A stretch of 64,000 nucleotides of DNA from SAR86 cluster bacterium REDSEA-S09_B4 (lineage in GTDB: Bacteria; Pseudomonadota; Gammaproteobacteria; Magnimaribacterales; Magnimaribacteraceae). The translations under genes were made by a program, and so were the position numbers. The notes under the pieces are model-generated. The model saw nothing but the letters and a program-made list of their open reading frames with translations, was not told where the DNA came from and did no database searches. Of this stretch, positions 1 to 64,000 are shown one piece after another; the first letter of the stretch is position 1; every line of letters starts with the position of its first letter. The stretch is taken from assembly GCA_001628005.1 (NCBI GenBank), contig LUQU01000001.1, positions 42,752 to 106,751 of the forward strand, written 5' to 3'.

Positions 1-1136
1 GAAAACTTTACCTTGTCTCCTGAGTAGTCAACTGGATTTGCTGGTTCAATTAAAAGTCCTCCGGTTTCATGATCGGCTGTGACTACTACTAACGTATCAC
101 TGTTTTCAATGGCGTAATTTAGAGCCCAATCCACGGCGGAATCAAAATCTTGCATTTCGTTATTTAAATAGTCCAAGCTATTAACATGACCAGCCCAGTC
201 CACTTGCGAACCTTCAGCCATAATGAAGAACCCCGCACACCCATTATCAATAAAGTAATCTGAACGATTAACAGAAAACTCAAGCATATCTGTTAGTGAA
301 GGCTCAAAAACATGATTATCAGGAGTTTCTATATTTCTAATATGCTCATCTGCAAAGAGACCAAAAACCCTGCCCGGTAAATTAAGATCAAAGTTAGTCA
401 TTTCTTCTTTTGTTTTTAGTAAAACATGAGAGTCACTGACCTCTTGAAGTAAATTTCTACCGTCTTCTCTCTTTCCCCCCATCTCTTCAGGTAAGAAAAA
501 ATGCCTTCCTCCGCCCAAAAAAGTTACGATATTAGAGTCCACCATTTGAGAGCTTATTTCATCTGTTTTCCACCTAAGATCCACGTGAGCTACGAAAGCA
601 GCTGGAGTAGCGTGTGTTATTTCAGAAGTGGCTAACAATGAGCTGATGTAGCCAGATCGATCAAGTGTTTCAGTTAAATTCTCTAGAGTATTTTTATTTG
701 CATCCAACCCAAGATAAGTATTGTTCGTTTTAAAACCCGTGCTGTATGCCGTAGCTGATGAAGCTGAATCTGTAACTATACCGTTTTCAGAATGAGTCAA
801 AACAATTCCTGAATAGGGAAATTTATCTACTGAGATTCTTGAATTAGGACCTCCGTTAATCAACCTATAAGCAGAAATCTGACTGATACTCATGCCATCG
901 CCTATAAGAAGGATTACATTCTTAGCTTTACTTGAAGGGACTTTAAGTTGTTTGGGTTGCAGTGGGTTCAAGTCGGGGGCTGCTTTAATATAGGAATCCT
1001 TTTCGTCTAAACTCGCTGTACCTATAGGAAGATTTTCCATAATCAAATTTTGTGCAAAAGAATACGTGGCCCAGGCACCAATCGCTGCCCCAACTACTAA
1101 GATGGCCACACCACCTATAATTAATTTTGTTTTCAT
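1..1136 (-). CDS. Alkaline phosphatase, C-terminus cut off by window edge
   Basis: Minus-strand reading from ATG at 1136: MKTKLIIGGVAILVVGAAIGAWATYSFAQ...NVILLIGDGMSISQISAYR...GIVTDSASSATAYSTGFKTNN...EGSQVDWAGH...VVTADHETGG. These are alkaline phosphatase motifs (DSASSATAY with catalytic Ser, TADHETGG). Absent from the ORF track because there is no stop in the window. Confidence 0.93.
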   Translation of the reverse strand, partial: MKTKLIIGGVAILVVGAAIGAWATYSFAQNLIMENLPIGTASLDEKDSYIKAAPDLNPLQPKQLKVPSSKAKNVILLIGDGMSISQISAYRLINGGPNSRISVDKFPYSGIVLTHSENGIVTDSASSATAYSTGFKTNNTYLGLDANKNTLENLTETLDRSGYISSLLATSEITHATPAAFVAHVDLRWKTDEISSQMVDSNIVTFLGGGRHFFLPEEMGGKREDGRNLLQEVSDSHVLLKTKEEMTNFDLNLPGRVFGLFADEHIRNIETPDNHVFEPSLTDMLEFSVNRSDYFIDNGCAGFFIMAEGSQVDWAGHVNSLDYLNNEMQDFDSAVDWALNYAIENSDTLVVVTADHETGGLLIEPANPVDYSGDKVKF

Positions 1137-1189
1137 TTTTAAAGAGCTCCTTATTTTACCTCTTGTCCTAAAAATCTCATTATATTAAA

Positions 1190-1216
1190 TAAAAAAGCCC
1201 CGCTCTAAGCGGGGCT
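1190..1216 (-). terminator. Intrinsic terminator of the intergenic RNA upstream of alkaline phosphatase
   Basis: AGCCCCGCT (1196-1204) CTA AGCGGGGCT (1208-1216): 9-bp stem, 3-nt loop; A-tract at 1191-1196 reads as a U-tract on the minus strand. Confidence 0.85.
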
Positions 1217-1405
1217 CTTTTAGAAGAAGTATCTCAACTGTCTTCTAAACTACCAATCTATAAATGTTTGGTAGCCGGAACCGGGGTTACCCCGTGTCAG
1301 AAGGCACCTCCTGTAATTCCTGCTAATAAATAAATACTAATTTGGACCACCTCCTTTGAAGGGTAATAACGATACCTGCTATTTGATCCCCCTTGTATCA
1401 AATCA
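1190..1405 (-). ncRNA. Candidate structured leader RNA / sRNA, family unknown
   Basis: Serial hairpins: ATTTGAT/ATCAAAT (1381-1387/1397-1403), CGGGG-TTA-CCCCG (1282-1294), CTACCAA/TTGGTAG (1250-1256/1268-1274), AGAAGA/TCTTCT (1222-1227/1241-1246), then the 1196-1216 terminator. Two SD-like motifs on the minus strand (1343-1356 and 1305-1312). No long ORF. Confidence 0.5.
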
Positions 1406-1535
1406 AATACAGAACAACTTGTACATAGAGTAACAATTTTTTTGAAATTTCCAAGCAAAATTGAAAGTGTAATTTTTGTGTATCCTTTAGTTATCTAAAG
1501 CTATATATGTTCAATTTATAAAATTACTGTATTAA

Positions 1536-3539
1536 TTAATTTTTAAGATCTATCCAATCCCTTTCATCTTTACTTAATTTTACTTCTAGGGCTTTAAGAG
1601 AGCTCCTGGTTTCAAAGAAATTTCTTGGTCCTATTAGAGGAAAGGAAGGAAAATCTTGATTCAATACAAAAGCTAGTGCGAGCTCAATCGGTTCAATTCT
1701 TTTTTCTTTAGCTAAAGAAAAACACCTTTTTCTTCTCTCAAGATTATCTGCACTTGACCAAACTCTGTTTTGCTCATGTTCATTAGGATTTGCAATATGT
1801 AAAGACCCTTCAAATTCTTGCTGTTCAAGAAAGAATCCTCTGGCTTGGCTTGACCAAGGGAATATTGCAATTTGCTTTTCTTTTAAAAAGTCCGTGAAAT
1901 CATCTTCAGAACAACTTTCACAACCAGGCCACACAGGTTCTAACATCCTAGCCAAACTGAAATTATTACTTAACAGACTAAAAGCATCTTTACCTGATGC
2001 TTCAGCATAAGTGATCGATTCTGAAAATCTAGAGAGTGACCAGTTAGAGGCTCCCATTAAACTTATTAAGCCCTCTTCTTTTAATTCGTTTAAAGCATCT
2101 ATAAATTCACTAACTGGCACCTCTAAATTATCTCGATGCAAACAATAAAGATCCAAATGGTCTGTTTTAAGTCTATCTAAGGATTCTTCTAGCTGCGGTC
2201 TAATTAAATGAGGATAGCAATCTGGAGTATGTGCTCCTTTTCCTAGCACTACTACTTGATCTCTTAAACCTCGATGATTCATCCACCTTCCCAAGTAAAC
2301 ATCACTCTTACCATTGTTATATATATAGGCCGTATCAAATGTATTTCCTCCTAAAGAGAAGTAATGATCAAACATAGCAAAAGCGTGATCACTTCCTGAT
2401 TGGTTATCACAGCCAAAAACCACCCGGGATAGCTCTTTATCAAGACCTTTAATCTTCGCAGAAGGAATAGTCCCTCTCTGTTTAAATGCCGACTTACCTA
2501 AAAGTGAGAATTCTCTATTCTCAGCGTTATCAGCAGAGTAATAAACACCAACCTTCTTTCTCCAAGCATCTAACCAAATCATATTTCCATGACTATCTGC
2601 ATGAGATATCTTCTTTGACTGTGTTTCTTTTTTGTTAAGAAGATCTACAAAGTGATCTATTTCATGAGTAAAAACCCCTTTGTCCTCTTTAAATTCTATG
2701 ACCAGATCCTCTTTCCCTTCCTTTTTAAAAATAATATTAGATTGTCTGTTGTTTTGTTCGCCACACTGCCAGGGCTCTGAAATAAATAAGGATTTTTCTT
2801 CATCAAAAATAAGAACAGAATTTTCCATTGTCTTATTAATTGCTGAACTTATTAGAGCCTTAGAACCATTAATAAACTCCAATTCAGCTTCTGCATTTAA
2901 GTCTATGTTTCTTGATGACAATTCTCCCTTTGCTTCAATATTAATTGGATTTGCAAAAGGCTTGCCAATTTGGGCACCTACCACCATTCTAGACATAGAC
3001 ATTGGATAACAACCTATATCCATTATTGATCCACCCCCAAGTTCAGGATTTACCAATCGATGTTCCTTAGGAACTTCAGCAGAAAAACCAAAAGAAGCTT
3101 CAATAGTTAAAGGCTTATCATAAAATTCTGTTTCCACTAGTTCACGAATCTTGTCCGTCTGCGGATGAGTTCGGTACATAAATGCCTCCATCAACAAAAC
3201 TCCATGGTTTCTGGCTGCATCTATAAGAACCATTGCCTCCGTTGAATTAATGGTCATTGGCTTTTCACAAAGTACTGATTTCTTTGCTTCAATTGAAGCC
3301 AAAGCTAGATCAAAATGTGAATCATGGGGTGTAGCTACATAAATAGCATCTAGATCATCGATATTAAGTAGGTTTTCATAGCCTTCTATTGCTAGACAAT
3401 TATATTTTTCTGCAAATTTTTTAGCCGTTTCAATTGATCTACTGGCTACAGCTTTTAAGTTTGAACCTTGACTATCTCGGAAGGAAACAGCCAATGCTCT
3501 GGCTATCATCCCTGTTCCAAAAATGCCCCAGTTAATCAT
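1536..3539 (-). CDS. Fused Gfo/Idh/MocA-family oxidoreductase + aldo/keto reductase
   Basis: 667 aa. N-terminus MINWGIFGTGMIARALAVSF (Rossmann) and CEKPMTIN (Gfo/Idh/MocA); C-terminal half FDTAYIYNNGKSDVYLGRW, VVVLGKGAH, LDLYCLHRDN (aldo/keto reductase). Confidence 0.9.
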   Translation of the reverse strand: MINWGIFGTGMIARALAVSFRDSQGSNLKAVASRSIETAKKFAEKYNCLAIEGYENLLNIDDLDAIYVATPHDSHFDLALASIEAKKSVLCEKPMTINSTEAMVLIDAARNHGVLLMEAFMYRTHPQTDKIRELVETEFYDKPLTIEASFGFSAEVPKEHRLVNPELGGGSIMDIGCYPMSMSRMVVGAQIGKPFANPINIEAKGELSSRNIDLNAEAELEFINGSKALISSAINKTMENSVLIFDEEKSLFISEPWQCGEQNNRQSNIIFKKEGKEDLVIEFKEDKGVFTHEIDHFVDLLNKKETQSKKISHADSHGNMIWLDAWRKKVGVYYSADNAENREFSLLGKSAFKQRGTIPSAKIKGLDKELSRVVFGCDNQSGSDHAFAMFDHYFSLGGNTFDTAYIYNNGKSDVYLGRWMNHRGLRDQVVVLGKGAHTPDCYPHLIRPQLEESLDRLKTDHLDLYCLHRDNLEVPVSEFIDALNELKEEGLISLMGASNWSLSRFSESITYAEASGKDAFSLLSNNFSLARMLEPVWPGCESCSEDDFTDFLKEKQIAIFPWSSQARGFFLEQQEFEGSLHIANPNEHEQNRVWSSADNLERRKRCFSLAKEKRIEPIELALAFVLNQDFPSFPLIGPRNFFETRSSLKALEVKLSKDERDWIDLKN

Positions 3540-3545
3540 TTTTTC

Positions 3546-4028
3546 CTATGAAAAACCTATCCAACGTCCTGAGCCTGCAACTATTGCCCATATAGATATA
3601 GATGTAAAACCTATAAGTTTTAGTTTGGCATTCCCTTCGACTGCTGATAAGCCCATTGGGTTTCGAATAAAAAATAAGAATACTAAGCCAATTAACAGTG
3701 CGCTCATCTTTATCCAGAAAGCTCTGCTGTAATAACATTTTATTGCTTCACTAAGAAAAAGAGGTATTCCTGTAGACACTAATATAATTAGACCTAATTT
3801 AAGAATTAAAGTCGTTTGGCCTATTACATAATTAATTGGTTTAGTAGAGAGTAATAAGCCTAGAAGCCTTAAATCACCAACTAAAATTGACCCTCCCAGT
3901 ATTGCTAAGCCAATTAGATGAAATGCTTCTATTACAGGAAACATCCAAATTGAATTCCTGATAGCCTCTCCAATAAAAGATTGTTCTAGCTGATCAAAAA
4001 AATTGAATAGTCTTTCAGATTCCATCAA
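3546..4028 (-). CDS. Small multi-TM membrane protein (DUF6644-like)
   Basis: 160 aa, several hydrophobic helices; resembles the adjacent upstream protein (PVIEAFHLIGLAILGGSILVGDLRLLGLLLS vs PWIESAHVLSICFFIGILLFVDLRLMGVAFT). Confidence 0.6.
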   Translation of the reverse strand: MMESERLFNFFDQLEQSFIGEAIRNSIWMFPVIEAFHLIGLAILGGSILVGDLRLLGLLLSTKPINYVIGQTTLILKLGLIILVSTGIPLFLSEAIKCYYSRAFWIKMSALLIGLVFLFFIRNPMGLSAVEGNAKLKLIGFTSISIWAIVAGSGRWIGFS

Positions 4029-4593
4029 GACCCCCCATCTGATTCAGATCAACAATACAACCGGCTGCCCAATTTACCCACTCAGGCTGAGGCTGTCTGT
4101 CACAATCGAACCAATTGTAAGCAATCATTCGTCCTGAAATAATAACTCCAGACCAAATAACTAAAGAAGCTGCTGCTTTAAGGTGCACACTTTTAGGAAT
4201 GCTCTTTCCTTCATCCCAGTTCCTGCCTTCTCGCTTCATCTGCCTATGAAACAAGAAAGCATTAAGACCGGCAAATAGAATTAAGATTACTTTGAATCTA
4301 AAAAATATATTTTGATAACTCCTCACGGGAATAGCGTAAAAAAGTAGAAAACCAGTCAGCGTCATTAAACCAAAACCAAACAAGGACCAAGGTAAGACCT
4401 TCTTGTTCATTTCAGATATAGGTAATTTAGTAAACGCGACCCCCATTAATCGAAGGTCTACAAATAAAAGGATTCCAATAAAAAAACATATCGAGAGAAC
4501 ATGTGCCGATTCAATCCAGGGATACATATAAAGAGACTCAAGCAAAGCTATACTCCACTTAGTCTCTGATAGCCATATAGCAATCTCCAACAT
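4015..4593 (-). CDS. Multi-TM membrane protein (DUF6644-like), paralog of neighbour
   Basis: 192 aa; WIESAHVLSICFFIGILLFVDLRLMG; overlaps the next gene by 14 nt. Confidence 0.6.
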   Translation of the reverse strand: MLEIAIWLSETKWSIALLESLYMYPWIESAHVLSICFFIGILLFVDLRLMGVAFTKLPISEMNKKVLPWSLFGFGLMTLTGFLLFYAIPVRSYQNIFFRFKVILILFAGLNAFLFHRQMKREGRNWDEGKSIPKSVHLKAAASLVIWSGVIISGRMIAYNWFDCDRQPQPEWVNWAAGCIVDLNQMGGLDGI

Positions 4594-4615
4594 CTTTTAA
4601 AATTAAGTATTAGCT

Positions 4616-5041
4616 TTATTTAATCCAGTAAATTTGATGGCAGGCTACACAAATTTGATAGAGCTCAGCTCCTATTTCAAAAAGAGCTTCAGAGTCCTCA
4701 TTTTCAGCAGCTGTAAAAGCTTTTTCTCCCATTCCTTTTAAAGCCATGGATAAAGCAACCCACTGGGCCTGATCAACTGCCCTTTCAGGCATCGAGAGAA
4801 GATAAGAGCTTTCAGAAATAACTTTTGCACCGTATTTGACTTTATCCCACCCTTCTTGATTTGTTGGAGCTAAATTGGTTTCACCTTCTTCAGTAATAAC
4901 AAAACCAGCTGAATCCCAAATTGCTTCAGCAGCAGGGTCTAAAACATAAGCCATAAGATCATGAACTTCGGAGTCTTCTTCAGAAGCCAATAATTGAAAT
5001 GAAAACGCTACAGCTAAAACAGATAAGCAGATTTTTTTCAT
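4616..5041 (-). CDS. Secreted class II cytochrome c / cytochrome c'-like protein
   Basis: 141 aa, N-terminal signal peptide, single CVACH heme c motif close to the C-terminus, helix-rich as in cytochrome c'. Confidence 0.7.
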   Translation of the reverse strand: MKKICLSVLAVAFSFQLLASEEDSEVHDLMAYVLDPAAEAIWDSAGFVITEEGETNLAPTNQEGWDKVKYGAKVISESSYLLSMPERAVDQAQWVALSMALKGMGEKAFTAAENEDSEALFEIGAELYQICVACHQIYWIK

Positions 5042-5066
5042 TTCTGAGTCCTAGGCAATAAGGGAA

Positions 5067-5507
5067 TTATTTTCTTTTGGGTTCCCTTGGATCAGCTCCA
5101 TCTCTAGGGGCGCCAGTACCAGAAGAACCCATAAATACTTTGCTTCCATCAGGAAAAGTTACGTCCCTGCCATTAGCTATGCATATAGGTAAACACAACC
5201 CTCCTTTGCTCTGATATCCCCTAACTATAATCACAGTACCGGGTACTAAGGTTGTTTTAGTAATACCATTTCTAATAAGAGTATTGGGAGTGCCGCCTTC
5301 AACCATCCAGACAGTCTTTCCGTCTTCATCTTCTACTTCAACATGTACCCAAGCATGGGGGTTTATCCATTCTACCTTCACTACTTTTCCGGTAATGTTA
5401 ATAGGCGCATTTGGATCAAATTCAGCTGTAAACGCATGGTGCCCATTTATTTGAAAGCTCAACATTGCAAAACTTAAACACAAGACACTTTTTAGATTTA
5501 TTTTCAT
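5067..5507 (-). CDS. DUF6152-like secreted protein
   Basis: Signal peptide then HHAFTAEFDPNAPINITGKVVKVEWINPHAWVHVEV; 4-nt overlap with upstream gene. Confidence 0.65.
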   Translation of the reverse strand: MKINLKSVLCLSFAMLSFQINGHHAFTAEFDPNAPINITGKVVKVEWINPHAWVHVEVEDEDGKTVWMVEGGTPNTLIRNGITKTTLVPGTVIIVRGYQSKGGLCLPICIANGRDVTFPDGSKVFMGSSGTGAPRDGADPREPKRK

Positions 5508-6487
5508 TGGTTTCTCCTTTCCTCTTCTCTTGCACCGGCTAGAATATTTGCCATGGCATAATTACCCTCGTGGCAAGCGTATTCATATATTTTACCTTCG
5601 GCCCTTCTTAATGGCATTTCACCTTTCCAAACATCCCTATAAGCCACGTCATCATCAACGCTGAATTCGTAAAGAATCTCATCTTCAGAAGTTCTAGTAA
5701 ACCTTTCTGTCACTTCAGCGTTCTCAGTTATAAGGATTTGGTGACGTATTGCTGCTCTAAATCGTTGCTGTAAATGATGATTCTTAGTTTTTACCACTAA
5801 GGTATTCCCTTCCCAATGCCCTACAGAATCTCCCAGCCAAGGTTTTATATGATCTGGAAGACGGTTACCTTTTATGCGGATAATTCGAGCATCGTGATTC
5901 ATTTCAACCAGAATCATCACATACCCTGGTGATTGAACAATTTGGTAATGATTGTTGTATAAAACATTCAACATTGGAGGGCCTCCAGTAGAACCAAAAC
6001 CGACTATGCACCTCTCTCCTAAACTTCTCTCTTCAGGATGATTTGCTTGTGTAAACATGCGATAGATACTAGGTGCCTCTATACCCCATCTAACCCACTT
6101 CCTAGGAAGTTTTCCATTTTCAGGGTAAATTAGAATTGAGCTTCTGTACTCGCCATTTATCTTAAATAGTTTTGTTCCAGGATCCATCCAAGCAGTGTTG
6201 TAACCACCAACATTTTCTCCTGCCTTAGGCGTTTCGCCTTCTTCATAAGGATTATCTATTGCGTCAGTGAATTCAGCAGAAAAAGTAGCCGCCCTGTTGG
6301 CTTCTTCCTCAGTTACCAACAAACTTTCATATTCATCCGGTCTTTCTAGTGTAGTGAGACTGGCATTAGTCCACACACCTTGAAGATCGGGGTCTCCAAA
6401 CCAAGTTTTCTTATCCTCTTCTGCTGCTGAAAGACAAGTAAAATTAGAAACCAAAGTGAACAACAAAATTTTACTCAAATTTTTCAT
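5504..6487 (-). CDS. Secreted protein of unknown function, 'PDLQGVW' paralog 1
   Basis: 327 aa, signal peptide; GDPDLQGVWTNASLTTLERP; GPPMLNVLYNNHYQIVQSPGYVMILVEMNHDARIIRI; WLGDSVGHWEGNTLVV. Confidence 0.75.
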   Translation of the reverse strand: MKNLSKILLFTLVSNFTCLSAAEEDKKTWFGDPDLQGVWTNASLTTLERPDEYESLLVTEEEANRAATFSAEFTDAIDNPYEEGETPKAGENVGGYNTAWMDPGTKLFKINGEYRSSILIYPENGKLPRKWVRWGIEAPSIYRMFTQANHPEERSLGERCIVGFGSTGGPPMLNVLYNNHYQIVQSPGYVMILVEMNHDARIIRIKGNRLPDHIKPWLGDSVGHWEGNTLVVKTKNHHLQQRFRAAIRHQILITENAEVTERFTRTSEDEILYEFSVDDDVAYRDVWKGEMPLRRAEGKIYEYACHEGNYAMANILAGAREEERRNQ

Positions 6488-7458
6488 CTTCTTTTCTCCT
6501 CTTCTCTTGCTCCAGCTAAAATATTAGCCATTGAGTAATTGCCTTCATGGCATGCGTATTCATAAATTTTTTTATCTATGGCCCTTAAGGGCATTTCCCC
6601 TGCCCACACTTGACTGTAAATATCAGGATCATCTACATAAAATCTATATAAAATTTGATCTTTAGAAATTCTAGTAAACCTTTCAGTAATAATAGCTTTT
6701 GGTGAAATTGCAAAAAAGTGCCTCAGTCCCCCTCTGAAAGTATGCTGAGGATTAAAATTTTTAGTTTCCACCACCAAAGTATTGCCATCCCAGTGACCTA
6801 TGGAGTCACCTAGCCAAGGGGTTACATTCTTCGGTGGATGAGTTCCTCCCAACCTTATAATTCGAGCATCATGAACCATTTCAGCCATGATCATAACGTA
6901 CCCGGGCGATTGTACGATTTGGTAATGATTGTTATACAAAACATTCATCATAGGAGGCCCGCCACTGGAACCGAATCCCACCACACATCTTTCACCCACG
7001 CCCCTTAACTCAGGATGATCTTTTCTCCTAGATCTGTCTTTTCTCATTTTTTGAAAAAACTTATCTGCTTTGTTCCGATCCCAAGGTAATTTTCCATTTT
7101 TTGGAAAAGCAATAATTGACGTACGATGCTTTCCAAATAGTTGAAATAACTCACCCCCTGGATCCATCCAAGCAGCGTTGTAACCGCCGACATCACTACC
7201 GGTTCTGGGAGTTTCTCCTTGTTTATATTCATTGTCGTAAGCAAAGCTTTCTGCTGCAGCCCTTTTAGCAGCTGATTCTGCTTCTTCAACACTTACTTCC
7301 AGAGTTTTAAAGTGACGAGGTCTTTCGAGTGTAGTTAGAGTCGCATTTGTCCAGACTCCCTGTAAGTCAGGGTCGCCATACCAAGTTACATAAGGGTTTC
7401 TTGATTCAGAGAATATAAAACCAGAAAAAATAAGAAAAATGGTAAATAGATATTTCAA
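6484..7458 (-). CDS. Secreted protein of unknown function, 'PDLQGVW' paralog 2
   Basis: 324 aa; GDPDLQGVWTNATLTTLERP and GPPMMNVLYNNHYQIVQSPGYVMIMAEMVHDARIIRL; close tandem paralog of 5504-6487. Confidence 0.75.
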   Translation of the reverse strand: MKYLFTIFLIFSGFIFSESRNPYVTWYGDPDLQGVWTNATLTTLERPRHFKTLEVSVEEAESAAKRAAAESFAYDNEYKQGETPRTGSDVGGYNAAWMDPGGELFQLFGKHRTSIIAFPKNGKLPWDRNKADKFFQKMRKDRSRRKDHPELRGVGERCVVGFGSSGGPPMMNVLYNNHYQIVQSPGYVMIMAEMVHDARIIRLGGTHPPKNVTPWLGDSIGHWDGNTLVVETKNFNPQHTFRGGLRHFFAISPKAIITERFTRISKDQILYRFYVDDPDIYSQVWAGEMPLRAIDKKIYEYACHEGNYSMANILAGAREEEKRR

Positions 7459-7480
7459 ATTATTACCTTAGATAGTTTTC

Positions 7481-8302
7481 CTAATTACCACGCCATTGCC
7501 CATATAAAAGCTCTTCGACAAACTCTACGCATTTAAATTGTTGTAATTGGGAATCTTTACCTACTCTTTTATACAGGGTCATGCTAATTTTCCACGGTCT
7601 GGTGAAAACCTTTTCATCTTCTATGGTCGCCTCATAGTTCATGGTATGGGCGTTCATTAGTGTGTATCTTTCTGTAACTTTAAGCTCTTCACTATGGAAA
7701 TTACCAGATCTGTCCAACCAAGTTTGGCCGTTGAAACCAGAGGCCTCAATCACAAAAGTATCTCCTTCCCAAGACCCCCAAGATTGGCCCATCCAAGAAT
7801 CAACAGGAGCTGGACCTGGATCTTCTAGATAAATATTCCTCACCGCCCCTGCATACTCATAGGCAAAAAATATTGCTTTTTCACTATGAAAAATCTGAAA
7901 AGGAAGATGCATATAGGTAGCTCTTGGCACACCAGGTAAATAACACTTAATTTCAGGGTCATTATCGAGCCAGTTTTTTTTATTTTTATCTCTTTGTTTT
8001 AAAGCCCATTTCTTATATGGAATAGTTCCACCTTCAACTACCCCTAGCCCGGCGGGAACAGAACCTACTGCACCCAGTCTGACCACACTTGGATGTGGAA
8101 TGGGTACAACGGGCCCCTCAATCATAGCTAGTGCAGCACTGGCTGAATGAGCTTCTAAATTGTAATTAGCTGAGTTAAGAACTTGCCAAACACCATTAAG
8201 GTCTGGTTTTCCTAATGGTCCTCTTGGTAAATCTGTTTTATCTGCATAAACTTGAGTAACAAACAAACTCAAGAGAAAAAATAAGTAAAAAAATTTCTTC
8301 AC
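7481..8302 (-). CDS. Secreted protein of unknown function, divergent 'PDLNGVW' paralog 3
   Basis: 273 aa; GKPDLNGVWQVLN, SWMGQSWGSWEGDTFVIEASGFNGQTW; same architecture as the two paralogs downstream. Confidence 0.7.
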   Translation of the reverse strand: MKKFFYLFFLLSLFVTQVYADKTDLPRGPLGKPDLNGVWQVLNSANYNLEAHSASAALAMIEGPVVPIPHPSVVRLGAVGSVPAGLGVVEGGTIPYKKWALKQRDKNKKNWLDNDPEIKCYLPGVPRATYMHLPFQIFHSEKAIFFAYEYAGAVRNIYLEDPGPAPVDSWMGQSWGSWEGDTFVIEASGFNGQTWLDRSGNFHSEELKVTERYTLMNAHTMNYEATIEDEKVFTRPWKISMTLYKRVGKDSQLQQFKCVEFVEELLYGQWRGN

Positions 8303-8345
8303 CTTTACCTCCTTTGTAAAGACAGTATATTAACTTGGGCAAAGA

Positions 8346-9224
8346 TTATGGAGTTTTTTCTTTTTCAGGTACCTCTAAATCTCCTAATTCATTTAAATAA
8401 TCTGGATCTGACACTTTGGATAGATGCTGTTTGGGATCATCTCTATAACTTTTGATTGGTTGTCCCAACCCTTTGAGCCCTCTCTTTCTACATCTTCTAA
8501 CCCTATCGAAATCTACTTCGACTAGCATGAATTCTTCTCCTTCAAGAGCATCGTGAAGAATCTCGCCATCTGGCCCAACTATTAAAGAAAGTCCGACACC
8601 TTGTTGGCCACCTGCATTCACATCTATGTAATAACACTGCTGTTGAGCTGCTGTAGCCTTAACCATAGCCCTTTCAACATCTCTATCGCAAGTGTCTGTC
8701 AGACTTGGATGAAGGATAACTTCTGCTCCTTTTAATGCCAGAGCTCTACTGGTTTCAGGAAACCATAAGTCGTAGCAAATATGGATACCTACCTTTCCTG
8801 ATCCAGGGATTTCAAATACACAAACTTCATCTCCCGGAGCCACACCGGTTTCATAAGGTAAAAAAGGATAGAGTTTCCTGCACTTTGTTACTAAATCGCC
8901 TTTGTTATCTATAACAGGTGTAGTATTAAAAGTACCTTCTTCAGTTTCCTCATAAAAAGAACCTGGAATTAACCAAACATCTAATTCTTTAGCTAACTCT
9001 TTGAGTCTATCTAGATACTCAGAAAGGAAAAAAGTTGCATTGCTGGCACCAGCTCCGCCAACAGCTAGTTCACTGAAAACCAACATTTCAAGCCATGGAA
9101 ATCTATATACCGCTTCCCTTGCTTTAATTTCTAACAAAGTGTAATTGTCTTTTCGGGCAAGATTTAACTGAATAGCAGCTATTGATAAAGGCTTCATGTC
9201 TATTTTAGTATACGCAAATGACAC
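8346..9224 (-). CDS. Carbon-nitrogen hydrolase (nitrilase superfamily)
   Basis: 292 aa; LVFSELAVGG (Glu), TKCRKLYPF (Lys), IHICYDLWFPETSRALALKGAEVILHPS (Cys) triad motifs. Confidence 0.88.
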   Translation of the reverse strand: MSFAYTKIDMKPLSIAAIQLNLARKDNYTLLEIKAREAVYRFPWLEMLVFSELAVGGAGASNATFFLSEYLDRLKELAKELDVWLIPGSFYEETEEGTFNTTPVIDNKGDLVTKCRKLYPFLPYETGVAPGDEVCVFEIPGSGKVGIHICYDLWFPETSRALALKGAEVILHPSLTDTCDRDVERAMVKATAAQQQCYYIDVNAGGQQGVGLSLIVGPDGEILHDALEGEEFMLVEVDFDRVRRCRKRGLKGLGQPIKSYRDDPKQHLSKVSDPDYLNELGDLEVPEKEKTP

Positions 9225-9230
9225 AAAAAA

Positions 9231-9256
9231 AATAGGCTGGAAGAATCCAGCCTATT
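9231..9256 (-). terminator. Intrinsic terminator downstream of TonB-dependent receptor 1 (both strands plausible)
   Basis: AATAGGCTGG aagaat CCAGCCTATT, 10-bp perfect stem, A-tract upstream and T-tract downstream. Confidence 0.85.
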
Positions 9257-9273
9257 TTTCTATTTTCTATTAC

Positions 9274-12231
9274 TTAGAACCTATAACGTACATCTACGTA
9301 CATAGTTCTTGGTGAAAGAGCACCACCATACTTACTGTAGTTATCTCCAGAAGTAGTTGTGCTAATACTATAGACCATGTCATTGTCCATAATATTGTTA
9401 ACAGCCATTCTCACAGCAGTTTTGTAATCCTCACTCCACCATGAGAAGCTGATGTTAGTAGTCTCCCTAGAAGGCACTCTATCAAGAGCTCTTTCAACAC
9501 CGGAAGCAGAAAAGTCGCCTGTGTAAGAGTGGTTCAACCAGATCCATACTGGCCCCCATCTACTTTCGTATTCATAAGTGGCTCTTAGGGTAAATTTCTC
9601 TTTGGGAATACCCTTTAAGGAGTTGCCCTTAACGTTCACAGCATAAGGGAAGTCACTGGCATCGATTACTCCATCACCGTTGACATCTGATCCAGTTCCT
9701 GAATTACCTACCACGCCCTGAGTAAAGTCCCCAAAGACCTGTGGAGGATTCATAGGATCATCGGTGGTCATTACCCAATAATCATCACCGTACTTGGTCT
9801 CTGTGTAACTCATGTTTCCCGATAAAGATAGCCTGTCAGTAGCTTGATAGACGAACTCCATTTCAAATCCTTCATTGGTTATGCCATTCGCGTTAGATGC
9901 GAATTCAGCAGTTTCACCTCTTAAAGGGTCAAATTGAGTAATTACGTCTTGATAGCCGTCGTAATCATAATGATAGACCGAAGCGAATAATTGGAGTTTA
10001 TCATCCCTATGAATGCCTTTATAACCAAGTTCAACGGACTCTACTGTCTCTTTATCATAAGAGATAGCTTCTAAACCAGCGCCTGTGGGAATACCAAATT
10101 CATCTCTTTGGTCGTCCCTAGCTCCGGAATAACCTAAAGCCACACCACCGGAACGATATCCAGTAGTAATACCAAAATAGACTAGTTGGTCACTGTTTGG
10201 TGTCCAATCTAAGTTAACTCTGTAATTTGTATCACTCCATTTATCACTTCCAGGTATTCTAGAGGTATAGCCGAAAGGCCAACCTTGCATTAATCTCATT
10301 GGAGTGTCGCATGTTGCCTGTTGTTCCAGAGGACATACAGGTGCAATTGGTTGATTTGGATCACCTGTATAAACGGCGTTACCCATTATGAGGTTCGCAT
10401 ATGCTAGTGGAGTCAGTTCTGATACAGCTCCTGTCCAAGGTGCATAACCTAACAGTTCATAATAAGGACCAACTTGTCCTGCTTGTAAGGCCATCACTGA
10501 ATCCCAGCCCCCTGAGAAATTAATAAATAATTCTGAATAACCCCCTCTTACTTCCAACCAGTCTTTTTTGTCCTCAGCATACCTTGCTCCTACCACAAGC
10601 GCGAACTCATCATTTATTGTCCAGGTACCTTGAGTGTAAACAGCTGTTGCATCATTGGTTACATCATTCATATGGTTGTATACCCTTCCAAGAGCATCCC
10701 CACCCCAACGACAGGAAATAGTTGCAAAGTCAGGTCCAGATCCTACCCAACCTGTTTGAGGGGTAGTACAAGTATTGATAGCACCCAATAATGCCGAAGT
10801 TGATACTCCGCCTAAGAAGGCTTGAGGTACATCATACGCTCCATAATTTGCAGGATTTTTTATAGCAGCAATATTATTTCGAATACTGTAGTTTTGTTGT
10901 CTATTCTCATCCATATAGAAATAACCAGAAGTCATTAAAATATCCTCGCCTATTTGCCAATTGATTGTTAACTCATGGGTTTTCATATGAACATCTTCTA
11001 GAACAGTAACTCCCCATTGATCCCAACTAACTGTTGTACCATCTAAGTCAATGTTGAATGTATAGTTAAAATCTACAAAGCCATAAATGTACTTAATTTC
11101 TGTTGTATCACTTAATTGCCAAATTGCATGAGCTTGTATTCCATCGTGTTCAAAAAATTGATGGTTTGATTGGCAACCATCAATATAAGGGAAGTCCCAA
11201 CAGTTTTCATCATCATTAACCGCAACATTGAATGTATTTAATGTGTTTAGAGTAGAACCATAATAAGAGTTCCATCTGCCGGGCCAAGAAGCGTTATCAA
11301 CACCAGGTCTCAATGGTGCGCCATAACCCACTTCACCTGTATTGGGGTTAGTGAATTGAATGGCACCTGGAGTAGTGGCTGTTGCCTGTCTTAAGCCTCT
11401 AACCATATTGGAGGTATCTTGTGTACCTCTAAGAGGACCCGCTCCTGAATCTAGGAGAACTCTAGAGGGAATAATGTTGTCAACTAAACGATCATTGGCT
11501 CTTATCTGAAATTCCAGGTCATCATTGGGGACATAAAGCAGTGTAAGAACTGAATTGTAATCATCTAAACTTCTTAGATCACGACCACCAGCCACATTCT
11601 TTTGAGTTCCGTCTCTATCCATTTTTGCTGTAGTTGCTCTGAAAGCTAATTTATCTGTTATCGGTCCAGTTACCATTCCGTAATACTGAATGTTGCTGTA
11701 ATCACCCGCTAACACCCTGACTTCAGCTCCGTTTTCAAAGCTTGGTTTTTTAGTTATGTAGTTGATGGCACCACCAATAGAGTTTCTGCCATACAAAGTA
11801 CCTTGAGGTCCACGAAGTATCTCAATACGTTCTACGTCGTAGTAGTAGTTCTCAGATGCTGCAATTCCGAAGTCGGGTGAGTAAACACCGTTATAGTAAG
11901 TTGCAACTCCTGGGTCGCCACCCAGTGCTCTAAAGTTCCTTCCAACACCACGAATCCTTACATCGTAAGGGTCTCGAGTTGTTGCAGGCAGTTGATCCAT
12001 CAAGTCATTAGCACCTTGTAAACCAAGGTCTTCGATCAAGCTTGAATCAAACGCTGTTATAGACATTGAAGTATCAGACACAGTTGAAACACGTTTTTCA
12101 GCTGTTACTGTTATTTCTTCAATACCACCTCTATCTCTGTCTTCTTCGTCTTCATCTTCCGCAGTTAGCATTAATGAAGAAAACCCGAATATAGAGATAA
12201 ACGCTAAGTTAATAATGAATTTCAATTTCAT
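9274..12231 (-). CDS. TonB-dependent receptor
   Basis: 985 aa; signal peptide; TonB box-like IEEITVTAEKR; plug motif RIEILRGPQGTLYGRNSIGGAINYITKKP; aromatic C-terminus YVDVRYRF. Confidence 0.95.
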   Translation of the reverse strand: MKLKFIINLAFISIFGFSSLMLTAEDEDEEDRDRGGIEEITVTAEKRVSTVSDTSMSITAFDSSLIEDLGLQGANDLMDQLPATTRDPYDVRIRGVGRNFRALGGDPGVATYYNGVYSPDFGIAASENYYYDVERIEILRGPQGTLYGRNSIGGAINYITKKPSFENGAEVRVLAGDYSNIQYYGMVTGPITDKLAFRATTAKMDRDGTQKNVAGGRDLRSLDDYNSVLTLLYVPNDDLEFQIRANDRLVDNIIPSRVLLDSGAGPLRGTQDTSNMVRGLRQATATTPGAIQFTNPNTGEVGYGAPLRPGVDNASWPGRWNSYYGSTLNTLNTFNVAVNDDENCWDFPYIDGCQSNHQFFEHDGIQAHAIWQLSDTTEIKYIYGFVDFNYTFNIDLDGTTVSWDQWGVTVLEDVHMKTHELTINWQIGEDILMTSGYFYMDENRQQNYSIRNNIAAIKNPANYGAYDVPQAFLGGVSTSALLGAINTCTTPQTGWVGSGPDFATISCRWGGDALGRVYNHMNDVTNDATAVYTQGTWTINDEFALVVGARYAEDKKDWLEVRGGYSELFINFSGGWDSVMALQAGQVGPYYELLGYAPWTGAVSELTPLAYANLIMGNAVYTGDPNQPIAPVCPLEQQATCDTPMRLMQGWPFGYTSRIPGSDKWSDTNYRVNLDWTPNSDQLVYFGITTGYRSGGVALGYSGARDDQRDEFGIPTGAGLEAISYDKETVESVELGYKGIHRDDKLQLFASVYHYDYDGYQDVITQFDPLRGETAEFASNANGITNEGFEMEFVYQATDRLSLSGNMSYTETKYGDDYWVMTTDDPMNPPQVFGDFTQGVVGNSGTGSDVNGDGVIDASDFPYAVNVKGNSLKGIPKEKFTLRATYEYESRWGPVWIWLNHSYTGDFSASGVERALDRVPSRETTNISFSWWSEDYKTAVRMAVNNIMDNDMVYSISTTTSGDNYSKYGGALSPRTMYVDVRYRF

Positions 12232-12309
12232 TTCTCCCCCTGTTATGAATTAAAATCACTAGTAATAACTGCCTTTAAAGTACAGTAAAACCAGATTAAA
12301 AAATCTCAC

Positions 12310-12342
12310 TGCAAACTATGCTTAATTTTGCTCTAGTTTGCA
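12310..12342. promoter_or_regulatory. Inverted repeat between yciB and TonB receptor 1 (terminator or operator)
   Basis: TGCAAACTA (12310-12318), 15-nt spacer, TAGTTTGCA (12334-12342): perfect 9-bp inverted repeat; a T-run follows a few nt later on the minus strand. Confidence 0.4.
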
Positions 12343-12367
12343 AATCTTTTTAAGAAAAAATACTTAT

Positions 12368-12934
12368 TTAACTTGATTTTCCTGCTTCTTTCGTCACAAA
12401 CCTGCTTAGGTATATTGCATTCAAAAGAGCAAAGATGAACATCATGCCTAAAACACCAAAAAGTTTGAAATTAACCCAGGTGGTTAAACTTGTGTAAAAC
12501 ATGAAATATAGATTGACCACTCCTATCGCAAAGAAAGCAAAAGCCCAAAGATAAGTCATATCTAACCAGGCTTTATCAGAAATTCTAGGTAAGCCTTCTG
12601 GGCTGGCTATTTTCATAAAGCTTTTGAGAATGGGAGGTCTTTTAAGTAATTGATTCCCTATCAAAATACTAGCAAACAACCAATTTATGATACTTACTTT
12701 CCACTGCAAAAATGCAGGGTCTCTAAAGAGTAAGGTAGCCGATCCAAACACCACGAGCGCGACCCAGGTAAGAAAAAGTTTTTTTTCTACTGAACCGCGT
12801 TTAAATTTCTCGTAAATAACTTGCAGGGTCACTACCACCATGATTGCTGCTGTGGCTTTTAAAAAATCTTTACCTGTGGAGAAAAAGACTCCAAAAAATA
12901 CAAGAGCTGGAAGTAAGTATCCGAATTGACCCAT
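12368..12934 (-). CDS. yciB: Inner membrane-spanning protein YciB / septation protein A
   Basis: 188 aa; MGQFGYLLPALVFFGVFF...FLQWKVSIINWLFA...AWLDMTYLWAFAFFAIGVVNLYF...WVNFKLFGVLGMMF. Confidence 0.9.
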   Translation of the reverse strand: MGQFGYLLPALVFFGVFFSTGKDFLKATAAIMVVVTLQVIYEKFKRGSVEKKLFLTWVALVVFGSATLLFRDPAFLQWKVSIINWLFASILIGNQLLKRPPILKSFMKIASPEGLPRISDKAWLDMTYLWAFAFFAIGVVNLYFMFYTSLTTWVNFKLFGVLGMMFIFALLNAIYLSRFVTKEAGKSS

Positions 12935-13001
12935 AATTAAATCTGGTTTTATTAGAGCGCATCATACTAAAATTGAAGTAAGTAAACTAATGAGTAAATA
13001 A

Positions 13002-14018
13002 ATGAAAGACTTAAAACTAGGAATTCAAATGGGTTATTGGGGAGCTCAACCCCCAGAAGATATTATTGGAATTGCAAAGGAAGCAGAGAATCTAGGTTAC
13101 GACGCTATTTGGAGTGCTGAATCCTGGGGTTCGGATGTTTTTACTCCTTTAGCTTGGATTGGAGCCCACACATCAAGAATAAAACTTGGAACAGGAATAG
13201 CCCAAATATCAGCTCGTACACCGGCAGCGACTGCAATGGCAGCAATCACATTAGATCATTTAACCAAAGGTAGGGTTATCCTTGGTTTAGGAGTCTCTGG
13301 ACCGCAAGTGGTTGAAGGTTGGTACGGTCAGCCTTTTTCTAAACCGCTATCAAGAACTAGAGAATACGTTGGTATTATTAAAAAAATATTAAAAAGAGAA
13401 GAGCCGGTAAGCAATGATGGAGAACATTACCCTCTTCCTTACTCGGGTGAAGGGAGTTGGGGTCTAGGGAAATCATTAAAATCCATTACTCACCCTTTAA
13501 GATCAGACTTACCTATATTTTTGGGAGCTGAAGGACCTAAGAACGTAACCATGACCGCTGAAATCGCTGAAGGTTGGTTGCCCCTCTATTATTCACCCTA
13601 TAGACAAGAGGTCTATGCGGATCAGATTAAGGATGCTAAGGAGGGTTTTGAAATCTCAGCAGGCGTGATAATCAATATTTGTGATGATGTAGAAAAAGGA
13701 TTAATACCCATAAAAAATAATTTGGCACTCTATATCGGTGGAATGGGAGCGGCTAAAAAGAACTTTCATACGGATCTAATGGGAAGAATGGGTTTTGAGG
13801 ATGAAGCCAAGAAAATTCAAGAACTGTTCTTAGCAGGAAAAAGGACAGAAGCTGCTTTAGCTGTACCGAATCAGTTTGCTGATGAAATCTCTTTGGTGGG
13901 ACCCAAAGATAGAGTTAAAGAAAGAGTAGAAGCCTGGAGAGACACACCTGTGACTTCTTTATTAATTTCTACGCATGATAAAGAAAGACTAAGAGAAGTT
14001 GCAGAAATAGTGCTCTAG
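13002..14018 (+). CDS. LLM class (luciferase-like, probably F420-dependent) oxidoreductase
   Basis: 338 aa; KLGIQMGYWGAQPPEDIIGIAKEAENLGYDAIWSAESWGSDVFTPLAWIGAHTSRIKLGTGIAQISARTPA. Confidence 0.88.
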   Translation: MKDLKLGIQMGYWGAQPPEDIIGIAKEAENLGYDAIWSAESWGSDVFTPLAWIGAHTSRIKLGTGIAQISARTPAATAMAAITLDHLTKGRVILGLGVSGPQVVEGWYGQPFSKPLSRTREYVGIIKKILKREEPVSNDGEHYPLPYSGEGSWGLGKSLKSITHPLRSDLPIFLGAEGPKNVTMTAEIAEGWLPLYYSPYRQEVYADQIKDAKEGFEISAGVIINICDDVEKGLIPIKNNLALYIGGMGAAKKNFHTDLMGRMGFEDEAKKIQELFLAGKRTEAALAVPNQFADEISLVGPKDRVKERVEAWRDTPVTSLLISTHDKERLREVAEIVL

Positions 14019-14020
14019 CT

Positions 14021-14644
14021 TCAGGAATTAGGCCTGGCAAGGCCCCAATAGTTATAGCCAGCAAATTTAGGTGTGCTAGGTAGATACATGGTATCTATTT
14101 CTTCGATGTTAAAACCAGAGCTTTCTATTATTTCAGGAATATTTCTATGTAGGTTACATCCCCCTGCAATTCTCTTCCATATGGGATTGATCCGTTTCTG
14201 CCATTTATAAACATTCTCATCTGGAGAAATTCCGTGCTCGCAAAAAATTAATTTTCCTTCAGGTTTAAGAACTCGTTTAATTTCTTCATTTGCTAAATCC
14301 ACGTCAGGGATAGTGCACATGGTGTAGGTCAAGACTACTGTGTCTACTTTATTATCGGGAAGAGGAATTTCTTCTGCGCCACTAATTATAAAATCTACTT
14401 CCATTTTTTCTTGTTTAGCTACTTCTGCTGCCATTTTGTTTAACTCTTCTGAAGGATCTAAACCCCAAAGTTTATTGATCTTAGATTTTTCGTAGAAAGG
14501 TAAATTAAGCCCTGAACCAATCCCTACTTCCAATACATCTCCTTCGGCCAGTGGAACAACTTTTTTTCTTTGGTATTCCATAGGCGGATTGCTACAACAA
14601 CGATTCAATAGTTTAGGAAGAATATATTTATCGTATAAGCCCAT
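14021..14644 (-). CDS. Class I SAM-dependent methyltransferase
   Basis: 207 aa; VLEVGIGSGLNLPFYEKSKINKLWGLDPS, TVVLTYTMCTIPDVDLANEEIKRVLKPEGKLIFCEHG. Confidence 0.88.
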   Translation of the reverse strand: MGLYDKYILPKLLNRCCSNPPMEYQRKKVVPLAEGDVLEVGIGSGLNLPFYEKSKINKLWGLDPSEELNKMAAEVAKQEKMEVDFIISGAEEIPLPDNKVDTVVLTYTMCTIPDVDLANEEIKRVLKPEGKLIFCEHGISPDENVYKWQKRINPIWKRIAGGCNLHRNIPEIIESSGFNIEEIDTMYLPSTPKFAGYNYWGLARPNS

Positions 14645-14661
14645 TGATTAAAATTTTAACA

Positions 14662-15042
14662 TTATTCTTCTATTAAGCATTTCCTAAATTCTGTGGTTAG
14701 ATGTTGTTTTGCAAAAAAGGAATCCTTTTCAACTGTCAAAGTATTTCTATTAATACTGAAGATAGGTATTAATTCCTTTTTTAACTGACTCTTGTACTGT
14801 CCAATTAAGTAAAAGTCTTCAGTAACTTTAAAGTCAAACTCTATTAATGGATAACCCTTAGCAGACATCTTTGCTAATTTAGAGGCCTCCCCCAGAGTAA
14901 ATTTGACTACCCTATTTTTACCAACTGTCCAGGATTTGTCTTCGTTATGTATTTGACCTTCATTAAAGCAAATTAAGTTTATAACTTTGCTAGAAGCTAA
15001 AGGTGAAAAGGATAAGAAAGCTATTACAATCCAAATCTTCAT
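14662..15042 (-). CDS. Hypothetical secreted protein
   Basis: 126 aa ORF with signal peptide. Confidence 0.5.
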   Translation of the reverse strand: MKIWIVIAFLSFSPLASSKVINLICFNEGQIHNEDKSWTVGKNRVVKFTLGEASKLAKMSAKGYPLIEFDFKVTEDFYLIGQYKSQLKKELIPIFSINRNTLTVEKDSFFAKQHLTTEFRKCLIEE

Positions 15043-15147
15043 TTTGTTAATAAAACTTCTTTTAACCCAATAAAAAGAAAGACAAAACTCTAATATATTT
15101 TTTAATGTTAAAGAGTTGTGTTTTAAATATACTCTTAACCCTTTAAC

Positions 15148-16095
15148 TTAAGGTTCTTTGGGGTGCTCTAAAAAAAATTTTACTACCTCATCACCCCAGT
15201 GAAATGAGTTATTTTTACCACAACCTAAATAATTCCCAACTCCAGGGAAACAATGTCCATCTGGATCAGATCCTTTTCTTGCCCAGTTATAATTAATAAA
15301 TTCTACAACTGTTCCCTTGGAATTCATGTATCGAGTCCTTTGATAGTCTTTGTCTTTATGTAAGATCTGCTCATTGTCTAGATTCCAGTCTTGACGGATT
15401 TTTTTTACCGTCTTTATTGCTCCAATATAGTGCACTGCTGCATCTTTTTTTCCATGAGCATATAGAACATCAACTTGCTTTCCTTTAAAGCAATTTGTAA
15501 AAACGTTTATCATCAATGGTTGTTTAAAATAATCTTTGGGATAGCCTGCTCCAAACGCTATAGGAGCTACTGAACCTAAGTGTTCAGCGTAATAACACAC
15601 AAACCTCCAAGTCATCCAAGATCCTTGTGAAAATCCTGTTACATGAATCCTCTCTTCCATTACATGAAATACCTTCTTTACTCGATTCATAAAAGAAAAA
15701 ACTTTAGATACATTATCGTCTCTGTATTCCCAATTTCTTCCGTAGGAAGATTTATTGGCAGTAGGCTGTATCACTATATAACCTTCATTTCCTCCTCTTT
15801 CAGCCAAATCCGTATAATAATCCTGCAAGTCAGCTGACATCCTAAAGCCATGTATATCCACAATTAAACCGCAGGCCTTAGTTAAACAAATCTCAGGTAC
15901 ATGCAGTGTAAACATCAGACCTTCACACTTTAGGTCTACGGTACCTTTTCGAGGTGAAGAGATACAATCATCTGGAACTGGCTGGGGAATACTTATTGTT
16001 GCAGGCCAAGGTACTTTAGAGTCTGCTACAAGATAACCTGTTGTTGAAATATTTATTAATAAAAAAGTGAATAGTATAAAAGTAAGTTTTTTCAT
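15148..16095 (-). CDS. Secreted polyhydroxybutyrate depolymerase / feruloyl esterase-like hydrolase
   Basis: 315 aa; signal peptide; GLIVDIHGFRMSADLQ, VTGFSQGSWMTWRFVCYY nucleophile elbow, DGHCFPG. Confidence 0.75.
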   Translation of the reverse strand: MKKLTFILFTFLLINISTTGYLVADSKVPWPATISIPQPVPDDCISSPRKGTVDLKCEGLMFTLHVPEICLTKACGLIVDIHGFRMSADLQDYYTDLAERGGNEGYIVIQPTANKSSYGRNWEYRDDNVSKVFSFMNRVKKVFHVMEERIHVTGFSQGSWMTWRFVCYYAEHLGSVAPIAFGAGYPKDYFKQPLMINVFTNCFKGKQVDVLYAHGKKDAAVHYIGAIKTVKKIRQDWNLDNEQILHKDKDYQRTRYMNSKGTVVEFINYNWARKGSDPDGHCFPGVGNYLGCGKNNSFHWGDEVVKFFLEHPKEP

Positions 16096-16168
16096 TTCTT
16101 TGCGAGCTTTATAAGACTAAGATTATGAAGTAAATATCAACAATACGAAAATCACAAGGAAAAGGTTA

Positions 16169-17056
16169 ATGAAAAAATTTGAAGGAAAAACTGCTGTGGT
16201 GACTGGTGCTGCTAGTGGCATAGGATTCGGTCTAGCTGAAAAATTTGCTCAGGAGAAGATGCAGGTAGTTTTAGCAGATGTAGAAGAAGAGGCCTTAGAT
16301 AAAGCAGTGGAACAACTAAGGCAATATCAGCATAGGGTAGTAGGCATAAAGGCCGATGTACTTATTGAAGAGTCAGTTGGTGAACTTTTTACGCGTGCTA
16401 AAGAAGAGTACGGGAATATTCATATCCTTTGTAATAACGCAGGAATCGGAGCTAATTCAGGAGATAAGGCTATCTGGGAAATAGAGAAAAGCGATTGGGA
16501 ATGGGTAATGGGAGTTAACCTTTATGGTGTTCTTTATGGCATTCAAGCTTTTCTTCCGCATATGATCGAACACGGAGAAGAAGGCCATGTGGTTACTACT
16601 GTGTCTTTAGCTGGTCTTGTATCTGGAGCTGGAACCTATGGCGTGAGCAAGCATGCAGCCTTAGCTTTAACGGAGGGATTGAATAGAGATTTAATTGCTA
16701 GAGATTCTAAGATAGGAGCTTCTGTATTGTGTCCGGGTTTTGTGAATACAAATATCATGGATTCGGAAAGAAATAGACCTTCTCATCTAAAGAAAAAGAG
16801 CGAACCTGTGGTAAATGAACCACAAGCGGAAATATTTAATTTGTTGCTTAAACAAGGCAAAGAACCCAATGAAATCGCAGAAATTGTTTTTCAAGCAATA
16901 AAGGATAATGTTTTCTATATACTTCCCCACCCTGCTTGGGATGATAATCTAAGAACACACTTTGAAGACATTCTTTCTAGAAAAGAATTAATACCCCCAA
17001 GTGTTAATGATTTAGCAGAGTTCTTTAAGCCAAGAGAAGATGGAGAGAAGTATTAA
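16169..17056 (+). CDS. SDR family oxidoreductase
   Basis: TGAASGIGFGLAEKF, NNAGIGA, YGVSKHA motifs. Confidence 0.9.
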   Translation: MKKFEGKTAVVTGAASGIGFGLAEKFAQEKMQVVLADVEEEALDKAVEQLRQYQHRVVGIKADVLIEESVGELFTRAKEEYGNIHILCNNAGIGANSGDKAIWEIEKSDWEWVMGVNLYGVLYGIQAFLPHMIEHGEEGHVVTTVSLAGLVSGAGTYGVSKHAALALTEGLNRDLIARDSKIGASVLCPGFVNTNIMDSERNRPSHLKKKSEPVVNEPQAEIFNLLLKQGKEPNEIAEIVFQAIKDNVFYILPHPAWDDNLRTHFEDILSRKELIPPSVNDLAEFFKPREDGEKY

Positions 17057-17062
17057 ACCGTT

Positions 17063-17845
17063 TTAATACCTGAAGTGTCTGATTTGCTCTCCGCTTTTAC
17101 CGATTTCGGTCATTGCATTTATGCCTATCTCCAAATGCAGGTCAGACCATTCTTCAGTAACGCCTTTATCTGATTCTTCAGTTTTAACCCCGTCAGGTGT
17201 AACAGGCACATCAGATACCAAGAGCAAAGCACCCCGAGCGATCTCGTTATAATGCCCAACTATAAAAATTGTTGAGGTTTCCATATCTATTCCAATGCAA
17301 GTGGATTTTTGTAGCCTTTCTAAAAAAACTTTATCGTGCTCCCAAACCCTCCTATTCGTAGTAAAAATTACTCCTGTTCTATATTCCTGACCGCTTTCGA
17401 TAACCTTGTCTGAGACAAACTTATGCAATTTAAATGAAGGCAAGGCTGGAACTTCAGGTGGAAAGTAATCATTACTTGTTCCTTCACCTCTTATAGCTGC
17501 TATGGGTAGAATGAAGTTGCCAATTTCGCTTCGTTGCTTTAAACCACCGCATTTACCCAAAAACAGTACCCCACTCGGATTACAAGCCACCAACAAATCC
17601 ATTATTGTGGCTGCATTTGGAGAACCTATGCCATAGTTAATGATGGTCAAACCATCGGAGTTCGTAGAGGCCTGCATAGGTTTTTTTTCTCCGTAAATAT
17701 CAGAATTAAACTTATTGGCAAAATTTTCCACGTAATCCGAAAAATTGGTTAATAAGATATGATGACCGAACTCATCCAAAGGCATACCTGTATACCTGGG
17801 TAACCAATCTTTAGCTATGTCTAGCTTGTTTTCCATACTTCCCAC
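17063..17845 (-). CDS. AMP nucleosidase-like phosphorylase-family protein (short form)
   Basis: 260 aa; LDIAKDWLPRYTGMPLDEFGHHILLTNFSDYV; GVLFLGKCGGLK; CIGIDMETSTIF. Confidence 0.75.
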   Translation of the reverse strand: MGSMENKLDIAKDWLPRYTGMPLDEFGHHILLTNFSDYVENFANKFNSDIYGEKKPMQASTNSDGLTIINYGIGSPNAATIMDLLVACNPSGVLFLGKCGGLKQRSEIGNFILPIAAIRGEGTSNDYFPPEVPALPSFKLHKFVSDKVIESGQEYRTGVIFTTNRRVWEHDKVFLERLQKSTCIGIDMETSTIFIVGHYNEIARGALLLVSDVPVTPDGVKTEESDKGVTEEWSDLHLEIGINAMTEIGKSGEQIRHFRY

Positions 17846-17894
17846 GAAAGCATGCTACTCGTTTCAACAATAAATACAATTTTAGAAATTTTTT

Positions 17895-18530
17895 TTATAG
17901 TTCTGAAATCCAAGTGTATAGATCGTCAGCTATTACATACTGGCCATTAACATTCGGATGAATACCGTCTGTTAGCATCAAGTCTTTATTTAAAACTATT
18001 TCCTCATTAAGCATGGAAGGCACTAGTTTTGCGTCAAACTTAGTTGCAACTTCTTCATAAATTCTTACAAGCCTTTCCTTATATTTAGTTCCATAATTTG
18101 GTGCTACTACGATTTGCATAATAATAATTGCGATCTCCTTTTCTTTAGCCAACTCACACATTGTTATTAAATTCGATCGTACTTTGGAAGGCGGATAACC
18201 TCTCAGTGCATCATTGGCACCAAGTTCTATAAACAAAAAGTCTGGGGAAAGACCGTTTAAAAGAGAAGGAAGCCTTGAAAGCCCGCCTTTGGTAGTCTCT
18301 CCAGATAAGCTTGCATTAATTAATTTGAGCTTTTTGCTATCAGTATCTAGTTTTTGTTGTACCAGTTTTACCCATTGTTTTTCTGAAGGAATACCGTAAC
18401 CGGCACTTAAACTATCTCCAAGGATAAGCATCTTCTTTTCAGTATCTGAAAATATATTTTGAGAACCCAGTAACAAGAAGAGAATTACTATAAAATTGCA
18501 CTTCTTCTGGAAATAGACAAATTTCTTCAC
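17895..18530 (-). CDS. tesA: Arylesterase / acyl-CoA thioesterase I, GDSL/SGNH hydrolase (GTG start)
   Basis: ILGDSLSAGYGIP, ELGANDALRGYP, LTDGIHPNVNGQ; divergent from LolD/YbbA-like ATPase, as in the tesA-ybbA-ybbP arrangement. Confidence 0.9.
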   Translation of the reverse strand: MKKFVYFQKKCNFIVILFLLLGSQNIFSDTEKKMLILGDSLSAGYGIPSEKQWVKLVQQKLDTDSKKLKLINASLSGETTKGGLSRLPSLLNGLSPDFLFIELGANDALRGYPPSKVRSNLITMCELAKEKEIAIIIMQIVVAPNYGTKYKERLVRIYEEVATKFDAKLVPSMLNEEIVLNKDLMLTDGIHPNVNGQYVIADDLYTWISEL

Positions 18531-18531
18531 A

Positions 18532-19206
18532 TTGATTAACAGTTTTATGATTATTAAAACACGTAATTTAACAAAAAAGGTTCCTTCCGAGGAAGGGGAA
18601 TTAATTATCCTAAACGATATTAACTTAGAACTTGAAAAAGAAAAGTCTCTGGCTGTAGTTGGTCCTTCAGGTTCTGGTAAATCTACTCTATTGGGCCTTT
18701 TAGCGGGCTTAGACTCTCCTTCGTCAGGCGAGATATTCTTAAATGACCAACCACTGCATGAACTTAGTGAAGACCAACGAGCTAAAGTAAGAAAGGAAAA
18801 TGTTGCTTTCGTTTTCCAATCTTTTGAACTTCTTCCAGGACTGACAGCAATAGAAAATGTAATGCTGCCTTCTGAACTTAATCTAGATAAAGATGCTGAA
18901 GCAAGGGCTAGCGAATACCTAACAAGGGTAGGTCTTGGAAATAGATTAAAACATTATCCAAGACAACTTTCCGGAGGCGAGCAACAGCGAGTGGCTATAG
19001 CAAGAGCTTTTGCCTGCAATGCGAAAGTTCTTTTTGCAGATGAACCAACCGGTAACCTCGATAATAAAACTGGAGCAAAAATTTCAGAACTTCTTTTTGA
19101 AGTCAATGAAGAATCTTCAAATGCTTTGGTTGTAGTCACTCATGACGCCAACCTAGCTTCTAAATGTGATAATCAAATTGAACTATCCGAGGGGTTAATC
19201 GCTTAA
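18532..19206 (+). CDS. ABC transporter ATP-binding protein, YbbA/LolD family (TTG 18532 or ATG 18547 start)
   Basis: VGPSGSGKSTLLGLLAGLD (Walker A), LSGGEQQRVAIARAF (signature), VLFADEPTGNLD (Walker B). Confidence 0.93.
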   Translation: MINSFMIIKTRNLTKKVPSEEGELIILNDINLELEKEKSLAVVGPSGSGKSTLLGLLAGLDSPSSGEIFLNDQPLHELSEDQRAKVRKENVAFVFQSFELLPGLTAIENVMLPSELNLDKDAEARASEYLTRVGLGNRLKHYPRQLSGGEQQRVAIARAFACNAKVLFADEPTGNLDNKTGAKISELLFEVNEESSNALVVVTHDANLASKCDNQIELSEGLIA

Positions 19207-19209
19207 AAA

Positions 19210-21660
19210 ATGCTTCTGGGACTTTCTTTAAAACTATTTTGGCGTGAACTTAAATCAGGCCAATTAAGTATTATGTTCTTTGCCTTGGTCTTGGCAGTAG
19301 CAACTGTCTCAAGCATCTCTTTATTTACCGATAGGCTTGAAAAAGCTTTATTAGCTGAAACACAAGAATTTTTAGGCGGTGATCTAAAATTTGAATCCAA
19401 CGATCTTATTGAAGACGAACCTTATGAGGAAATTCAGAAACTTAATTTAAAAAGCACTGAAATGGTCTTATTCGCTTCTATGTTGGCATCCGGAGATAAT
19501 TTGCAATTAGCCTCAGTAAAAGCAGTCGACCAGAACTACCCTCTTGTGGGAGGGGTTGAGCTTAGATCTGAATCTAAAAATATCTATGTAAAACGCCCCC
19601 CTGACCTAGGTCAAGTTTGGTTGGATCTTCGATTAATGGATATATTAAAACTCGAAGTAGGCCAAACAGTCAGCATAGGTGATGCGGATTTCATTGTTAG
19701 TCATTCAATTCTTTCTGAACCAGACAGAGCCTCTAACTCTTTTGCATTTGCTCCCAAGGCAATAATTAATGCCCAAGACCTAGAAAAAACAAATGTGGTG
19801 CAACCAGGGAGCAGGGTAAGATTTTCGACAGTGTATTTAGGCGAAAAAGCAGAACTCTTACTTGCAAAAAATATTCTAGAAAAAACCAAACAACCCGGTG
19901 ATGACATTAGAGAAGCTCAAGATGCTAACGATTCTTTGGGAAAAGCCATTGAAAGATCAGGCAACTTCTTTTTACTAGGTGGCCTTCTGGCAGTCCTCAT
20001 GGCTGCTTTTACTGTTGGGATGAGTTCACAAAGATTCGCACGTCGTCATATTGAATACGTAGCTATTTTAAAAAGCTTAGGTACAGAATCTTGGGAAATT
20101 AGACTGCTTTATTCTTTAATTTTTATTGAATTAGGTGTTTTTGCTATCTTTTTTGGCTTAATTTTGGGCTGGTTTATGCAAGAGGGTTTTACTGGCATTT
20201 TGAAACAATATTTTCCGACTGACCTGCCAACACCAGGATTTCAGCCTTTGTTAATATCTTCTTTAACAGTATTTATTTGTCTAATAGGTTTTGTTTACCC
20301 AAACCTTGTTAAATTGGTAAAAATCTCTCCTTTAAGCATACTTAGAAGAGAAGAGTCTAAAACTTCAAGTAGTTCTTATCTTATGTTCGCTTTAGCCTTA
20401 TCAGCTATGTTTTTACTTGTTTTCTTATATACAGAAAGGCTATTACTTTCTTCCATAGTATTTTTCACTATTCTTTTCATTTTTGTTTTAGGTTATGGAA
20501 TCATTTTAAGTTTCTTTCGCAGCACAACCAGGCTTGGTTTAGGGGCTAACAATCCACTCTCTCTGGCTTGGTCTGAATTGCACAGAAGAAAATACACAAA
20601 TTCTCTGCAAGTGCTGGCTTTCACCATGGCAATTGGGCTAAGCCTAATAGCTTTTTCTGCCAGGACAGACTTAATGTCAACCTGGGAGTCAACATTACCC
20701 CCTGACTCCCCAAATAATTTCTTAATTAATATTAGTAAGTCTGACTTGAATTCTATTTCTTCTTTTTTAGAAGAAAATGAAATAGAAGAGAGCACTTTCT
20801 ATCCTATTACAAATACAGTAATCATTAAGCTACCTAAAGAAGGTGAAGAGGTGTCTAAACCAATTGATAGAAATTTCAATGCAACTTGGTCAAGTGAATT
20901 ACCTCTAGGCAATACAATTGTTTCAGGCGAGTGGTTTAAAGGAAATTCGTCAGACGGCCTCTCAATTTCAAATGATATAGCTGCTAGATACGGTCTAGAT
21001 ATTGGAGACCCAGTTAAGGTTTTCTTTGCTGACCAAGAAATTGATACTTATATCCAAAATACGAGAGAGGTTAATTGGGATAATTTTTCTCCAAACTTTT
21101 TTGTGATTGGGCCTCCCGAAATTTTTAAAAATAGTCAAGCTACCTATATTACTTCGCTGCACGTCCCGAAAGAGAAAGATAAGGTAATTAGTGAATTTAT
21201 GTCTGAATTCAAAACTGTTTCTGTTTTATCGATAGATGCAATTATTGATCAGGTTAATGACATCATAGAACAAGTCTCAAAAGCTTTAGAGGTAATTCTT
21301 GGATTGACTATCTTTTCAGCTATGTTCTTAACTCTAGCTACTATTCAAGATGGCTTTAACTTAAGATTGCACCAATCAGCCATACTCAGAACCTTTGGAG
21401 CAAGTACTTCTTTATTGCAAAAATCTACTGCTTTAGAGTTTGCCTTGTTGGGGTTATTGGCAGGTTTTTTGGGTGCTTTATTAGCTCAGACGGGAATATT
21501 CTTTCTTGAAACAGAGATCTTTGATCTTGAGGCAGCTTTTCATGCCAATATTTGGGTAATGGGCCCAATTATTGGCACTATATTAATTTGTGCTTTGAGT
21601 GTCATACTGATTCTATCTATAACCAGAAAAAACCCTAAAGAAATAATTTATAACTCTTAG
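19210..21660 (+). CDS. ABC transporter permease, YbbP/FtsX family
   Basis: 816 aa multi-TM; SLAWSELHRRKYTNSLQVLAFTMAIGLSL; adjacent to cognate ATPase. Confidence 0.88.
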   Translation: MLLGLSLKLFWRELKSGQLSIMFFALVLAVATVSSISLFTDRLEKALLAETQEFLGGDLKFESNDLIEDEPYEEIQKLNLKSTEMVLFASMLASGDNLQLASVKAVDQNYPLVGGVELRSESKNIYVKRPPDLGQVWLDLRLMDILKLEVGQTVSIGDADFIVSHSILSEPDRASNSFAFAPKAIINAQDLEKTNVVQPGSRVRFSTVYLGEKAELLLAKNILEKTKQPGDDIREAQDANDSLGKAIERSGNFFLLGGLLAVLMAAFTVGMSSQRFARRHIEYVAILKSLGTESWEIRLLYSLIFIELGVFAIFFGLILGWFMQEGFTGILKQYFPTDLPTPGFQPLLISSLTVFICLIGFVYPNLVKLVKISPLSILRREESKTSSSSYLMFALALSAMFLLVFLYTERLLLSSIVFFTILFIFVLGYGIILSFFRSTTRLGLGANNPLSLAWSELHRRKYTNSLQVLAFTMAIGLSLIAFSARTDLMSTWESTLPPDSPNNFLINISKSDLNSISSFLEENEIEESTFYPITNTVIIKLPKEGEEVSKPIDRNFNATWSSELPLGNTIVSGEWFKGNSSDGLSISNDIAARYGLDIGDPVKVFFADQEIDTYIQNTREVNWDNFSPNFFVIGPPEIFKNSQATYITSLHVPKEKDKVISEFMSEFKTVSVLSIDAIIDQVNDIIEQVSKALEVILGLTIFSAMFLTLATIQDGFNLRLHQSAILRTFGASTSLLQKSTALEFALLGLLAGFLGALLAQTGIFFLETEIFDLEAAFHANIWVMGPIIGTILICALSVILILSITRKNPKEIIYNS

Positions 21661-21669
21661 CTGTATCTG

Positions 21670-24600
21670 TTACCAGGTATCTACATTAGGCCTTTTCTTA
21701 GCTTTTCTTTCAGTTTTAGGAGGCAAAGACTTCAAGGCTGCCATTATCCACTTTCGCGTATCTGCAGGATCTATTACATCATCTAATTCAAAATGCGAGG
21801 CCATATTAACGGCCTTACCTCTTTTGTAACTATCTTCAACCATTTTCTCGTAAGTTTTAATTCGTTCTGCTGGATCTTTTATAGATTCTAGTTCTTTTCG
21901 GAACCCTAACTTCACAGCCCCCTCTAAACCCATGCCTCCAAATTCACCTGTTGGCCAAGTCACAGTAAACAATGGGATTTTAAAACTGCCTCCTGCCATA
22001 GCTTGTGCACCTAACCCATATGCTTTTCTGATAACAACTGACATCAAAGGAGTTTCAATATTTGCACCTACAACAAACATTCTCGCTGCATGCCTTACAA
22101 GGGCTGACTTTTCACTTTCTGGTCCAACCATAATTCCTGGACAATCTATTAAAGACAGGACCGGAATATCGAAAGCATCACATAATTGTATAAATCTTGA
22201 GCCTTTGTCAGCTCCAGGAGAATCAATAGCTCCTGAGAGGTGACCTGGGTTATTGGCAACAACGCCAACTGGTCTTCCTTCCACTCTGATAAATGAGGTG
22301 ATCATGCCTGGACTCCAATGCCTTCTTATTTCAAGGATAGAATCTTCATCTGCAATACCTTCTATCACCTTTCTCATATCGTAATAACGCAGTCTGTTTT
22401 CGGGTACTGCAAATCTAAGTTTTCTTTTATCTGGTGCTTTCCACTCTTTTTTAACTCCTTGGAAATAAGAAAGATATTTTTTTGCTGTTGCCACAGCTTC
22501 TTTTTCATCCTTAACAGCAATATCCACTACTCCATTTGGAACCTGGACATCCATTGGTCCAACTTCTTCAGGTGTGAATATTCCCAAGCCGCCTCCTTCT
22601 ATCATAGCGGGTCCACCTATACCGATATTAGAATCTTCAGTAGCAATAATCACATCACAACAGCCTAACAAGACTGCATTTCCAGCAAAACACCTTCCTG
22701 TTGTTATTCCCAATACGGGAACCAGACCTGATAACTGAGCAAAATAAGTAAATGCAAAACAATCTAAGCCTGCTACACCAGAGGTGTCAGTATCTCCCGG
22801 CCTTCCCCCTCCTCCTTCAGCAAATAGAATTGTTGGCAGTCTATTTTGTTCTGCAATTTCAAACATTCTGTCCTTTTTTGCATGATTTTGTTTGCCCTGA
22901 GTCCCAGCCAATACCATATAGTCATAAGACATAGCCATTACCCTTGAATCTTCTTCTGGAAAAAGATCACTGTTTACATGTCCTAATCCACAAACCATCC
23001 CATCGCCTGTAGTATTTTTTATTAAATCTTCTTCTGTCCTTCTTCTTCTTTGAGCAGCTAAAACGACAGAACCGTATTCGATGAAACTATCTTTATCGCA
23101 AAGGTCTTTAATGTTTTCTCTCGCTGTTCTATGTCCTGTTTTTCTCCTTTTGGCTACAGCCTCAGGCCTGTTAATATCATGACCTGCTTGTTTTCTATCA
23201 ATGGCTTCTTGCAGATCAGGCCTAATAAAATTTAAATCCAGTTTTTCATGTTGATCAGTTTTGGGTATTTCAACTGCAGCAGTTTTAATCAAAATTAAAG
23301 GATGGCCTTCATAAACAGTATCTCCTTCATCTACAGTAATTTCGGTAACTTCTCCACTTACTTCAGATAGCAATTCATGTTCCATTTTCATTGCTTCCAT
23401 AATTGCGATAGTTTTTCCTACCCAAACCTTATCTCCTGTCTTCACATTGAAGCTCACCATTAATCCTTGCATGGGTGCTTCTATTGCTTCAATTCCTTCT
23501 GGTAAATCATCGATTCTCATTTCAACAATATTCTCAGATTGAGAGTCTGCCGATATTAAACCTTTACCATGATCTAAAACTGCTAGAGGATCTTCACTAT
23601 CGATTTGCGCTCCTGCTAAATTTTGGTCTTTTCTTTTAGCTTTAGATTTTCTTTCTTTAGATTTTAAAATCTCTTCTAAATGCTCTTCTAAAAACCCTGT
23701 ATGAATTTTATTTTTCTTCATAACTGGATAACTGATAATGCTCTTCAAAAGATCCAAGTTAGTTGTAATGCCTTCTATGTAAAAATCGTTTAATGCGTTA
23801 TTCATCCTATTAAGGGCCTTTGGATAACTATCTTCAGGACCGTGTGTGATAACTTTAGCGATTAAAGAATCAAAACTAGGGTTTGTTTGATAACCCGTAT
23901 AGCCATAGGTATCAACTCTTACCCCTGGTCCAAAAGGTAAATCAAATCTTCCAAATACACCTCCTGTTGGTTTTGTATTGCCACTTTTATCCAATACTTC
24001 CATATTGACTCTGGCCTGTATGGCTATCCCTTTTGGTTCTGAAATATTGCTTTGTGTTATTTTTAGTTGCTTAAGTGTCTTTCCTAACGCAATTTGTATC
24101 TGATACTTCACAAGGTCTATTCCATAAATCTGTTCGGTAACGGTGTGTTCTACTTGCAATCTGGCATTTGCTTCAATAAATCTAAAAATCTTGCCGGTGT
24201 CACTGGTTAAAAACTCAGAAGTACCTAAGCCTTTGTAATTTGTAGTCTCTGCTAACTTTATGGCTGCACTAATAATCTGATCTCTATATTCTGGTTTTAA
24301 ACCCGGGCTCGGTGCCATTTCTATAATTTTTTGATGTCGTCTTTGGACCGAACACTCTCTTTCACCAAAATGAGTTACAGAACCAGAGCCGTCACCTACT
24401 ATTTGTACTTCTATGTGTCTTTGCTTATTTAAATACTCCTCAACGAATAGTGATTCCGAGCCAAAAGAAGTCTTTGCTTCAGAAGAAGCTCGCTCGTAGG
24501 CATCTTTAAGTTCATCCAGATTTTCTACCAATCGCATACCGCGGCCACCTCCTCCATTTACAGCTTTAAGCATAAGGGAAGCTTTCTTACTCAAACTCTT

Positions 24601-25035
24601 ATAAAAATTTTCAGCCTGTTTGTATGTAATCTTGCCAGAAGTCCCCTTTATAGTAGGGATTTGGTTTTCTTCAGCTAATTTTTTAGATCGAACCTTGTCT
24701 CCAAATAGCCTAAGAGTTTTTTCATCAGGTCCAACATAAGTAATGCCGGCTAATCTGACTGCTTTAGCGAAGTTGGGGTTTTCACTCAGGAACCCATACC
24801 CTGGATGTATTAAGTCAATTTGGTTTTCTTTAGCAATAGAGACAATGTCTTTGATATCTAAATAAGCCTGTACCCCTTTTTCTTTTAATTGGAAGCTTTC
24901 ATCCATCCTAGAGATATGCAAAGAATCTGCATCATCTTCAGAAAAGACCCCTACAGTCTTTAAACCTAAATCCTTTGAAGATTTAGCAATCCTGATAGCT
25001 ATTTCGCCTCTATTTGCGATTAGTATTTTTTTCAT
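21670..25035 (-). CDS. Single-chain acyl-CoA carboxylase: biotin carboxylase + BCCP + carboxyltransferase
   Basis: 1121 aa; N-term MKKILIANRGEIAIRIAKSSKDLG; central VWVGKTIAIMEAMKMEHELLSEVSGEV (biotinyl-Lys motif); C-term GGGRPGDTDTSGVAGLDC... and ...SLIDCPGIMVGPESEKSALVRHAARMF (carboxyltransferase). Confidence 0.93.
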   Translation of the reverse strand: MKKILIANRGEIAIRIAKSSKDLGLKTVGVFSEDDADSLHISRMDESFQLKEKGVQAYLDIKDIVSIAKENQIDLIHPGYGFLSENPNFAKAVRLAGITYVGPDEKTLRLFGDKVRSKKLAEENQIPTIKGTSGKITYKQAENFYKSLSKKASLMLKAVNGGGGRGMRLVENLDELKDAYERASSEAKTSFGSESLFVEEYLNKQRHIEVQIVGDGSGSVTHFGERECSVQRRHQKIIEMAPSPGLKPEYRDQIISAAIKLAETTNYKGLGTSEFLTSDTGKIFRFIEANARLQVEHTVTEQIYGIDLVKYQIQIALGKTLKQLKITQSNISEPKGIAIQARVNMEVLDKSGNTKPTGGVFGRFDLPFGPGVRVDTYGYTGYQTNPSFDSLIAKVITHGPEDSYPKALNRMNNALNDFYIEGITTNLDLLKSIISYPVMKKNKIHTGFLEEHLEEILKSKERKSKAKRKDQNLAGAQIDSEDPLAVLDHGKGLISADSQSENIVEMRIDDLPEGIEAIEAPMQGLMVSFNVKTGDKVWVGKTIAIMEAMKMEHELLSEVSGEVTEITVDEGDTVYEGHPLILIKTAAVEIPKTDQHEKLDLNFIRPDLQEAIDRKQAGHDINRPEAVAKRRKTGHRTARENIKDLCDKDSFIEYGSVVLAAQRRRRTEEDLIKNTTGDGMVCGLGHVNSDLFPEEDSRVMAMSYDYMVLAGTQGKQNHAKKDRMFEIAEQNRLPTILFAEGGGGRPGDTDTSGVAGLDCFAFTYFAQLSGLVPVLGITTGRCFAGNAVLLGCCDVIIATEDSNIGIGGPAMIEGGGLGIFTPEEVGPMDVQVPNGVVDIAVKDEKEAVATAKKYLSYFQGVKKEWKAPDKRKLRFAVPENRLRYYDMRKVIEGIADEDSILEIRRHWSPGMITSFIRVEGRPVGVVANNPGHLSGAIDSPGADKGSRFIQLCDAFDIPVLSLIDCPGIMVGPESEKSALVRHAARMFVVGANIETPLMSVVIRKAYGLGAQAMAGGSFKIPLFTVTWPTGEFGGMGLEGAVKLGFRKELESIKDPAERIKTYEKMVEDSYKRGKAVNMASHFELDDVIDPADTRKWIMAALKSLPPKTERKAKKRPNVDTW

Positions 25036-25841
25036 TAACCTTCTTTATGTTGTGGTTCGTTATAAGCAACTGACCTTCCTCCATCCACGACTAAGTCATG
25101 GCAGGTAACAAATCTACCCGCTTCACTTGCAAGATATAGAGCAGCTTCTGAAATATCTTCCGCTAAACCTGTCATTCCCAGTGGTACTGCTTTGGCTAGA
25201 TTGCCTTTAAGTTTTTCCAACTTTTTTTCATTCTCTTCATCACTCAAAGTATTAGCCCTTGCCGATCCTCCCCAAAAAATAGGTGTTGCGATGGCTCCAG
25301 GAGAGATGGCATTAACACGAATGTTAAAAGGACCTAGGCTTACGCCAGCCATTCTAGTGTAATGAGATACAGCTGCTTTCAATGATGAGTAAAGTGGGGA
25401 GCCTTGTCCATAAACATGAGCAGCCACACTTGAATTATTGATAATACAGCCCCCTCCTATTTTTTTCATCGGTTCTACCGCATATTTAATTCCTAAAATA
25501 ACGCTAGAGAGTAATCCTAGGCCATAATCAATTTGTTCTTTAGTTATCTCAGCTACATTATCGGCTGTTCCATATCCAGCGTTATTAAACAAAATATCCA
25601 TTTGACCAAAAGACTTAACAGTAAAATCTATTGAATCAGAAATATCTTTTTCTATAGTTACATCAGACTTGTTAAAAAGAACACTTTCTCCTAATGCGTC
25701 AGCTAGATTTGAACCTTTTTCTTCTGACCTTCCTGTTATTACTACCTTTGCCCCTTCTTCAGCAAATAGTCTAGCCGTGTCAGCACCTATTCCACTTGTA
25801 CCACCTGTTATTAAAGCTACCTTTCCTTCAAGTCTTGCCAT
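25035..25841 (-). CDS. SDR family oxidoreductase
   Basis: ALITGGTSGIGADTARLFAEEGA, NNAGYG, YSSLKAAVSHYTR; TAATG overlap with downstream carboxylase gene. Confidence 0.9.
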   Translation of the reverse strand: MARLEGKVALITGGTSGIGADTARLFAEEGAKVVITGRSEEKGSNLADALGESVLFNKSDVTIEKDISDSIDFTVKSFGQMDILFNNAGYGTADNVAEITKEQIDYGLGLLSSVILGIKYAVEPMKKIGGGCIINNSSVAAHVYGQGSPLYSSLKAAVSHYTRMAGVSLGPFNIRVNAISPGAIATPIFWGGSARANTLSDEENEKKLEKLKGNLAKAVPLGMTGLAEDISEAALYLASEAGRFVTCHDLVVDGGRSVAYNEPQHKEG

Positions 25842-25879
25842 AACTTTTTCTCCCTTACTTAAACTAAAATTAGGTACTC

Positions 25880-26767
25880 TTACCCTTTTAGAATACCTAT
25901 AGATTCTTTATCCCTATCAAACCCAGCAGGAGAAACACTTGAACCATCATGTCCGCCTAAAGTTCCAAAAGGAGTAAATCCTATAATTTCTTTCTGCTTA
26001 TCACTTAACTTTTCTATTACCTCTTTCCTAACACTGTATTGAGAATTTTCTTGGGGTCTAATCCATGACTGAAGATAAGCTATTGAAATATTACTTCTAA
26101 CTTCTCCAGAACGATTCAAACCATTGCCATGCCAAACTCTTCCTTCCCATACGATGGCAGAACCTTTTGGTGCTGTAATGGATTTTGCCATATCTTGATA
26201 CTTAGAAGAATTAGCCTTTTTATAGTCTATCTTGGGCCATTTATGCGATCCTGGAATTAGTCTAGTTCCTCCACTTTCAGGTGAATTATCAGAAACTAAA
26301 ACCATAGTATTAGCCATGACTGGAAACTCTAAAGGATGTGGAACTAGAGGCCATTGGTCTTGATGCAGTGGCATTCTTTCATTACCGCTACCATTCATGT
26401 GAGCACCCATAGAGCATAAGATAGTCTTCTCGCCAATAATATGTTCTATCAAGGGATAGATCTTAGGATGATTAATCAGTGGAATAAAACAGTCCCCCTT
26501 ATTTATTAAATTCCATACCAGCCTACTGACCTTCTCTTTATTTGAACTTTTAACCCCATAACCTTCATCTCCCCTAACCTTAGAGCCAACTCCATACTTT
26601 TCTTCACCAGCAAATTGTTCTTTTAGCCTTTTGTCCATAATCTCAATTTCTTCGGTGGAGAATGCATTTTTAATAATACAAACTCCAAAATCATTTAAAT
26701 GATTTTTTGCTTCCTCTAAATCTTCAGTTAAAGGCGGGTAATCTAATGGTTCAAGCTCAGTATTCAA
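25880..26767 (-). CDS. Phytanoyl-CoA dioxygenase (PhyH)-like protein
   Basis: LHQDQWPL (HxD), GTRLIPGSHKWP, VWHGNGLNRSGEVRSNISIAYLQ. Confidence 0.82.
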   Translation of the reverse strand: MNTELEPLDYPPLTEDLEEAKNHLNDFGVCIIKNAFSTEEIEIMDKRLKEQFAGEEKYGVGSKVRGDEGYGVKSSNKEKVSRLVWNLINKGDCFIPLINHPKIYPLIEHIIGEKTILCSMGAHMNGSGNERMPLHQDQWPLVPHPLEFPVMANTMVLVSDNSPESGGTRLIPGSHKWPKIDYKKANSSKYQDMAKSITAPKGSAIVWEGRVWHGNGLNRSGEVRSNISIAYLQSWIRPQENSQYSVRKEVIEKLSDKQKEIIGFTPFGTLGGHDGSSVSPAGFDRDKESIGILKG

Positions 26768-26776
26768 TTAGTCTCC

Positions 26777-27784
26777 TTAATTTACTGTGTAAACAGATTC
26801 AGCAGTCCTGTAAAACATTTGATCCTTCTCATCATGAGAAAAGTCTGCAACGATCTTTTTTAATCCGTTATATAAGACATGATACGACAGAGACATTCTG
26901 TCTACAGGAAAATTACTTTCCATCATGCATCTTTCAGGTCCAAAACAATCTATCGCGTGCAGGTAATAAGGCCTCTGGGCTTCAACAAACTCATCAGAAG
27001 TTGCTGGCTTATCTCTGTTATTCCAACCAAATCCATTATCGGGCATTGCCATACCACCTATCTTCATGAATACATTTTCACTTTTTGATATTTCTTTTAT
27101 ATCTTTTTTCCATTGTTCAAAAATTTCTTCTCTTTTATCTGCATAAGGCCCCACACCAAGAGGTGTTCCAAAATGATCCAATATTATTTGGGTATCTGGT
27201 ACTTTTTTTACCATCTCAGCAAATTCAATATTTTGATAATGGTAATGCCACGTGTCATAGGTAAAGCCTTTTCTTCCTAAAACATTCATGCCTTTAAGAA
27301 AGCCCTCATCTTGAAATAAACCTTCTGGGGCACTGCCTGGGATGGTCAAAGCTTCTGGATGTTCGGCTCTAGCGCCTGCATGCCTTATTCCTCTAAACAA
27401 GCCCTGAGAAGCCTCTTCATGAGCTTCTAAAACTTCTATCACTTCCTCTCCTAACCTTAAATCAGCCCTTGAAACTATTGCAGAGATAACGGCTTCTCCC
27501 GTCTCCTTACTTTTGTTGGCTTGATCTACAACAGCTTCTGTTTCTCCTATTACTTTTAAATGCCTAGGTCCATCTTCTTTATAGCCCCAACCACATTCCA
27601 TATAAACGGTCTTCAGTACATTGTGACCTGAACCTGTATCGGCTTGCAGATCCTTGACTAGATAAGTACTACCTCTGTCATCCCATAAATGATGATGTGG
27701 GTCAATTATGCGTATATCGGGTTCAACGATGTCTTCTTTGACTTGAGCCAACCATTCTTCACTGCCTATATTAATTTCTACCAT
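26777..27784 (-). CDS. Amidohydrolase family protein
   Basis: 335 aa; DIRIIDPHHHLWDDRG; QIILDHFGTP; MMESNFPVD. Confidence 0.85.
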   Translation of the reverse strand: MVEINIGSEEWLAQVKEDIVEPDIRIIDPHHHLWDDRGSTYLVKDLQADTGSGHNVLKTVYMECGWGYKEDGPRHLKVIGETEAVVDQANKSKETGEAVISAIVSRADLRLGEEVIEVLEAHEEASQGLFRGIRHAGARAEHPEALTIPGSAPEGLFQDEGFLKGMNVLGRKGFTYDTWHYHYQNIEFAEMVKKVPDTQIILDHFGTPLGVGPYADKREEIFEQWKKDIKEISKSENVFMKIGGMAMPDNGFGWNNRDKPATSDEFVEAQRPYYLHAIDCFGPERCMMESNFPVDRMSLSYHVLYNGLKKIVADFSHDEKDQMFYRTAESVYTVN

Positions 27785-27886
27785 TTTCTTCCTAAAAAAA
27801 TACTTAATAGAGCAAAGATAATTTAAAATCAGTCTAGAAACAAACTTTTATCAACCGATTAATCGAAGAACAAAAAAGGAGTAAAC

Positions 27887-28504
27887 ATGAAACTTTACGA
27901 TGGTCTTGGACCAAACCCTAGAGTAGTTAGGATGTTTTTAGCTGAACTTGGTATGGAAGTAGAAACCGTAACAGTTGACATCATGGCAGGAGAAAATCGC
28001 CAAGAAGGTCATTTAAATAAAAATCCAATGGGGCAACTGCCTACTCTTGAACTTGATGATGGATCTTTCATAGCTGAAATAACAGCTATTTGTGAGTATC
28101 TTGATGATATAAAAGGAAGCACTAACTTAATAGGAACTGCACCTAAAGATCGTGCTGTAACTAGAATGTGGACTAGGAGGATTAGCTTAAATATTTGTGA
28201 AGCTATGACCACTGCATTTAGAGGTGCGGAAGGTTATGAGTTTTTTAAAGACAGACTCAGAACTTTTCCAGAATCAGCAGATGATTTTAAAGCGCAAGCT
28301 AAAGAAAATTTATCCTTGTTGGACGGACAAATAGAAGGAAGAGAATTTATATGTGGGGATAACTTGACACTTGCGGACATTATGCTGTTCTGCTTCCTTC
28401 ATTTTGGAACAACTGTAGGCCAAAATATTGATCCTGAACTCAAAAATATTAACTCTTGGTTTGAGAAGGTAAAAGAAAGGCCTAGTGCTGAAAGCACAGC
28501 TTAA
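27887..28504 (+). CDS. Glutathione S-transferase family protein
   Basis: MKLYDGLGPNPRVVRMFLAELG; NPMGQLPTLELDDGSFIAEITAICEYLD; LTLADIMLFCFLHF. Confidence 0.88.
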   Translation: MKLYDGLGPNPRVVRMFLAELGMEVETVTVDIMAGENRQEGHLNKNPMGQLPTLELDDGSFIAEITAICEYLDDIKGSTNLIGTAPKDRAVTRMWTRRISLNICEAMTTAFRGAEGYEFFKDRLRTFPESADDFKAQAKENLSLLDGQIEGREFICGDNLTLADIMLFCFLHFGTTVGQNIDPELKNINSWFEKVKERPSAESTA

Positions 28505-28695
28505 TCTAAAGAAGGATCTCCTTCTGTATTCTGATACCTATTTAAATAGATTATTTCTGGAATGCCTAAAAGGTTAAAAATAAGAAAAAAAAGAAAAAGT
28601 TTCTTATGACCATTTCTAGAAGCTAACCAACAGGCTTTGTAGGTCCAATATATTTCCCAGACTAAAATTGTTATAAAAGCTAGTAAATAAATCAT
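28501..28695 (-). CDS. Small hypothetical membrane protein
   Basis: 64 aa hydrophobic ORF; overlaps the convergent GST stop by 4 nt. Confidence 0.45.
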   Translation of the reverse strand: MIYLLAFITILVWEIYWTYKACWLASRNGHKKLFLFFLIFNLLGIPEIIYLNRYQNTEGDPSLD

Positions 28696-28766
28696 TTTTT
28701 AGAAAAAAGTATCAAAACTAAAAAAACTATTAAACCTTTTAAAGATTTTTTGTATTGACCAGAACA

Positions 28767-29216
28767 TTAAACTTTGAATGTATTAAGTTTATTACTATTC
28801 CTTACTTCGTAAAGACCTAAAATCAGAAAGAAACTTGAAAGAAAGATATGAAAGACAGACGGAATAGTTGCACCCCAAAAAGGATGTTCTTCTAAGAAAA
28901 GACCCCCTAACAATAAACGTAAGACAGACATAGAAAAATAGACAATCCCAAAAATGTAAATAGCCTTCCCCCTGTATATTCTAAATACATAAGTCTGGAA
29001 ATGAATTTTTTTTAGAATTGTTATTTGTGTCCCTAAGATTAGAATCTGGGACAAAATAAGCCAGTGATAAGCCATAGTACCACTTTGCCATTGATCAAAA
29101 GGTGGTAAAAAGCCTATAGGATTAATTAATTGGATTAGTTGAGCAAAAACTCGCCCCATAAAAATTAGGGTTAAGACACTTAGTATTAATAACACCCTTT
29201 TGTTATAAGTTACCAT
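28767..29216 (-). CDS. Hypothetical membrane protein
   Basis: 149 aa with four predicted hydrophobic segments; follows the CocE-like gene. Confidence 0.6.
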   Translation of the reverse strand: MVTYNKRVLLILSVLTLIFMGRVFAQLIQLINPIGFLPPFDQWQSGTMAYHWLILSQILILGTQITILKKIHFQTYVFRIYRGKAIYIFGIVYFSMSVLRLLLGGLFLEEHPFWGATIPSVFHIFLSSFFLILGLYEVRNSNKLNTFKV

Positions 29217-29220
29217 TAAT

Positions 29221-30993
29221 TCAATTGTTTGGAATTGTAGGTAAAAGAATAAAGGATGGGTATTCAGCGGAATGAAATACCTTTTGTTCCGCTTTTATAG
29301 TCTTTCTCGCATTTACTAAATCTTGATGTAGGTTAAGATTTCTTTCATATCTTGGAAAATTGCTACTTGAAATTTCTATTCTCAATTTATGCCCAGCTTG
29401 AAATACATTGCTCGTAGGACGCATACGAATCTTTATTTTCTTAGGAGTTTCTTGATCTACTGACATCTCCTCTATCCGAACTATACCGTCAGAGATGTTA
29501 TAGGCTGTTCCATCAGGATAAACATCAACAAGCTTAACCGTAAAATCTGTAGTTTTTGCTGAAGACTTTACATATAAGTAAGCTTCCAAAGGACCTGTTA
29601 TTTCTAGAGGGGTTGACTGGATGGGTCCATCATAAATTAACACATCCTCCCTTTCTTCAATTTCATTTTGTTTCCTTATACCACCCCATGGTCCAAGCAT
29701 CGCACCCCCTACGCTAGGCACTGGATTGAGAGGATCATAAGTAAATGAATCGAATTCACCGCCTAAACTATCATTGTTAAAGGATAATTTACCATCCCCA
29801 TGAATAGTATTTGCATTCCCTAGAGACTTTAAATAGAAGGGTTTGAAAGCTGTTCTACTTAGTGGCCACTCATTTTCTTCTCGCCAAGTATTAACTCCCA
29901 TTACAAAAATCTTAACTTCTGGAATCACACTGTCTCTTTTACCTAAAATTTCATCGAACCAAGGGGTGGTGGGCCAAACACTATTCTCTCTATAAGTAAC
30001 CTTTTCTCCATTTGGTAAATTAACTGAATCGGCATGCTTCCAAGGTCCAATTATCAATTTAGTGTTTTTTGCAACAAAAGGATCGGGATGCTCTTTTAAC
30101 GAATGGAAATCATCTAACTGTGAAATTAAAAAAGGATCATACCATCCAGCTAGATGTAGCACTGGTCCTTTAATAGATTCAGTTCGTTTATTGCCATCAA
30201 TTTTTTCCCAAAAGGCTAAATTACCCCTATTCATAACCCAGTCATTAAAAAAATCAGTATCTCCTATAGCCACATTATCTGCCTGCATGACAGGAAGAAT
30301 TTCTACTCCTTTGGCTAAATCATTCAGGTCAACTTCCCTATCTTCTTGACCTCGGCTTCTTATTGTCCAATACAAGGCTGAAGCTAAAGAAAATGCTCCA
30401 CCGGGGTAAAACATTTCTTTAAAATTTGAACTTCCAATATGCATAAAATAAGCCTTTATCTTAGGATCTGTAGAATTAGATATTGCCCATTGCGTATGAG
30501 CAAAAGAAGAAGATCCCCACATAAACAGATCTCCATCAAACCAAGATTGATTTGTTATCCATTTTAAAGTTTCTAAACCATCTTTACGCTCGTGTATTAA
30601 AGGATAAAACTCTCCTGAAGATCGATATCTACCTCTTGTCCCTTGTATAACCACTACATATCCCCTAGTAGACCAAAACCTGCCGACAAGCTCTGTTTTA
30701 AGAGAATCTGTCAAAGAATAAGTTAGAGGAATTCGTACTAATATTGTTGGAGCTTTTTCTAATTCTCTGGGTTTAAAAATTCTTGAAGACAGAGTAATGC
30801 CTTCTTCTGTTTCTAAAGTTCTATTTTTATAGATATCAACTGAGTAATTACCTTTTTTATTTTCTGGATATGAAAACGCCACATCCGATATAAAATTCAT
30901 TAAATGCCCATAACTTGAATATAAGATGAATAAGACAAGTATGGTTCCAATAAATAGGAAATACTTTGAACTGAAAAACTTATTTCGTTCCAT
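29221..30993 (-). CDS. CocE/NonD family hydrolase (Xaa-Pro dipeptidyl-peptidase-like)
   Basis: 590 aa; GYVVVIQGTRGRYRSSGEFYPLIHERKDGLETLKWI; WGSSSFAHTQW; HLAGWYDPF; C-terminal beta domain. Confidence 0.88.
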   Translation of the reverse strand: MERNKFFSSKYFLFIGTILVLFILYSSYGHLMNFISDVAFSYPENKKGNYSVDIYKNRTLETEEGITLSSRIFKPRELEKAPTILVRIPLTYSLTDSLKTELVGRFWSTRGYVVVIQGTRGRYRSSGEFYPLIHERKDGLETLKWITNQSWFDGDLFMWGSSSFAHTQWAISNSTDPKIKAYFMHIGSSNFKEMFYPGGAFSLASALYWTIRSRGQEDREVDLNDLAKGVEILPVMQADNVAIGDTDFFNDWVMNRGNLAFWEKIDGNKRTESIKGPVLHLAGWYDPFLISQLDDFHSLKEHPDPFVAKNTKLIIGPWKHADSVNLPNGEKVTYRENSVWPTTPWFDEILGKRDSVIPEVKIFVMGVNTWREENEWPLSRTAFKPFYLKSLGNANTIHGDGKLSFNNDSLGGEFDSFTYDPLNPVPSVGGAMLGPWGGIRKQNEIEEREDVLIYDGPIQSTPLEITGPLEAYLYVKSSAKTTDFTVKLVDVYPDGTAYNISDGIVRIEEMSVDQETPKKIKIRMRPTSNVFQAGHKLRIEISSSNFPRYERNLNLHQDLVNARKTIKAEQKVFHSAEYPSFILLPTIPNN

Positions 30994-31018
30994 AATTTAA
31001 ATATACGCTTTTACTGTT

Positions 31019-31666
31019 CTAACTACGAAGTTTCAAGGTCTTAAAAAATAAAGCTATTCCTGACAAAGCACTTATCAATGCCAAGATTGAAAAGAATTTA
31101 AGTAAGAAATTATTTATATTATCTCTTTCTCTATAGTCAATAATATGGGCTCCCCAAAGGAAATCCCAAATTCTCCAAGAATCTGATCTTATGGCTGTAA
31201 CTGCCCCACTAAAGGCATCTACATAAACATTAATGTCGTCAGATGTAGAAGTTGTAACTTTATATAAAGGCAGATCTCTACCTCTATATTCCGCTCTTTT
31301 TTCTTGGTTATCTATTCTAAAAGCTTCTAGAGGTCTCAGGTTTGTTTTCCTTTTAACTACTTCTTTAGCTTCTTCTTCATCTAACTCTTCTAATTTTTTT
31401 CCACTTAGATCAGAGTAAATCAGACCGCTATCTGTTTCTGCCTTGATAATCCATTTATCCAGCCTTTTAATAAAGCTTAAATTTTTTGCTGTAAAAGTAA
31501 TTTCAACTTCTTCAAGATTTAAATCTTCAGCTTGATTCTCAAGTAAATATTGTTCTCCCCTCACTAATTCAATTTTATTAAAAGCAAAATAAATACCTGA
31601 AACAGTCCATAAAAGTAACTGTATAGATATTATTAAACTTAAATACTTATGAAAAAAACGAATCAT
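31019..31666 (-). CDS. PepSY-domain / PepSY-associated TM protein
   Basis: MIRFFHKYLSLIISIQLLLWTVSGIYFAF; VTTSTSDDINVYVDAFSGAVTAIRSDSWRIWDFLWGAHIIDY. Confidence 0.78.
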   Translation of the reverse strand: MIRFFHKYLSLIISIQLLLWTVSGIYFAFNKIELVRGEQYLLENQAEDLNLEEVEITFTAKNLSFIKRLDKWIIKAETDSGLIYSDLSGKKLEELDEEEAKEVVKRKTNLRPLEAFRIDNQEKRAEYRGRDLPLYKVTTSTSDDINVYVDAFSGAVTAIRSDSWRIWDFLWGAHIIDYRERDNINNFLLKFFSILALISALSGIALFFKTLKLRS

Positions 31667-31678
31667 TGCAAATTATTT

Positions 31679-32224
31679 TTAAGTAAGGCTAACACCTGAT
31701 AAATATTCGTGAAAGTTGAAGGCTAGAGCTGTAAACATAGCCCCAAGCACTATAGAAAAAATGTCAAAAAGTAACCTTGGTTTAATTTCTTTAACTTGAA
31801 CTTTTCTACTTTCGGAAACGATAACTGAAATTATTGAATACACCATGAAAGTACTGAATAAAATAACTGAGACAGTATCTGAGTTAGTTAATAGGTGCAC
31901 AGCTGACCAAATAGCTATCCCTATAGACATTGGGTGCTTTGAAAACTTCTTTATAAAGCTGGGAACATTTGCAGCAATAAGAAAAGTTAAAGAGAAAAAC
32001 ATGATGTATTTGGAATACAGGAAAGCTTGTGCATTTATTGCATACAACGAATTAGAGCTGGCTTCATAGCCTAGGACTATTAGCAGGAAGCCGAGTAGGC
32101 TAATTAGAGAGAAAAATATCATATAAGTATTTTCTCCAAGAGCACTTTTTAGACTTTCTTTTACTGTAGAAATAAGAGGAACTAAGTGAATTCCAAAAAA
32201 TATTAAAATACCTGCAATAAACAT
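31679..32224 (-). CDS. NnrU-like membrane protein
   Basis: FFGIHLVPLISTVKESLKSALGENTYMIFFSLISLLGFLLIVLGY; SKHPMSIGIAIWSAVHLLTN. Confidence 0.78.
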   Translation of the reverse strand: MFIAGILIFFGIHLVPLISTVKESLKSALGENTYMIFFSLISLLGFLLIVLGYEASSNSLYAINAQAFLYSKYIMFFSLTFLIAANVPSFIKKFSKHPMSIGIAIWSAVHLLTNSDTVSVILFSTFMVYSIISVIVSESRKVQVKEIKPRLLFDIFSIVLGAMFTALAFNFHEYLSGVSLT

Positions 32225-32242
32225 ATTTATTAGTCTATTCTT

Positions 32243-33733
32243 TTAAAGAAGAGAGTCCATAGGAATTAACTTCAGAAAAGCTAAAGTTATTTTTTTTAAA
32301 ATACCTACCTCATCCCCTTTACTTAAACCTGAGACCACCTCCCAACTATTGTCTAGATACATATCCTTTTCAATACTTGCTTGAAGTTGCGAAGCTAGTT
32401 GTTCATTAGTTATCAATACTCCTACTTCTGTATTAAGATTAGCTGATCTAGGATCAAGATTAAAACTTCCAATAAATATCCTTTTCTGGTCAATAACCAT
32501 GCTTTTAGCATGGAGAGCAAATTTCAAATTAGGATTAGTTAACTCTTTATGGCGATCTACTAAATCTTGCTGAACTTTAGCAGAAGGTTTAAATTCAAAT
32601 AGCTCCACTCCTGCCTGCTCTAAAGCTTCGCGTTGTCGATGATAACCACTAAAAGCCATAAGGTTATCTGTGGAAGCCAGTGAATTTGTCGAAATTTTTA
32701 CTTTTACCCCTCTGGATACCAAGGCAGATAAGAGCTCAATCCCTTCATCGGGCAGTATTACATAAGGGGATTGAATAATTAATGATTGTTTAGCTTCTAA
32801 AACCTCATTAATTAAGAGACTATAGCTTTTACTACCGCCTGAAAGACTTACAAAGTTTTCAATTTTCCCTGGCCTATCACTGATAAAACTTACGTCTTCC
32901 CAAATAAGATTCTTAATTAGCTCTGAAAACTTCTTAGGAAGATTTTCTAATGCCAACCTTATTTCAGGTGTGAAGTTAGTTTCATTCAAAGCGTACTCAT
33001 GTAAAAAATTTTTGTACTCAAGGATTAAGTTTTGATCTAAATCTTCAAGCTCTGCTTGTAACAACTCTTCAACTGATACAGAAAGATCGGAGTTCCAGAA
33101 CTCTTCAAAATTTGTGCTCATATCAGCAACAACTTTTCCTAAAAGAAGAATGTCTCTATCTCTAAAATTATACTCATGGTCAAAATCGAAATACTCATCT
33201 GCCATATTCCTCCCTCCAGTAATTCCAATGCTTCTGTCAAATATGACTACCTTGTCATGCATTCTTTGATTACTTGAACGAAATGATCTTATGACATTGA
33301 ATAATCTACGAATTGAAGAAACGCCAACAGAGTGTTTCGGGTTATAAATTTTTATATCTACGTTAGGGTGATCCGTTAGACCTAAAATAGTTAATTCTTG
33401 TGCGTCAACAAGAAGGTCATCAACCAGCACTCTCACTTTTACTCCTCTTTCTGCTGCTCTTAAGAGAGCCTCACTAGCTAGAGTTCCTATATTGTCAGTA
33501 CTCCAAATAAAGTACTGAACGTCTATTGAATCTTGAGCCTTATCTGTCAACCAAGCCCTAGCCATTAAAGCTTCCTCACCTTTTTCTAAAATAAAAGTGC
33601 CTGTTTTAGTTTTCATTTTCACTTGGCACTCAGCACAATATTTGTCTAGCCACAAAAGTGAAGTGTCTTCTTCACCTTGTAAGTGAAAGCCTAAAGTCAG
33701 AAATAGAAATAAGATAACTCTATAGAACAACAT
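32243..33733 (-). CDS. Phospholipase D family protein (cardiolipin synthase-like)
   Basis: Two HKD motifs: RMHDKVVIFDRSIGITGGRN and LHAKSMVIDQKRIFIGSFNLDPRS; signal peptide. Confidence 0.9.
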   Translation of the reverse strand: MLFYRVILFLFLTLGFHLQGEEDTSLLWLDKYCAECQVKMKTKTGTFILEKGEEALMARAWLTDKAQDSIDVQYFIWSTDNIGTLASEALLRAAERGVKVRVLVDDLLVDAQELTILGLTDHPNVDIKIYNPKHSVGVSSIRRLFNVIRSFRSSNQRMHDKVVIFDRSIGITGGRNMADEYFDFDHEYNFRDRDILLLGKVVADMSTNFEEFWNSDLSVSVEELLQAELEDLDQNLILEYKNFLHEYALNETNFTPEIRLALENLPKKFSELIKNLIWEDVSFISDRPGKIENFVSLSGGSKSYSLLINEVLEAKQSLIIQSPYVILPDEGIELLSALVSRGVKVKISTNSLASTDNLMAFSGYHRQREALEQAGVELFEFKPSAKVQQDLVDRHKELTNPNLKFALHAKSMVIDQKRIFIGSFNLDPRSANLNTEVGVLITNEQLASQLQASIEKDMYLDNSWEVVSGLSKGDEVGILKKITLAFLKLIPMDSLL

Positions 33734-33766
33734 CTCTATTAAGGCCTTACATTTGTATCAATAAAG

Positions 33767-34939
33767 TTAAATATCTAGGTGGCTACCTAAGAAAGACTTG
33801 AAATTATCTGAATAAAATTTGTTTCTAATTTCTTCACTCAGACCGTCCATGGTTTTTTCAAACCTTCCAATTGGATCGTCAGTTCCTTCATGGTGCGGGT
33901 AGTCGGAAGCAAACATTAGTAGATCTTCTGCCCCTGAAGTGAGTATCCACCCAATATCTTCTCCAGCAAAAGGGGTAACTTTTATTTGTCGTAAGACATA
34001 CTCTGAAGGTAGAAGTTTTAACACTGACATATCCTGTAATTTTCTAAATGCTTTATAGGATTGATCTAAGTGTTTCATCCAAGAAATAATCCAAGAGGCA
34101 CCTAGCTCTATTACTCCTATCCTTAATTTTGGAAACCTTTCTAATACACCATCAAAGATCATAGCTGCTAAAAACAGTTCAGCATTATATTGAATGGCCA
34201 TATAAGAAAGAGCATCCCCAGGAGCATCCCCTTCTTTGTGGGCGGGAACTGAACTGGCATTTTTATAAAACGATTTAGGAACTGGACTATATCCTCCATC
34301 AACCCCAACATGTAAGGTAATCGCCAAATCAGCTTCTTGTATAAGTGACCAGACTTTATCGTAATCTGGGTGCGTGAAGGAAATACCTTCTATAGGAGCA
34401 ATAGTATCAATCAGAACTACAGAAAAATTACTGTTTATAGCTTCTTTTAAGAACTTAAGAGCTTTATTAGGGCCTAAACCCAAAGGTATGTAGGCACAAC
34501 CAAATAATCTAATATCGTCCTTACAAAAATCTGATAAGCCTCTATTTAAAGCTCTCACCCCTCCTTCAAAAATTTCTTGATCTTTTGCTTCTATTACTTG
34601 ATTGAAAGCGCTGGTAGGGAAAACAATCTGACCTTTAAATCCCAACAGATCATTAGCTAGGCTCCTTTCTTTTTTATCAAAAGCTCCAAGACCATTCCAG
34701 CCTTTATGTTTCATAGACATAAATTCCTTCTTTGCTTTCCGAAAAATTTCAGGATCCTTTTGACGACTTTCAAAGTCATTAATGGCCTGCTTAATTTCAG
34801 CCAGTGCTCGCTTTCTTCCTCCGACGAAAGGTTCTAGGTGAGGTCTAATTTTGGGGTCAGCATAATTTGATATCCAATCCGGCGTCTCCATCATGTGAGA
34901 GTCAGCATCGTATATTTCTTTTCTATGTGCGTAGACCAT
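33767..34939 (-). CDS. Amidohydrolase family protein (metal-dependent TIM barrel)
   Basis: 390 aa; YDADSHMMETPDWI; ITLHVGVDGG; LRIGVIELGASWI; LLMFASDYPHHEG. Confidence 0.85.
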   Translation of the reverse strand: MVYAHRKEIYDADSHMMETPDWISNYADPKIRPHLEPFVGGRKRALAEIKQAINDFESRQKDPEIFRKAKKEFMSMKHKGWNGLGAFDKKERSLANDLLGFKGQIVFPTSAFNQVIEAKDQEIFEGGVRALNRGLSDFCKDDIRLFGCAYIPLGLGPNKALKFLKEAINSNFSVVLIDTIAPIEGISFTHPDYDKVWSLIQEADLAITLHVGVDGGYSPVPKSFYKNASSVPAHKEGDAPGDALSYMAIQYNAELFLAAMIFDGVLERFPKLRIGVIELGASWIISWMKHLDQSYKAFRKLQDMSVLKLLPSEYVLRQIKVTPFAGEDIGWILTSGAEDLLMFASDYPHHEGTDDPIGRFEKTMDGLSEEIRNKFYSDNFKSFLGSHLDI

Positions 34940-34942
34940 TTT

Positions 34943-36427
34943 CTAATTTTCTGAAAACATTTCTTTATAGAACCTGTACCAATCACTTTGAAACATCTCT
35001 TCAGGGTCGTACTTAAGTTTTAATTTTAAAAATCTAGGGAACTGTGGGTAGGCTTCTAATAATTGATCCTTTCTTGCCCACTTATGATAAGTAAGGAAGT
35101 AAGAACCTCCATGGCTTAACGCTACATCTATTAAAAGCCTAAAATCGCTTTTACCTTTCTCTATGCCATCTTCAGTGTGTTCCACCCTAAGATTTAAGAC
35201 TATGCAAGCATAATCTTTCTTAGCCCAGGGCAAAAAAGTTTCATTATCAGTCTTAATTAAACGGACGGTCCCGTAGATGATATCCATATTCTGAGTTTTA
35301 TTAGCCTCTGAAAGATCATCCATGAAATCGTATATTTTTTCTCTGGGAACATAAACCTCGCTGATCATTAGAGATCCTGGTTTGTAGCCAGCAAGATTCT
35401 TTGCTAGAAAACTTTCGTAATTCTCATCGTAGTAACCCAGCTGATGAGTGTCTGTCCAATATATCTGGCCATCTGTACTTAAGTAATAATTAGTATATTC
35501 ATCGAATACTTGAGCTTTATCAGAATGTGCCAGAACTATAAGATCTTTCCATCTATCGCCTGATATTTCTCCTTGCTGTTCAGGTATGAGAGTTTCGGGA
35601 GGGACTGGTTTGTAAAAAGAATAGACCCCCTTCTTCAAAAAATCTTTAGCGCTGCCATCTGTTTTAAACTGGAGATCACCGTAAAGATAACCATCAGCTA
35701 TCCTTTGAGCAGTTTTCTCAGGAAAGTCCTCTAAATTAATGACTTCAACTACTCTTACAATTTTCTGTCTTGGAGTTAACCTAACATCGACTTCCGTAAT
35801 TACACCAAAAAGACCATAGCCACCTATAACTAAACTAAAAAGTTCAGAATTCTCTGTTCTACTTACATTGAGGACTTTTCCTTTAGCATTTACCAGTCTA
35901 AAGCTTTCAACATCTTGAACCATGGGCTGTAAGACCAGACCTCTTCCATGAACATTGGAAGACAGGGCACCGCCTATTGATAAGAGATCAGCACCTGTTT
36001 GTTTTTGAGTTATTCCCCACTGTCTTCGAGAATATTTTTGAACTTTTATTAAATAATCTATCAACTCGGGCCATTGAATTCCAGCTTCAACAGTTACTAT
36101 CCCTTTGTTTCTATCAAAGCTAAGCACATCATTCATTTTTGACATGCTTATATGTAAAGTCCCCACCCCATACTGTTGACCGCCCATAGAGTGTTGGCCT
36201 CCGGAAATACTTACAGACTTGTTGGTCTGCTTAGCCGTTTTTATTAAACCTAGTACATCAAGAGTAGACTTAGGATAATGTATTGAATCTACTAAAGAAG
36301 GATTCAGTCTTGAATGTAAGTCATTCAATAAATTGGGGTTAGATCCAGTATCACTAAATCCAGATTGGTATAAGCCAAGCCCTAATAAAAAAGAACAAAA
36401 GTATTTGATGGCTTTACCAAGCTTCAA
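34943..36427 (-). CDS. FAD-binding (PCMH-type) oxidoreductase, secreted
   Basis: KQTNKSVSISGGQHSMGGQQYGVGTLHISMSKMNDVL; GALSSNVHGRGL; N-terminal signal sequence. Confidence 0.85.
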   Translation of the reverse strand: MKLGKAIKYFCSFLLGLGLYQSGFSDTGSNPNLLNDLHSRLNPSLVDSIHYPKSTLDVLGLIKTAKQTNKSVSISGGQHSMGGQQYGVGTLHISMSKMNDVLSFDRNKGIVTVEAGIQWPELIDYLIKVQKYSRRQWGITQKQTGADLLSIGGALSSNVHGRGLVLQPMVQDVESFRLVNAKGKVLNVSRTENSELFSLVIGGYGLFGVITEVDVRLTPRQKIVRVVEVINLEDFPEKTAQRIADGYLYGDLQFKTDGSAKDFLKKGVYSFYKPVPPETLIPEQQGEISGDRWKDLIVLAHSDKAQVFDEYTNYYLSTDGQIYWTDTHQLGYYDENYESFLAKNLAGYKPGSLMISEVYVPREKIYDFMDDLSEANKTQNMDIIYGTVRLIKTDNETFLPWAKKDYACIVLNLRVEHTEDGIEKGKSDFRLLIDVALSHGGSYFLTYHKWARKDQLLEAYPQFPRFLKLKLKYDPEEMFQSDWYRFYKEMFSEN

Positions 36428-36453
36428 CTTCTTACCCTTTATATATCTATCTA

Positions 36454-36975
36454 CTAATTATCAAAATCAGCAGCTTGAGTTTTGTGAACTCCACCATAAT
36501 TGGCTCCAGAGTAATGTTGACTCTTTACGACCCAGTTTCCATTTTCCCTTACCCAATTCATTGTCACCCTAGTTCGATAATCCGATGCTGTACCCCCAGC
36601 CTGGACCATACCTTCGGCATAAAATCTAACAAACACTACGTCTTCTGAAAGCTGTATAGCTTCTGGGTAAAAAATATTAGTTACTCCCCCTTGGCTAAAT
36701 CTCTGCCATTGTTCAACCGAAGAAATTTGTTTAGGTTTGTGAAAACTTCCATCTGAATTTGTGCCATAAGTACCAGATCTGCTCTCCAGCTCAACAACTG
36801 TCTCATAATCTTCACTATTCCTTGCTTCAAAATATTTCTGCAAAGAAGCTAGAACATCTTTTTCGGATTTAAGATGTCCATCAGCACTTAAGACTGTAAA
36901 AAATAACAATCCAAAAATTAAAGTTAAGTATTTCATTTTCTCTCCTTTTTTAAATTTATTGACTAAGCTTAGCAA
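36454..36975 (-). CDS. NTF2/SnoaL/DUF4440-like secreted protein
   Basis: 173 aa; LASLQKYFEARNSEDYETVVEL; MNWVRENGNWVVKSQHYSG. Mature start probably at internal MKYLTLIF. Confidence 0.65.
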   Translation of the reverse strand: MLSLVNKFKKGEKMKYLTLIFGLLFFTVLSADGHLKSEKDVLASLQKYFEARNSEDYETVVELESRSGTYGTNSDGSFHKPKQISSVEQWQRFSQGGVTNIFYPEAIQLSEDVVFVRFYAEGMVQAGGTASDYRTRVTMNWVRENGNWVVKSQHYSGANYGGVHKTQAADFDN

Positions 36976-36988
36976 AAAGGAAGAACAA

Positions 36989-38806
36989 TTACTTTTCAGC
37001 TATCATTTTGTCTACTAGTTCTTCAACGATAAATAAAGGGGGTTGTCCTTGTTCTAATACTATTGAGTGAAAATCTTTAATGTCAAAATTATCGCCCAAT
37101 TCCTCTTTAGCTTTCTCTCTTAGCTCTAGGATCTTTAACATTCCAACTTTGTAGCTACAAGCCTGACCGGGCCAGACAATATACCTTTCAATCTCAACTC
37201 TAACTTCGGTATCAGACATACCGGTAATATCTTTCATATAAGCCATGGCTTCTTCTCTGGTCCAGCGTTTAAAGTGCAAACCGGTGTCTACCACCAATCG
37301 TACTGCCCTGAATAATTCACTTTGCAAAACACCTAATTCATCATATGGATCCTCAGCTAATCCAGCTTCTACGGCTAACCTCTCTGAATAAAGAGCCCAA
37401 CCTTCACTAAAAGCTGAAGTGCCATAACCAAACCTTCTATACAGAGTAAGATCTTCATTTTCTAAGTTGAGAGCAACTTGCAGGTGGTGCCCTGGAATAG
37501 CTTCATGAAAAGCTAATGTACGCATACTGTATGTGGGTGTTTGTTTGATGTCATAAAGATTGGCATAAAAGACTCCCGGTCTACTACCATCAAGGGCTGG
37601 CGACATGTAATAGCCTCCGGCTTGATTCTTCTCAGAATACTCAGGAACTGCCCTTACCTCGACTTTAGATGTTGGCATGTTATGAAAATAATCCCCTGCA
37701 ATCTGCCAGGTCTCTTCTACGATCGAATTGTAGTCATTAACGACAGTCTCTTTCCTATCTGGCGTATCTGCATACAAGAAATTGGGATCTTCATTTAATT
37801 TATTCATCAATTTGCCAACATTAACTTCTTCTCCATACCCGAGATCCAAAGCTATAGCTTGCATTCGTTTAGTAATTCTATCGACCTCTGCAAGGCCTAT
37901 GTCGTGTATATCTTGAGCAGAATAATCTGTGGTTGTATAAACCTTGAGTCTTAAAGCATAAAATTCATCTCCGTTAGGTAAAGACCAAACTCCGTGAAAT
38001 TCGTTGGCTTGTGATCTGGTTTCTTTTATAAATTCATATAGAAGCCTAAACCCAGGATTAACACTATTTTCTATAGATTCGTCTAATTGAGAGATGAGTT
38101 CTTTTATGTCTTCTTCATCTAAATTTAAATCATTGATTTTTCTTATATAAACCTTTCTTAAAGGATTGTCGTTTTTAGTGAAGTTTAGGAATTCATCTAA
38201 CTGACGAACAACATGATCAAAAACAAATTCTGGCGGAAAGATTCCAGCCTTTTTCTGTTCATTCAAAATCTCTAGAGTTCCTTTAAATGAATCATCAAAT
38301 AAATCTAATCTTTCAATATAGGCTTCAGCTTCTTTTTTATTTCTTATAGGGTGAACATCAGTCATAAACTCAACTAGATTTAAATGAATTCCACCGATTT
38401 GATTTAGGGGGTAATTATGAAAAGGAAATTCCTCCTCTTCTTTTATGAAGTTATTCAAGTCAAAAACTGCTATCTTTTTTGTTATCTTCTGTTGCTCAGA
38501 TAAAGACTCCTCATCATAGGAAAGAAGCATTGCTCTTGAATTTTTAGCATCAATTAAATCTTCTTCAAGATCATCTAACCCAGATATAGAGATTTTGGAT
38601 TGATGATTTGTTACCCAATTAAATCGATCTATCGCCCCTAGATAAGTTAGAGACTCAGGGGAATCCAGCATTTCTGATATAAGCTCTTTGGCTAGATAAT
38701 GGTCTAAAGAAAAAGGTTTAAATAAAAATAGATTACTTAGATAAATTACCCCTACAAGCAAGAGTAATCCTAACGAGTAAAGAGCAGCTTTTAAAAACTT
38801 TTTCAT
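36989..38806 (-). CDS. DUF885-family (putative metallopeptidase) protein
   Basis: 605 aa; LAFHEAIPGHHLQVALNLE zinc-binding-like motif; GTSAFSEGWALYSERL. Confidence 0.88.
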   Translation of the reverse strand: MKKFLKAALYSLGLLLLVGVIYLSNLFLFKPFSLDHYLAKELISEMLDSPESLTYLGAIDRFNWVTNHQSKISISGLDDLEEDLIDAKNSRAMLLSYDEESLSEQQKITKKIAVFDLNNFIKEEEEFPFHNYPLNQIGGIHLNLVEFMTDVHPIRNKKEAEAYIERLDLFDDSFKGTLEILNEQKKAGIFPPEFVFDHVVRQLDEFLNFTKNDNPLRKVYIRKINDLNLDEEDIKELISQLDESIENSVNPGFRLLYEFIKETRSQANEFHGVWSLPNGDEFYALRLKVYTTTDYSAQDIHDIGLAEVDRITKRMQAIALDLGYGEEVNVGKLMNKLNEDPNFLYADTPDRKETVVNDYNSIVEETWQIAGDYFHNMPTSKVEVRAVPEYSEKNQAGGYYMSPALDGSRPGVFYANLYDIKQTPTYSMRTLAFHEAIPGHHLQVALNLENEDLTLYRRFGYGTSAFSEGWALYSERLAVEAGLAEDPYDELGVLQSELFRAVRLVVDTGLHFKRWTREEAMAYMKDITGMSDTEVRVEIERYIVWPGQACSYKVGMLKILELREKAKEELGDNFDIKDFHSIVLEQGQPPLFIVEELVDKMIAEK

Positions 38807-39225
38807 TTCAATACCAACCTTACTGGCACACCAGAGCAGTTCTCTTTACTGGTTGCACCAAAGGACAGGATGTCCAACATCTTGTCTGCAAAAGCATATT
38901 TCTCCCTCCTCAATTTGTGATAAAAATCGTGTGACTCTCTATTAGCAAAAGCTTCGTACTTTTGTTCCTTTTCATCTCTGATAATTGAAACTTCTACCCC
39001 ATCACTTGATTGTTTTATCCAGTAAGACTCATCAGTGCCATGCTCTATCCAGGAATCATTATCAGAGTCTACTATCCAGACTCTGATATTCTTAGTGCTT
39101 CCGTCTGATTCGGGTCTAGTCAGTGTCGCCACTTCACCGCCTAATTCAGATAAAGCAACGAGCGAAGTTCCGTAAAGAACTATCGCACCCAATAAGAGCG
39201 CAATAAATTTAAAAGTTCTTTTCAT
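38803..39225 (-). CDS. Hypothetical protein, possibly nitroreductase/quinone reductase-like
   Basis: 140 aa; N-terminal TM; GSTKNIRVWIVDSDNDSWIEHG; 4-nt overlap with DUF885 gene. Confidence 0.5.
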   Translation of the reverse strand: MKRTFKFIALLLGAIVLYGTSLVALSELGGEVATLTRPESDGSTKNIRVWIVDSDNDSWIEHGTDESYWIKQSSDGVEVSIIRDEKEQKYEAFANRESHDFYHKLRREKYAFADKMLDILSFGATSKENCSGVPVRLVLK

Positions 39226-39250
39226 AACTTCTTTCTTCTACTTTAAAGTC

Positions 39251-39940
39251 TTATTTGATTCTGACCATCAAATCATCAGAGTGGTTCCTTATATCTGTTT
39301 TTGCATCTGCCAACCCTGATTCAAAAAGGTCTCCAAGAGCACTGCTTTTTTTAGCGAAATCAGTGTAACTTTCATAACCACAGTAAAAGTACCATGCCAT
39401 TTCGGGACCCCATGCATGTTCAGCCATGACACAGCCTTCAAAGGCTTCGTTATAAGCATCAAATAACATTTTAGCTCTATCACGCATCTCATTTATGGTT
39501 AAAAAAGGTCCAAATGTGTAAGTGGCTCTTAGGACATAAGGTGTCCTCTTCATAGCATTCCTTTCAACAATAGCAACGAGATGATCTGAATGATCTCCGT
39601 AAAGTTGGTTAGGCTCTCTAGCAGCAGGTGCATTAGAATCATTTATCTCACCAAATTGCTCCCAGGAATCAAAATAACAATACGAATAGTAAGCTCTCTC
39701 TCCTCCAAACTGATGCCTTAGAAGACCACAGTTGTAATAGCCGTTCTCCTCTAAAGTAGCAAGATTTTCTAAAATTGACCTTTCTACCCTTTGGGGTTGA
39801 GACCCAGCGGGGATGGTATAGGTAGAATTATAAGCAAAGTTGTATTCATGTTCAGATTCAGGACTGTCAGTTTCTTCATGATGTGCAGCAAATATTGTCG
39901 TGCTTAAACCCAAGATTAAGATAGTTAAAAAGTTTTTCAT
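39251..39940 (-). CDS. Secreted hypothetical protein with internally duplicated domain
   Basis: Start taken at MKNFLTILILGLSTTIFA (signal peptide) rather than the ORF-track start. Repeat units: NCGLLRHQFGGERAYYSYCYFDSWEQFGEI / GCVMAEHAWGPEMAWYFYCGYESYTDFAKK; NHSDDL near the end echoes DHSDHL. Confidence 0.65.
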   Translation of the reverse strand: MKNFLTILILGLSTTIFAAHHEETDSPESEHEYNFAYNSTYTIPAGSQPQRVERSILENLATLEENGYYNCGLLRHQFGGERAYYSYCYFDSWEQFGEINDSNAPAAREPNQLYGDHSDHLVAIVERNAMKRTPYVLRATYTFGPFLTINEMRDRAKMLFDAYNEAFEGCVMAEHAWGPEMAWYFYCGYESYTDFAKKSSALGDLFESGLADAKTDIRNHSDDLMVRIK

Positions 39941-40084
39941 TTGTATTCCTCCAGAATAGTTTTTTATCTTTTTTGACTTTACCATTTTTTATTTTTATAA
40001 AAACCCCTTTCTTTGAATTAGTAGACATAAGACTTTTGTTAAGATGTATTTCTAAACCTAAATAAAAAACAGAGGATATAAAAA

Positions 40085-41056
40085 TTGACTGACGATTTTT
40101 ACAAAAAGAAGAGGCCTGATGGCGATGAGTACAATCCAATGAGTGAGCCTCGTTTTGCTGAAATTGCTACTTTCATGCGAGCACCTCTAGTTGAATCATT
40201 GGACAATGTGGACATTGGTCTTATTGGTGTTCCAACCGACTTGGGGGTTACAAATCGTCCAGGAGCGAGACATGGGCCGAGGGAAATCCGTAACTCTTCT
40301 AGCTTGATGCGTACTTTTAATTTAGGCATGAATATAAATCCTTATAAATTATGTCGTATAGCTGATTTAGGGGATGTAGCCTTTTCTCATCGTTATGACT
40401 TAGAAAAGCAAGTTGAAGAAATTGAATCTTTTTACCAGAAAGTTATAGAGAAGAATATTTTTCCTATCAGCGCTGGTGGTGATCATTCGATCACTTACCC
40501 GATCTTAAGGGCAATAGGAAAAAATGAACCTGTCGGAATGGTCCATGTGGATGCCCACACCGATACATGGGGGGAGATTTGGGGCTCAAAATTTACTCAT
40601 GGAGCTCCATTTAAACTTGCTGTAGAAGCAGGAGTTCTTGACCCAAAGAGAACAATTCAAATTGGTATCAGAGGGGGTCAAAATTTTATGGACGGTATAG
40701 AGTTTTCCCAAGATCAAGGTATGCGTGTGGTTTTTATGGATGAATTCTCTTCTCTAGGCGTAGATAAAGTCATTGAAGAAGCCAGAAAGGTTGTAGGTGA
40801 CGGAAGAACTTATATTTCTTTTGATGTAGACGGACTTGATCCAGTTTATGCCCCCGGTACGGGAACACCAGAAGTAGGCGGAATAACAACCTTAGAAGCA
40901 CAACAACTTCTAAGAGGCTTAAAGGGACTTAACTTAATAGGAGGTGATGTTGTTGAAGTAGCGCCTCCATTTGATAACACTGGAAACACAGCTTTAGTGG
41001 GTGCGACCATGATGTTTGAAATCCTTTCTTTGATAGCAGATACAAATTTCGGGTAA
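40085..41056 (+). CDS. Agmatinase / arginase-family ureohydrolase (TTG start or internal ATG 40139)
   Basis: GVPTDLGVTNRPGARHGPREIR; ISAGGDHSITYP; VHVDAHTDTWG; SFDVDGLDPVYAPGTGTPEVGG. Confidence 0.93.
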   Translation: MTDDFYKKKRPDGDEYNPMSEPRFAEIATFMRAPLVESLDNVDIGLIGVPTDLGVTNRPGARHGPREIRNSSSLMRTFNLGMNINPYKLCRIADLGDVAFSHRYDLEKQVEEIESFYQKVIEKNIFPISAGGDHSITYPILRAIGKNEPVGMVHVDAHTDTWGEIWGSKFTHGAPFKLAVEAGVLDPKRTIQIGIRGGQNFMDGIEFSQDQGMRVVFMDEFSSLGVDKVIEEARKVVGDGRTYISFDVDGLDPVYAPGTGTPEVGGITTLEAQQLLRGLKGLNLIGGDVVEVAPPFDNTGNTALVGATMMFEILSLIADTNFG

Positions 41057-41058
41057 AG

Positions 41059-43326
41059 ATGCTTAAAAATCGCTTATCTGTTTTAGCTATTTTTCTTACT
41101 TTTATACTCTTTTTTGTACAACACTTCACCACGCAACCCCCTAGCCCAAAGGGATTAGACACCCCTGAGAATCAATTCTCAGCAGTGAGAGCACACAACA
41201 TTTTAAAATCTCTTCTCAGAGAAAATAAGCCACACCCTGTTGGCTCTGACCTTAATAAAATTATTAAAGAAAGACTAAAGAATGAATTAGATCAATTAGG
41301 AATAGAACACCAAGAGCAAAAAACTTGGGCTTGTGCTTCAAGATTCGCAAGTTGTGCTGAAGTAGAGAACCTAATAGGGATTATTCCGGGTAAAACTGAC
41401 CTACCTTATTTGGCTATTATGGCCCATTACGATTCGGTTCCTATGGCACCAGGTGCTGGGGATGATGGAGCTGGGGTAGTAGCAATACTCGAAACCGCTA
41501 GAGCTCTAAAACTAGAAGCGCCTTATAAACATCCAATTATGCTAATCCTCACAGATGCTGAGGAAAATGGTCTTATAGGTGCAGAGGCTTTTTTTAATCA
41601 ACACCCTTTAGCGAAGGAAGTAGGTATTGTTCTCAATATTGAAGGCAGTGGATCTTCTGGAAGCAGCATGGTACTCAGAACTTCAAATAGTAATGAGCTT
41701 TTAATAAAAAGTTATTCAAGCGAAAACATAAGTCCTTACGGATTCTCTTTTATTAAAGAAATTTTTAAGAGGATGCCTAATGACACGGATTTTAGTGTTG
41801 TTGAAAGAGCTAAAATATCAGGCATAGATTTTGCTTTTGCTGGTGAAAGGAATCATTACCACACTCCAAATGATACTGTGGGAAATATTGACCTAAGAAC
41901 TATCCAGCACCATGGAGAAAACATCTTACCTTTGTCTAGAAAATTAGCTTCCTTAGATTGGCAGAATATGGGAGATGAATTTGTTTACGGAGGAGAAATA
42001 TATGGTATTTGGACTCAGTGGAAATCTAGCTACAGTCTGTTTATTTGTATCTTCTCAGCCCTCTTATTGATTACAACTCTTATTAGGTCAAACACCAATA
42101 TAAAGAAAACAGCGTTGGGAGTAGTATTTTCTCCATTAACTTTATTAACAACAATATTGTCTGGTGTTACGGGATTCTATCTGTTGTCCTTCCTTTCAGG
42201 AAACGTAGTTAGTTGGCCTGGTATAGATTGGCCTTATCGTCTGTTATTAATAGGTACGACAAGCATAGGTGCACTGATAGGAACTGCAATTAGTAGAAAG
42301 TTTGTAAACCAAAATGAGATGGTATTTGGTTCTTGGTTCTTTTGGCTCATATTGGCTTTAACTATCACTATTTTCTTACCGGATGCAGCCAATGTATTTA
42401 TCCTTCCGCTAATCTTTGCCAGCATATTGTTGTTCCTTGCAACCTTCTTAAAAGAAGAGAACCAGCCTATATTCTTACTTCTAACCCTGGTAGTTACGCT
42501 TCCGCTAACTTTAGGGCTTATATTTTCTTTAGAACAAAGCCAAGGTTATAAGTTAGTTTGGGCAGTATTACCTTTTGCAGGTCTGTACGCTCTAATAATC
42601 TCGCCTTTCTTATATTCTCTAAATATTAAATCTACTATCTCATATGTTGGTGTGGTTACCTTTGTAGCTTTAATGGTAGGAAGTTTTGCTAATCTTTATA
42701 CGGAAAAAAGACCTCAACATGTAAATATTCATTTCTATGAAGACCTTGATTCAGCTAAATCTTTCATTCATCTGTCAGGCAATTACAAGAATAACTCATC
42801 GGATGATCCAGAACCTTTGATTGAACCTTTGTCTTCATTTGTAGACACCCAAACTACTAAAACTCTCATTCCATTTAGAAAAGAGTATGCCTTAAGATAC
42901 TGGGCTGAAACCAGCTCCAGTGGATGGAAAGGCCCTTTGATAGAAAAACAAGAAAAGCTAGATGGTAGTAAATCACTAAAACTTAATCTAAAGAGCACTA
43001 GATCTGCAAGCAGAATGGTTTTACTTTTGCCAAAAGAATCTAACTTAGAATCCTTTAACTTGGGCTCTTTACAAATTCAACCCACTTTAAGCAGCTGGGG
43101 TCTTTATAAAGGCTATTATGTTGTTTATTTAAACGGCGTTTACGATAAAGAAGTTGAATTAACTCTTAATTTTGAAACAAGTCAAAAAGAAGTAAACGGC
43201 TACCTTATAGACATAAGCACTAAACTTCCCAGCCATCTAGATGATTTATATAAACAGAGGTCTGGCATATTTTCTCCAGTGCATAGAGGAGACCAAGCAA
43301 TACTGATTAAAAAGATTTCAATTTAA
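41059..43326 (+). CDS. M28 family metallopeptidase with C-terminal multi-TM domain
   Basis: 755 aa; LAIMAHYDSVPMAPGAGDDGAGVVAILETAR; LTDAEENGLIGAEAF; YHTPNDTVGNID. Confidence 0.9.
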   Translation: MLKNRLSVLAIFLTFILFFVQHFTTQPPSPKGLDTPENQFSAVRAHNILKSLLRENKPHPVGSDLNKIIKERLKNELDQLGIEHQEQKTWACASRFASCAEVENLIGIIPGKTDLPYLAIMAHYDSVPMAPGAGDDGAGVVAILETARALKLEAPYKHPIMLILTDAEENGLIGAEAFFNQHPLAKEVGIVLNIEGSGSSGSSMVLRTSNSNELLIKSYSSENISPYGFSFIKEIFKRMPNDTDFSVVERAKISGIDFAFAGERNHYHTPNDTVGNIDLRTIQHHGENILPLSRKLASLDWQNMGDEFVYGGEIYGIWTQWKSSYSLFICIFSALLLITTLIRSNTNIKKTALGVVFSPLTLLTTILSGVTGFYLLSFLSGNVVSWPGIDWPYRLLLIGTTSIGALIGTAISRKFVNQNEMVFGSWFFWLILALTITIFLPDAANVFILPLIFASILLFLATFLKEENQPIFLLLTLVVTLPLTLGLIFSLEQSQGYKLVWAVLPFAGLYALIISPFLYSLNIKSTISYVGVVTFVALMVGSFANLYTEKRPQHVNIHFYEDLDSAKSFIHLSGNYKNNSSDDPEPLIEPLSSFVDTQTTKTLIPFRKEYALRYWAETSSSGWKGPLIEKQEKLDGSKSLKLNLKSTRSASRMVLLLPKESNLESFNLGSLQIQPTLSSWGLYKGYYVVYLNGVYDKEVELTLNFETSQKEVNGYLIDISTKLPSHLDDLYKQRSGIFSPVHRGDQAILIKKISI

Positions 43327-43343
43327 AGGTTAAAATCCAAAAA

Positions 43344-44459
43344 CTAGAACGATTTCCTAAAAACTAAATTTAAAGATTCACTGACTTCCATTTGAGGACC
43401 ATTAAGTTTTTGTTCTATTGGAAAGGCTAATTCAAGACCTATACTATTTCCAGAGCCCATTCTTAGTAGCCGATTAACTCCCAAAGCAATTTCATAAGAC
43501 TTTCCGCCATAATTCTTAGGGTTTGAGGTTTGTACTGGCGCCATTATCTTGCTATCGCTTCCTTCTATGGACCCTTTATATAAGAAACCACCTCTTACAG
43601 AAAACGATAATTGCTCAGATATATCCTTACTAATCCAGATATCTAGAGAAAAACTATTGCCAAAGTTCCATGCCTTTTTATCAATGGCCTGTTTATTTTT
43701 AATTTGAGCGCCATAAGTCCTATTTTCATCCTTTTTTACAAAAGTTACTGCTGTAATAAGAGAAGTTGATTTATCCCCTATTTGCATTGCATAGGGCAAA
43801 CGCATTTTCATATTCATATTCATTGGGCTGAGCACTTCATCTTCACTGTCATTAGCTCCAATAGATTTTACTAAACCAATTTCTAAGTGAAGATTTGAAC
43901 TTTTAGTCTCTTTAATTTCAATCAAAGAAGATAAGCTAAGATTTGATAAATCGGATGTTTGAGTTTTAAAAGATCCAATATATGACCTATTGGCCATAGC
44001 CGTATAAGTGTTCAAACTCATATCTTGGCTAATGTACACGGCCATAAACATCAAAGTATATTTATCTGTTAAACCATACATTCCTTCTAACATAGACATC
44101 TGCATGTTCATATTTTTAGGAACAACACTTAAATTAGGAGAGAAAGAACCATTTTGAAATGGGTTAGGTAAAGAGATTATTTCTTGATCTGTAAGCCTAG
44201 TCCCCTGATTACTATTCTTTTCCATGCTCATACTCATTTGCCTGATCGAGAACATAAATTCTCCTTGCCTGTGGTATTCCCCTCCCATAACCCCTGAAGG
44301 AGAATGATGAGAAGCTTTGTGCATAATGTGATTTTTCATATGAGAATGATTCATTCTCGTTTCTTCAGAATAACTGCTTAAAGAAAAACAAAGAAGCAAT
44401 ACGAAAGTACTGCTAAATATAAAGAGTTTTCTTGGTCTTAACATTTTAAATATTATCAA
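43344..44459 (-). CDS. Outer-membrane beta-barrel-like protein with His/Met-rich N-terminus
   Basis: 371 aa; signal peptide then MNHSHMKNHIMHKASHHSPSGVMGGEYHRQGEFMFSIRQMSMSMEK; ends SLNLVFRKSF. Resembles copper-locus-associated 'MH...M' outer membrane proteins. Confidence 0.6.
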   Translation of the reverse strand: MIIFKMLRPRKLFIFSSTFVLLLCFSLSSYSEETRMNHSHMKNHIMHKASHHSPSGVMGGEYHRQGEFMFSIRQMSMSMEKNSNQGTRLTDQEIISLPNPFQNGSFSPNLSVVPKNMNMQMSMLEGMYGLTDKYTLMFMAVYISQDMSLNTYTAMANRSYIGSFKTQTSDLSNLSLSSLIEIKETKSSNLHLEIGLVKSIGANDSEDEVLSPMNMNMKMRLPYAMQIGDKSTSLITAVTFVKKDENRTYGAQIKNKQAIDKKAWNFGNSFSLDIWISKDISEQLSFSVRGGFLYKGSIEGSDSKIMAPVQTSNPKNYGGKSYEIALGVNRLLRMGSGNSIGLELAFPIEQKLNGPQMEVSESLNLVFRKSF

Positions 44460-44479
44460 TAGTGGCGGAGCTTAAGGTT

Positions 44480-44504
44480 AAAAAGGAAGAAAATCTCCCT
44501 TTTT
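44480..44504 (-). terminator. Weak intrinsic terminator downstream of the shikimate kinase-like gene
   Basis: AAAAAGG-11 nt-CCTTTTT with T/A tracts. Confidence 0.4.
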
Positions 44505-44511
44505 TTATTCC

Positions 44512-45009
44512 TTAGAATTTAATTAAACTGAGTATTTTATTTAGACAAGAGTCAATTTCCCCTTTGTTTTGAACAATATAATCTGCATATTTCTGATACA
44601 GCCTCTCTCTCTCTTTGTAAGCCTCTTGAATAGTTTGATCTGATCTTTTAAGTAGGCCTCTTTCAGAAAAATCTGATATGCGAGCTGATATATCTTCATA
44701 AGGTACTTCAAGATATATCACCATCGAATTTTCTTTAATGTGCTCCATAGCGGCATCACAAAACACAGCACTACCTCCAGTGGCTAAAACAATCTGGTTA
44801 AATTGCACTGAAAGTAAAGCACCTTCTTCAATTTCTTTGAATTTTTTATTTCCATTCTCGTTCAGAATATTCTGTAAAGATTCACCATATTTTTTTTCAA
44901 TAATTGAATCACTATCTACAAAATGAAAATTCAAGCGTTTAGCCAGTTTTTTCCCTATAGATGACTTACCTGCCCCTGCCATACCTATTAATGATATTGA
45001 ATTATTCAT
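44512..45009 (-). CDS. Shikimate kinase-like
   Basis: 165 aa; ISLIGMAGAGKSSIGKKLAKRLNFHFVDSDSIIEKKYG; EIEEGALLSV; VLATGGSAV. Confidence 0.85.
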   Translation of the reverse strand: MNNSISLIGMAGAGKSSIGKKLAKRLNFHFVDSDSIIEKKYGESLQNILNENGNKKFKEIEEGALLSVQFNQIVLATGGSAVFCDAAMEHIKENSMVIYLEVPYEDISARISDFSERGLLKRSDQTIQEAYKERERLYQKYADYIVQNKGEIDSCLNKILSLIKF

Positions 45010-45080
45010 TTCTACCTTTATCTCTAACCAAGAAAACCATCTTTGTATCAGATTTAAACATTAATACAAATCTGAGTAAG

Positions 45081-45156
45081 TGGTGGAGCTAGTCGGGATC
45101 GAACCGACGACCTCTTGCGTGCCACGCAAGTGCTCTCCCAGCTGAGCTATAGCCCC
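45081..45156 (-). tRNA. tRNA-Ala (anticodon GGC), CCA encoded
   Basis: Minus strand GGGGCTATAGCTCAGCTGGGAGAGCACTTGCGTGGCACGCAAGAGGTCGTCGGTTCGATCCCGACTAGCTCCACCA folds as a full cloverleaf; anticodon loop GTGGCAC. Confidence 0.97.
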
Positions 45157-45157
45157 A
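45118..45157. repeat. 40-bp direct repeat, copy within intact tRNA-Ala (putative att site)
   Basis: CGTGCCACGCAAGTGCTCTCCCAGCTGAGCTATAGCCCCA identical to 46426-46465. Confidence 0.9.
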
Positions 45158-45345
45158 CGAAACGTCATGATACTCCTTTAAGCTAAGAGAAACAGATTGC
45201 CTGGTACTTACATTATTTGGGTATGCAGTAGGTGGCATGAATGGTTTTCAGTTACAAAATAAAGGCACAGAGATAGCAGAGGTTACAGGCCACTCAGAGT
45301 TTGATATTGGTAGAGCAGTTGGGATATTGAAGCAGGGAAATTTGG

Positions 45346-45864
45346 TTAGGGTTTAGTTTTAGAAGCTAGCACAGATTCACTATCTACTAACCTTCTATGA
45401 ATAGATCTCGTAGAAATAAAAACCTCAAAAACAAAAAATATTAAGGAAATAATAAGTAGTACCATGCAAGTTATAAATAAGATGGCAATCAACAAAGAAA
45501 AGTCCTTTTCATATAAGTTCCCTACAAATAAAGAAACAATTACAAAGCATACAAAGAGTGCACTTGCAGCACATGCACATATAGATGTATAAATTAATTT
45601 ACTTCTATTAGTAAGCTTATTCCTCTCATCTTCAAGAACCTCTTTACCTTCCCCATGTATATTCACAAGCGCTTGCTGTAAAACTCGCATCCTATCCTTT
45701 ATTCTCCCTAATCTTACTCCCAAAACGCTCAAGATAAGACCAACACCGGCTAGTAAAAATACTGGTGTAACAGCCATCTGCATACTTTCAGCTATTCTAA
45801 TTGAGCCTTCTCCCCAAGCATTAGTCGCTAACAGTAGGCTTATGAGTAGGAGTAGTTTTTTCAT
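45346..45864 (-). CDS. DUF2721-like membrane protein
   Basis: 172 aa; AVTPVFLLAGVGLILSVLGVRLGRIKDRMRVLQ...LTNRSKLIYTSICACAASALFVCFVIVSLFVG. Confidence 0.7.
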   Translation of the reverse strand: MKKLLLLISLLLATNAWGEGSIRIAESMQMAVTPVFLLAGVGLILSVLGVRLGRIKDRMRVLQQALVNIHGEGKEVLEDERNKLTNRSKLIYTSICACAASALFVCFVIVSLFVGNLYEKDFSLLIAILFITCMVLLIISLIFFVFEVFISTRSIHRRLVDSESVLASKTKP

Positions 45865-45894
45865 AAATTCTATTTTTTATCCTGCTTACAAAAC

Positions 45895-46224
45895 TCAAAT
45901 CAATTCTTTTAATTTATCTAGGCCTCTTTTTATAGGATTGTCTTTTTTCTTCCCTTCTTTTTCTTGCTTTTCTTCCTCTTTCTTCTTCTCTTCTGTTATT
46001 TCTTTTGCCTGCTCAATATCATCACTTTCATCGTGTTCAGTTGAAGTCAGTTCAACAAATAAACTATTTTGGGGAAAGGCACGAGGGGAATCTAAAGAAA
46101 AAGGAGTGGGGAAAAGAGTAGCAAAAGCATTTTTAGATACATCGTAAGCAGAAAGTATTTTCTCAACATCTCCTATCTTTTTAATTAAATCTTCGTCAGA
46201 AGCTGGTGCTCTTCTTTTTTTCAT
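45895..46224 (-). CDS. Hypothetical Lys/Glu-rich protein (start likely MKKRRAPASDEDLIKK)
   Basis: About 109 aa; highly charged C-terminus EITEEKKKEEEKQEKEGKKKDNPIKRGLDKLKELI; sits inside the tRNA-flanked insertion. Confidence 0.5.
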   Translation of the reverse strand: MKKRRAPASDEDLIKKIGDVEKILSAYDVSKNAFATLFPTPFSLDSPRAFPQNSLFVELTSTEHDESDDIEQAKEITEEKKKEEEKQEKEGKKKDNPIKRGLDKLKELI

Positions 46225-46425
46225 ATGCCTTAAGTATACCCCAACAAAAGGGTACAAAAGCTTTAAATCAGTTCTGTACCCTTCTGTCCCACCCCTATCC
46301 TTAGTGTTTTAAGAAATAGAGTTCTTGCGAAGAATAGTATCAAAATCTTGTACATAGAATGTACACAGATCATTTTGTACACAGTGAGATGTTGTTATAA
46401 AAGGATTCTATTAGCGACTACAATA

Positions 46426-46465
46426 CGTGCCACGCAAGTGCTCTCCCAGCTGAGCTATAGCCCCA
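46426..46465. repeat. 40-bp direct repeat, displaced tRNA-Ala 5'-half copy (putative att site)
   Basis: Identical to 45118-45157; sequence diverges immediately beyond the anticodon loop, so no full tRNA can form. Confidence 0.9.
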
Positions 46466-46526
46466 ATCTAAAACGCGAGTATTCTACCAGCCTTTCTTTA
46501 GCTTATAAGAAACGTTATCCATAAAA

Positions 46527-46548
46527 AAACAGAGCCGAGGCTCTGTTT
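46527..46548 (-). terminator. Intrinsic terminator
   Basis: AAACAGAGCC GA GGCTCTGTTT, 10-bp perfect stem; A-run at 46523-46529 gives a U-tract on the minus strand. Confidence 0.75.
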
Positions 46549-46814
46549 AGTTCGAGTTCGAAAGTGTCTAAGTTTGAGTCTTTTTTCTTAGCTCCCTTGA
46601 TAAATTTCTCTTTTTATCTCGGTGGTCTAAAAGTCTTTTTTGCTAGCTTTTACTTTTAGAGCTTTTCGCCTTTCGTTCTCTAACCTTTTTAACTCTCCTT
46701 TTCTCGTCTCGAGTTGGTTCCAGGTCGGTTAAATTGGTCTAGTGATATTACTCTTATGGAAAAAAAATACAACCCTTTTTTTCAACTTTTTTTAAGTTTT
46801 TTTTGACTCCTTTT

Positions 46815-47615
46815 TTACCTAAATTTTGGCTTTCTTTTTTCCATAAAAGCACTGACTGCTTCAGCGTGTTCGTCTCGTTCCCAACACTCTTGTAGCAATT
46901 TAGTTTCTAGTTCTTCAGCTGCTTTAATATCAGTTGTAACGGCATTTTCAGTTAGAAGCCTCTTAGTCATTCGTAATTGTGCATCTGGATTCTCAGAAAA
47001 TAAATTGGCCAACTCAAAAGATTTATCTAGTAGTTCATCTTCATTAACTACATATTCAACTAGGCCGTAGTCAAAAGCTTCCTTTCCTGAATACAGGCTG
47101 CCAGAAAGCATCATTTCATTAGCCCTACCCCAACCCACACGACTGACTAAAAAATGAGTGGAAGCTAGTTCTGGAACAATTCCCATCTTGACAAACACAA
47201 AGCCAAATTTTGATTTGTCAGAACACACAATCATGTCAAAAGGAAGAATCATAGTGACTCCAATTCCTACTGCAGCTCCATTTACTGCAGCAATTATTGG
47301 CTTGGATTCTCTTACAAGACTGATCCAGTCGACTCCAGCTGGCATTCCCCCTGAACCTCCAGCAGTATCGTTTCCAGGGTCCTCTCCATCAAGTCGTGTT
47401 TGAAAGGTATCCCCAATGTCAGCACCTGCACAAAACCCCCTTCCTGCACCAGTCATAATAATCGAGCCAATTGAACTATCTGCATTAGCCTGCTCTATGG
47501 CATGTGCTTGTTCTTCACACATTCTTGGAGTCCATGCATTAAGTTTATCGGGTCTGTTTAAAGTTATTAAAGCGACAGTGCCTTTGGTTTCATAAATAAT
47601 TTCTTCGTATTCCAT
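46815..47615 (-). CDS. Enoyl-CoA hydratase/isomerase family protein
   Basis: VALITLNRPDKLNAWTPRM; MTGAGRGFCAGADIGD; KPIIAAVNGAAVGIGVTMILPFD. Confidence 0.92.
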   Translation of the reverse strand: MEYEEIIYETKGTVALITLNRPDKLNAWTPRMCEEQAHAIEQANADSSIGSIIMTGAGRGFCAGADIGDTFQTRLDGEDPGNDTAGGSGGMPAGVDWISLVRESKPIIAAVNGAAVGIGVTMILPFDMIVCSDKSKFGFVFVKMGIVPELASTHFLVSRVGWGRANEMMLSGSLYSGKEAFDYGLVEYVVNEDELLDKSFELANLFSENPDAQLRMTKRLLTENAVTTDIKAAEELETKLLQECWERDEHAEAVSAFMEKRKPKFR

Positions 47616-47619
47616 AATC

Positions 47620-48294
47620 TCACCCCATAATTTGTCGCCAACGATTTATGTCAGAGATATTTAAATAGACATTTTGATTCTTTGTCTCAGCCAAGCTAGC
47701 AGATTTCTCTTCGCTGTAGTGATGTCCTGGATAGAGAATTGTGTCATCCGGTAAAGAACATAGATGCTGCAAACTGTGATACATCTGATCAGAGTCCGAT
47801 CCAGGTAGGTCTACTCGACCACATCCATTGATAAAAAGAGTGTCTCCTGAAACTAGATTCTTATTTACACTGAAACATTGTGAACCCGGTGTGTGTCCTG
47901 GGGTATGCAGGAACTCTATATCATTCTCACCAATTTGAAGATGGTCACCTGAATCGACTAATTGCAGATCGGAATCTGAAACCCCTGTTACCTTCTTAAC
48001 GCCTTCAGCTTCGTGTTTATTAACATAAATCTTAACAGGCTGCTTAGCCATAATTTCTGCTATACCTGGTATTGATTGACCCATCATTCCACCTCCAATG
48101 TGATCAGGATGGTAGTGTGTAACTAGGATCGAAGAGAGCTTTAAGTCATTCTCTTCAAGGTGCTTAAAAAGAAGATCTATCTCCCAAGCTGGGTCTATTA
48201 AAGTTACTTCTCGTGTGCTCTTAGACCCTAAGATATATATAAAGTTTTCCATGGGACCAAGCTTTAACTGCTCTAAGTAAAGATCTTCAGACAT
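47620..48294 (-). CDS. MBL-fold metallo-hydrolase (glyoxalase II-like)
   Basis: VTHYHPDHIGGG; LHTPGHTPGSQCF; VSGDTLFINGCGRVDLPGSD; start placed at MSEDLYLEQ. Confidence 0.9.
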   Translation of the reverse strand: MSEDLYLEQLKLGPMENFIYILGSKSTREVTLIDPAWEIDLLFKHLEENDLKLSSILVTHYHPDHIGGGMMGQSIPGIAEIMAKQPVKIYVNKHEAEGVKKVTGVSDSDLQLVDSGDHLQIGENDIEFLHTPGHTPGSQCFSVNKNLVSGDTLFINGCGRVDLPGSDSDQMYHSLQHLCSLPDDTILYPGHHYSEEKSASLAETKNQNVYLNISDINRWRQIMG

Positions 48295-48301
48295 TTTAAA
48301 C

Positions 48302-48802
48302 TTAGTTAGATAAACTTCTATTAATAAAAAACTGACGGCAAAAATAGAAAAGATTTGCAAATAATAAAGTGGCGGACAAACTGCTGGCATAAAAAGGTAA
48401 AGCTAAAATATAACATTGCACTAAGCCTTGAATATCTTGGCCGTAAATAGAAGACCCGAGCCAAACTCCAAAGTTTGTAATTAAGAAAAATAAGGTGGGA
48501 CTAGATAAACTTAATCCATTTAGTGTGGTTAATTTAGTACTTGAAAATTGAGAAGCCATAAGTCCAATAAGGAAGAAAGAACCATATGTCCAAATCATAA
48601 CTGTATGAAAACCGAGGAAAAAATCTGAAATAAGTAGACAAAGGATCGGTAAACAGATAATTAGCCATTTATCCTTAATTAAAAAAGGAAGAAAAATAGC
48701 GCCCGCTATCAAAGGTGTAAAATTTGGAGGATGTGGAATCAGCCTGCTTAAAATAAGTAGCAAGCAAAAGAAAACTATGCTTTTTAGTATTTCCTTATTC
48801 AT
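48302..48802 (-). CDS. Multi-TM protein (DUF6580-like, small-molecule transporter S-component-like)
   Basis: MNKEILKSIVFFCLLLILSRLIPHPPNFTPLIAGAIFLPFLIKDKW...LISDFFLGFHTVMIWTYGSFFLIGL. Confidence 0.7.
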   Translation of the reverse strand: MNKEILKSIVFFCLLLILSRLIPHPPNFTPLIAGAIFLPFLIKDKWLIICLPILCLLISDFFLGFHTVMIWTYGSFFLIGLMASQFSSTKLTTLNGLSLSSPTLFFLITNFGVWLGSSIYGQDIQGLVQCYILALPFYASSLSATLLFANLFYFCRQFFINRSLSN

Positions 48803-48833
48803 TGGTTTCAATAATAGGTTATAAAATGTAATT

Positions 48834-49814
48834 GTGGACGACAAAGAATCATTTATCAATAATCATGAAAAGGCTCCCTTAATTGAACTGGATGATTTTC
48901 GTTGTCCCTCAAAACCAAATAGTTTCTATGTTCAGACTAATGATAATAAAAAAATAAGAATTGCCTTATGGAATAAAGAGTCTAATAAAGGGACTATTCT
49001 TCTTCAATCTGGGAGAACAGAATTTATTGAAAAGTATTATGAAGTTATTCAAGAATTTATAGATAGAGAATTCTGTGTAGTAGCCATGGATTGGCGAGGA
49101 CAGGGTTTATCAGATCGAACTTCCAATAATATTAGGTTGGGCCATATTGATAGCTTTAATGAATACGACAAAGACTTTGAAATGATTATAGAAAAGGTTT
49201 ACCAACATATATGTCCCAGGCCCTGGATAGGCTTTGGCCATTCAATGGGTGGTTGCTTATTAGCAACAAACTTTACTAAGCATGAGAATAATTACCGGGC
49301 TTTAATTCTTTGTGCTCCCATGCTGACTATGAAAGTCAATATCTGGATTAAGCGTCTAACAAAATTGATCCTATTCTTACTGCCTTGGTTAAAAAGACTA
49401 CCTCTTTCTCCCCCCAATTGGGATAAAAAACAAGGTTGGATAGAAGAAGATTTTGAGCAGAATAATCTCACCAGTGATAAGTTTAGATTTGATAGAAGCT
49501 TTAGACTTATTTGTAAGTGCCCTGAATTAGGAGTTAAAGGCCTAAGTTTTGGATGGGTAAATGAGGCCTTCAAAAGAGTTGAAGATTTTGATTACCCAGA
49601 TTGGGGAAAGACTATAAGTAAACCCGTTCTTTTGCTGAGTGCCGGCAAAGACCTTTTAGTAGATTCAGGCAAAAATGAATTAATTTGCAGTTCAATTCCA
49701 AATAGATCCATATCGCGTATTAATGGAAAACATGAATTGCTAATGGAAGAAAATGATATTCGAAACGAAACTTGGAAGGCTATAGATGAATTTCTTGAAA
49801 AAATTTATGAATAA
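48834..49814 (+). CDS. Alpha/beta hydrolase (lysophospholipase-like)
   Basis: GTILLQSGRTEFIEKYYEVIQEFIDREFCVVAMDWRGQGLSDR; GFGHSMGGCL; GTG start. Confidence 0.87.
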   Translation: MDDKESFINNHEKAPLIELDDFRCPSKPNSFYVQTNDNKKIRIALWNKESNKGTILLQSGRTEFIEKYYEVIQEFIDREFCVVAMDWRGQGLSDRTSNNIRLGHIDSFNEYDKDFEMIIEKVYQHICPRPWIGFGHSMGGCLLATNFTKHENNYRALILCAPMLTMKVNIWIKRLTKLILFLLPWLKRLPLSPPNWDKKQGWIEEDFEQNNLTSDKFRFDRSFRLICKCPELGVKGLSFGWVNEAFKRVEDFDYPDWGKTISKPVLLLSAGKDLLVDSGKNELICSSIPNRSISRINGKHELLMEENDIRNETWKAIDEFLEKIYE

Positions 49815-51187
49815 CTCTTTATTGCCTCTTCTACTCTTTTTATAACCTTCTCTTTTCCTAGAACCAAAGAGGTTTCATCAACAGAAGCTGAATTCATCCT
49901 ACCTGTTATAGCTAATCTTAGTGGTTTTCCTACTGAAGCCATTCCAACTTCATTCTTTTCCATAACCTCATTAAGTAAACTTTTTATGTCTTCAACTTGC
50001 CAGTTTGTTACTTCTTTAAAACCTTCAACTAAATATTTTAAGATTGTTACAGCTTGTACAGTAAATACCTTACTAGCGTCCTTGCTGTCTATAACTACTG
50101 AGTCACCATAAAAATAACTTCCTTCAGTTTCGAATTCTGAAAGTAAGGAACACCTTTCTTTTATTAAATTAATAACCTCGGCGGAGTAATCATCTTGCTT
50201 AAATTGATTAGAAGTCGGAACAAGCTGTTCAAGTAAAGTCTTGTTTTCCATTTTTAAAAAATATTCTCTATTGAACCAAAGTAGCTTTTCGTAAGAAAAA
50301 GATGCTGGGGAATTGTTTAATTTTCCATCCTTAAATATTTGTATCAACTCTTTAAGCTCAAACATCTCTTGATCTCCATAAGACCACCCCAATCTCACTA
50401 TGTAATTTAGAAGTGCCTCAGGCAGAACACCCAAATCTTTATAATCAAGTACATTCACTGCCCCATGTCTTTTAGACATTCTCTTACCATCCTCACCAAG
50501 AATCATTGGTACATGTCCATAAATAGGAACAGATTGCCCCAGGGCTTCGAAGATATTTATTTGTCTAAAGGTATTGTTAATATGATCATCTCCTCTAACA
50601 ACATGACTAATATTCATGTCTAAATCATCAACTACGACGCATAAATTGTAAGTAGGACTTCCATCACTTCTTACTAGAATGAGATCATCTAACTCTTTAT
50701 TGGCCACTTCCATCTGACCCCTTACTAAGTCTTTAAAAGTAACTGAACCCGATTCAGGGTTTTTAAAACGAATAACAGTATTAGGTCCGTTCTCTAGACC
50801 TAACTCTCTGCATTTGCCGTCATACTTAGGCTTTTCTCTTTTCTTTTGTTGCTCCTCTCTAATTTTCTTTAATCGTTCAGGAGAACAATCACAATTGTAA
50901 GCCTTTCCTTTATTCACTAGCTCTTGCGCTTTGTCTAAATGGTTGTCTTTATTTCTGGATTGGTAGACAGGCTCTTGGTCAAACTCAATACCCATCCACT
51001 TAAAACTGTCTATGATCGAGTCTGTGTATTTTTGTTCAGACCTTTCCGAGTCAGTATCTTCTAGGCGTAAAAGACAGTCTCCTCCTAAACTTTTAGAGTA
51101 AAGCCAGGTAAAGAGTGCTGTTCTTGCTCCTCCAATGTGCAATAACCCTGTAGGACTGGGTGCAAATCTTCCAACAATCTTACTCAT
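49805..51187 (-). CDS. gltX: Glutamate--tRNA ligase
   Basis: RFAPSPTGLLHIGGARTALFTWLYSKSLGG; GKRMSKRHGAVNVLDY. Confidence 0.97.
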   Translation of the reverse strand: MSKIVGRFAPSPTGLLHIGGARTALFTWLYSKSLGGDCLLRLEDTDSERSEQKYTDSIIDSFKWMGIEFDQEPVYQSRNKDNHLDKAQELVNKGKAYNCDCSPERLKKIREEQQKKREKPKYDGKCRELGLENGPNTVIRFKNPESGSVTFKDLVRGQMEVANKELDDLILVRSDGSPTYNLCVVVDDLDMNISHVVRGDDHINNTFRQINIFEALGQSVPIYGHVPMILGEDGKRMSKRHGAVNVLDYKDLGVLPEALLNYIVRLGWSYGDQEMFELKELIQIFKDGKLNNSPASFSYEKLLWFNREYFLKMENKTLLEQLVPTSNQFKQDDYSAEVINLIKERCSLLSEFETEGSYFYGDSVVIDSKDASKVFTVQAVTILKYLVEGFKEVTNWQVEDIKSLLNEVMEKNEVGMASVGKPLRLAITGRMNSASVDETSLVLGKEKVIKRVEEAIKSYS

Positions 51188-51906
51188 TTATTTTTCAGCC
51201 AAATGGGTTTAGTACCCGTCTCATCTTGCATTTTCTTTAAATACTCTAAATTCCTTTTTTCTTCTGATTCGCTAAGTTTAGTGAGTAGAGAGTTATTATT
51301 TTTACCATTAGTAACTTTCTTTTTCTTCTCCCTTTGCGATGTATCTGAGCTCTTACTTTTATGCTCAAAAAGTAGATTGCTTTGGCCACCTGTCATGGCT
51401 AGATAAACATCTCCCAAAATCTTAGAATCTAACAACGCACCATGATATTCACGATCGTATCCTCCAACTTCATACCTTTGTACTAAAGCATCTAGACTAT
51501 TTCTTTGACCAGGATGTTTTTCTCTTGCTATTTGAAGAGTATCAACAATCTTTTCAGTTATTTGATCTATCACCGCGCTTTTTCCTGGGATTAATTTTAA
51601 TTCGTTATTTAAAAAACCCACATCAAATTCAGCATTGTGAATCAATAATTCGCTGTCTTTAATAAATTCTAAGAACTCATCAACTATATCTATGAAACGC
51701 GGCTTATCTTGAAGAAAATCAAGAGTAAGACCATGTACTTTAGCTGCACCTTCGTCAATGTCTCTGTCAGGATTCAAATATGTTTGATACTCAGAACCAG
51801 TAAATTTTCTATTTATAATTTCTACACATCCGATTTCTATTACTCTATGACCAGATTTAAAATCAATGCCTGTAGTTTCCGTATCTAAAACAACTTGCCT
51901 AACCAT
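51184..51906 (-). CDS. dnaQ: DNA polymerase III epsilon subunit
   Basis: QVVLDTETTGIDFKSGHRVIEIGCVEI; LLIHNAEFDVGFLN; HGALLDSKILGDVYLAMTGGQ. Confidence 0.96.
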   Translation of the reverse strand: MVRQVVLDTETTGIDFKSGHRVIEIGCVEIINRKFTGSEYQTYLNPDRDIDEGAAKVHGLTLDFLQDKPRFIDIVDEFLEFIKDSELLIHNAEFDVGFLNNELKLIPGKSAVIDQITEKIVDTLQIAREKHPGQRNSLDALVQRYEVGGYDREYHGALLDSKILGDVYLAMTGGQSNLLFEHKSKSSDTSQREKKKKVTNGKNNNSLLTKLSESEEKRNLEYLKKMQDETGTKPIWLKNK

Positions 51907-51908
51907 AA

Positions 51909-52340
51909 TTAAATCTCATCTATGCCCTTATTAGCTAACTGATCAGCAATCTCATTCTCTCTGTGTCCGCTATGGCCTTTTACCCATTGCCATTCAATCG
52001 AATGCAGGTTTGTTAAGTTATCCAACCGTTTCCACAATTCTTTATTAAGGACGGGTTTTTTTGATGCAGTTTTCCAGTTCCTCGTTTTCCAGTTCTTAAT
52101 CCATTCTGTAATTCCCTGCATAACGTATTTGGAGTCAGTTGTAAGCACTACATTAGAATTTTCAGGAATGTGCTCTAAGGCTTTAATTGCTGCGGTTAAC
52201 TCCATAATGTTATTAGTGGTACTAATATCGCCCCCATATAAGGATTCTTCAAGCCCATTTGACCTAATCATGACACCCCAGCCTCCTTTACCAGGATTGC
52301 CCCTACAGGCGCCGTCTGTGAAAATTTCTATGCGGTTCAT
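51909..52340 (-). CDS. rnhA: Ribonuclease HI
   Basis: IEIFTDGACRGNPGKGGWGVMI; TTNNIMELTAAIKAL; VKGHSGHRENEIADQLAN. Confidence 0.97.
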   Translation of the reverse strand: MNRIEIFTDGACRGNPGKGGWGVMIRSNGLEESLYGGDISTTNNIMELTAAIKALEHIPENSNVVLTTDSKYVMQGITEWIKNWKTRNWKTASKKPVLNKELWKRLDNLTNLHSIEWQWVKGHSGHRENEIADQLANKGIDEI

Positions 52341-52412
52341 ATAGTTTTAAACTTAATTGTAGTATACATTTGGCATAAATTTTTGATGAAAAATAGTTTC
52401 TGATGGAAAAAA

Positions 52413-53906
52413 ATGAGTAAAAGGATTTCAATATTAATATTTAGTTTTTTGATCGGCTGCGTGAACTTGGAGTCAAAGAATCTAGTTCTTGCCGACAATA
52501 ATGACCTTGCAGCAACTTCTCCCAATGTAGTTGAAGTTGCCATAGATCGAGAACCATTTGATCTGTGGGAAAGAATAAGGGATGACCTAACTTTCGCTAT
52601 TCCTAAAAGCTACGGAGATATAGATAGGTATAGAAAAAGATTTGTAAATAACCAATATACAGTTAATAGATTAAGCAAATCCGGACAACGTTATTTATTT
52701 CATACTGTAAAACGTGCTGAAGAATTAGGTGTGCCCGTTGAGTTGGCTTTACTTCCTTTTGTTGAAAGTGAATTTGATCCTTACGCACAATCACTTTATG
52801 GGGCTGCCGGTATATGGCAATTCTTACCGGCAACTGGACGAGAATGGGGTTTAAAGACTAATTGGTGGTATGACGGAAAAAGAGATGTAATAGCTTCTAC
52901 AGAAGCTGCTCTTAACTTCTTAATATATTTGCATCAGAAATTTGATAATGATTGGTTGCTGGCAATAGCAGCCTATAACGCAGGCCCTGGCAGAGTAAAT
53001 AGGGCCATCCGAGAAAATAAAAGAAAAGGTATGGCTACTGATTTTTGGTCTCTAAGACTACCAAAAGAAACTTCAGCGTATGTTCCTAAACTATTGGTCT
53101 TATGTGAATTGATTAAAGATCCCTCTGGTTTTGGTGTCACATTGCCATCGATAGCTAATAGACCTTATTTCACAAAAATAGAGACCCCGGGTCAGGTAGA
53201 TCTAATGCAAGCAGCTGATCTGGCTGGGATGACTCCTGAAGCCATATACGAATTAAATCCAGGTTTTAGTCAATGGGCTACCGACCCAAGTGGTCCCCAT
53301 TATCTACTTCTACCCACGGGAGTAGCAGATAGATTTCTAATCCAACTTTTATCACTTGAAGAAGTAGAACTTGTTCAATGGGACAGGTACAAAATAAAAA
53401 GAGGTGATACGCTAACTCGAATAGCTAAACAGTACAGCATCGAGGTACCCGTCTTGATGGAAATTAATCAAATGGATAGCGACATAATTTACGCTAATCA
53501 AGAAATCATGGTACCCAGAGGCCCTGCTTGGGCGAAAACTTTTGTTCCTAAAGCAAGGACTTATGAAGTTGTAAAAGGAGATACTTTCTGGGGAATATCG
53601 AAAAAATTTGGTGTAACCATACAAGATATTTCTTTATGGAATGATTTAGGCTTAACTACTCCTTTGCAAATTGGTCAAGAAATTAAAATATTCTCTAAGT
53701 ATGAAAGAGTTAGAGGTAAGACACCTAATAAAAAGACCAGGACCTTACTTTATCCAGTTAAATCTGGAGATACTTTATCTAGAATCGGCGCAAGATTTGG
53801 TATCGGAGTAAAAGAACTACAGGAATGGAATGAGCTCAAAAGTCCTGAAAGGATATATCCAGGTCAAGTAATCAAAATAATCTTGGAAGCTGGTGTAGAT
53901 ACTTAA
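52413..53906 (+). CDS. mltD: Membrane-bound lytic murein transglycosylase D with three LysM domains
   Basis: Lipobox-like FLIGC; LPFVESEFDPYAQSLYGAAGIWQFLPATGREWGLKTNWWYDGKRDV; LysM motifs YKIKRGDTLTRIA, YEVVKGDTFWGIS, YPVKSGDTLSRIG. Confidence 0.93.
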   Translation: MSKRISILIFSFLIGCVNLESKNLVLADNNDLAATSPNVVEVAIDREPFDLWERIRDDLTFAIPKSYGDIDRYRKRFVNNQYTVNRLSKSGQRYLFHTVKRAEELGVPVELALLPFVESEFDPYAQSLYGAAGIWQFLPATGREWGLKTNWWYDGKRDVIASTEAALNFLIYLHQKFDNDWLLAIAAYNAGPGRVNRAIRENKRKGMATDFWSLRLPKETSAYVPKLLVLCELIKDPSGFGVTLPSIANRPYFTKIETPGQVDLMQAADLAGMTPEAIYELNPGFSQWATDPSGPHYLLLPTGVADRFLIQLLSLEEVELVQWDRYKIKRGDTLTRIAKQYSIEVPVLMEINQMDSDIIYANQEIMVPRGPAWAKTFVPKARTYEVVKGDTFWGISKKFGVTIQDISLWNDLGLTTPLQIGQEIKIFSKYERVRGKTPNKKTRTLLYPVKSGDTLSRIGARFGIGVKELQEWNELKSPERIYPGQVIKIILEAGVDT

Positions 53907-53908
53907 TT

Positions 53909-54766
53909 TTAATTTGGTCCTGTTCTAGGATCTAAAGCATCTCTTAATCCATCCCCAATGAAGTTAAGAGAAAAAAGTGTTAAAGAAAAAGCAAGAGAAG
54001 GAAATATTAATAACCACCAATACTCTTCCATTGATACAGCTCCGTCTCTTATTAAAAGTCCCCAGGAACTCATAGGTGCTTGAACTCCTAAACCAAGAAA
54101 ACTTAAAAAAGCTTCTAATAGCATTATTTGAGGAACGGTTAATGTCGCATAAACAATTACAGGCCCAATGGCATTAGGTATCAAGTGCCTTGAAATAATA
54201 TCTTTCTTTGAAACTCCCATAGCCTCAGCAGACAATACAAACTCTTGTTGACTTAAACTCATTACCTGACTTCTTACTATCCTGGACATGGTTAACCATT
54301 CCACTGCACCTATGGCCATGAATAGGAGCACAAGGTTTCTTCCAAAAATAACCATCAATAGGATAATCAGGATAATAAAAGGAATGCCGTAAAGAACATC
54401 AACAATCCTCATCATTACTGCATCTGTTCTTCCTCCTGCAAAACCAGCAATAGTTCCCCACAAAACTCCTATCACCAAAGCTACCATCGTTGCTAAAAAG
54501 CCAACCATCAAAGAAATTCTGCTGCCGTACATCATTCTGGTCAGAAGATCCCGACCTAATGTATCCGTGCCTAATAAGTGTTCTGCTGAAGGTCCAGAAG
54601 GACCTAGGTTTAAATCTTGGTAAGCGTAATCGTATGGGGCTATCAAAGGCGTAAAGATTGCTAAGACTATGAGTAATAAAACGTAGATCCCACCAAAAAG
54701 AGACAACTTATTTGAAACTAATCTATCGAAAGCTTTCTTAGCCAGACTTGATTCAGCTGTATTCAT
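53909..54766 (-). CDS. oppC: Oligopeptide ABC transporter permease (OppC-like)
   Basis: 285 aa; HLLGTDTLGRDLLTRMMYGSRISLMVG; VLYGIPFIILIILL. Confidence 0.9.
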   Translation of the reverse strand: MNTAESSLAKKAFDRLVSNKLSLFGGIYVLLLIVLAIFTPLIAPYDYAYQDLNLGPSGPSAEHLLGTDTLGRDLLTRMMYGSRISLMVGFLATMVALVIGVLWGTIAGFAGGRTDAVMMRIVDVLYGIPFIILIILLMVIFGRNLVLLFMAIGAVEWLTMSRIVRSQVMSLSQQEFVLSAEAMGVSKKDIISRHLIPNAIGPVIVYATLTVPQIMLLEAFLSFLGLGVQAPMSSWGLLIRDGAVSMEEYWWLLIFPSLAFSLTLFSLNFIGDGLRDALDPRTGPN

Positions 54767-55683
54767 TGATCTCTCAGTTTAGGATTTAGACTTGCTGCAA
54801 CAAGGTCAGACAACAAGTTGAAGGAAATGATCAAGCAAGAAAAGAAAATGGAAGTACCCAGTATCATTGTGTAATCTCTATTAAAAGCTGCTTCTACATA
54901 AAATCTCCCTAATCCTGGAATCCCAAAGATAGTTTCAACTACAAAGGAACCAGCCAATAAGCCTGCCATAGCTGGCCCTAAAAATGCTATAACAGGAGTT
55001 AAGCCTCCTCTAAGTGCATGAACTACGACTACTCTAAACTCACTTAATCCTTTTGCTCTTGCAGTTCGAATAAAGTCTTGATTAAGGATTTCTAACATTC
55101 CGCCTCTGGTCAATCGAGCACAGTACGCGGCGTAAGCTGTGCCGAGAGTAATGGTGGGTAGAACTTTATCTCCGGGAATATCTCCCCAACCCGTCACGGG
55201 AAGCCAATTAAGCTGTATACCAAAAATTAAAGTTAAAGAAGGTCCTAAAACAATGGACGGAATACAAATTCCTGCCATGGCTATGGTCATAGGAACATAA
55301 TCGTAAGCTGTATTAGGTCTCAGAGAGCTTATTACTCCTGCAATAATCCCGAGCATTAAGGCAAATAAAATTGCATACAATGCAAGCTCAAAAGTAATAG
55401 GTAGCCCTATGGAAATAAGTTCTGTTACTGACCTACTTGGATACCTAAAAGAAGGGCCGAAATCACCTTGCAGAACATTTCCTAGATAATCAAAATATTG
55501 AACCACTAATGGTTCATTTAAGTTATACCTTTCATTTAATTTAACCAGAACTTCAGGCGAAACCGCCTTTTCTTCATCAAAAGGTCCACCTGGTGCTGAG
55601 TGAACCATCACAAAGGTTAAGGTTATTACGGCAAGTAAAACTGGTATTGCTGTTCCTAGACGTCTAAGAATGAGAGAAATCAT
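54763..55683 (-). CDS. oppB: Oligopeptide ABC transporter permease (OppB-like)
   Basis: 306 aa; MISLILRRLGTAIPVLLAVITLTFVMVHSAPGGPF; RTARAKGLSEFRVVVVHALRGGLTPVI. Confidence 0.9.
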   Translation of the reverse strand: MISLILRRLGTAIPVLLAVITLTFVMVHSAPGGPFDEEKAVSPEVLVKLNERYNLNEPLVVQYFDYLGNVLQGDFGPSFRYPSRSVTELISIGLPITFELALYAILFALMLGIIAGVISSLRPNTAYDYVPMTIAMAGICIPSIVLGPSLTLIFGIQLNWLPVTGWGDIPGDKVLPTITLGTAYAAYCARLTRGGMLEILNQDFIRTARAKGLSEFRVVVVHALRGGLTPVIAFLGPAMAGLLAGSFVVETIFGIPGLGRFYVEAAFNRDYTMILGTSIFFSCLIISFNLLSDLVAASLNPKLRDQ

Positions 55684-55693
55684 TTTTAAAGAA

Positions 55694-57298
55694 TTATCTT
55701 TCTAGATAAACAAATTGATAAGGGTGTGAATCAAGTAAGTTTGGACTCCAACCTTTTACATCCTGATTTAACATATATACTCGAGTGTATGTATAGATAG
55801 GAATTATGGGTAACTCATCCATTAAAATCTGTTCAGCTTTATAAAAATGTTTAAATCGCTCTTCTTGTGAAGGGCTTTGTGCTGCCTTGATTAACAGATT
55901 ATCGTATTCATAATTTGACCAACCTGTCTGATTGTTTCCTCGATCTGAAACCATCATATCTAAAAAGGTTTTAGGGTCTGGGTAGTCTCCTATCCACCCT
56001 GCTCTGGCTATAGTGTAATCACCTATATTCTGTCTTGATAAGTAAACCTTCCAATCTGTATTAGCAAGCTCTACATCAATATTTAAGTTCTGCTTCCACA
56101 TCTGCTGAAAAGCCTGAGCTAATTTCTGGTGTCCTTCGCTGGTGTTGTACAGATACTCAAAGGCAGGAAGTTTTTCTTGGGAAACTCCTGCTTCCTTAAG
56201 AAGGGACTGAGCTAGTACAGGATCATATTCTAATGTGGTTGGAGGAAAGTAACTGTTTGGATCAGGTGGAGTAAAAGAAAAAGCTGGGATTTGACCTCCC
56301 TTAGCAACTTTTTCAACTATTTCTTTTCTATTAATTGATAAGGATAAGGCTTTTCTTACGAGCTTATTATCAAAAGGAGCTTTTTTTACATTTACCCTTA
56401 AATAATAAGTTCCAAAATAAGGATCAATGTGAATCAGATCGGGGTACTGTTTTGAATAAACTTCTATTTTTTCTAATGGCACAGTGCTAGTTACATGTAG
56501 CTGTCCATTTCGGAACATCAAATCTTCTCTGGTTGCATTGTCTACAGGGAAAAAATGTATCCCATTTAATCTGACCTTATCTGCATCCCAATAAAGTGGG
56601 TTTTTCTTAACTTTGAGTACTTTATTTAACTGCCAATCTTCTAAAGTGAAGGGTCCATTTCCAACAAAATTACCTGGACGTGTCCATTTACTGCCAATGG
56701 TGTCTATTTCTCCAAATTTCTCTATGGTAGGTCTGTGCACAGGCCTGGTGGTGTAATGCGCTAATAAGCCAAGAAAATAAGGGGCTGGATTCTTTAATCT
56801 AACTGATAATATTTTTGTCCCTAAAGACTTAACCCCTACTTTGGAAAAATCTTTGATAATTCCTTTATTAAATTCTTCTGCATTTACAACGTCATACAAC
56901 ATATCTGGATATTTAGATCCTAAAGAAGGAGTAAGCATTCTTTCCCAAGCCCATACAAAATCTGAAGCAGTAACCTGATCACCATTAGACCAAATTGCAT
57001 TCTCTCTAAGTGTAAAGATATATGTTTTTCCATCTTCAGATATAGTCCAACTTTCAGCTACAGCGGGTAATGGATCTAGCCCTTCCGGATGTCGCATAAC
57101 CAAACCTTCCAATAGGGCCATTAAAATATGACTTTCAGGAACACCAGTTACCGTGTGGGGATCTAAATCTTTTGGTTCAGTACCGTTGCCAAAATAAAGG
57201 ACTTGTTCTGTAAGGGCGGAATCTACTTTTGACTCTGATTCACCGCAAGCACTTAAGAACACTAGCAAAAGTAGAGAAGCAATGTTTATTTTTTTCAT
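55694..57298 (-). CDS. oppA: Oligopeptide ABC transporter substrate-binding lipoprotein (OppA-like)
   Basis: LLLLVFLSACGES lipobox; LYFGNGTEPKDLDPHTVTGVPESHILMALLEGLV; solute-binding protein family 5 motifs. Confidence 0.92.
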   Translation of the reverse strand: MKKINIASLLLLVFLSACGESESKVDSALTEQVLYFGNGTEPKDLDPHTVTGVPESHILMALLEGLVMRHPEGLDPLPAVAESWTISEDGKTYIFTLRENAIWSNGDQVTASDFVWAWERMLTPSLGSKYPDMLYDVVNAEEFNKGIIKDFSKVGVKSLGTKILSVRLKNPAPYFLGLLAHYTTRPVHRPTIEKFGEIDTIGSKWTRPGNFVGNGPFTLEDWQLNKVLKVKKNPLYWDADKVRLNGIHFFPVDNATREDLMFRNGQLHVTSTVPLEKIEVYSKQYPDLIHIDPYFGTYYLRVNVKKAPFDNKLVRKALSLSINRKEIVEKVAKGGQIPAFSFTPPDPNSYFPPTTLEYDPVLAQSLLKEAGVSQEKLPAFEYLYNTSEGHQKLAQAFQQMWKQNLNIDVELANTDWKVYLSRQNIGDYTIARAGWIGDYPDPKTFLDMMVSDRGNNQTGWSNYEYDNLLIKAAQSPSQEERFKHFYKAEQILMDELPIIPIYTYTRVYMLNQDVKGWSPNLLDSHPYQFVYLER

Positions 57299-57383
57299 TG
57301 AATAGAAATATTGTTTGGTTGAAGAATTATCTATTTTATCACTTATAGATTTTAATTTAGAAAGACTTAGTACCTAAAAAAAA

Positions 57384-57407
57384 GGGCGATAAAATCGCCC
57401 TTTTTTT
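57384..57407 (-). terminator. Intrinsic terminator downstream of TonB receptor 2 (bidirectional)
   Basis: GGGCGAT AAA ATCGCCC (57384-57400) with flanking A and T tracts. Confidence 0.88.
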
Positions 57408-57419
57408 GTTTGTCTGAGA

Positions 57420-60236
57420 TTACAGACTAATCTTCCATCTAACGTAGGTAATTTTACCTCTGTTGTCATAAAGACCAGTGTAAACATCGTAGTTCACGCC
57501 ACCTTTATCAGGTAGAGGATCTTTATCAGAAGCATTAATAACACCTATGCTAATCGTGCCATACTTACCGAAGTCAGCTCTGGCTTGAATATCAATAGTG
57601 TCATACTTATCCTGATAAGGTCCGGCCTTAGTACAAAGTCCACCTGCTTCTTGAGACGCACAATTAGAGTTGAATGCAAAGTCACCAATATGACGATTGG
57701 TTATTCCTATTCCATAATCACCCCAAGTGTAGTTCAAGATAAGGTTATATCTGTCTTCAGGCAGTCCGTTAAACCCAGCGTTATTCTGATGAGCGTTACT
57801 ACCAATAAATGGAGCTCCACCATAATCATCTATGTGTGAGTATTCCAGAGTAACATCTAAGTCTCCGCCACCAAGTTCTACAGTGTAGTCAATGAAGATA
57901 TCATAACCTTCTACTTCGTATTCACCTTGGTTAGCATAACTCGCACCAACGTAATCAATCCTGCCATTAGCACAACTTCTGATTGTGTAAAGAGCAGGCG
58001 AAACACCTAGTCGCTTGTAATACGTTGCATCTGCAGGACAAGTAGCACTAGTACCAGTACCAACAGGGGCACCAGCAGCAGAACCATCACCTTTAAGTCC
58101 AGTCGCATCGTAATACTCATAGTTACCAGTTAACAGGTTTCCGTTAGTGAAATCAGAGTAAAGTACGTCTTGTGTGGATATAGACGAAATTAAGTCTTCC
58201 ATCTGAATGTTAAACCAATCAAGTCTCACACTAACGTTACTTAAAGCAGGAGTTAACTCACCCAAGTCTTGTGAAATACTAAAAGTTGTTGAATCTGAAC
58301 TTTCAGCAGAAAGATTTGGATTAGAGGTTATCAGAGTTGATACCTGCTTCGAAGCACAGTCGCTCTGTGAAATACCGGCATTAGCACAAGCTAAGAAATC
58401 AGTTGCAGTATTCGCACTAAAGGTTGTAACTCCATACAGAGTATCCATTGTTGGAGCTCTGAAACCCTCTCCAACATTAAACTTAACCATGGTACCTCTG
58501 TTACCTTCCCAAAGGACTCCGACTTTAAATGAATCGTTAGATCCAACGTCGTCGTAGTCATCACTTCTGACAGCAGCATTTAACTCTACTCCAGCCACAA
58601 CTGGGATCAAGATCTCACCGAAGTAAGAATCAACTGCCCTTGTTCCGGCTCCTGAATTACCAGCTGAACCACCGACTAGACCTCCTTCGGAGTGTTTATC
58701 GTATTGTGCTGAATAATTGTTATCAAAACCTTCATAGCCCACAACTATATCTACAGGACCTCCGGGGAGTTCCATGACGTCCGAGATCTGGGCAATAATG
58801 TCAGTTTTTTCGTAGTGGTTGTCGTACTCAACTACGGTAGTTGCAGATAATGCATAAAGACCATCTTCTGATCCAAAAGCTACATCGTTATAAAGGTTAG
58901 AATCTAAACCTGCATAAGAGAGGTAATATCTACCAATATCTGTTCCGTAGAATTTGTTCACTTGGTGACTCATAGAAACTTCAATATTATCAGCTGGTTC
59001 CCATGTAAGTTCACCTACCCAATCAGAAGCCTGATCAACAAAGTGCATACCTCTGTTTCCGATTTCTGTCCATCTCCAGTATCCAGTAACCTTTACATCG
59101 TAAGGGTTAGCAGGATCAGTTGGAAGAATACCTGGGTATCTAGCAGCAGGAGGTGCGTAACGGCCTACAGACTCATTTCTTACGAAAGTAGCCCTGCTGT
59201 AAAAAGTTAAACTATCGTTGATTTCATGTTCAACATTAGCTGTGATTGTATCTCTAAATAATCCAGCATCTTGAACCATGATGTCTGCCCAAGCGTATCC
59301 ACAAATACCTCTTGGTTGCGCTCCTGGATATGAACCTGTAGTTGTAGCAGCCTGTCCAAATGCAGCACCACCAAAATTAGGTCCCCACCAAGGAGTAGTA
59401 GAACCGTCAATATTTCCTTCACACGTTGGTGCTGCAGCAATATTTCCAGTTACTGGATCCGCTAGGTTTCTTGAATACCAACTTAAACCATAAGTTTCAA
59501 AGTAAAGGTCAATGACTCCATCACCATTACCATCGGCTGCTCTAGCAGCGGTATACCATCTGTCTTTAAGATAAATCTCATCTCTTTCGTCGTGCTCAAG
59601 AGCAACAGTAATATAACCTTTCTCATTGGTAGATCCGAAAAGCATTGAAATTGAATTCTCAACCCCATCATCTCTGGAACGATCTCCAGATCTGACTTGA
59701 ATATCCATTCCATCAAAGCCTTTCTTAGTAATCACATTTACCACACCAGCAATCGCATCAGATCCGTAAATAGCTGACGCTCCGTCTGGTTGAATTTCAA
59801 TACGATCAACGGATACAGTCGGTATCATATTAATATTAGCAGCACCAGCACCACCTAAATGAGGTGAACCTGGTAATCTTCTGCCATCCATAAGAACTAA
59901 TGTTCTTCCACCACCAAGCCCTCTAAGGCTAATAGTAGTGTTTGACATAGCGCTGTTACCTGCTGTTGGAGGACTTGAACCAAAAGTATTGTAAGTAGAA
60001 AGTCTCAAAGCATCAGCAGTGATTAGAGCCTGACTCTGCTCTATATCTTCAGCTGTGATTGTTGTAATTACTTGAGCAGAATTAATAGAATCTCTTTTAA
60101 TTCTAGAACCAGTAACAACTACTTCTTCTACATCGGCTTCGTCATCGTCAGCAGCAATTAAAGTAGTTGGTGCAAAAAACACCGCTACTAAAGCTGAAAA
60201 CGCTAAAGTCTTTGTTAAGTTAAATCTAGTTTTCAT
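57420..60236 (-). CDS. TonB-dependent receptor
   Basis: 938 aa; VEEVVVTGSRIKRDSI TonB box region; plug ISLRGLGGGRTLVLMDGRRLPGS...VDRIEIQPDGASAIYGSDAIAGVVNVITKKGF. Confidence 0.95.
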   Translation of the reverse strand: MKTRFNLTKTLAFSALVAVFFAPTTLIAADDDEADVEEVVVTGSRIKRDSINSAQVITTITAEDIEQSQALITADALRLSTYNTFGSSPPTAGNSAMSNTTISLRGLGGGRTLVLMDGRRLPGSPHLGGAGAANINMIPTVSVDRIEIQPDGASAIYGSDAIAGVVNVITKKGFDGMDIQVRSGDRSRDDGVENSISMLFGSTNEKGYITVALEHDERDEIYLKDRWYTAARAADGNGDGVIDLYFETYGLSWYSRNLADPVTGNIAAAPTCEGNIDGSTTPWWGPNFGGAAFGQAATTTGSYPGAQPRGICGYAWADIMVQDAGLFRDTITANVEHEINDSLTFYSRATFVRNESVGRYAPPAARYPGILPTDPANPYDVKVTGYWRWTEIGNRGMHFVDQASDWVGELTWEPADNIEVSMSHQVNKFYGTDIGRYYLSYAGLDSNLYNDVAFGSEDGLYALSATTVVEYDNHYEKTDIIAQISDVMELPGGPVDIVVGYEGFDNNYSAQYDKHSEGGLVGGSAGNSGAGTRAVDSYFGEILIPVVAGVELNAAVRSDDYDDVGSNDSFKVGVLWEGNRGTMVKFNVGEGFRAPTMDTLYGVTTFSANTATDFLACANAGISQSDCASKQVSTLITSNPNLSAESSDSTTFSISQDLGELTPALSNVSVRLDWFNIQMEDLISSISTQDVLYSDFTNGNLLTGNYEYYDATGLKGDGSAAGAPVGTGTSATCPADATYYKRLGVSPALYTIRSCANGRIDYVGASYANQGEYEVEGYDIFIDYTVELGGGDLDVTLEYSHIDDYGGAPFIGSNAHQNNAGFNGLPEDRYNLILNYTWGDYGIGITNRHIGDFAFNSNCASQEAGGLCTKAGPYQDKYDTIDIQARADFGKYGTISIGVINASDKDPLPDKGGVNYDVYTGLYDNRGKITYVRWKISL

Positions 60237-60481
60237 ATAACTCCCCTAAAAACTTCTAAGTAGTTAAAAAACAGGACAAACCGAGCCTTTGCCCAAATTA
60301 ATGCCCGAATTGTAGCTTATTATCAGATTTTTGCTACTTTTTTGTCATTTTGATATTTTGTAATAAAACTTAATTAAAAAAATAAAACCGAGCTTTAATC
60401 AGATACTATATAATTTACCCATCTAAATAACCCTTCTTTAATGATTAAAAGCTTTAATTTGCTCTCTTTAAAGGAAATTCT

Positions 60482-61276
60482 ATGTCGCTTTTAAAAGGAA
60501 AAAATATATTAATCGTAGGTGTTGCCAATAAACACTCTATAGCTAGTGGTATAGCGGCTTCTATGGCTAAACATGGCGCAAATTTAGCCTTCACTTATCA
60601 AAATGATAGATTTAAACAAAAAGTAGAGAAATTAGCTAAAGAATGGGGTTCTAAGGCCTGTTTTCCTTGTGATGTATCAAAGGATGAAGAAATTGATCAA
60701 GTTTTTAAAGAATTAAAAAAAGACTGGGATGGTTTAGATTGCATAGTACATGCAGTTGGCTTTGCTCCTTCAAACGAACTTGATGGAAATTTCGTTGATG
60801 TCACAACCAGAGAAGGTTTTAAAGTTGCACATGATATAAGCGCTTATAGTTTTGTAGCTCTTGCAAAGGCAGGAAAAGACCTTATGAAAGAGAGAAATGG
60901 CTCTCTAATCACTTTATCTTATTTAGGGTCACAAAAAACTATACCTAATTACAATGTAATGGGACTTGCAAAAGCTAGCTTAGAAGCCAGCGTAAGATTC
61001 TTAGCTACCTCTTTGGGGAAGGAAGGTCATAGAGTTAACGCAATTTCTGCTGGACCTATTAAGACTTTAGCGGCCTCCGGGGTTAAGAATTTTAGGAAAA
61101 TGCTTTCCTATAATGCTAATAGAGCTCCTTTGGGAAGAAATATATCTACTGAAGAAGTTGGAAATGCAGCTACTTTTTTAGCTTCTGACTTGGCTAGTGG
61201 AATTACCGGAGAAATACTTTATGTAGATGCTGGCTTCAATATAACTGCAATGGGATCATTAGAAGGCCCTAGTTAA
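60482..61276 (+). CDS. fabI: Enoyl-[acyl-carrier-protein] reductase (NADH)
   Basis: [83 protein letters not shown]. Confidence 0.96.
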
Positions 61277-63152
61277 CAGTTACAGAAGAAGATTCCTGCA
61301 TACTTGTCTGTAAAGTAAGTAACTCAGTTTCAGCCCTTTCCTCAAGGAAAAAACTTTTTAGAGAATTTTTCTCTTCATCCGAAACTTCAGTATTAAGCTG
61401 TGTAACCTTATCCAACCTAAAGATTATCTCGTCTCCGTTAAGCAAGGAGCTTGAAGAATAAGATTTTCCGATATTAGATTTAGGTTCATTAAATATCTCC
61501 AACAATACATTTCGTGTAAACAAAGATGAGTCTCTATTAATAGATTTATATGAGTCTACTGTTAATTGATTTTCCTTAGTTAACGCTTCTAAAGAAGAAC
61601 CAGCTTCTAATCCGGCTAGTAATTTCGCTTTTAATACTTCCATTTTCTCTTCAGTTAATTTGTTTGTTAAAAGCTCTTGGGCTTGATTTTTTACAGTTTC
61701 AAAATCTATGGTTTTCTCTTCCTGAAAATCTTCCAATTCAAAAATGACTCCATATTGATTATCTATTTCTATTAGTTCACTTAAATTTCCTTCTCTAATT
61801 GAAAGGTTATTGAAGATGAGGTTTAACAATTCGGTATCCGTAAAAGGCTTTTCTGCCTCGGCCTTTGAGAAAAAGTCTTTTGTTTTAATTTCTAAATTTA
61901 GCTCCTGAGACAAACTATCTAAATTATCATTCGTAAAGGTTAATTCAGCAGCCAATTCCAGAGTATCTACATATTCTGCATCTGCTGCTTGCTCAATCAG
62001 ATTTTGTTTTATAGCTTCTTTCCTAGATTCATATTCATCGGGTATTGGGGCCTGAAAATCTGTAAGCTTAACCAAATGCACACTTTCCTCTAGCGCAATT
62101 GGATTACTAACTTGTCCTTCTTCCAATTGTTCTAAGGCTAATTCAAATTCTTCTGGGAAAGCACTTCCATCGCTAATTCCTAATGAACCACCAGTGTTCT
62201 TTGTTCCTTCGTCTTCAGAATATTCTTCTACTAATCTTGTAAAGTCATCACCAGAATCTAATTTCTTCTTTATCTGGTTAGCAAGATCTAGAGCTTCTTC
62301 TTTAGATCTCTCCGAAGAAATATTTATCATAAGATGCGAAGCAGAGCGCCTGGCTACTAAATCAAAAGAATCTAAATAAGCCTGATACTCACTCTTAATT
62401 TCTTCTTCTTGTATCAATTGGTTTTCTTTAAGCTCTTCCAACGAAATATTTATAAACCTTATTTTTGCTTTTTCCACTGAACGAAAATAGGAAGGGTTCT
62501 GAGTGTAGAACTTTAATATTTCTTCCTCAGTTACTTTTATATTTTCTTCAATACCCCTTTTATTAATTTTTGTAAAAGTTATATCTCTTGTTTGATTAGC
62601 CAATTCAATATTTTGATTTAACTCCGTTGAAGTTAAGAAAGAACTGGCTCCCAACCCTACTCGCCAAAAATTTAAAGCTATATCTTCACTAATACTTTGA
62701 ATGTACTTTCCTGGTAAAAATCCATTTTGCCTTGCGAAGGTGTTTACTTTACCTAAGCTAAACTTTCCTTCTTCTTGAAAAATTTCATTTTGTGCTAGGA
62801 GTTTGTAAGCAGACAGGTCTAGCACTTCAACTTTATTTTGTTCAAGAAAATCTAAAATTAGGGCATCAGATATTAACGAATTCAATGCTAAGGATCTCAG
62901 TGCTTCTTCTTCAATAGAAAAGTCAGGGTCATCAAATCTTTGACTTAGGATCGATTGAACTCTTGCCATTTCAAGGTCCAAGTCAAAGACATCTATTTTT
63001 TTAGAGTTTACCGAAGCTATAACATTGGCATCATTATCAAATAGAACATAGTTTCCACCGAAAAATAACGCAAAGGTAACAGCAATAATTCCAACAACTA
63101 CTTTGGCTGCTGTTCCAGTAAGATTGCTTCTTATGGTTTGTATTAGTGCCAT
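61269..63152 (-). CDS. ppiD: SurA N-terminal / PpiC-type periplasmic peptidyl-prolyl isomerase
   Basis: N-term [38 protein letters not shown] anchor; [48 protein letters not shown] parvulin domain. Confidence 0.92.
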
Positions 63153-63170
63153 AACTATTCAACTAAAAAA

Positions 63171-63196
63171 AGCGCGCCACTAAGGCGCGCTCTTTA
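63171..63196 (-). terminator. Intrinsic terminator between hupB and ppiD
   Basis: AGCGCGCC ACTAA GGCGCGCT (63171-63191), A-tract upstream. Confidence 0.85.
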
Positions 63197-63212
63197 TTTT
63201 TTAAAAGTCTTT

Positions 63213-63482
63213 TTAAAGACTTTCTTTTAATGCTTTACCTGCTTTAAAACCTACTGATTTTGAAGCATTGATATGTATAGCTGCACCTGTTTGCGGGTTA
63301 CGTCCCATTCTTGCTGCTCTATGACGAACACTGAATGTTCCAAAACCTACAAGAGAAACACTATCTCCTCCAGAAAGAGCGCCACCAATGGCACTTAAAG
63401 TTGCATCAACTGATCTTCCGGCGTCAGCTTTCGACATATCAGCTCTTGAAGCAACTGAATCTACTAATTGGGCTTTATTCAC
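63213..63482 (-). CDS. hupB: DNA-binding protein HU
   Basis: 89 aa; [66 protein letters not shown]. Confidence 0.95.
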
Positions 63483-63586
63483 ATTTATCTCCTCGAATCT
63501 TATTAAGCTAAGTCTGTAATCTACAGACTGGTTCAGGAGATTAAAACCCCCTCTATATAGCTTGTCAAGCAGGTTTTAACTAATTC

Positions 63587-64000
63587 TTAGTGTGTCCCTA
63601 TAGACTTTTTGGAAGTTTCTTTCTTTTTTGAAGAAACCTTTTCAGGAATTTCTTCTTCTTTTTCCCACGGCACAGGTTGACTGGTCAATACCAGATCAAG
63701 AACTTCATCAATCCACTTAACGGGTTTTATTTCCAATTCATCTTTAATGTTGTCAGGAATTTCTTTTAAATCTCTGACGTTACCTTGTGGAATTAATACT
63801 GTCTTTATCCCACCTCTTCGAGCTGCTAACAGCTTTTCTTTTAACCCACCAATCTTTAAAACTTCACCTCGCAGAGTTATTTCACCAGTCATTGCCACAT
63901 CTGCTCTTACTGGAATTTTAGATAGAACTGAAGCTACAGCAGTGCACATACCAATTCCAGCACTGGGTCCATCTTTTGGAGTAGCCCCTTCAGGAACATG
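63587..64000 (-). CDS. lon: Lon protease, C-terminal part only (N-terminus beyond window)
   Basis: The frame continues past the listed Met to the window edge: [64 protein letters not shown], the Lon Ser/Lys catalytic region. Confidence 0.96.

Follow-up and report, generated by a model that had tools for sequence, protein, structure and literature searches.

A pseudoknotted RNA of SAR86 bacteria with an extended Shine-Dalgarno sequence and a predicted 14-codon mini-ORF

An intergenic region of the SAR86 cluster bacterium REDSEA-S09_B4 carries a conserved, structured RNA on the minus strand. We analyzed a 64,000-nt stretch of this genome (the window) and propose that the RNA is a free-standing small RNA gene whose transcript would be built for translation. 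A pseudoknot would gate initiation on a mini-ORF, and the translating ribosome would open long-range helices. We consider this reading evenly balanced between right and wrong. SAR86 is a very abundant uncultured lineage of the surface ocean with streamlined genomes. Because a structured RNA has nevertheless been kept in nearly every genus of this lineage, it is probably under strong selection.

The RNA lies in a minus-strand gap of 399 bp (1535-1137), flanked on one side by an oxidoreductase/aldo-keto reductase gene (1536-3539) and on the other by an alkaline phosphatase gene starting at 1136 (PF00245, E=1.8e-68). The original prediction had described this large gap, the phosphatase downstream and a series of hairpins; measurement and domain search agreed with it on the gap and the gene. 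None of 200 dinucleotide shuffles folded as well as the minus strand (z = -4.58 for 1180-1410 and -4.81 for 1190-1423). With an MFE z of about -4.7, the hairpins are genuine and not a product of chance, yet hairpins alone describe the locus wrongly. The CTACCAA/TTGGTAG hairpin was found as claimed (P4, CUACCAA/UUGGUAG, 1250-1274, arms 1274-1268/1256-1250), and a similar hairpin occupies the same place in other SAR86 families. The AGAAGA/TCTTCT hairpin was also found (P5, AGAAGA/UCUUCU around AGUUGAGAUAC, 1222-1246, arms 1246-1241/1227-1222); it is present in families f1 and f3 and absent from f2 and f4. The CGGGG/CCCCG stem is present, but its loop is TAA and not TTA. The GC terminator with its U-tract was seen at 1222-1188 as a 15-pair stem, and a terminator-like element occurs in 109 of 114 homolog loci. 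Upstream, a promoter-like -10 box (TACTCT, minus strand, 1427-1432) keeps its alignment position across SAR86 families and reads TATAAT, TAATCT or TAATAT in relatives. Placed from this box, the transcription start would be near 1420. The predicted transcript would thus run from the promoter-like box to the terminator over ~233 nt (1188-1420, minus strand), and its homologs were collected with a model of the core.

The first predicted hairpin, ATTTGAT/ATCAAAT, was confirmed within a stem that we named P1 (UAUUUGAU/AUCAAAUA plus loop, 1380-1409 on the minus strand, arms 1409-1402/1387-1380). It is one half of a pseudoknot. The pseudoknot, the extended Shine-Dalgarno (SD) sequence and the 14-codon ORF (1341-1297) had been missed; the original reading is partly supported. 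P1 has 8-11 bp across homologs, and its loop ends in AAGGG(G). The GGG of this loop pairs with CCC shortly 5' of the SD, resulting in an H-type pseudoknot. The second helix, S2, joins AAGGG in the P1 loop (1390-1394) to CCCUU (1363-1359), and the CCCUU strand is also present in homologs with an AUG start (described below). S2 varies among lineages as AAGGG/CCCUU, CAGGG/CCCUG, GAGGG/CCCUC and CAGAGA/UCUCUG, with a two-sided change in two columns. In a per-sequence search, which chose another pairing in a few sequences, P1 plus S2 was found in nearly all 117 homologs; equally high scores came from 25 of 780 mononucleotide shuffles.

Applied to the full alignment, RNAalifold gave no more than P3, a long-range helix, and two weak pairs. 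This is because it excludes pseudoknots and the arms of P1 differ in position from family to family; P1 was therefore tested per family. In f2, 8 of the 11 pairs had two-sided changes, 99% of cells were paired, and none of 500 shuffles was as good. Two-sided changes were seen in four of eight pairs in f1, a less strong result. P3 (1277-1320, minus strand) pairs GGAAU of codons 8-9 of the mini-ORF (1320-1316) with GUUCC (1281-1277); the 3' partner is a UUCC beyond the stop codon. A two-sided change at the innermost pair was present in 24 sequences, and 95.5% of cells were paired. According to the original prediction, missing covariation and free sequence drift would speak against a functional RNA; P1 and P3 covary strongly, and the prediction was not refuted on this point.

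A further helix, P0, tentatively joins the 5' end to the stop-codon region and crosses P3. Its 5' strand at 1413-1416 (minus strand) is UGUU, with UGUC the commonest form, and would pair with GACA of the UGA-CA stop region (1298-1295). P0 had 82% of cells paired and three pairs with two-sided changes, and the lineage variants GCGUC/GACGC and UAGUC/GACUA fit it. In a partner-swap test, own partners paired better than swapped ones (5 of 300 swaps as good in SAR86, 0 of 300 in SAR86 plus AUG types); in the homologs related to genome G568, the same test gave no P0 at the corresponding place. The outer pairs fail in many sequences, some of f1 and f2 among them. S2, P3 and P0 together had 55 two-sided cells, compared with 20 in shuffles. 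Neither P0 nor S2 appears in single-sequence MFE folding, as pseudoknots are outside its model. Comparison of homologs supports P1, S2 and P3, together with the SD complementarity, the conserved frame, the start position and the terminator; P0 appears to be supported less firmly than any of them.

The extended SD (AAGGAGGUGGUCCA, minus strand, 1343-1356) forms 14 contiguous pairs, G-U included, with the 3' end of the 16S rRNA of the same genome, compared with 3-9 pairs for 49 long ATG ORFs of the window. AUU lies 7-9 bases 3' of GGAGG. It opens a mini-ORF of 14 codons, (M)SIYLLAGITGGAF, which ends at UGA (1297-1341, minus strand) and whose frame is kept among homologs. In each of 71 distinct homologs the frame from AUU to UGA spans exactly 14 codons with zero in-frame stops, and the other two frames mostly contain stops; these sequences were picked by a pattern fixing the SD and AUUARUAU, so the invariance of AUU and SD is partly due to selection of the sequences, and that of the length, the absent stops and the UGA is not. 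The homolog of G036 (AUUAAUACG), found by profile and outside the pattern, likewise has 14 codons from AUU to UGA. P0, if right, helps explain why the SAR86 stop is always UGA. Two other features were considered at the ends of the ORF. A GTG inside AGGAGGTG was rejected as the start codon, as it falls out of frame where the lineage spacer is shorter or longer. A prfB-like frameshift at the UGA was also set aside, since visual inspection showed no conservation of the +1 frame beyond it.

Non-canonical start codons of Staphylococcus aureus, AUU included, go with extended SDs, and infC (AUA start) and cvfC1 (AUU start) carry such an SD (PMC13009471). Together with the AUU starts of infC and pcnB, these genes resemble the SAR86 RNA in that a non-canonical start would be rescued by an extended SD. 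Those starts open full-length genes, whereas the ORF of the SAR86 RNA has 14 codons, belongs to a free-standing RNA and is preceded by a pseudoknot.

A blastn search detected the element in 63 of 101 relatives. Model R1 was built from the 3' part (core) of the RNA, used a different RNAalifold helix and works mainly as a sequence profile. It located the element, nearly always in one copy, in 138 of 203 genomes from the order, in 21 of 22 genera and, among near-complete genomes, in 35 of 40; many of the misses are incomplete genomes. Upstream and downstream genes vary between families, the next gene is often convergent, and no partner gene travels with the RNA in the neighborhoods of homolog loci that we compared. 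In many genomes of f2 and f4 (L035-L049), a small conserved ORF (50-77 aa, e.g., MNNVVKIKNFDPVIEKYVASHDKK..) lies upstream of the RNA.

The original prediction had offered a transcription attenuator or leader of the alkaline phosphatase gene as one possible role. A cis-acting leader would control the gene that follows, alkaline phosphatase here and an EamA-like transporter in f2 and f4. The RNA does lie 5' of a same-strand gene in about half of the loci, and in f2 and f4 the transporter ATG is a few bases past the terminator. The alkaline phosphatase gene follows only in the window's own genus, though; elsewhere the next gene varies by family and is often on the opposite strand (of 109 loci where a downstream ORF was called, 59 have it on the same strand and 50 on the opposite one), and the terminator-like element is nearly universal. 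Because the downstream genes differ and are often convergent, the RNA does not serve the alkaline phosphatase gene as a leader, and its contexts argue against a cis-leader role, which we consider hardly probable. The leader-peptide attenuators trp, thr and tnaC are similar in that hairpins and a terminator come after a short ORF, and a short, putatively translated ORF before a terminator is found here; the SAR86 RNA was rejected as such an attenuator for its want of a conserved same-direction downstream gene or operon, the next gene being often convergent. The other role offered, a free-standing sRNA, fits its own promoter-like box and terminator, its order-wide conservation and its lack of an Rfam match. 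As a separate observation, the transporter ATGs in f2 and f4 (L035-L049) have no evident SD.

The RNA recurs in other Gammaproteobacteria beyond SAR86, as judged from sequence homologs. A pattern match in the 3.6-Mb genome NORP90 (G568) led to 11 further homologs among its relatives. AUU or AUC occupies the start position of these G568-type homologs; their ORFs mostly have 14 codons and end in UAG or UGA. A model made from them, R2, independently recovered the RNA of the window (E=0.002). It also found homologs with AUG at the aligned start place, all of them with the pseudoknot and a long SD. Six AUG-type ORFs have 14 codons (MSNECINGASGGTC, MSNDSMCAASGATC, MSNRCIIGAPGGTC, MSHRCIIGFSGGAC, MSNRCMYRTSGGTC and MSNGCINGASEGAC) and two have 11 codons (MSNGCIEVLTG and MSDGCIEVLTG). 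Their consensus is MSN-x-C-[IM]-x-G-[A]-S-G-G-[TA]-C, and G-A-S-G at codons 8-11 is common to the AUG and G568 types with different third bases. That AUG takes the place of AUU in these homologs is the main reason why we call AUU the start codon, and it argues that the predicted start is the true one. The AUG-type homologs also provide comparison material beyond SAR86. No match was found in phage, Escherichia coli or plasmid records, or in viral contigs scanned with a single AUG-type pattern. Pattern matches in Bifidobacterium, Chryseobacterium and Rikenellaceae were discarded, as the remaining anatomy was missing, and L183, L231-L238 and several weak R3 matches were inspected and judged chance or unrelated.

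The main rival to a transcript whose translation matters in itself is a small mRNA. Its product would be the 14-residue peptide, and the pseudoknot and SD would merely set the amount made. The fixed frame, start and stop are as expected for a coding sequence, and so are the AUG-type consensus and the G-A-S-G shared with the G568 type through other third bases. The pN/pS ratio was 0.64 in the AUG type, 0.51 in the G568 type and about 1.0 in SAR86, rough values from 13 codons pooled over related pairs in a small sample, in which RNA structure also limits the synonymous sites. Mild purifying selection within the first two groups suggests that the peptide may matter there. In SAR86, however, the peptides vary freely, and only S2, I3, G8, G11 and F14 are largely retained. 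In 70 of the 71 SAR86 sequences codon 8 reads GGA, as P3 pairing would require, and we read this as structural constraint on some codons. Moreover, the RNA is without a travelling partner gene. We consider a peptide-coding small mRNA rather unlikely. The SAR86 frame is absolute while the peptide drifts, which suggests selection for translation itself, more than for the peptide.

For such a translation-dependent RNA, the following mechanism is proposed; we infer transcription, translation, gating and any downstream effect from the sequence comparisons. The RNA would be transcribed from its own sigma70-type promoter and end at its own terminator. The 14-bp SD/anti-SD duplex would capture the 30S subunit, offsetting the weak AUU start (AUC or AUG elsewhere), and the H-type pseudoknot a few nucleotides upstream would gate or orient this capture. 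The ribosome would then read exactly 14 codons and halt at the UGA that may form part of P0. In crossing codons 8-14 it would have to open P3 and P0, and the translation state would thereby be turned into an RNA fold. The functional product in SAR86 is likely the working RNA with its ribosome, more than the peptide.

A decoy was also considered, in which the 14-bp SD and AUU would trap 30S subunits or sequester an initiation factor and so lower translation elsewhere. The SD is far longer than those of ordinary genes, and IF3 disfavors such start codons, as established for infC and pcnB. The pseudoknot borders the 30S footprint, a position shared with the rpsO mechanism, for which entrapment of the 30S subunit with a pseudoknot is established. 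A trap, however, needs no full, stop-terminated, never-interrupted ORF of 14 codons, and other lineages start with AUG. A decoy role is unlikely in our judgment. Like the SAR86 RNA, the rpsO (S15) translational operator has a pseudoknot next to the SD by which the 30S subunit could be trapped or gated. The rpsO pseudoknot includes its own SD and controls a ribosomal protein gene, whereas the SAR86 pseudoknot is entirely upstream of the SD, and the RNA is not followed by a ribosomal protein gene.

Identity with known RNAs was examined. The original prediction did not recognize a known riboswitch, and in Rfam 15 no family reached the gathering threshold at the RNA; a permissive search of the window gave sub-threshold matches only. 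Eight loci of G568 relatives gave nothing in Rfam up to E=0.5, and the Rfam scan gave no tmRNA above threshold at the locus. The RNA shares an H-type pseudoknot near the SD with the SAM-II, SAM-V and preQ1 riboswitches, but it has no Rfam match and no conserved downstream gene to regulate. 6S RNA (RF00013) is comparable in its stable-RNA-like size and conservation, but it is a separate locus. It was rejected here, as it sits on another contig (G000:C75:13017-13191), and 13 of the 14 genomes examined had a separate 6S match.

An ordinary Hfq- or CsrA-type regulatory sRNA, with the ORF a by-product of spacing constraints, would agree with the several GGA motifs and with the sRNA-like size and terminator. 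It does not account for the zero in-frame stops in 71 sequences or for a start codon that switches among AUU, AUC and AUG, and we consider it very improbable. A Csr/Rsm sponge was rejected, as the CsrA domain PF02599 was absent from 6 of the 14 genomes, all of f2 or f4, families that carry the RNA. CsrA was missing in the f2 and f4 genomes searched (G038, G040, G035, G056, G043 and G044) and present in f1 and f3. The dual-function sRNAs SgrS/SgrT and Spot 42/SpfP are also small RNAs with a short ORF; in this RNA, translation of the ORF is predicted from the comparison of homologs, and the ORF differs in being embedded in a conserved pseudoknotted fold.

The separate devices are already known; for their combination in a free-standing RNA, no description was found. 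The open-access literature searched contained no description of the RNA, though earlier metatranscriptomic reports could exist. With its absence from Rfam 15 and from that literature, the RNA class is new in this sense, and its working principle may be a variant of translation-coupled regulation. More tentatively, and with considerable doubt, we suggest an undescribed class of gammaproteobacterial RNA that would work as a translation-state sensor. Its pseudoknot, maximal SD, weak start and helix-locked stop would together make the fold of a free-standing RNA, and with it the activity of that RNA, dependent on the ribosome at a 14-codon ORF with a largely dispensable peptide. As a natural design, a conserved AUU start with a near-maximal SD and a mini-ORF in a multi-pseudoknot fold would be out of the ordinary. 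Through this RNA, IF3 discrimination, extended SDs and the coupling of RNA folding to translation could be put to direct test.

Two further observations were made. Stand-alone intergenic mini-ORFs with AGGAGGTGATCNNATGTCTAGT and terminators, in which no GGG/CCC pseudoknot was seen, occur in two other gammaproteobacterial families (L246, L254, L255 and L256) and may be a related or convergent class. The window also contains IMES-1 RNA (RF02034, 123 bits), a marine RNA of unknown function, at 46542-46734 on the minus strand.
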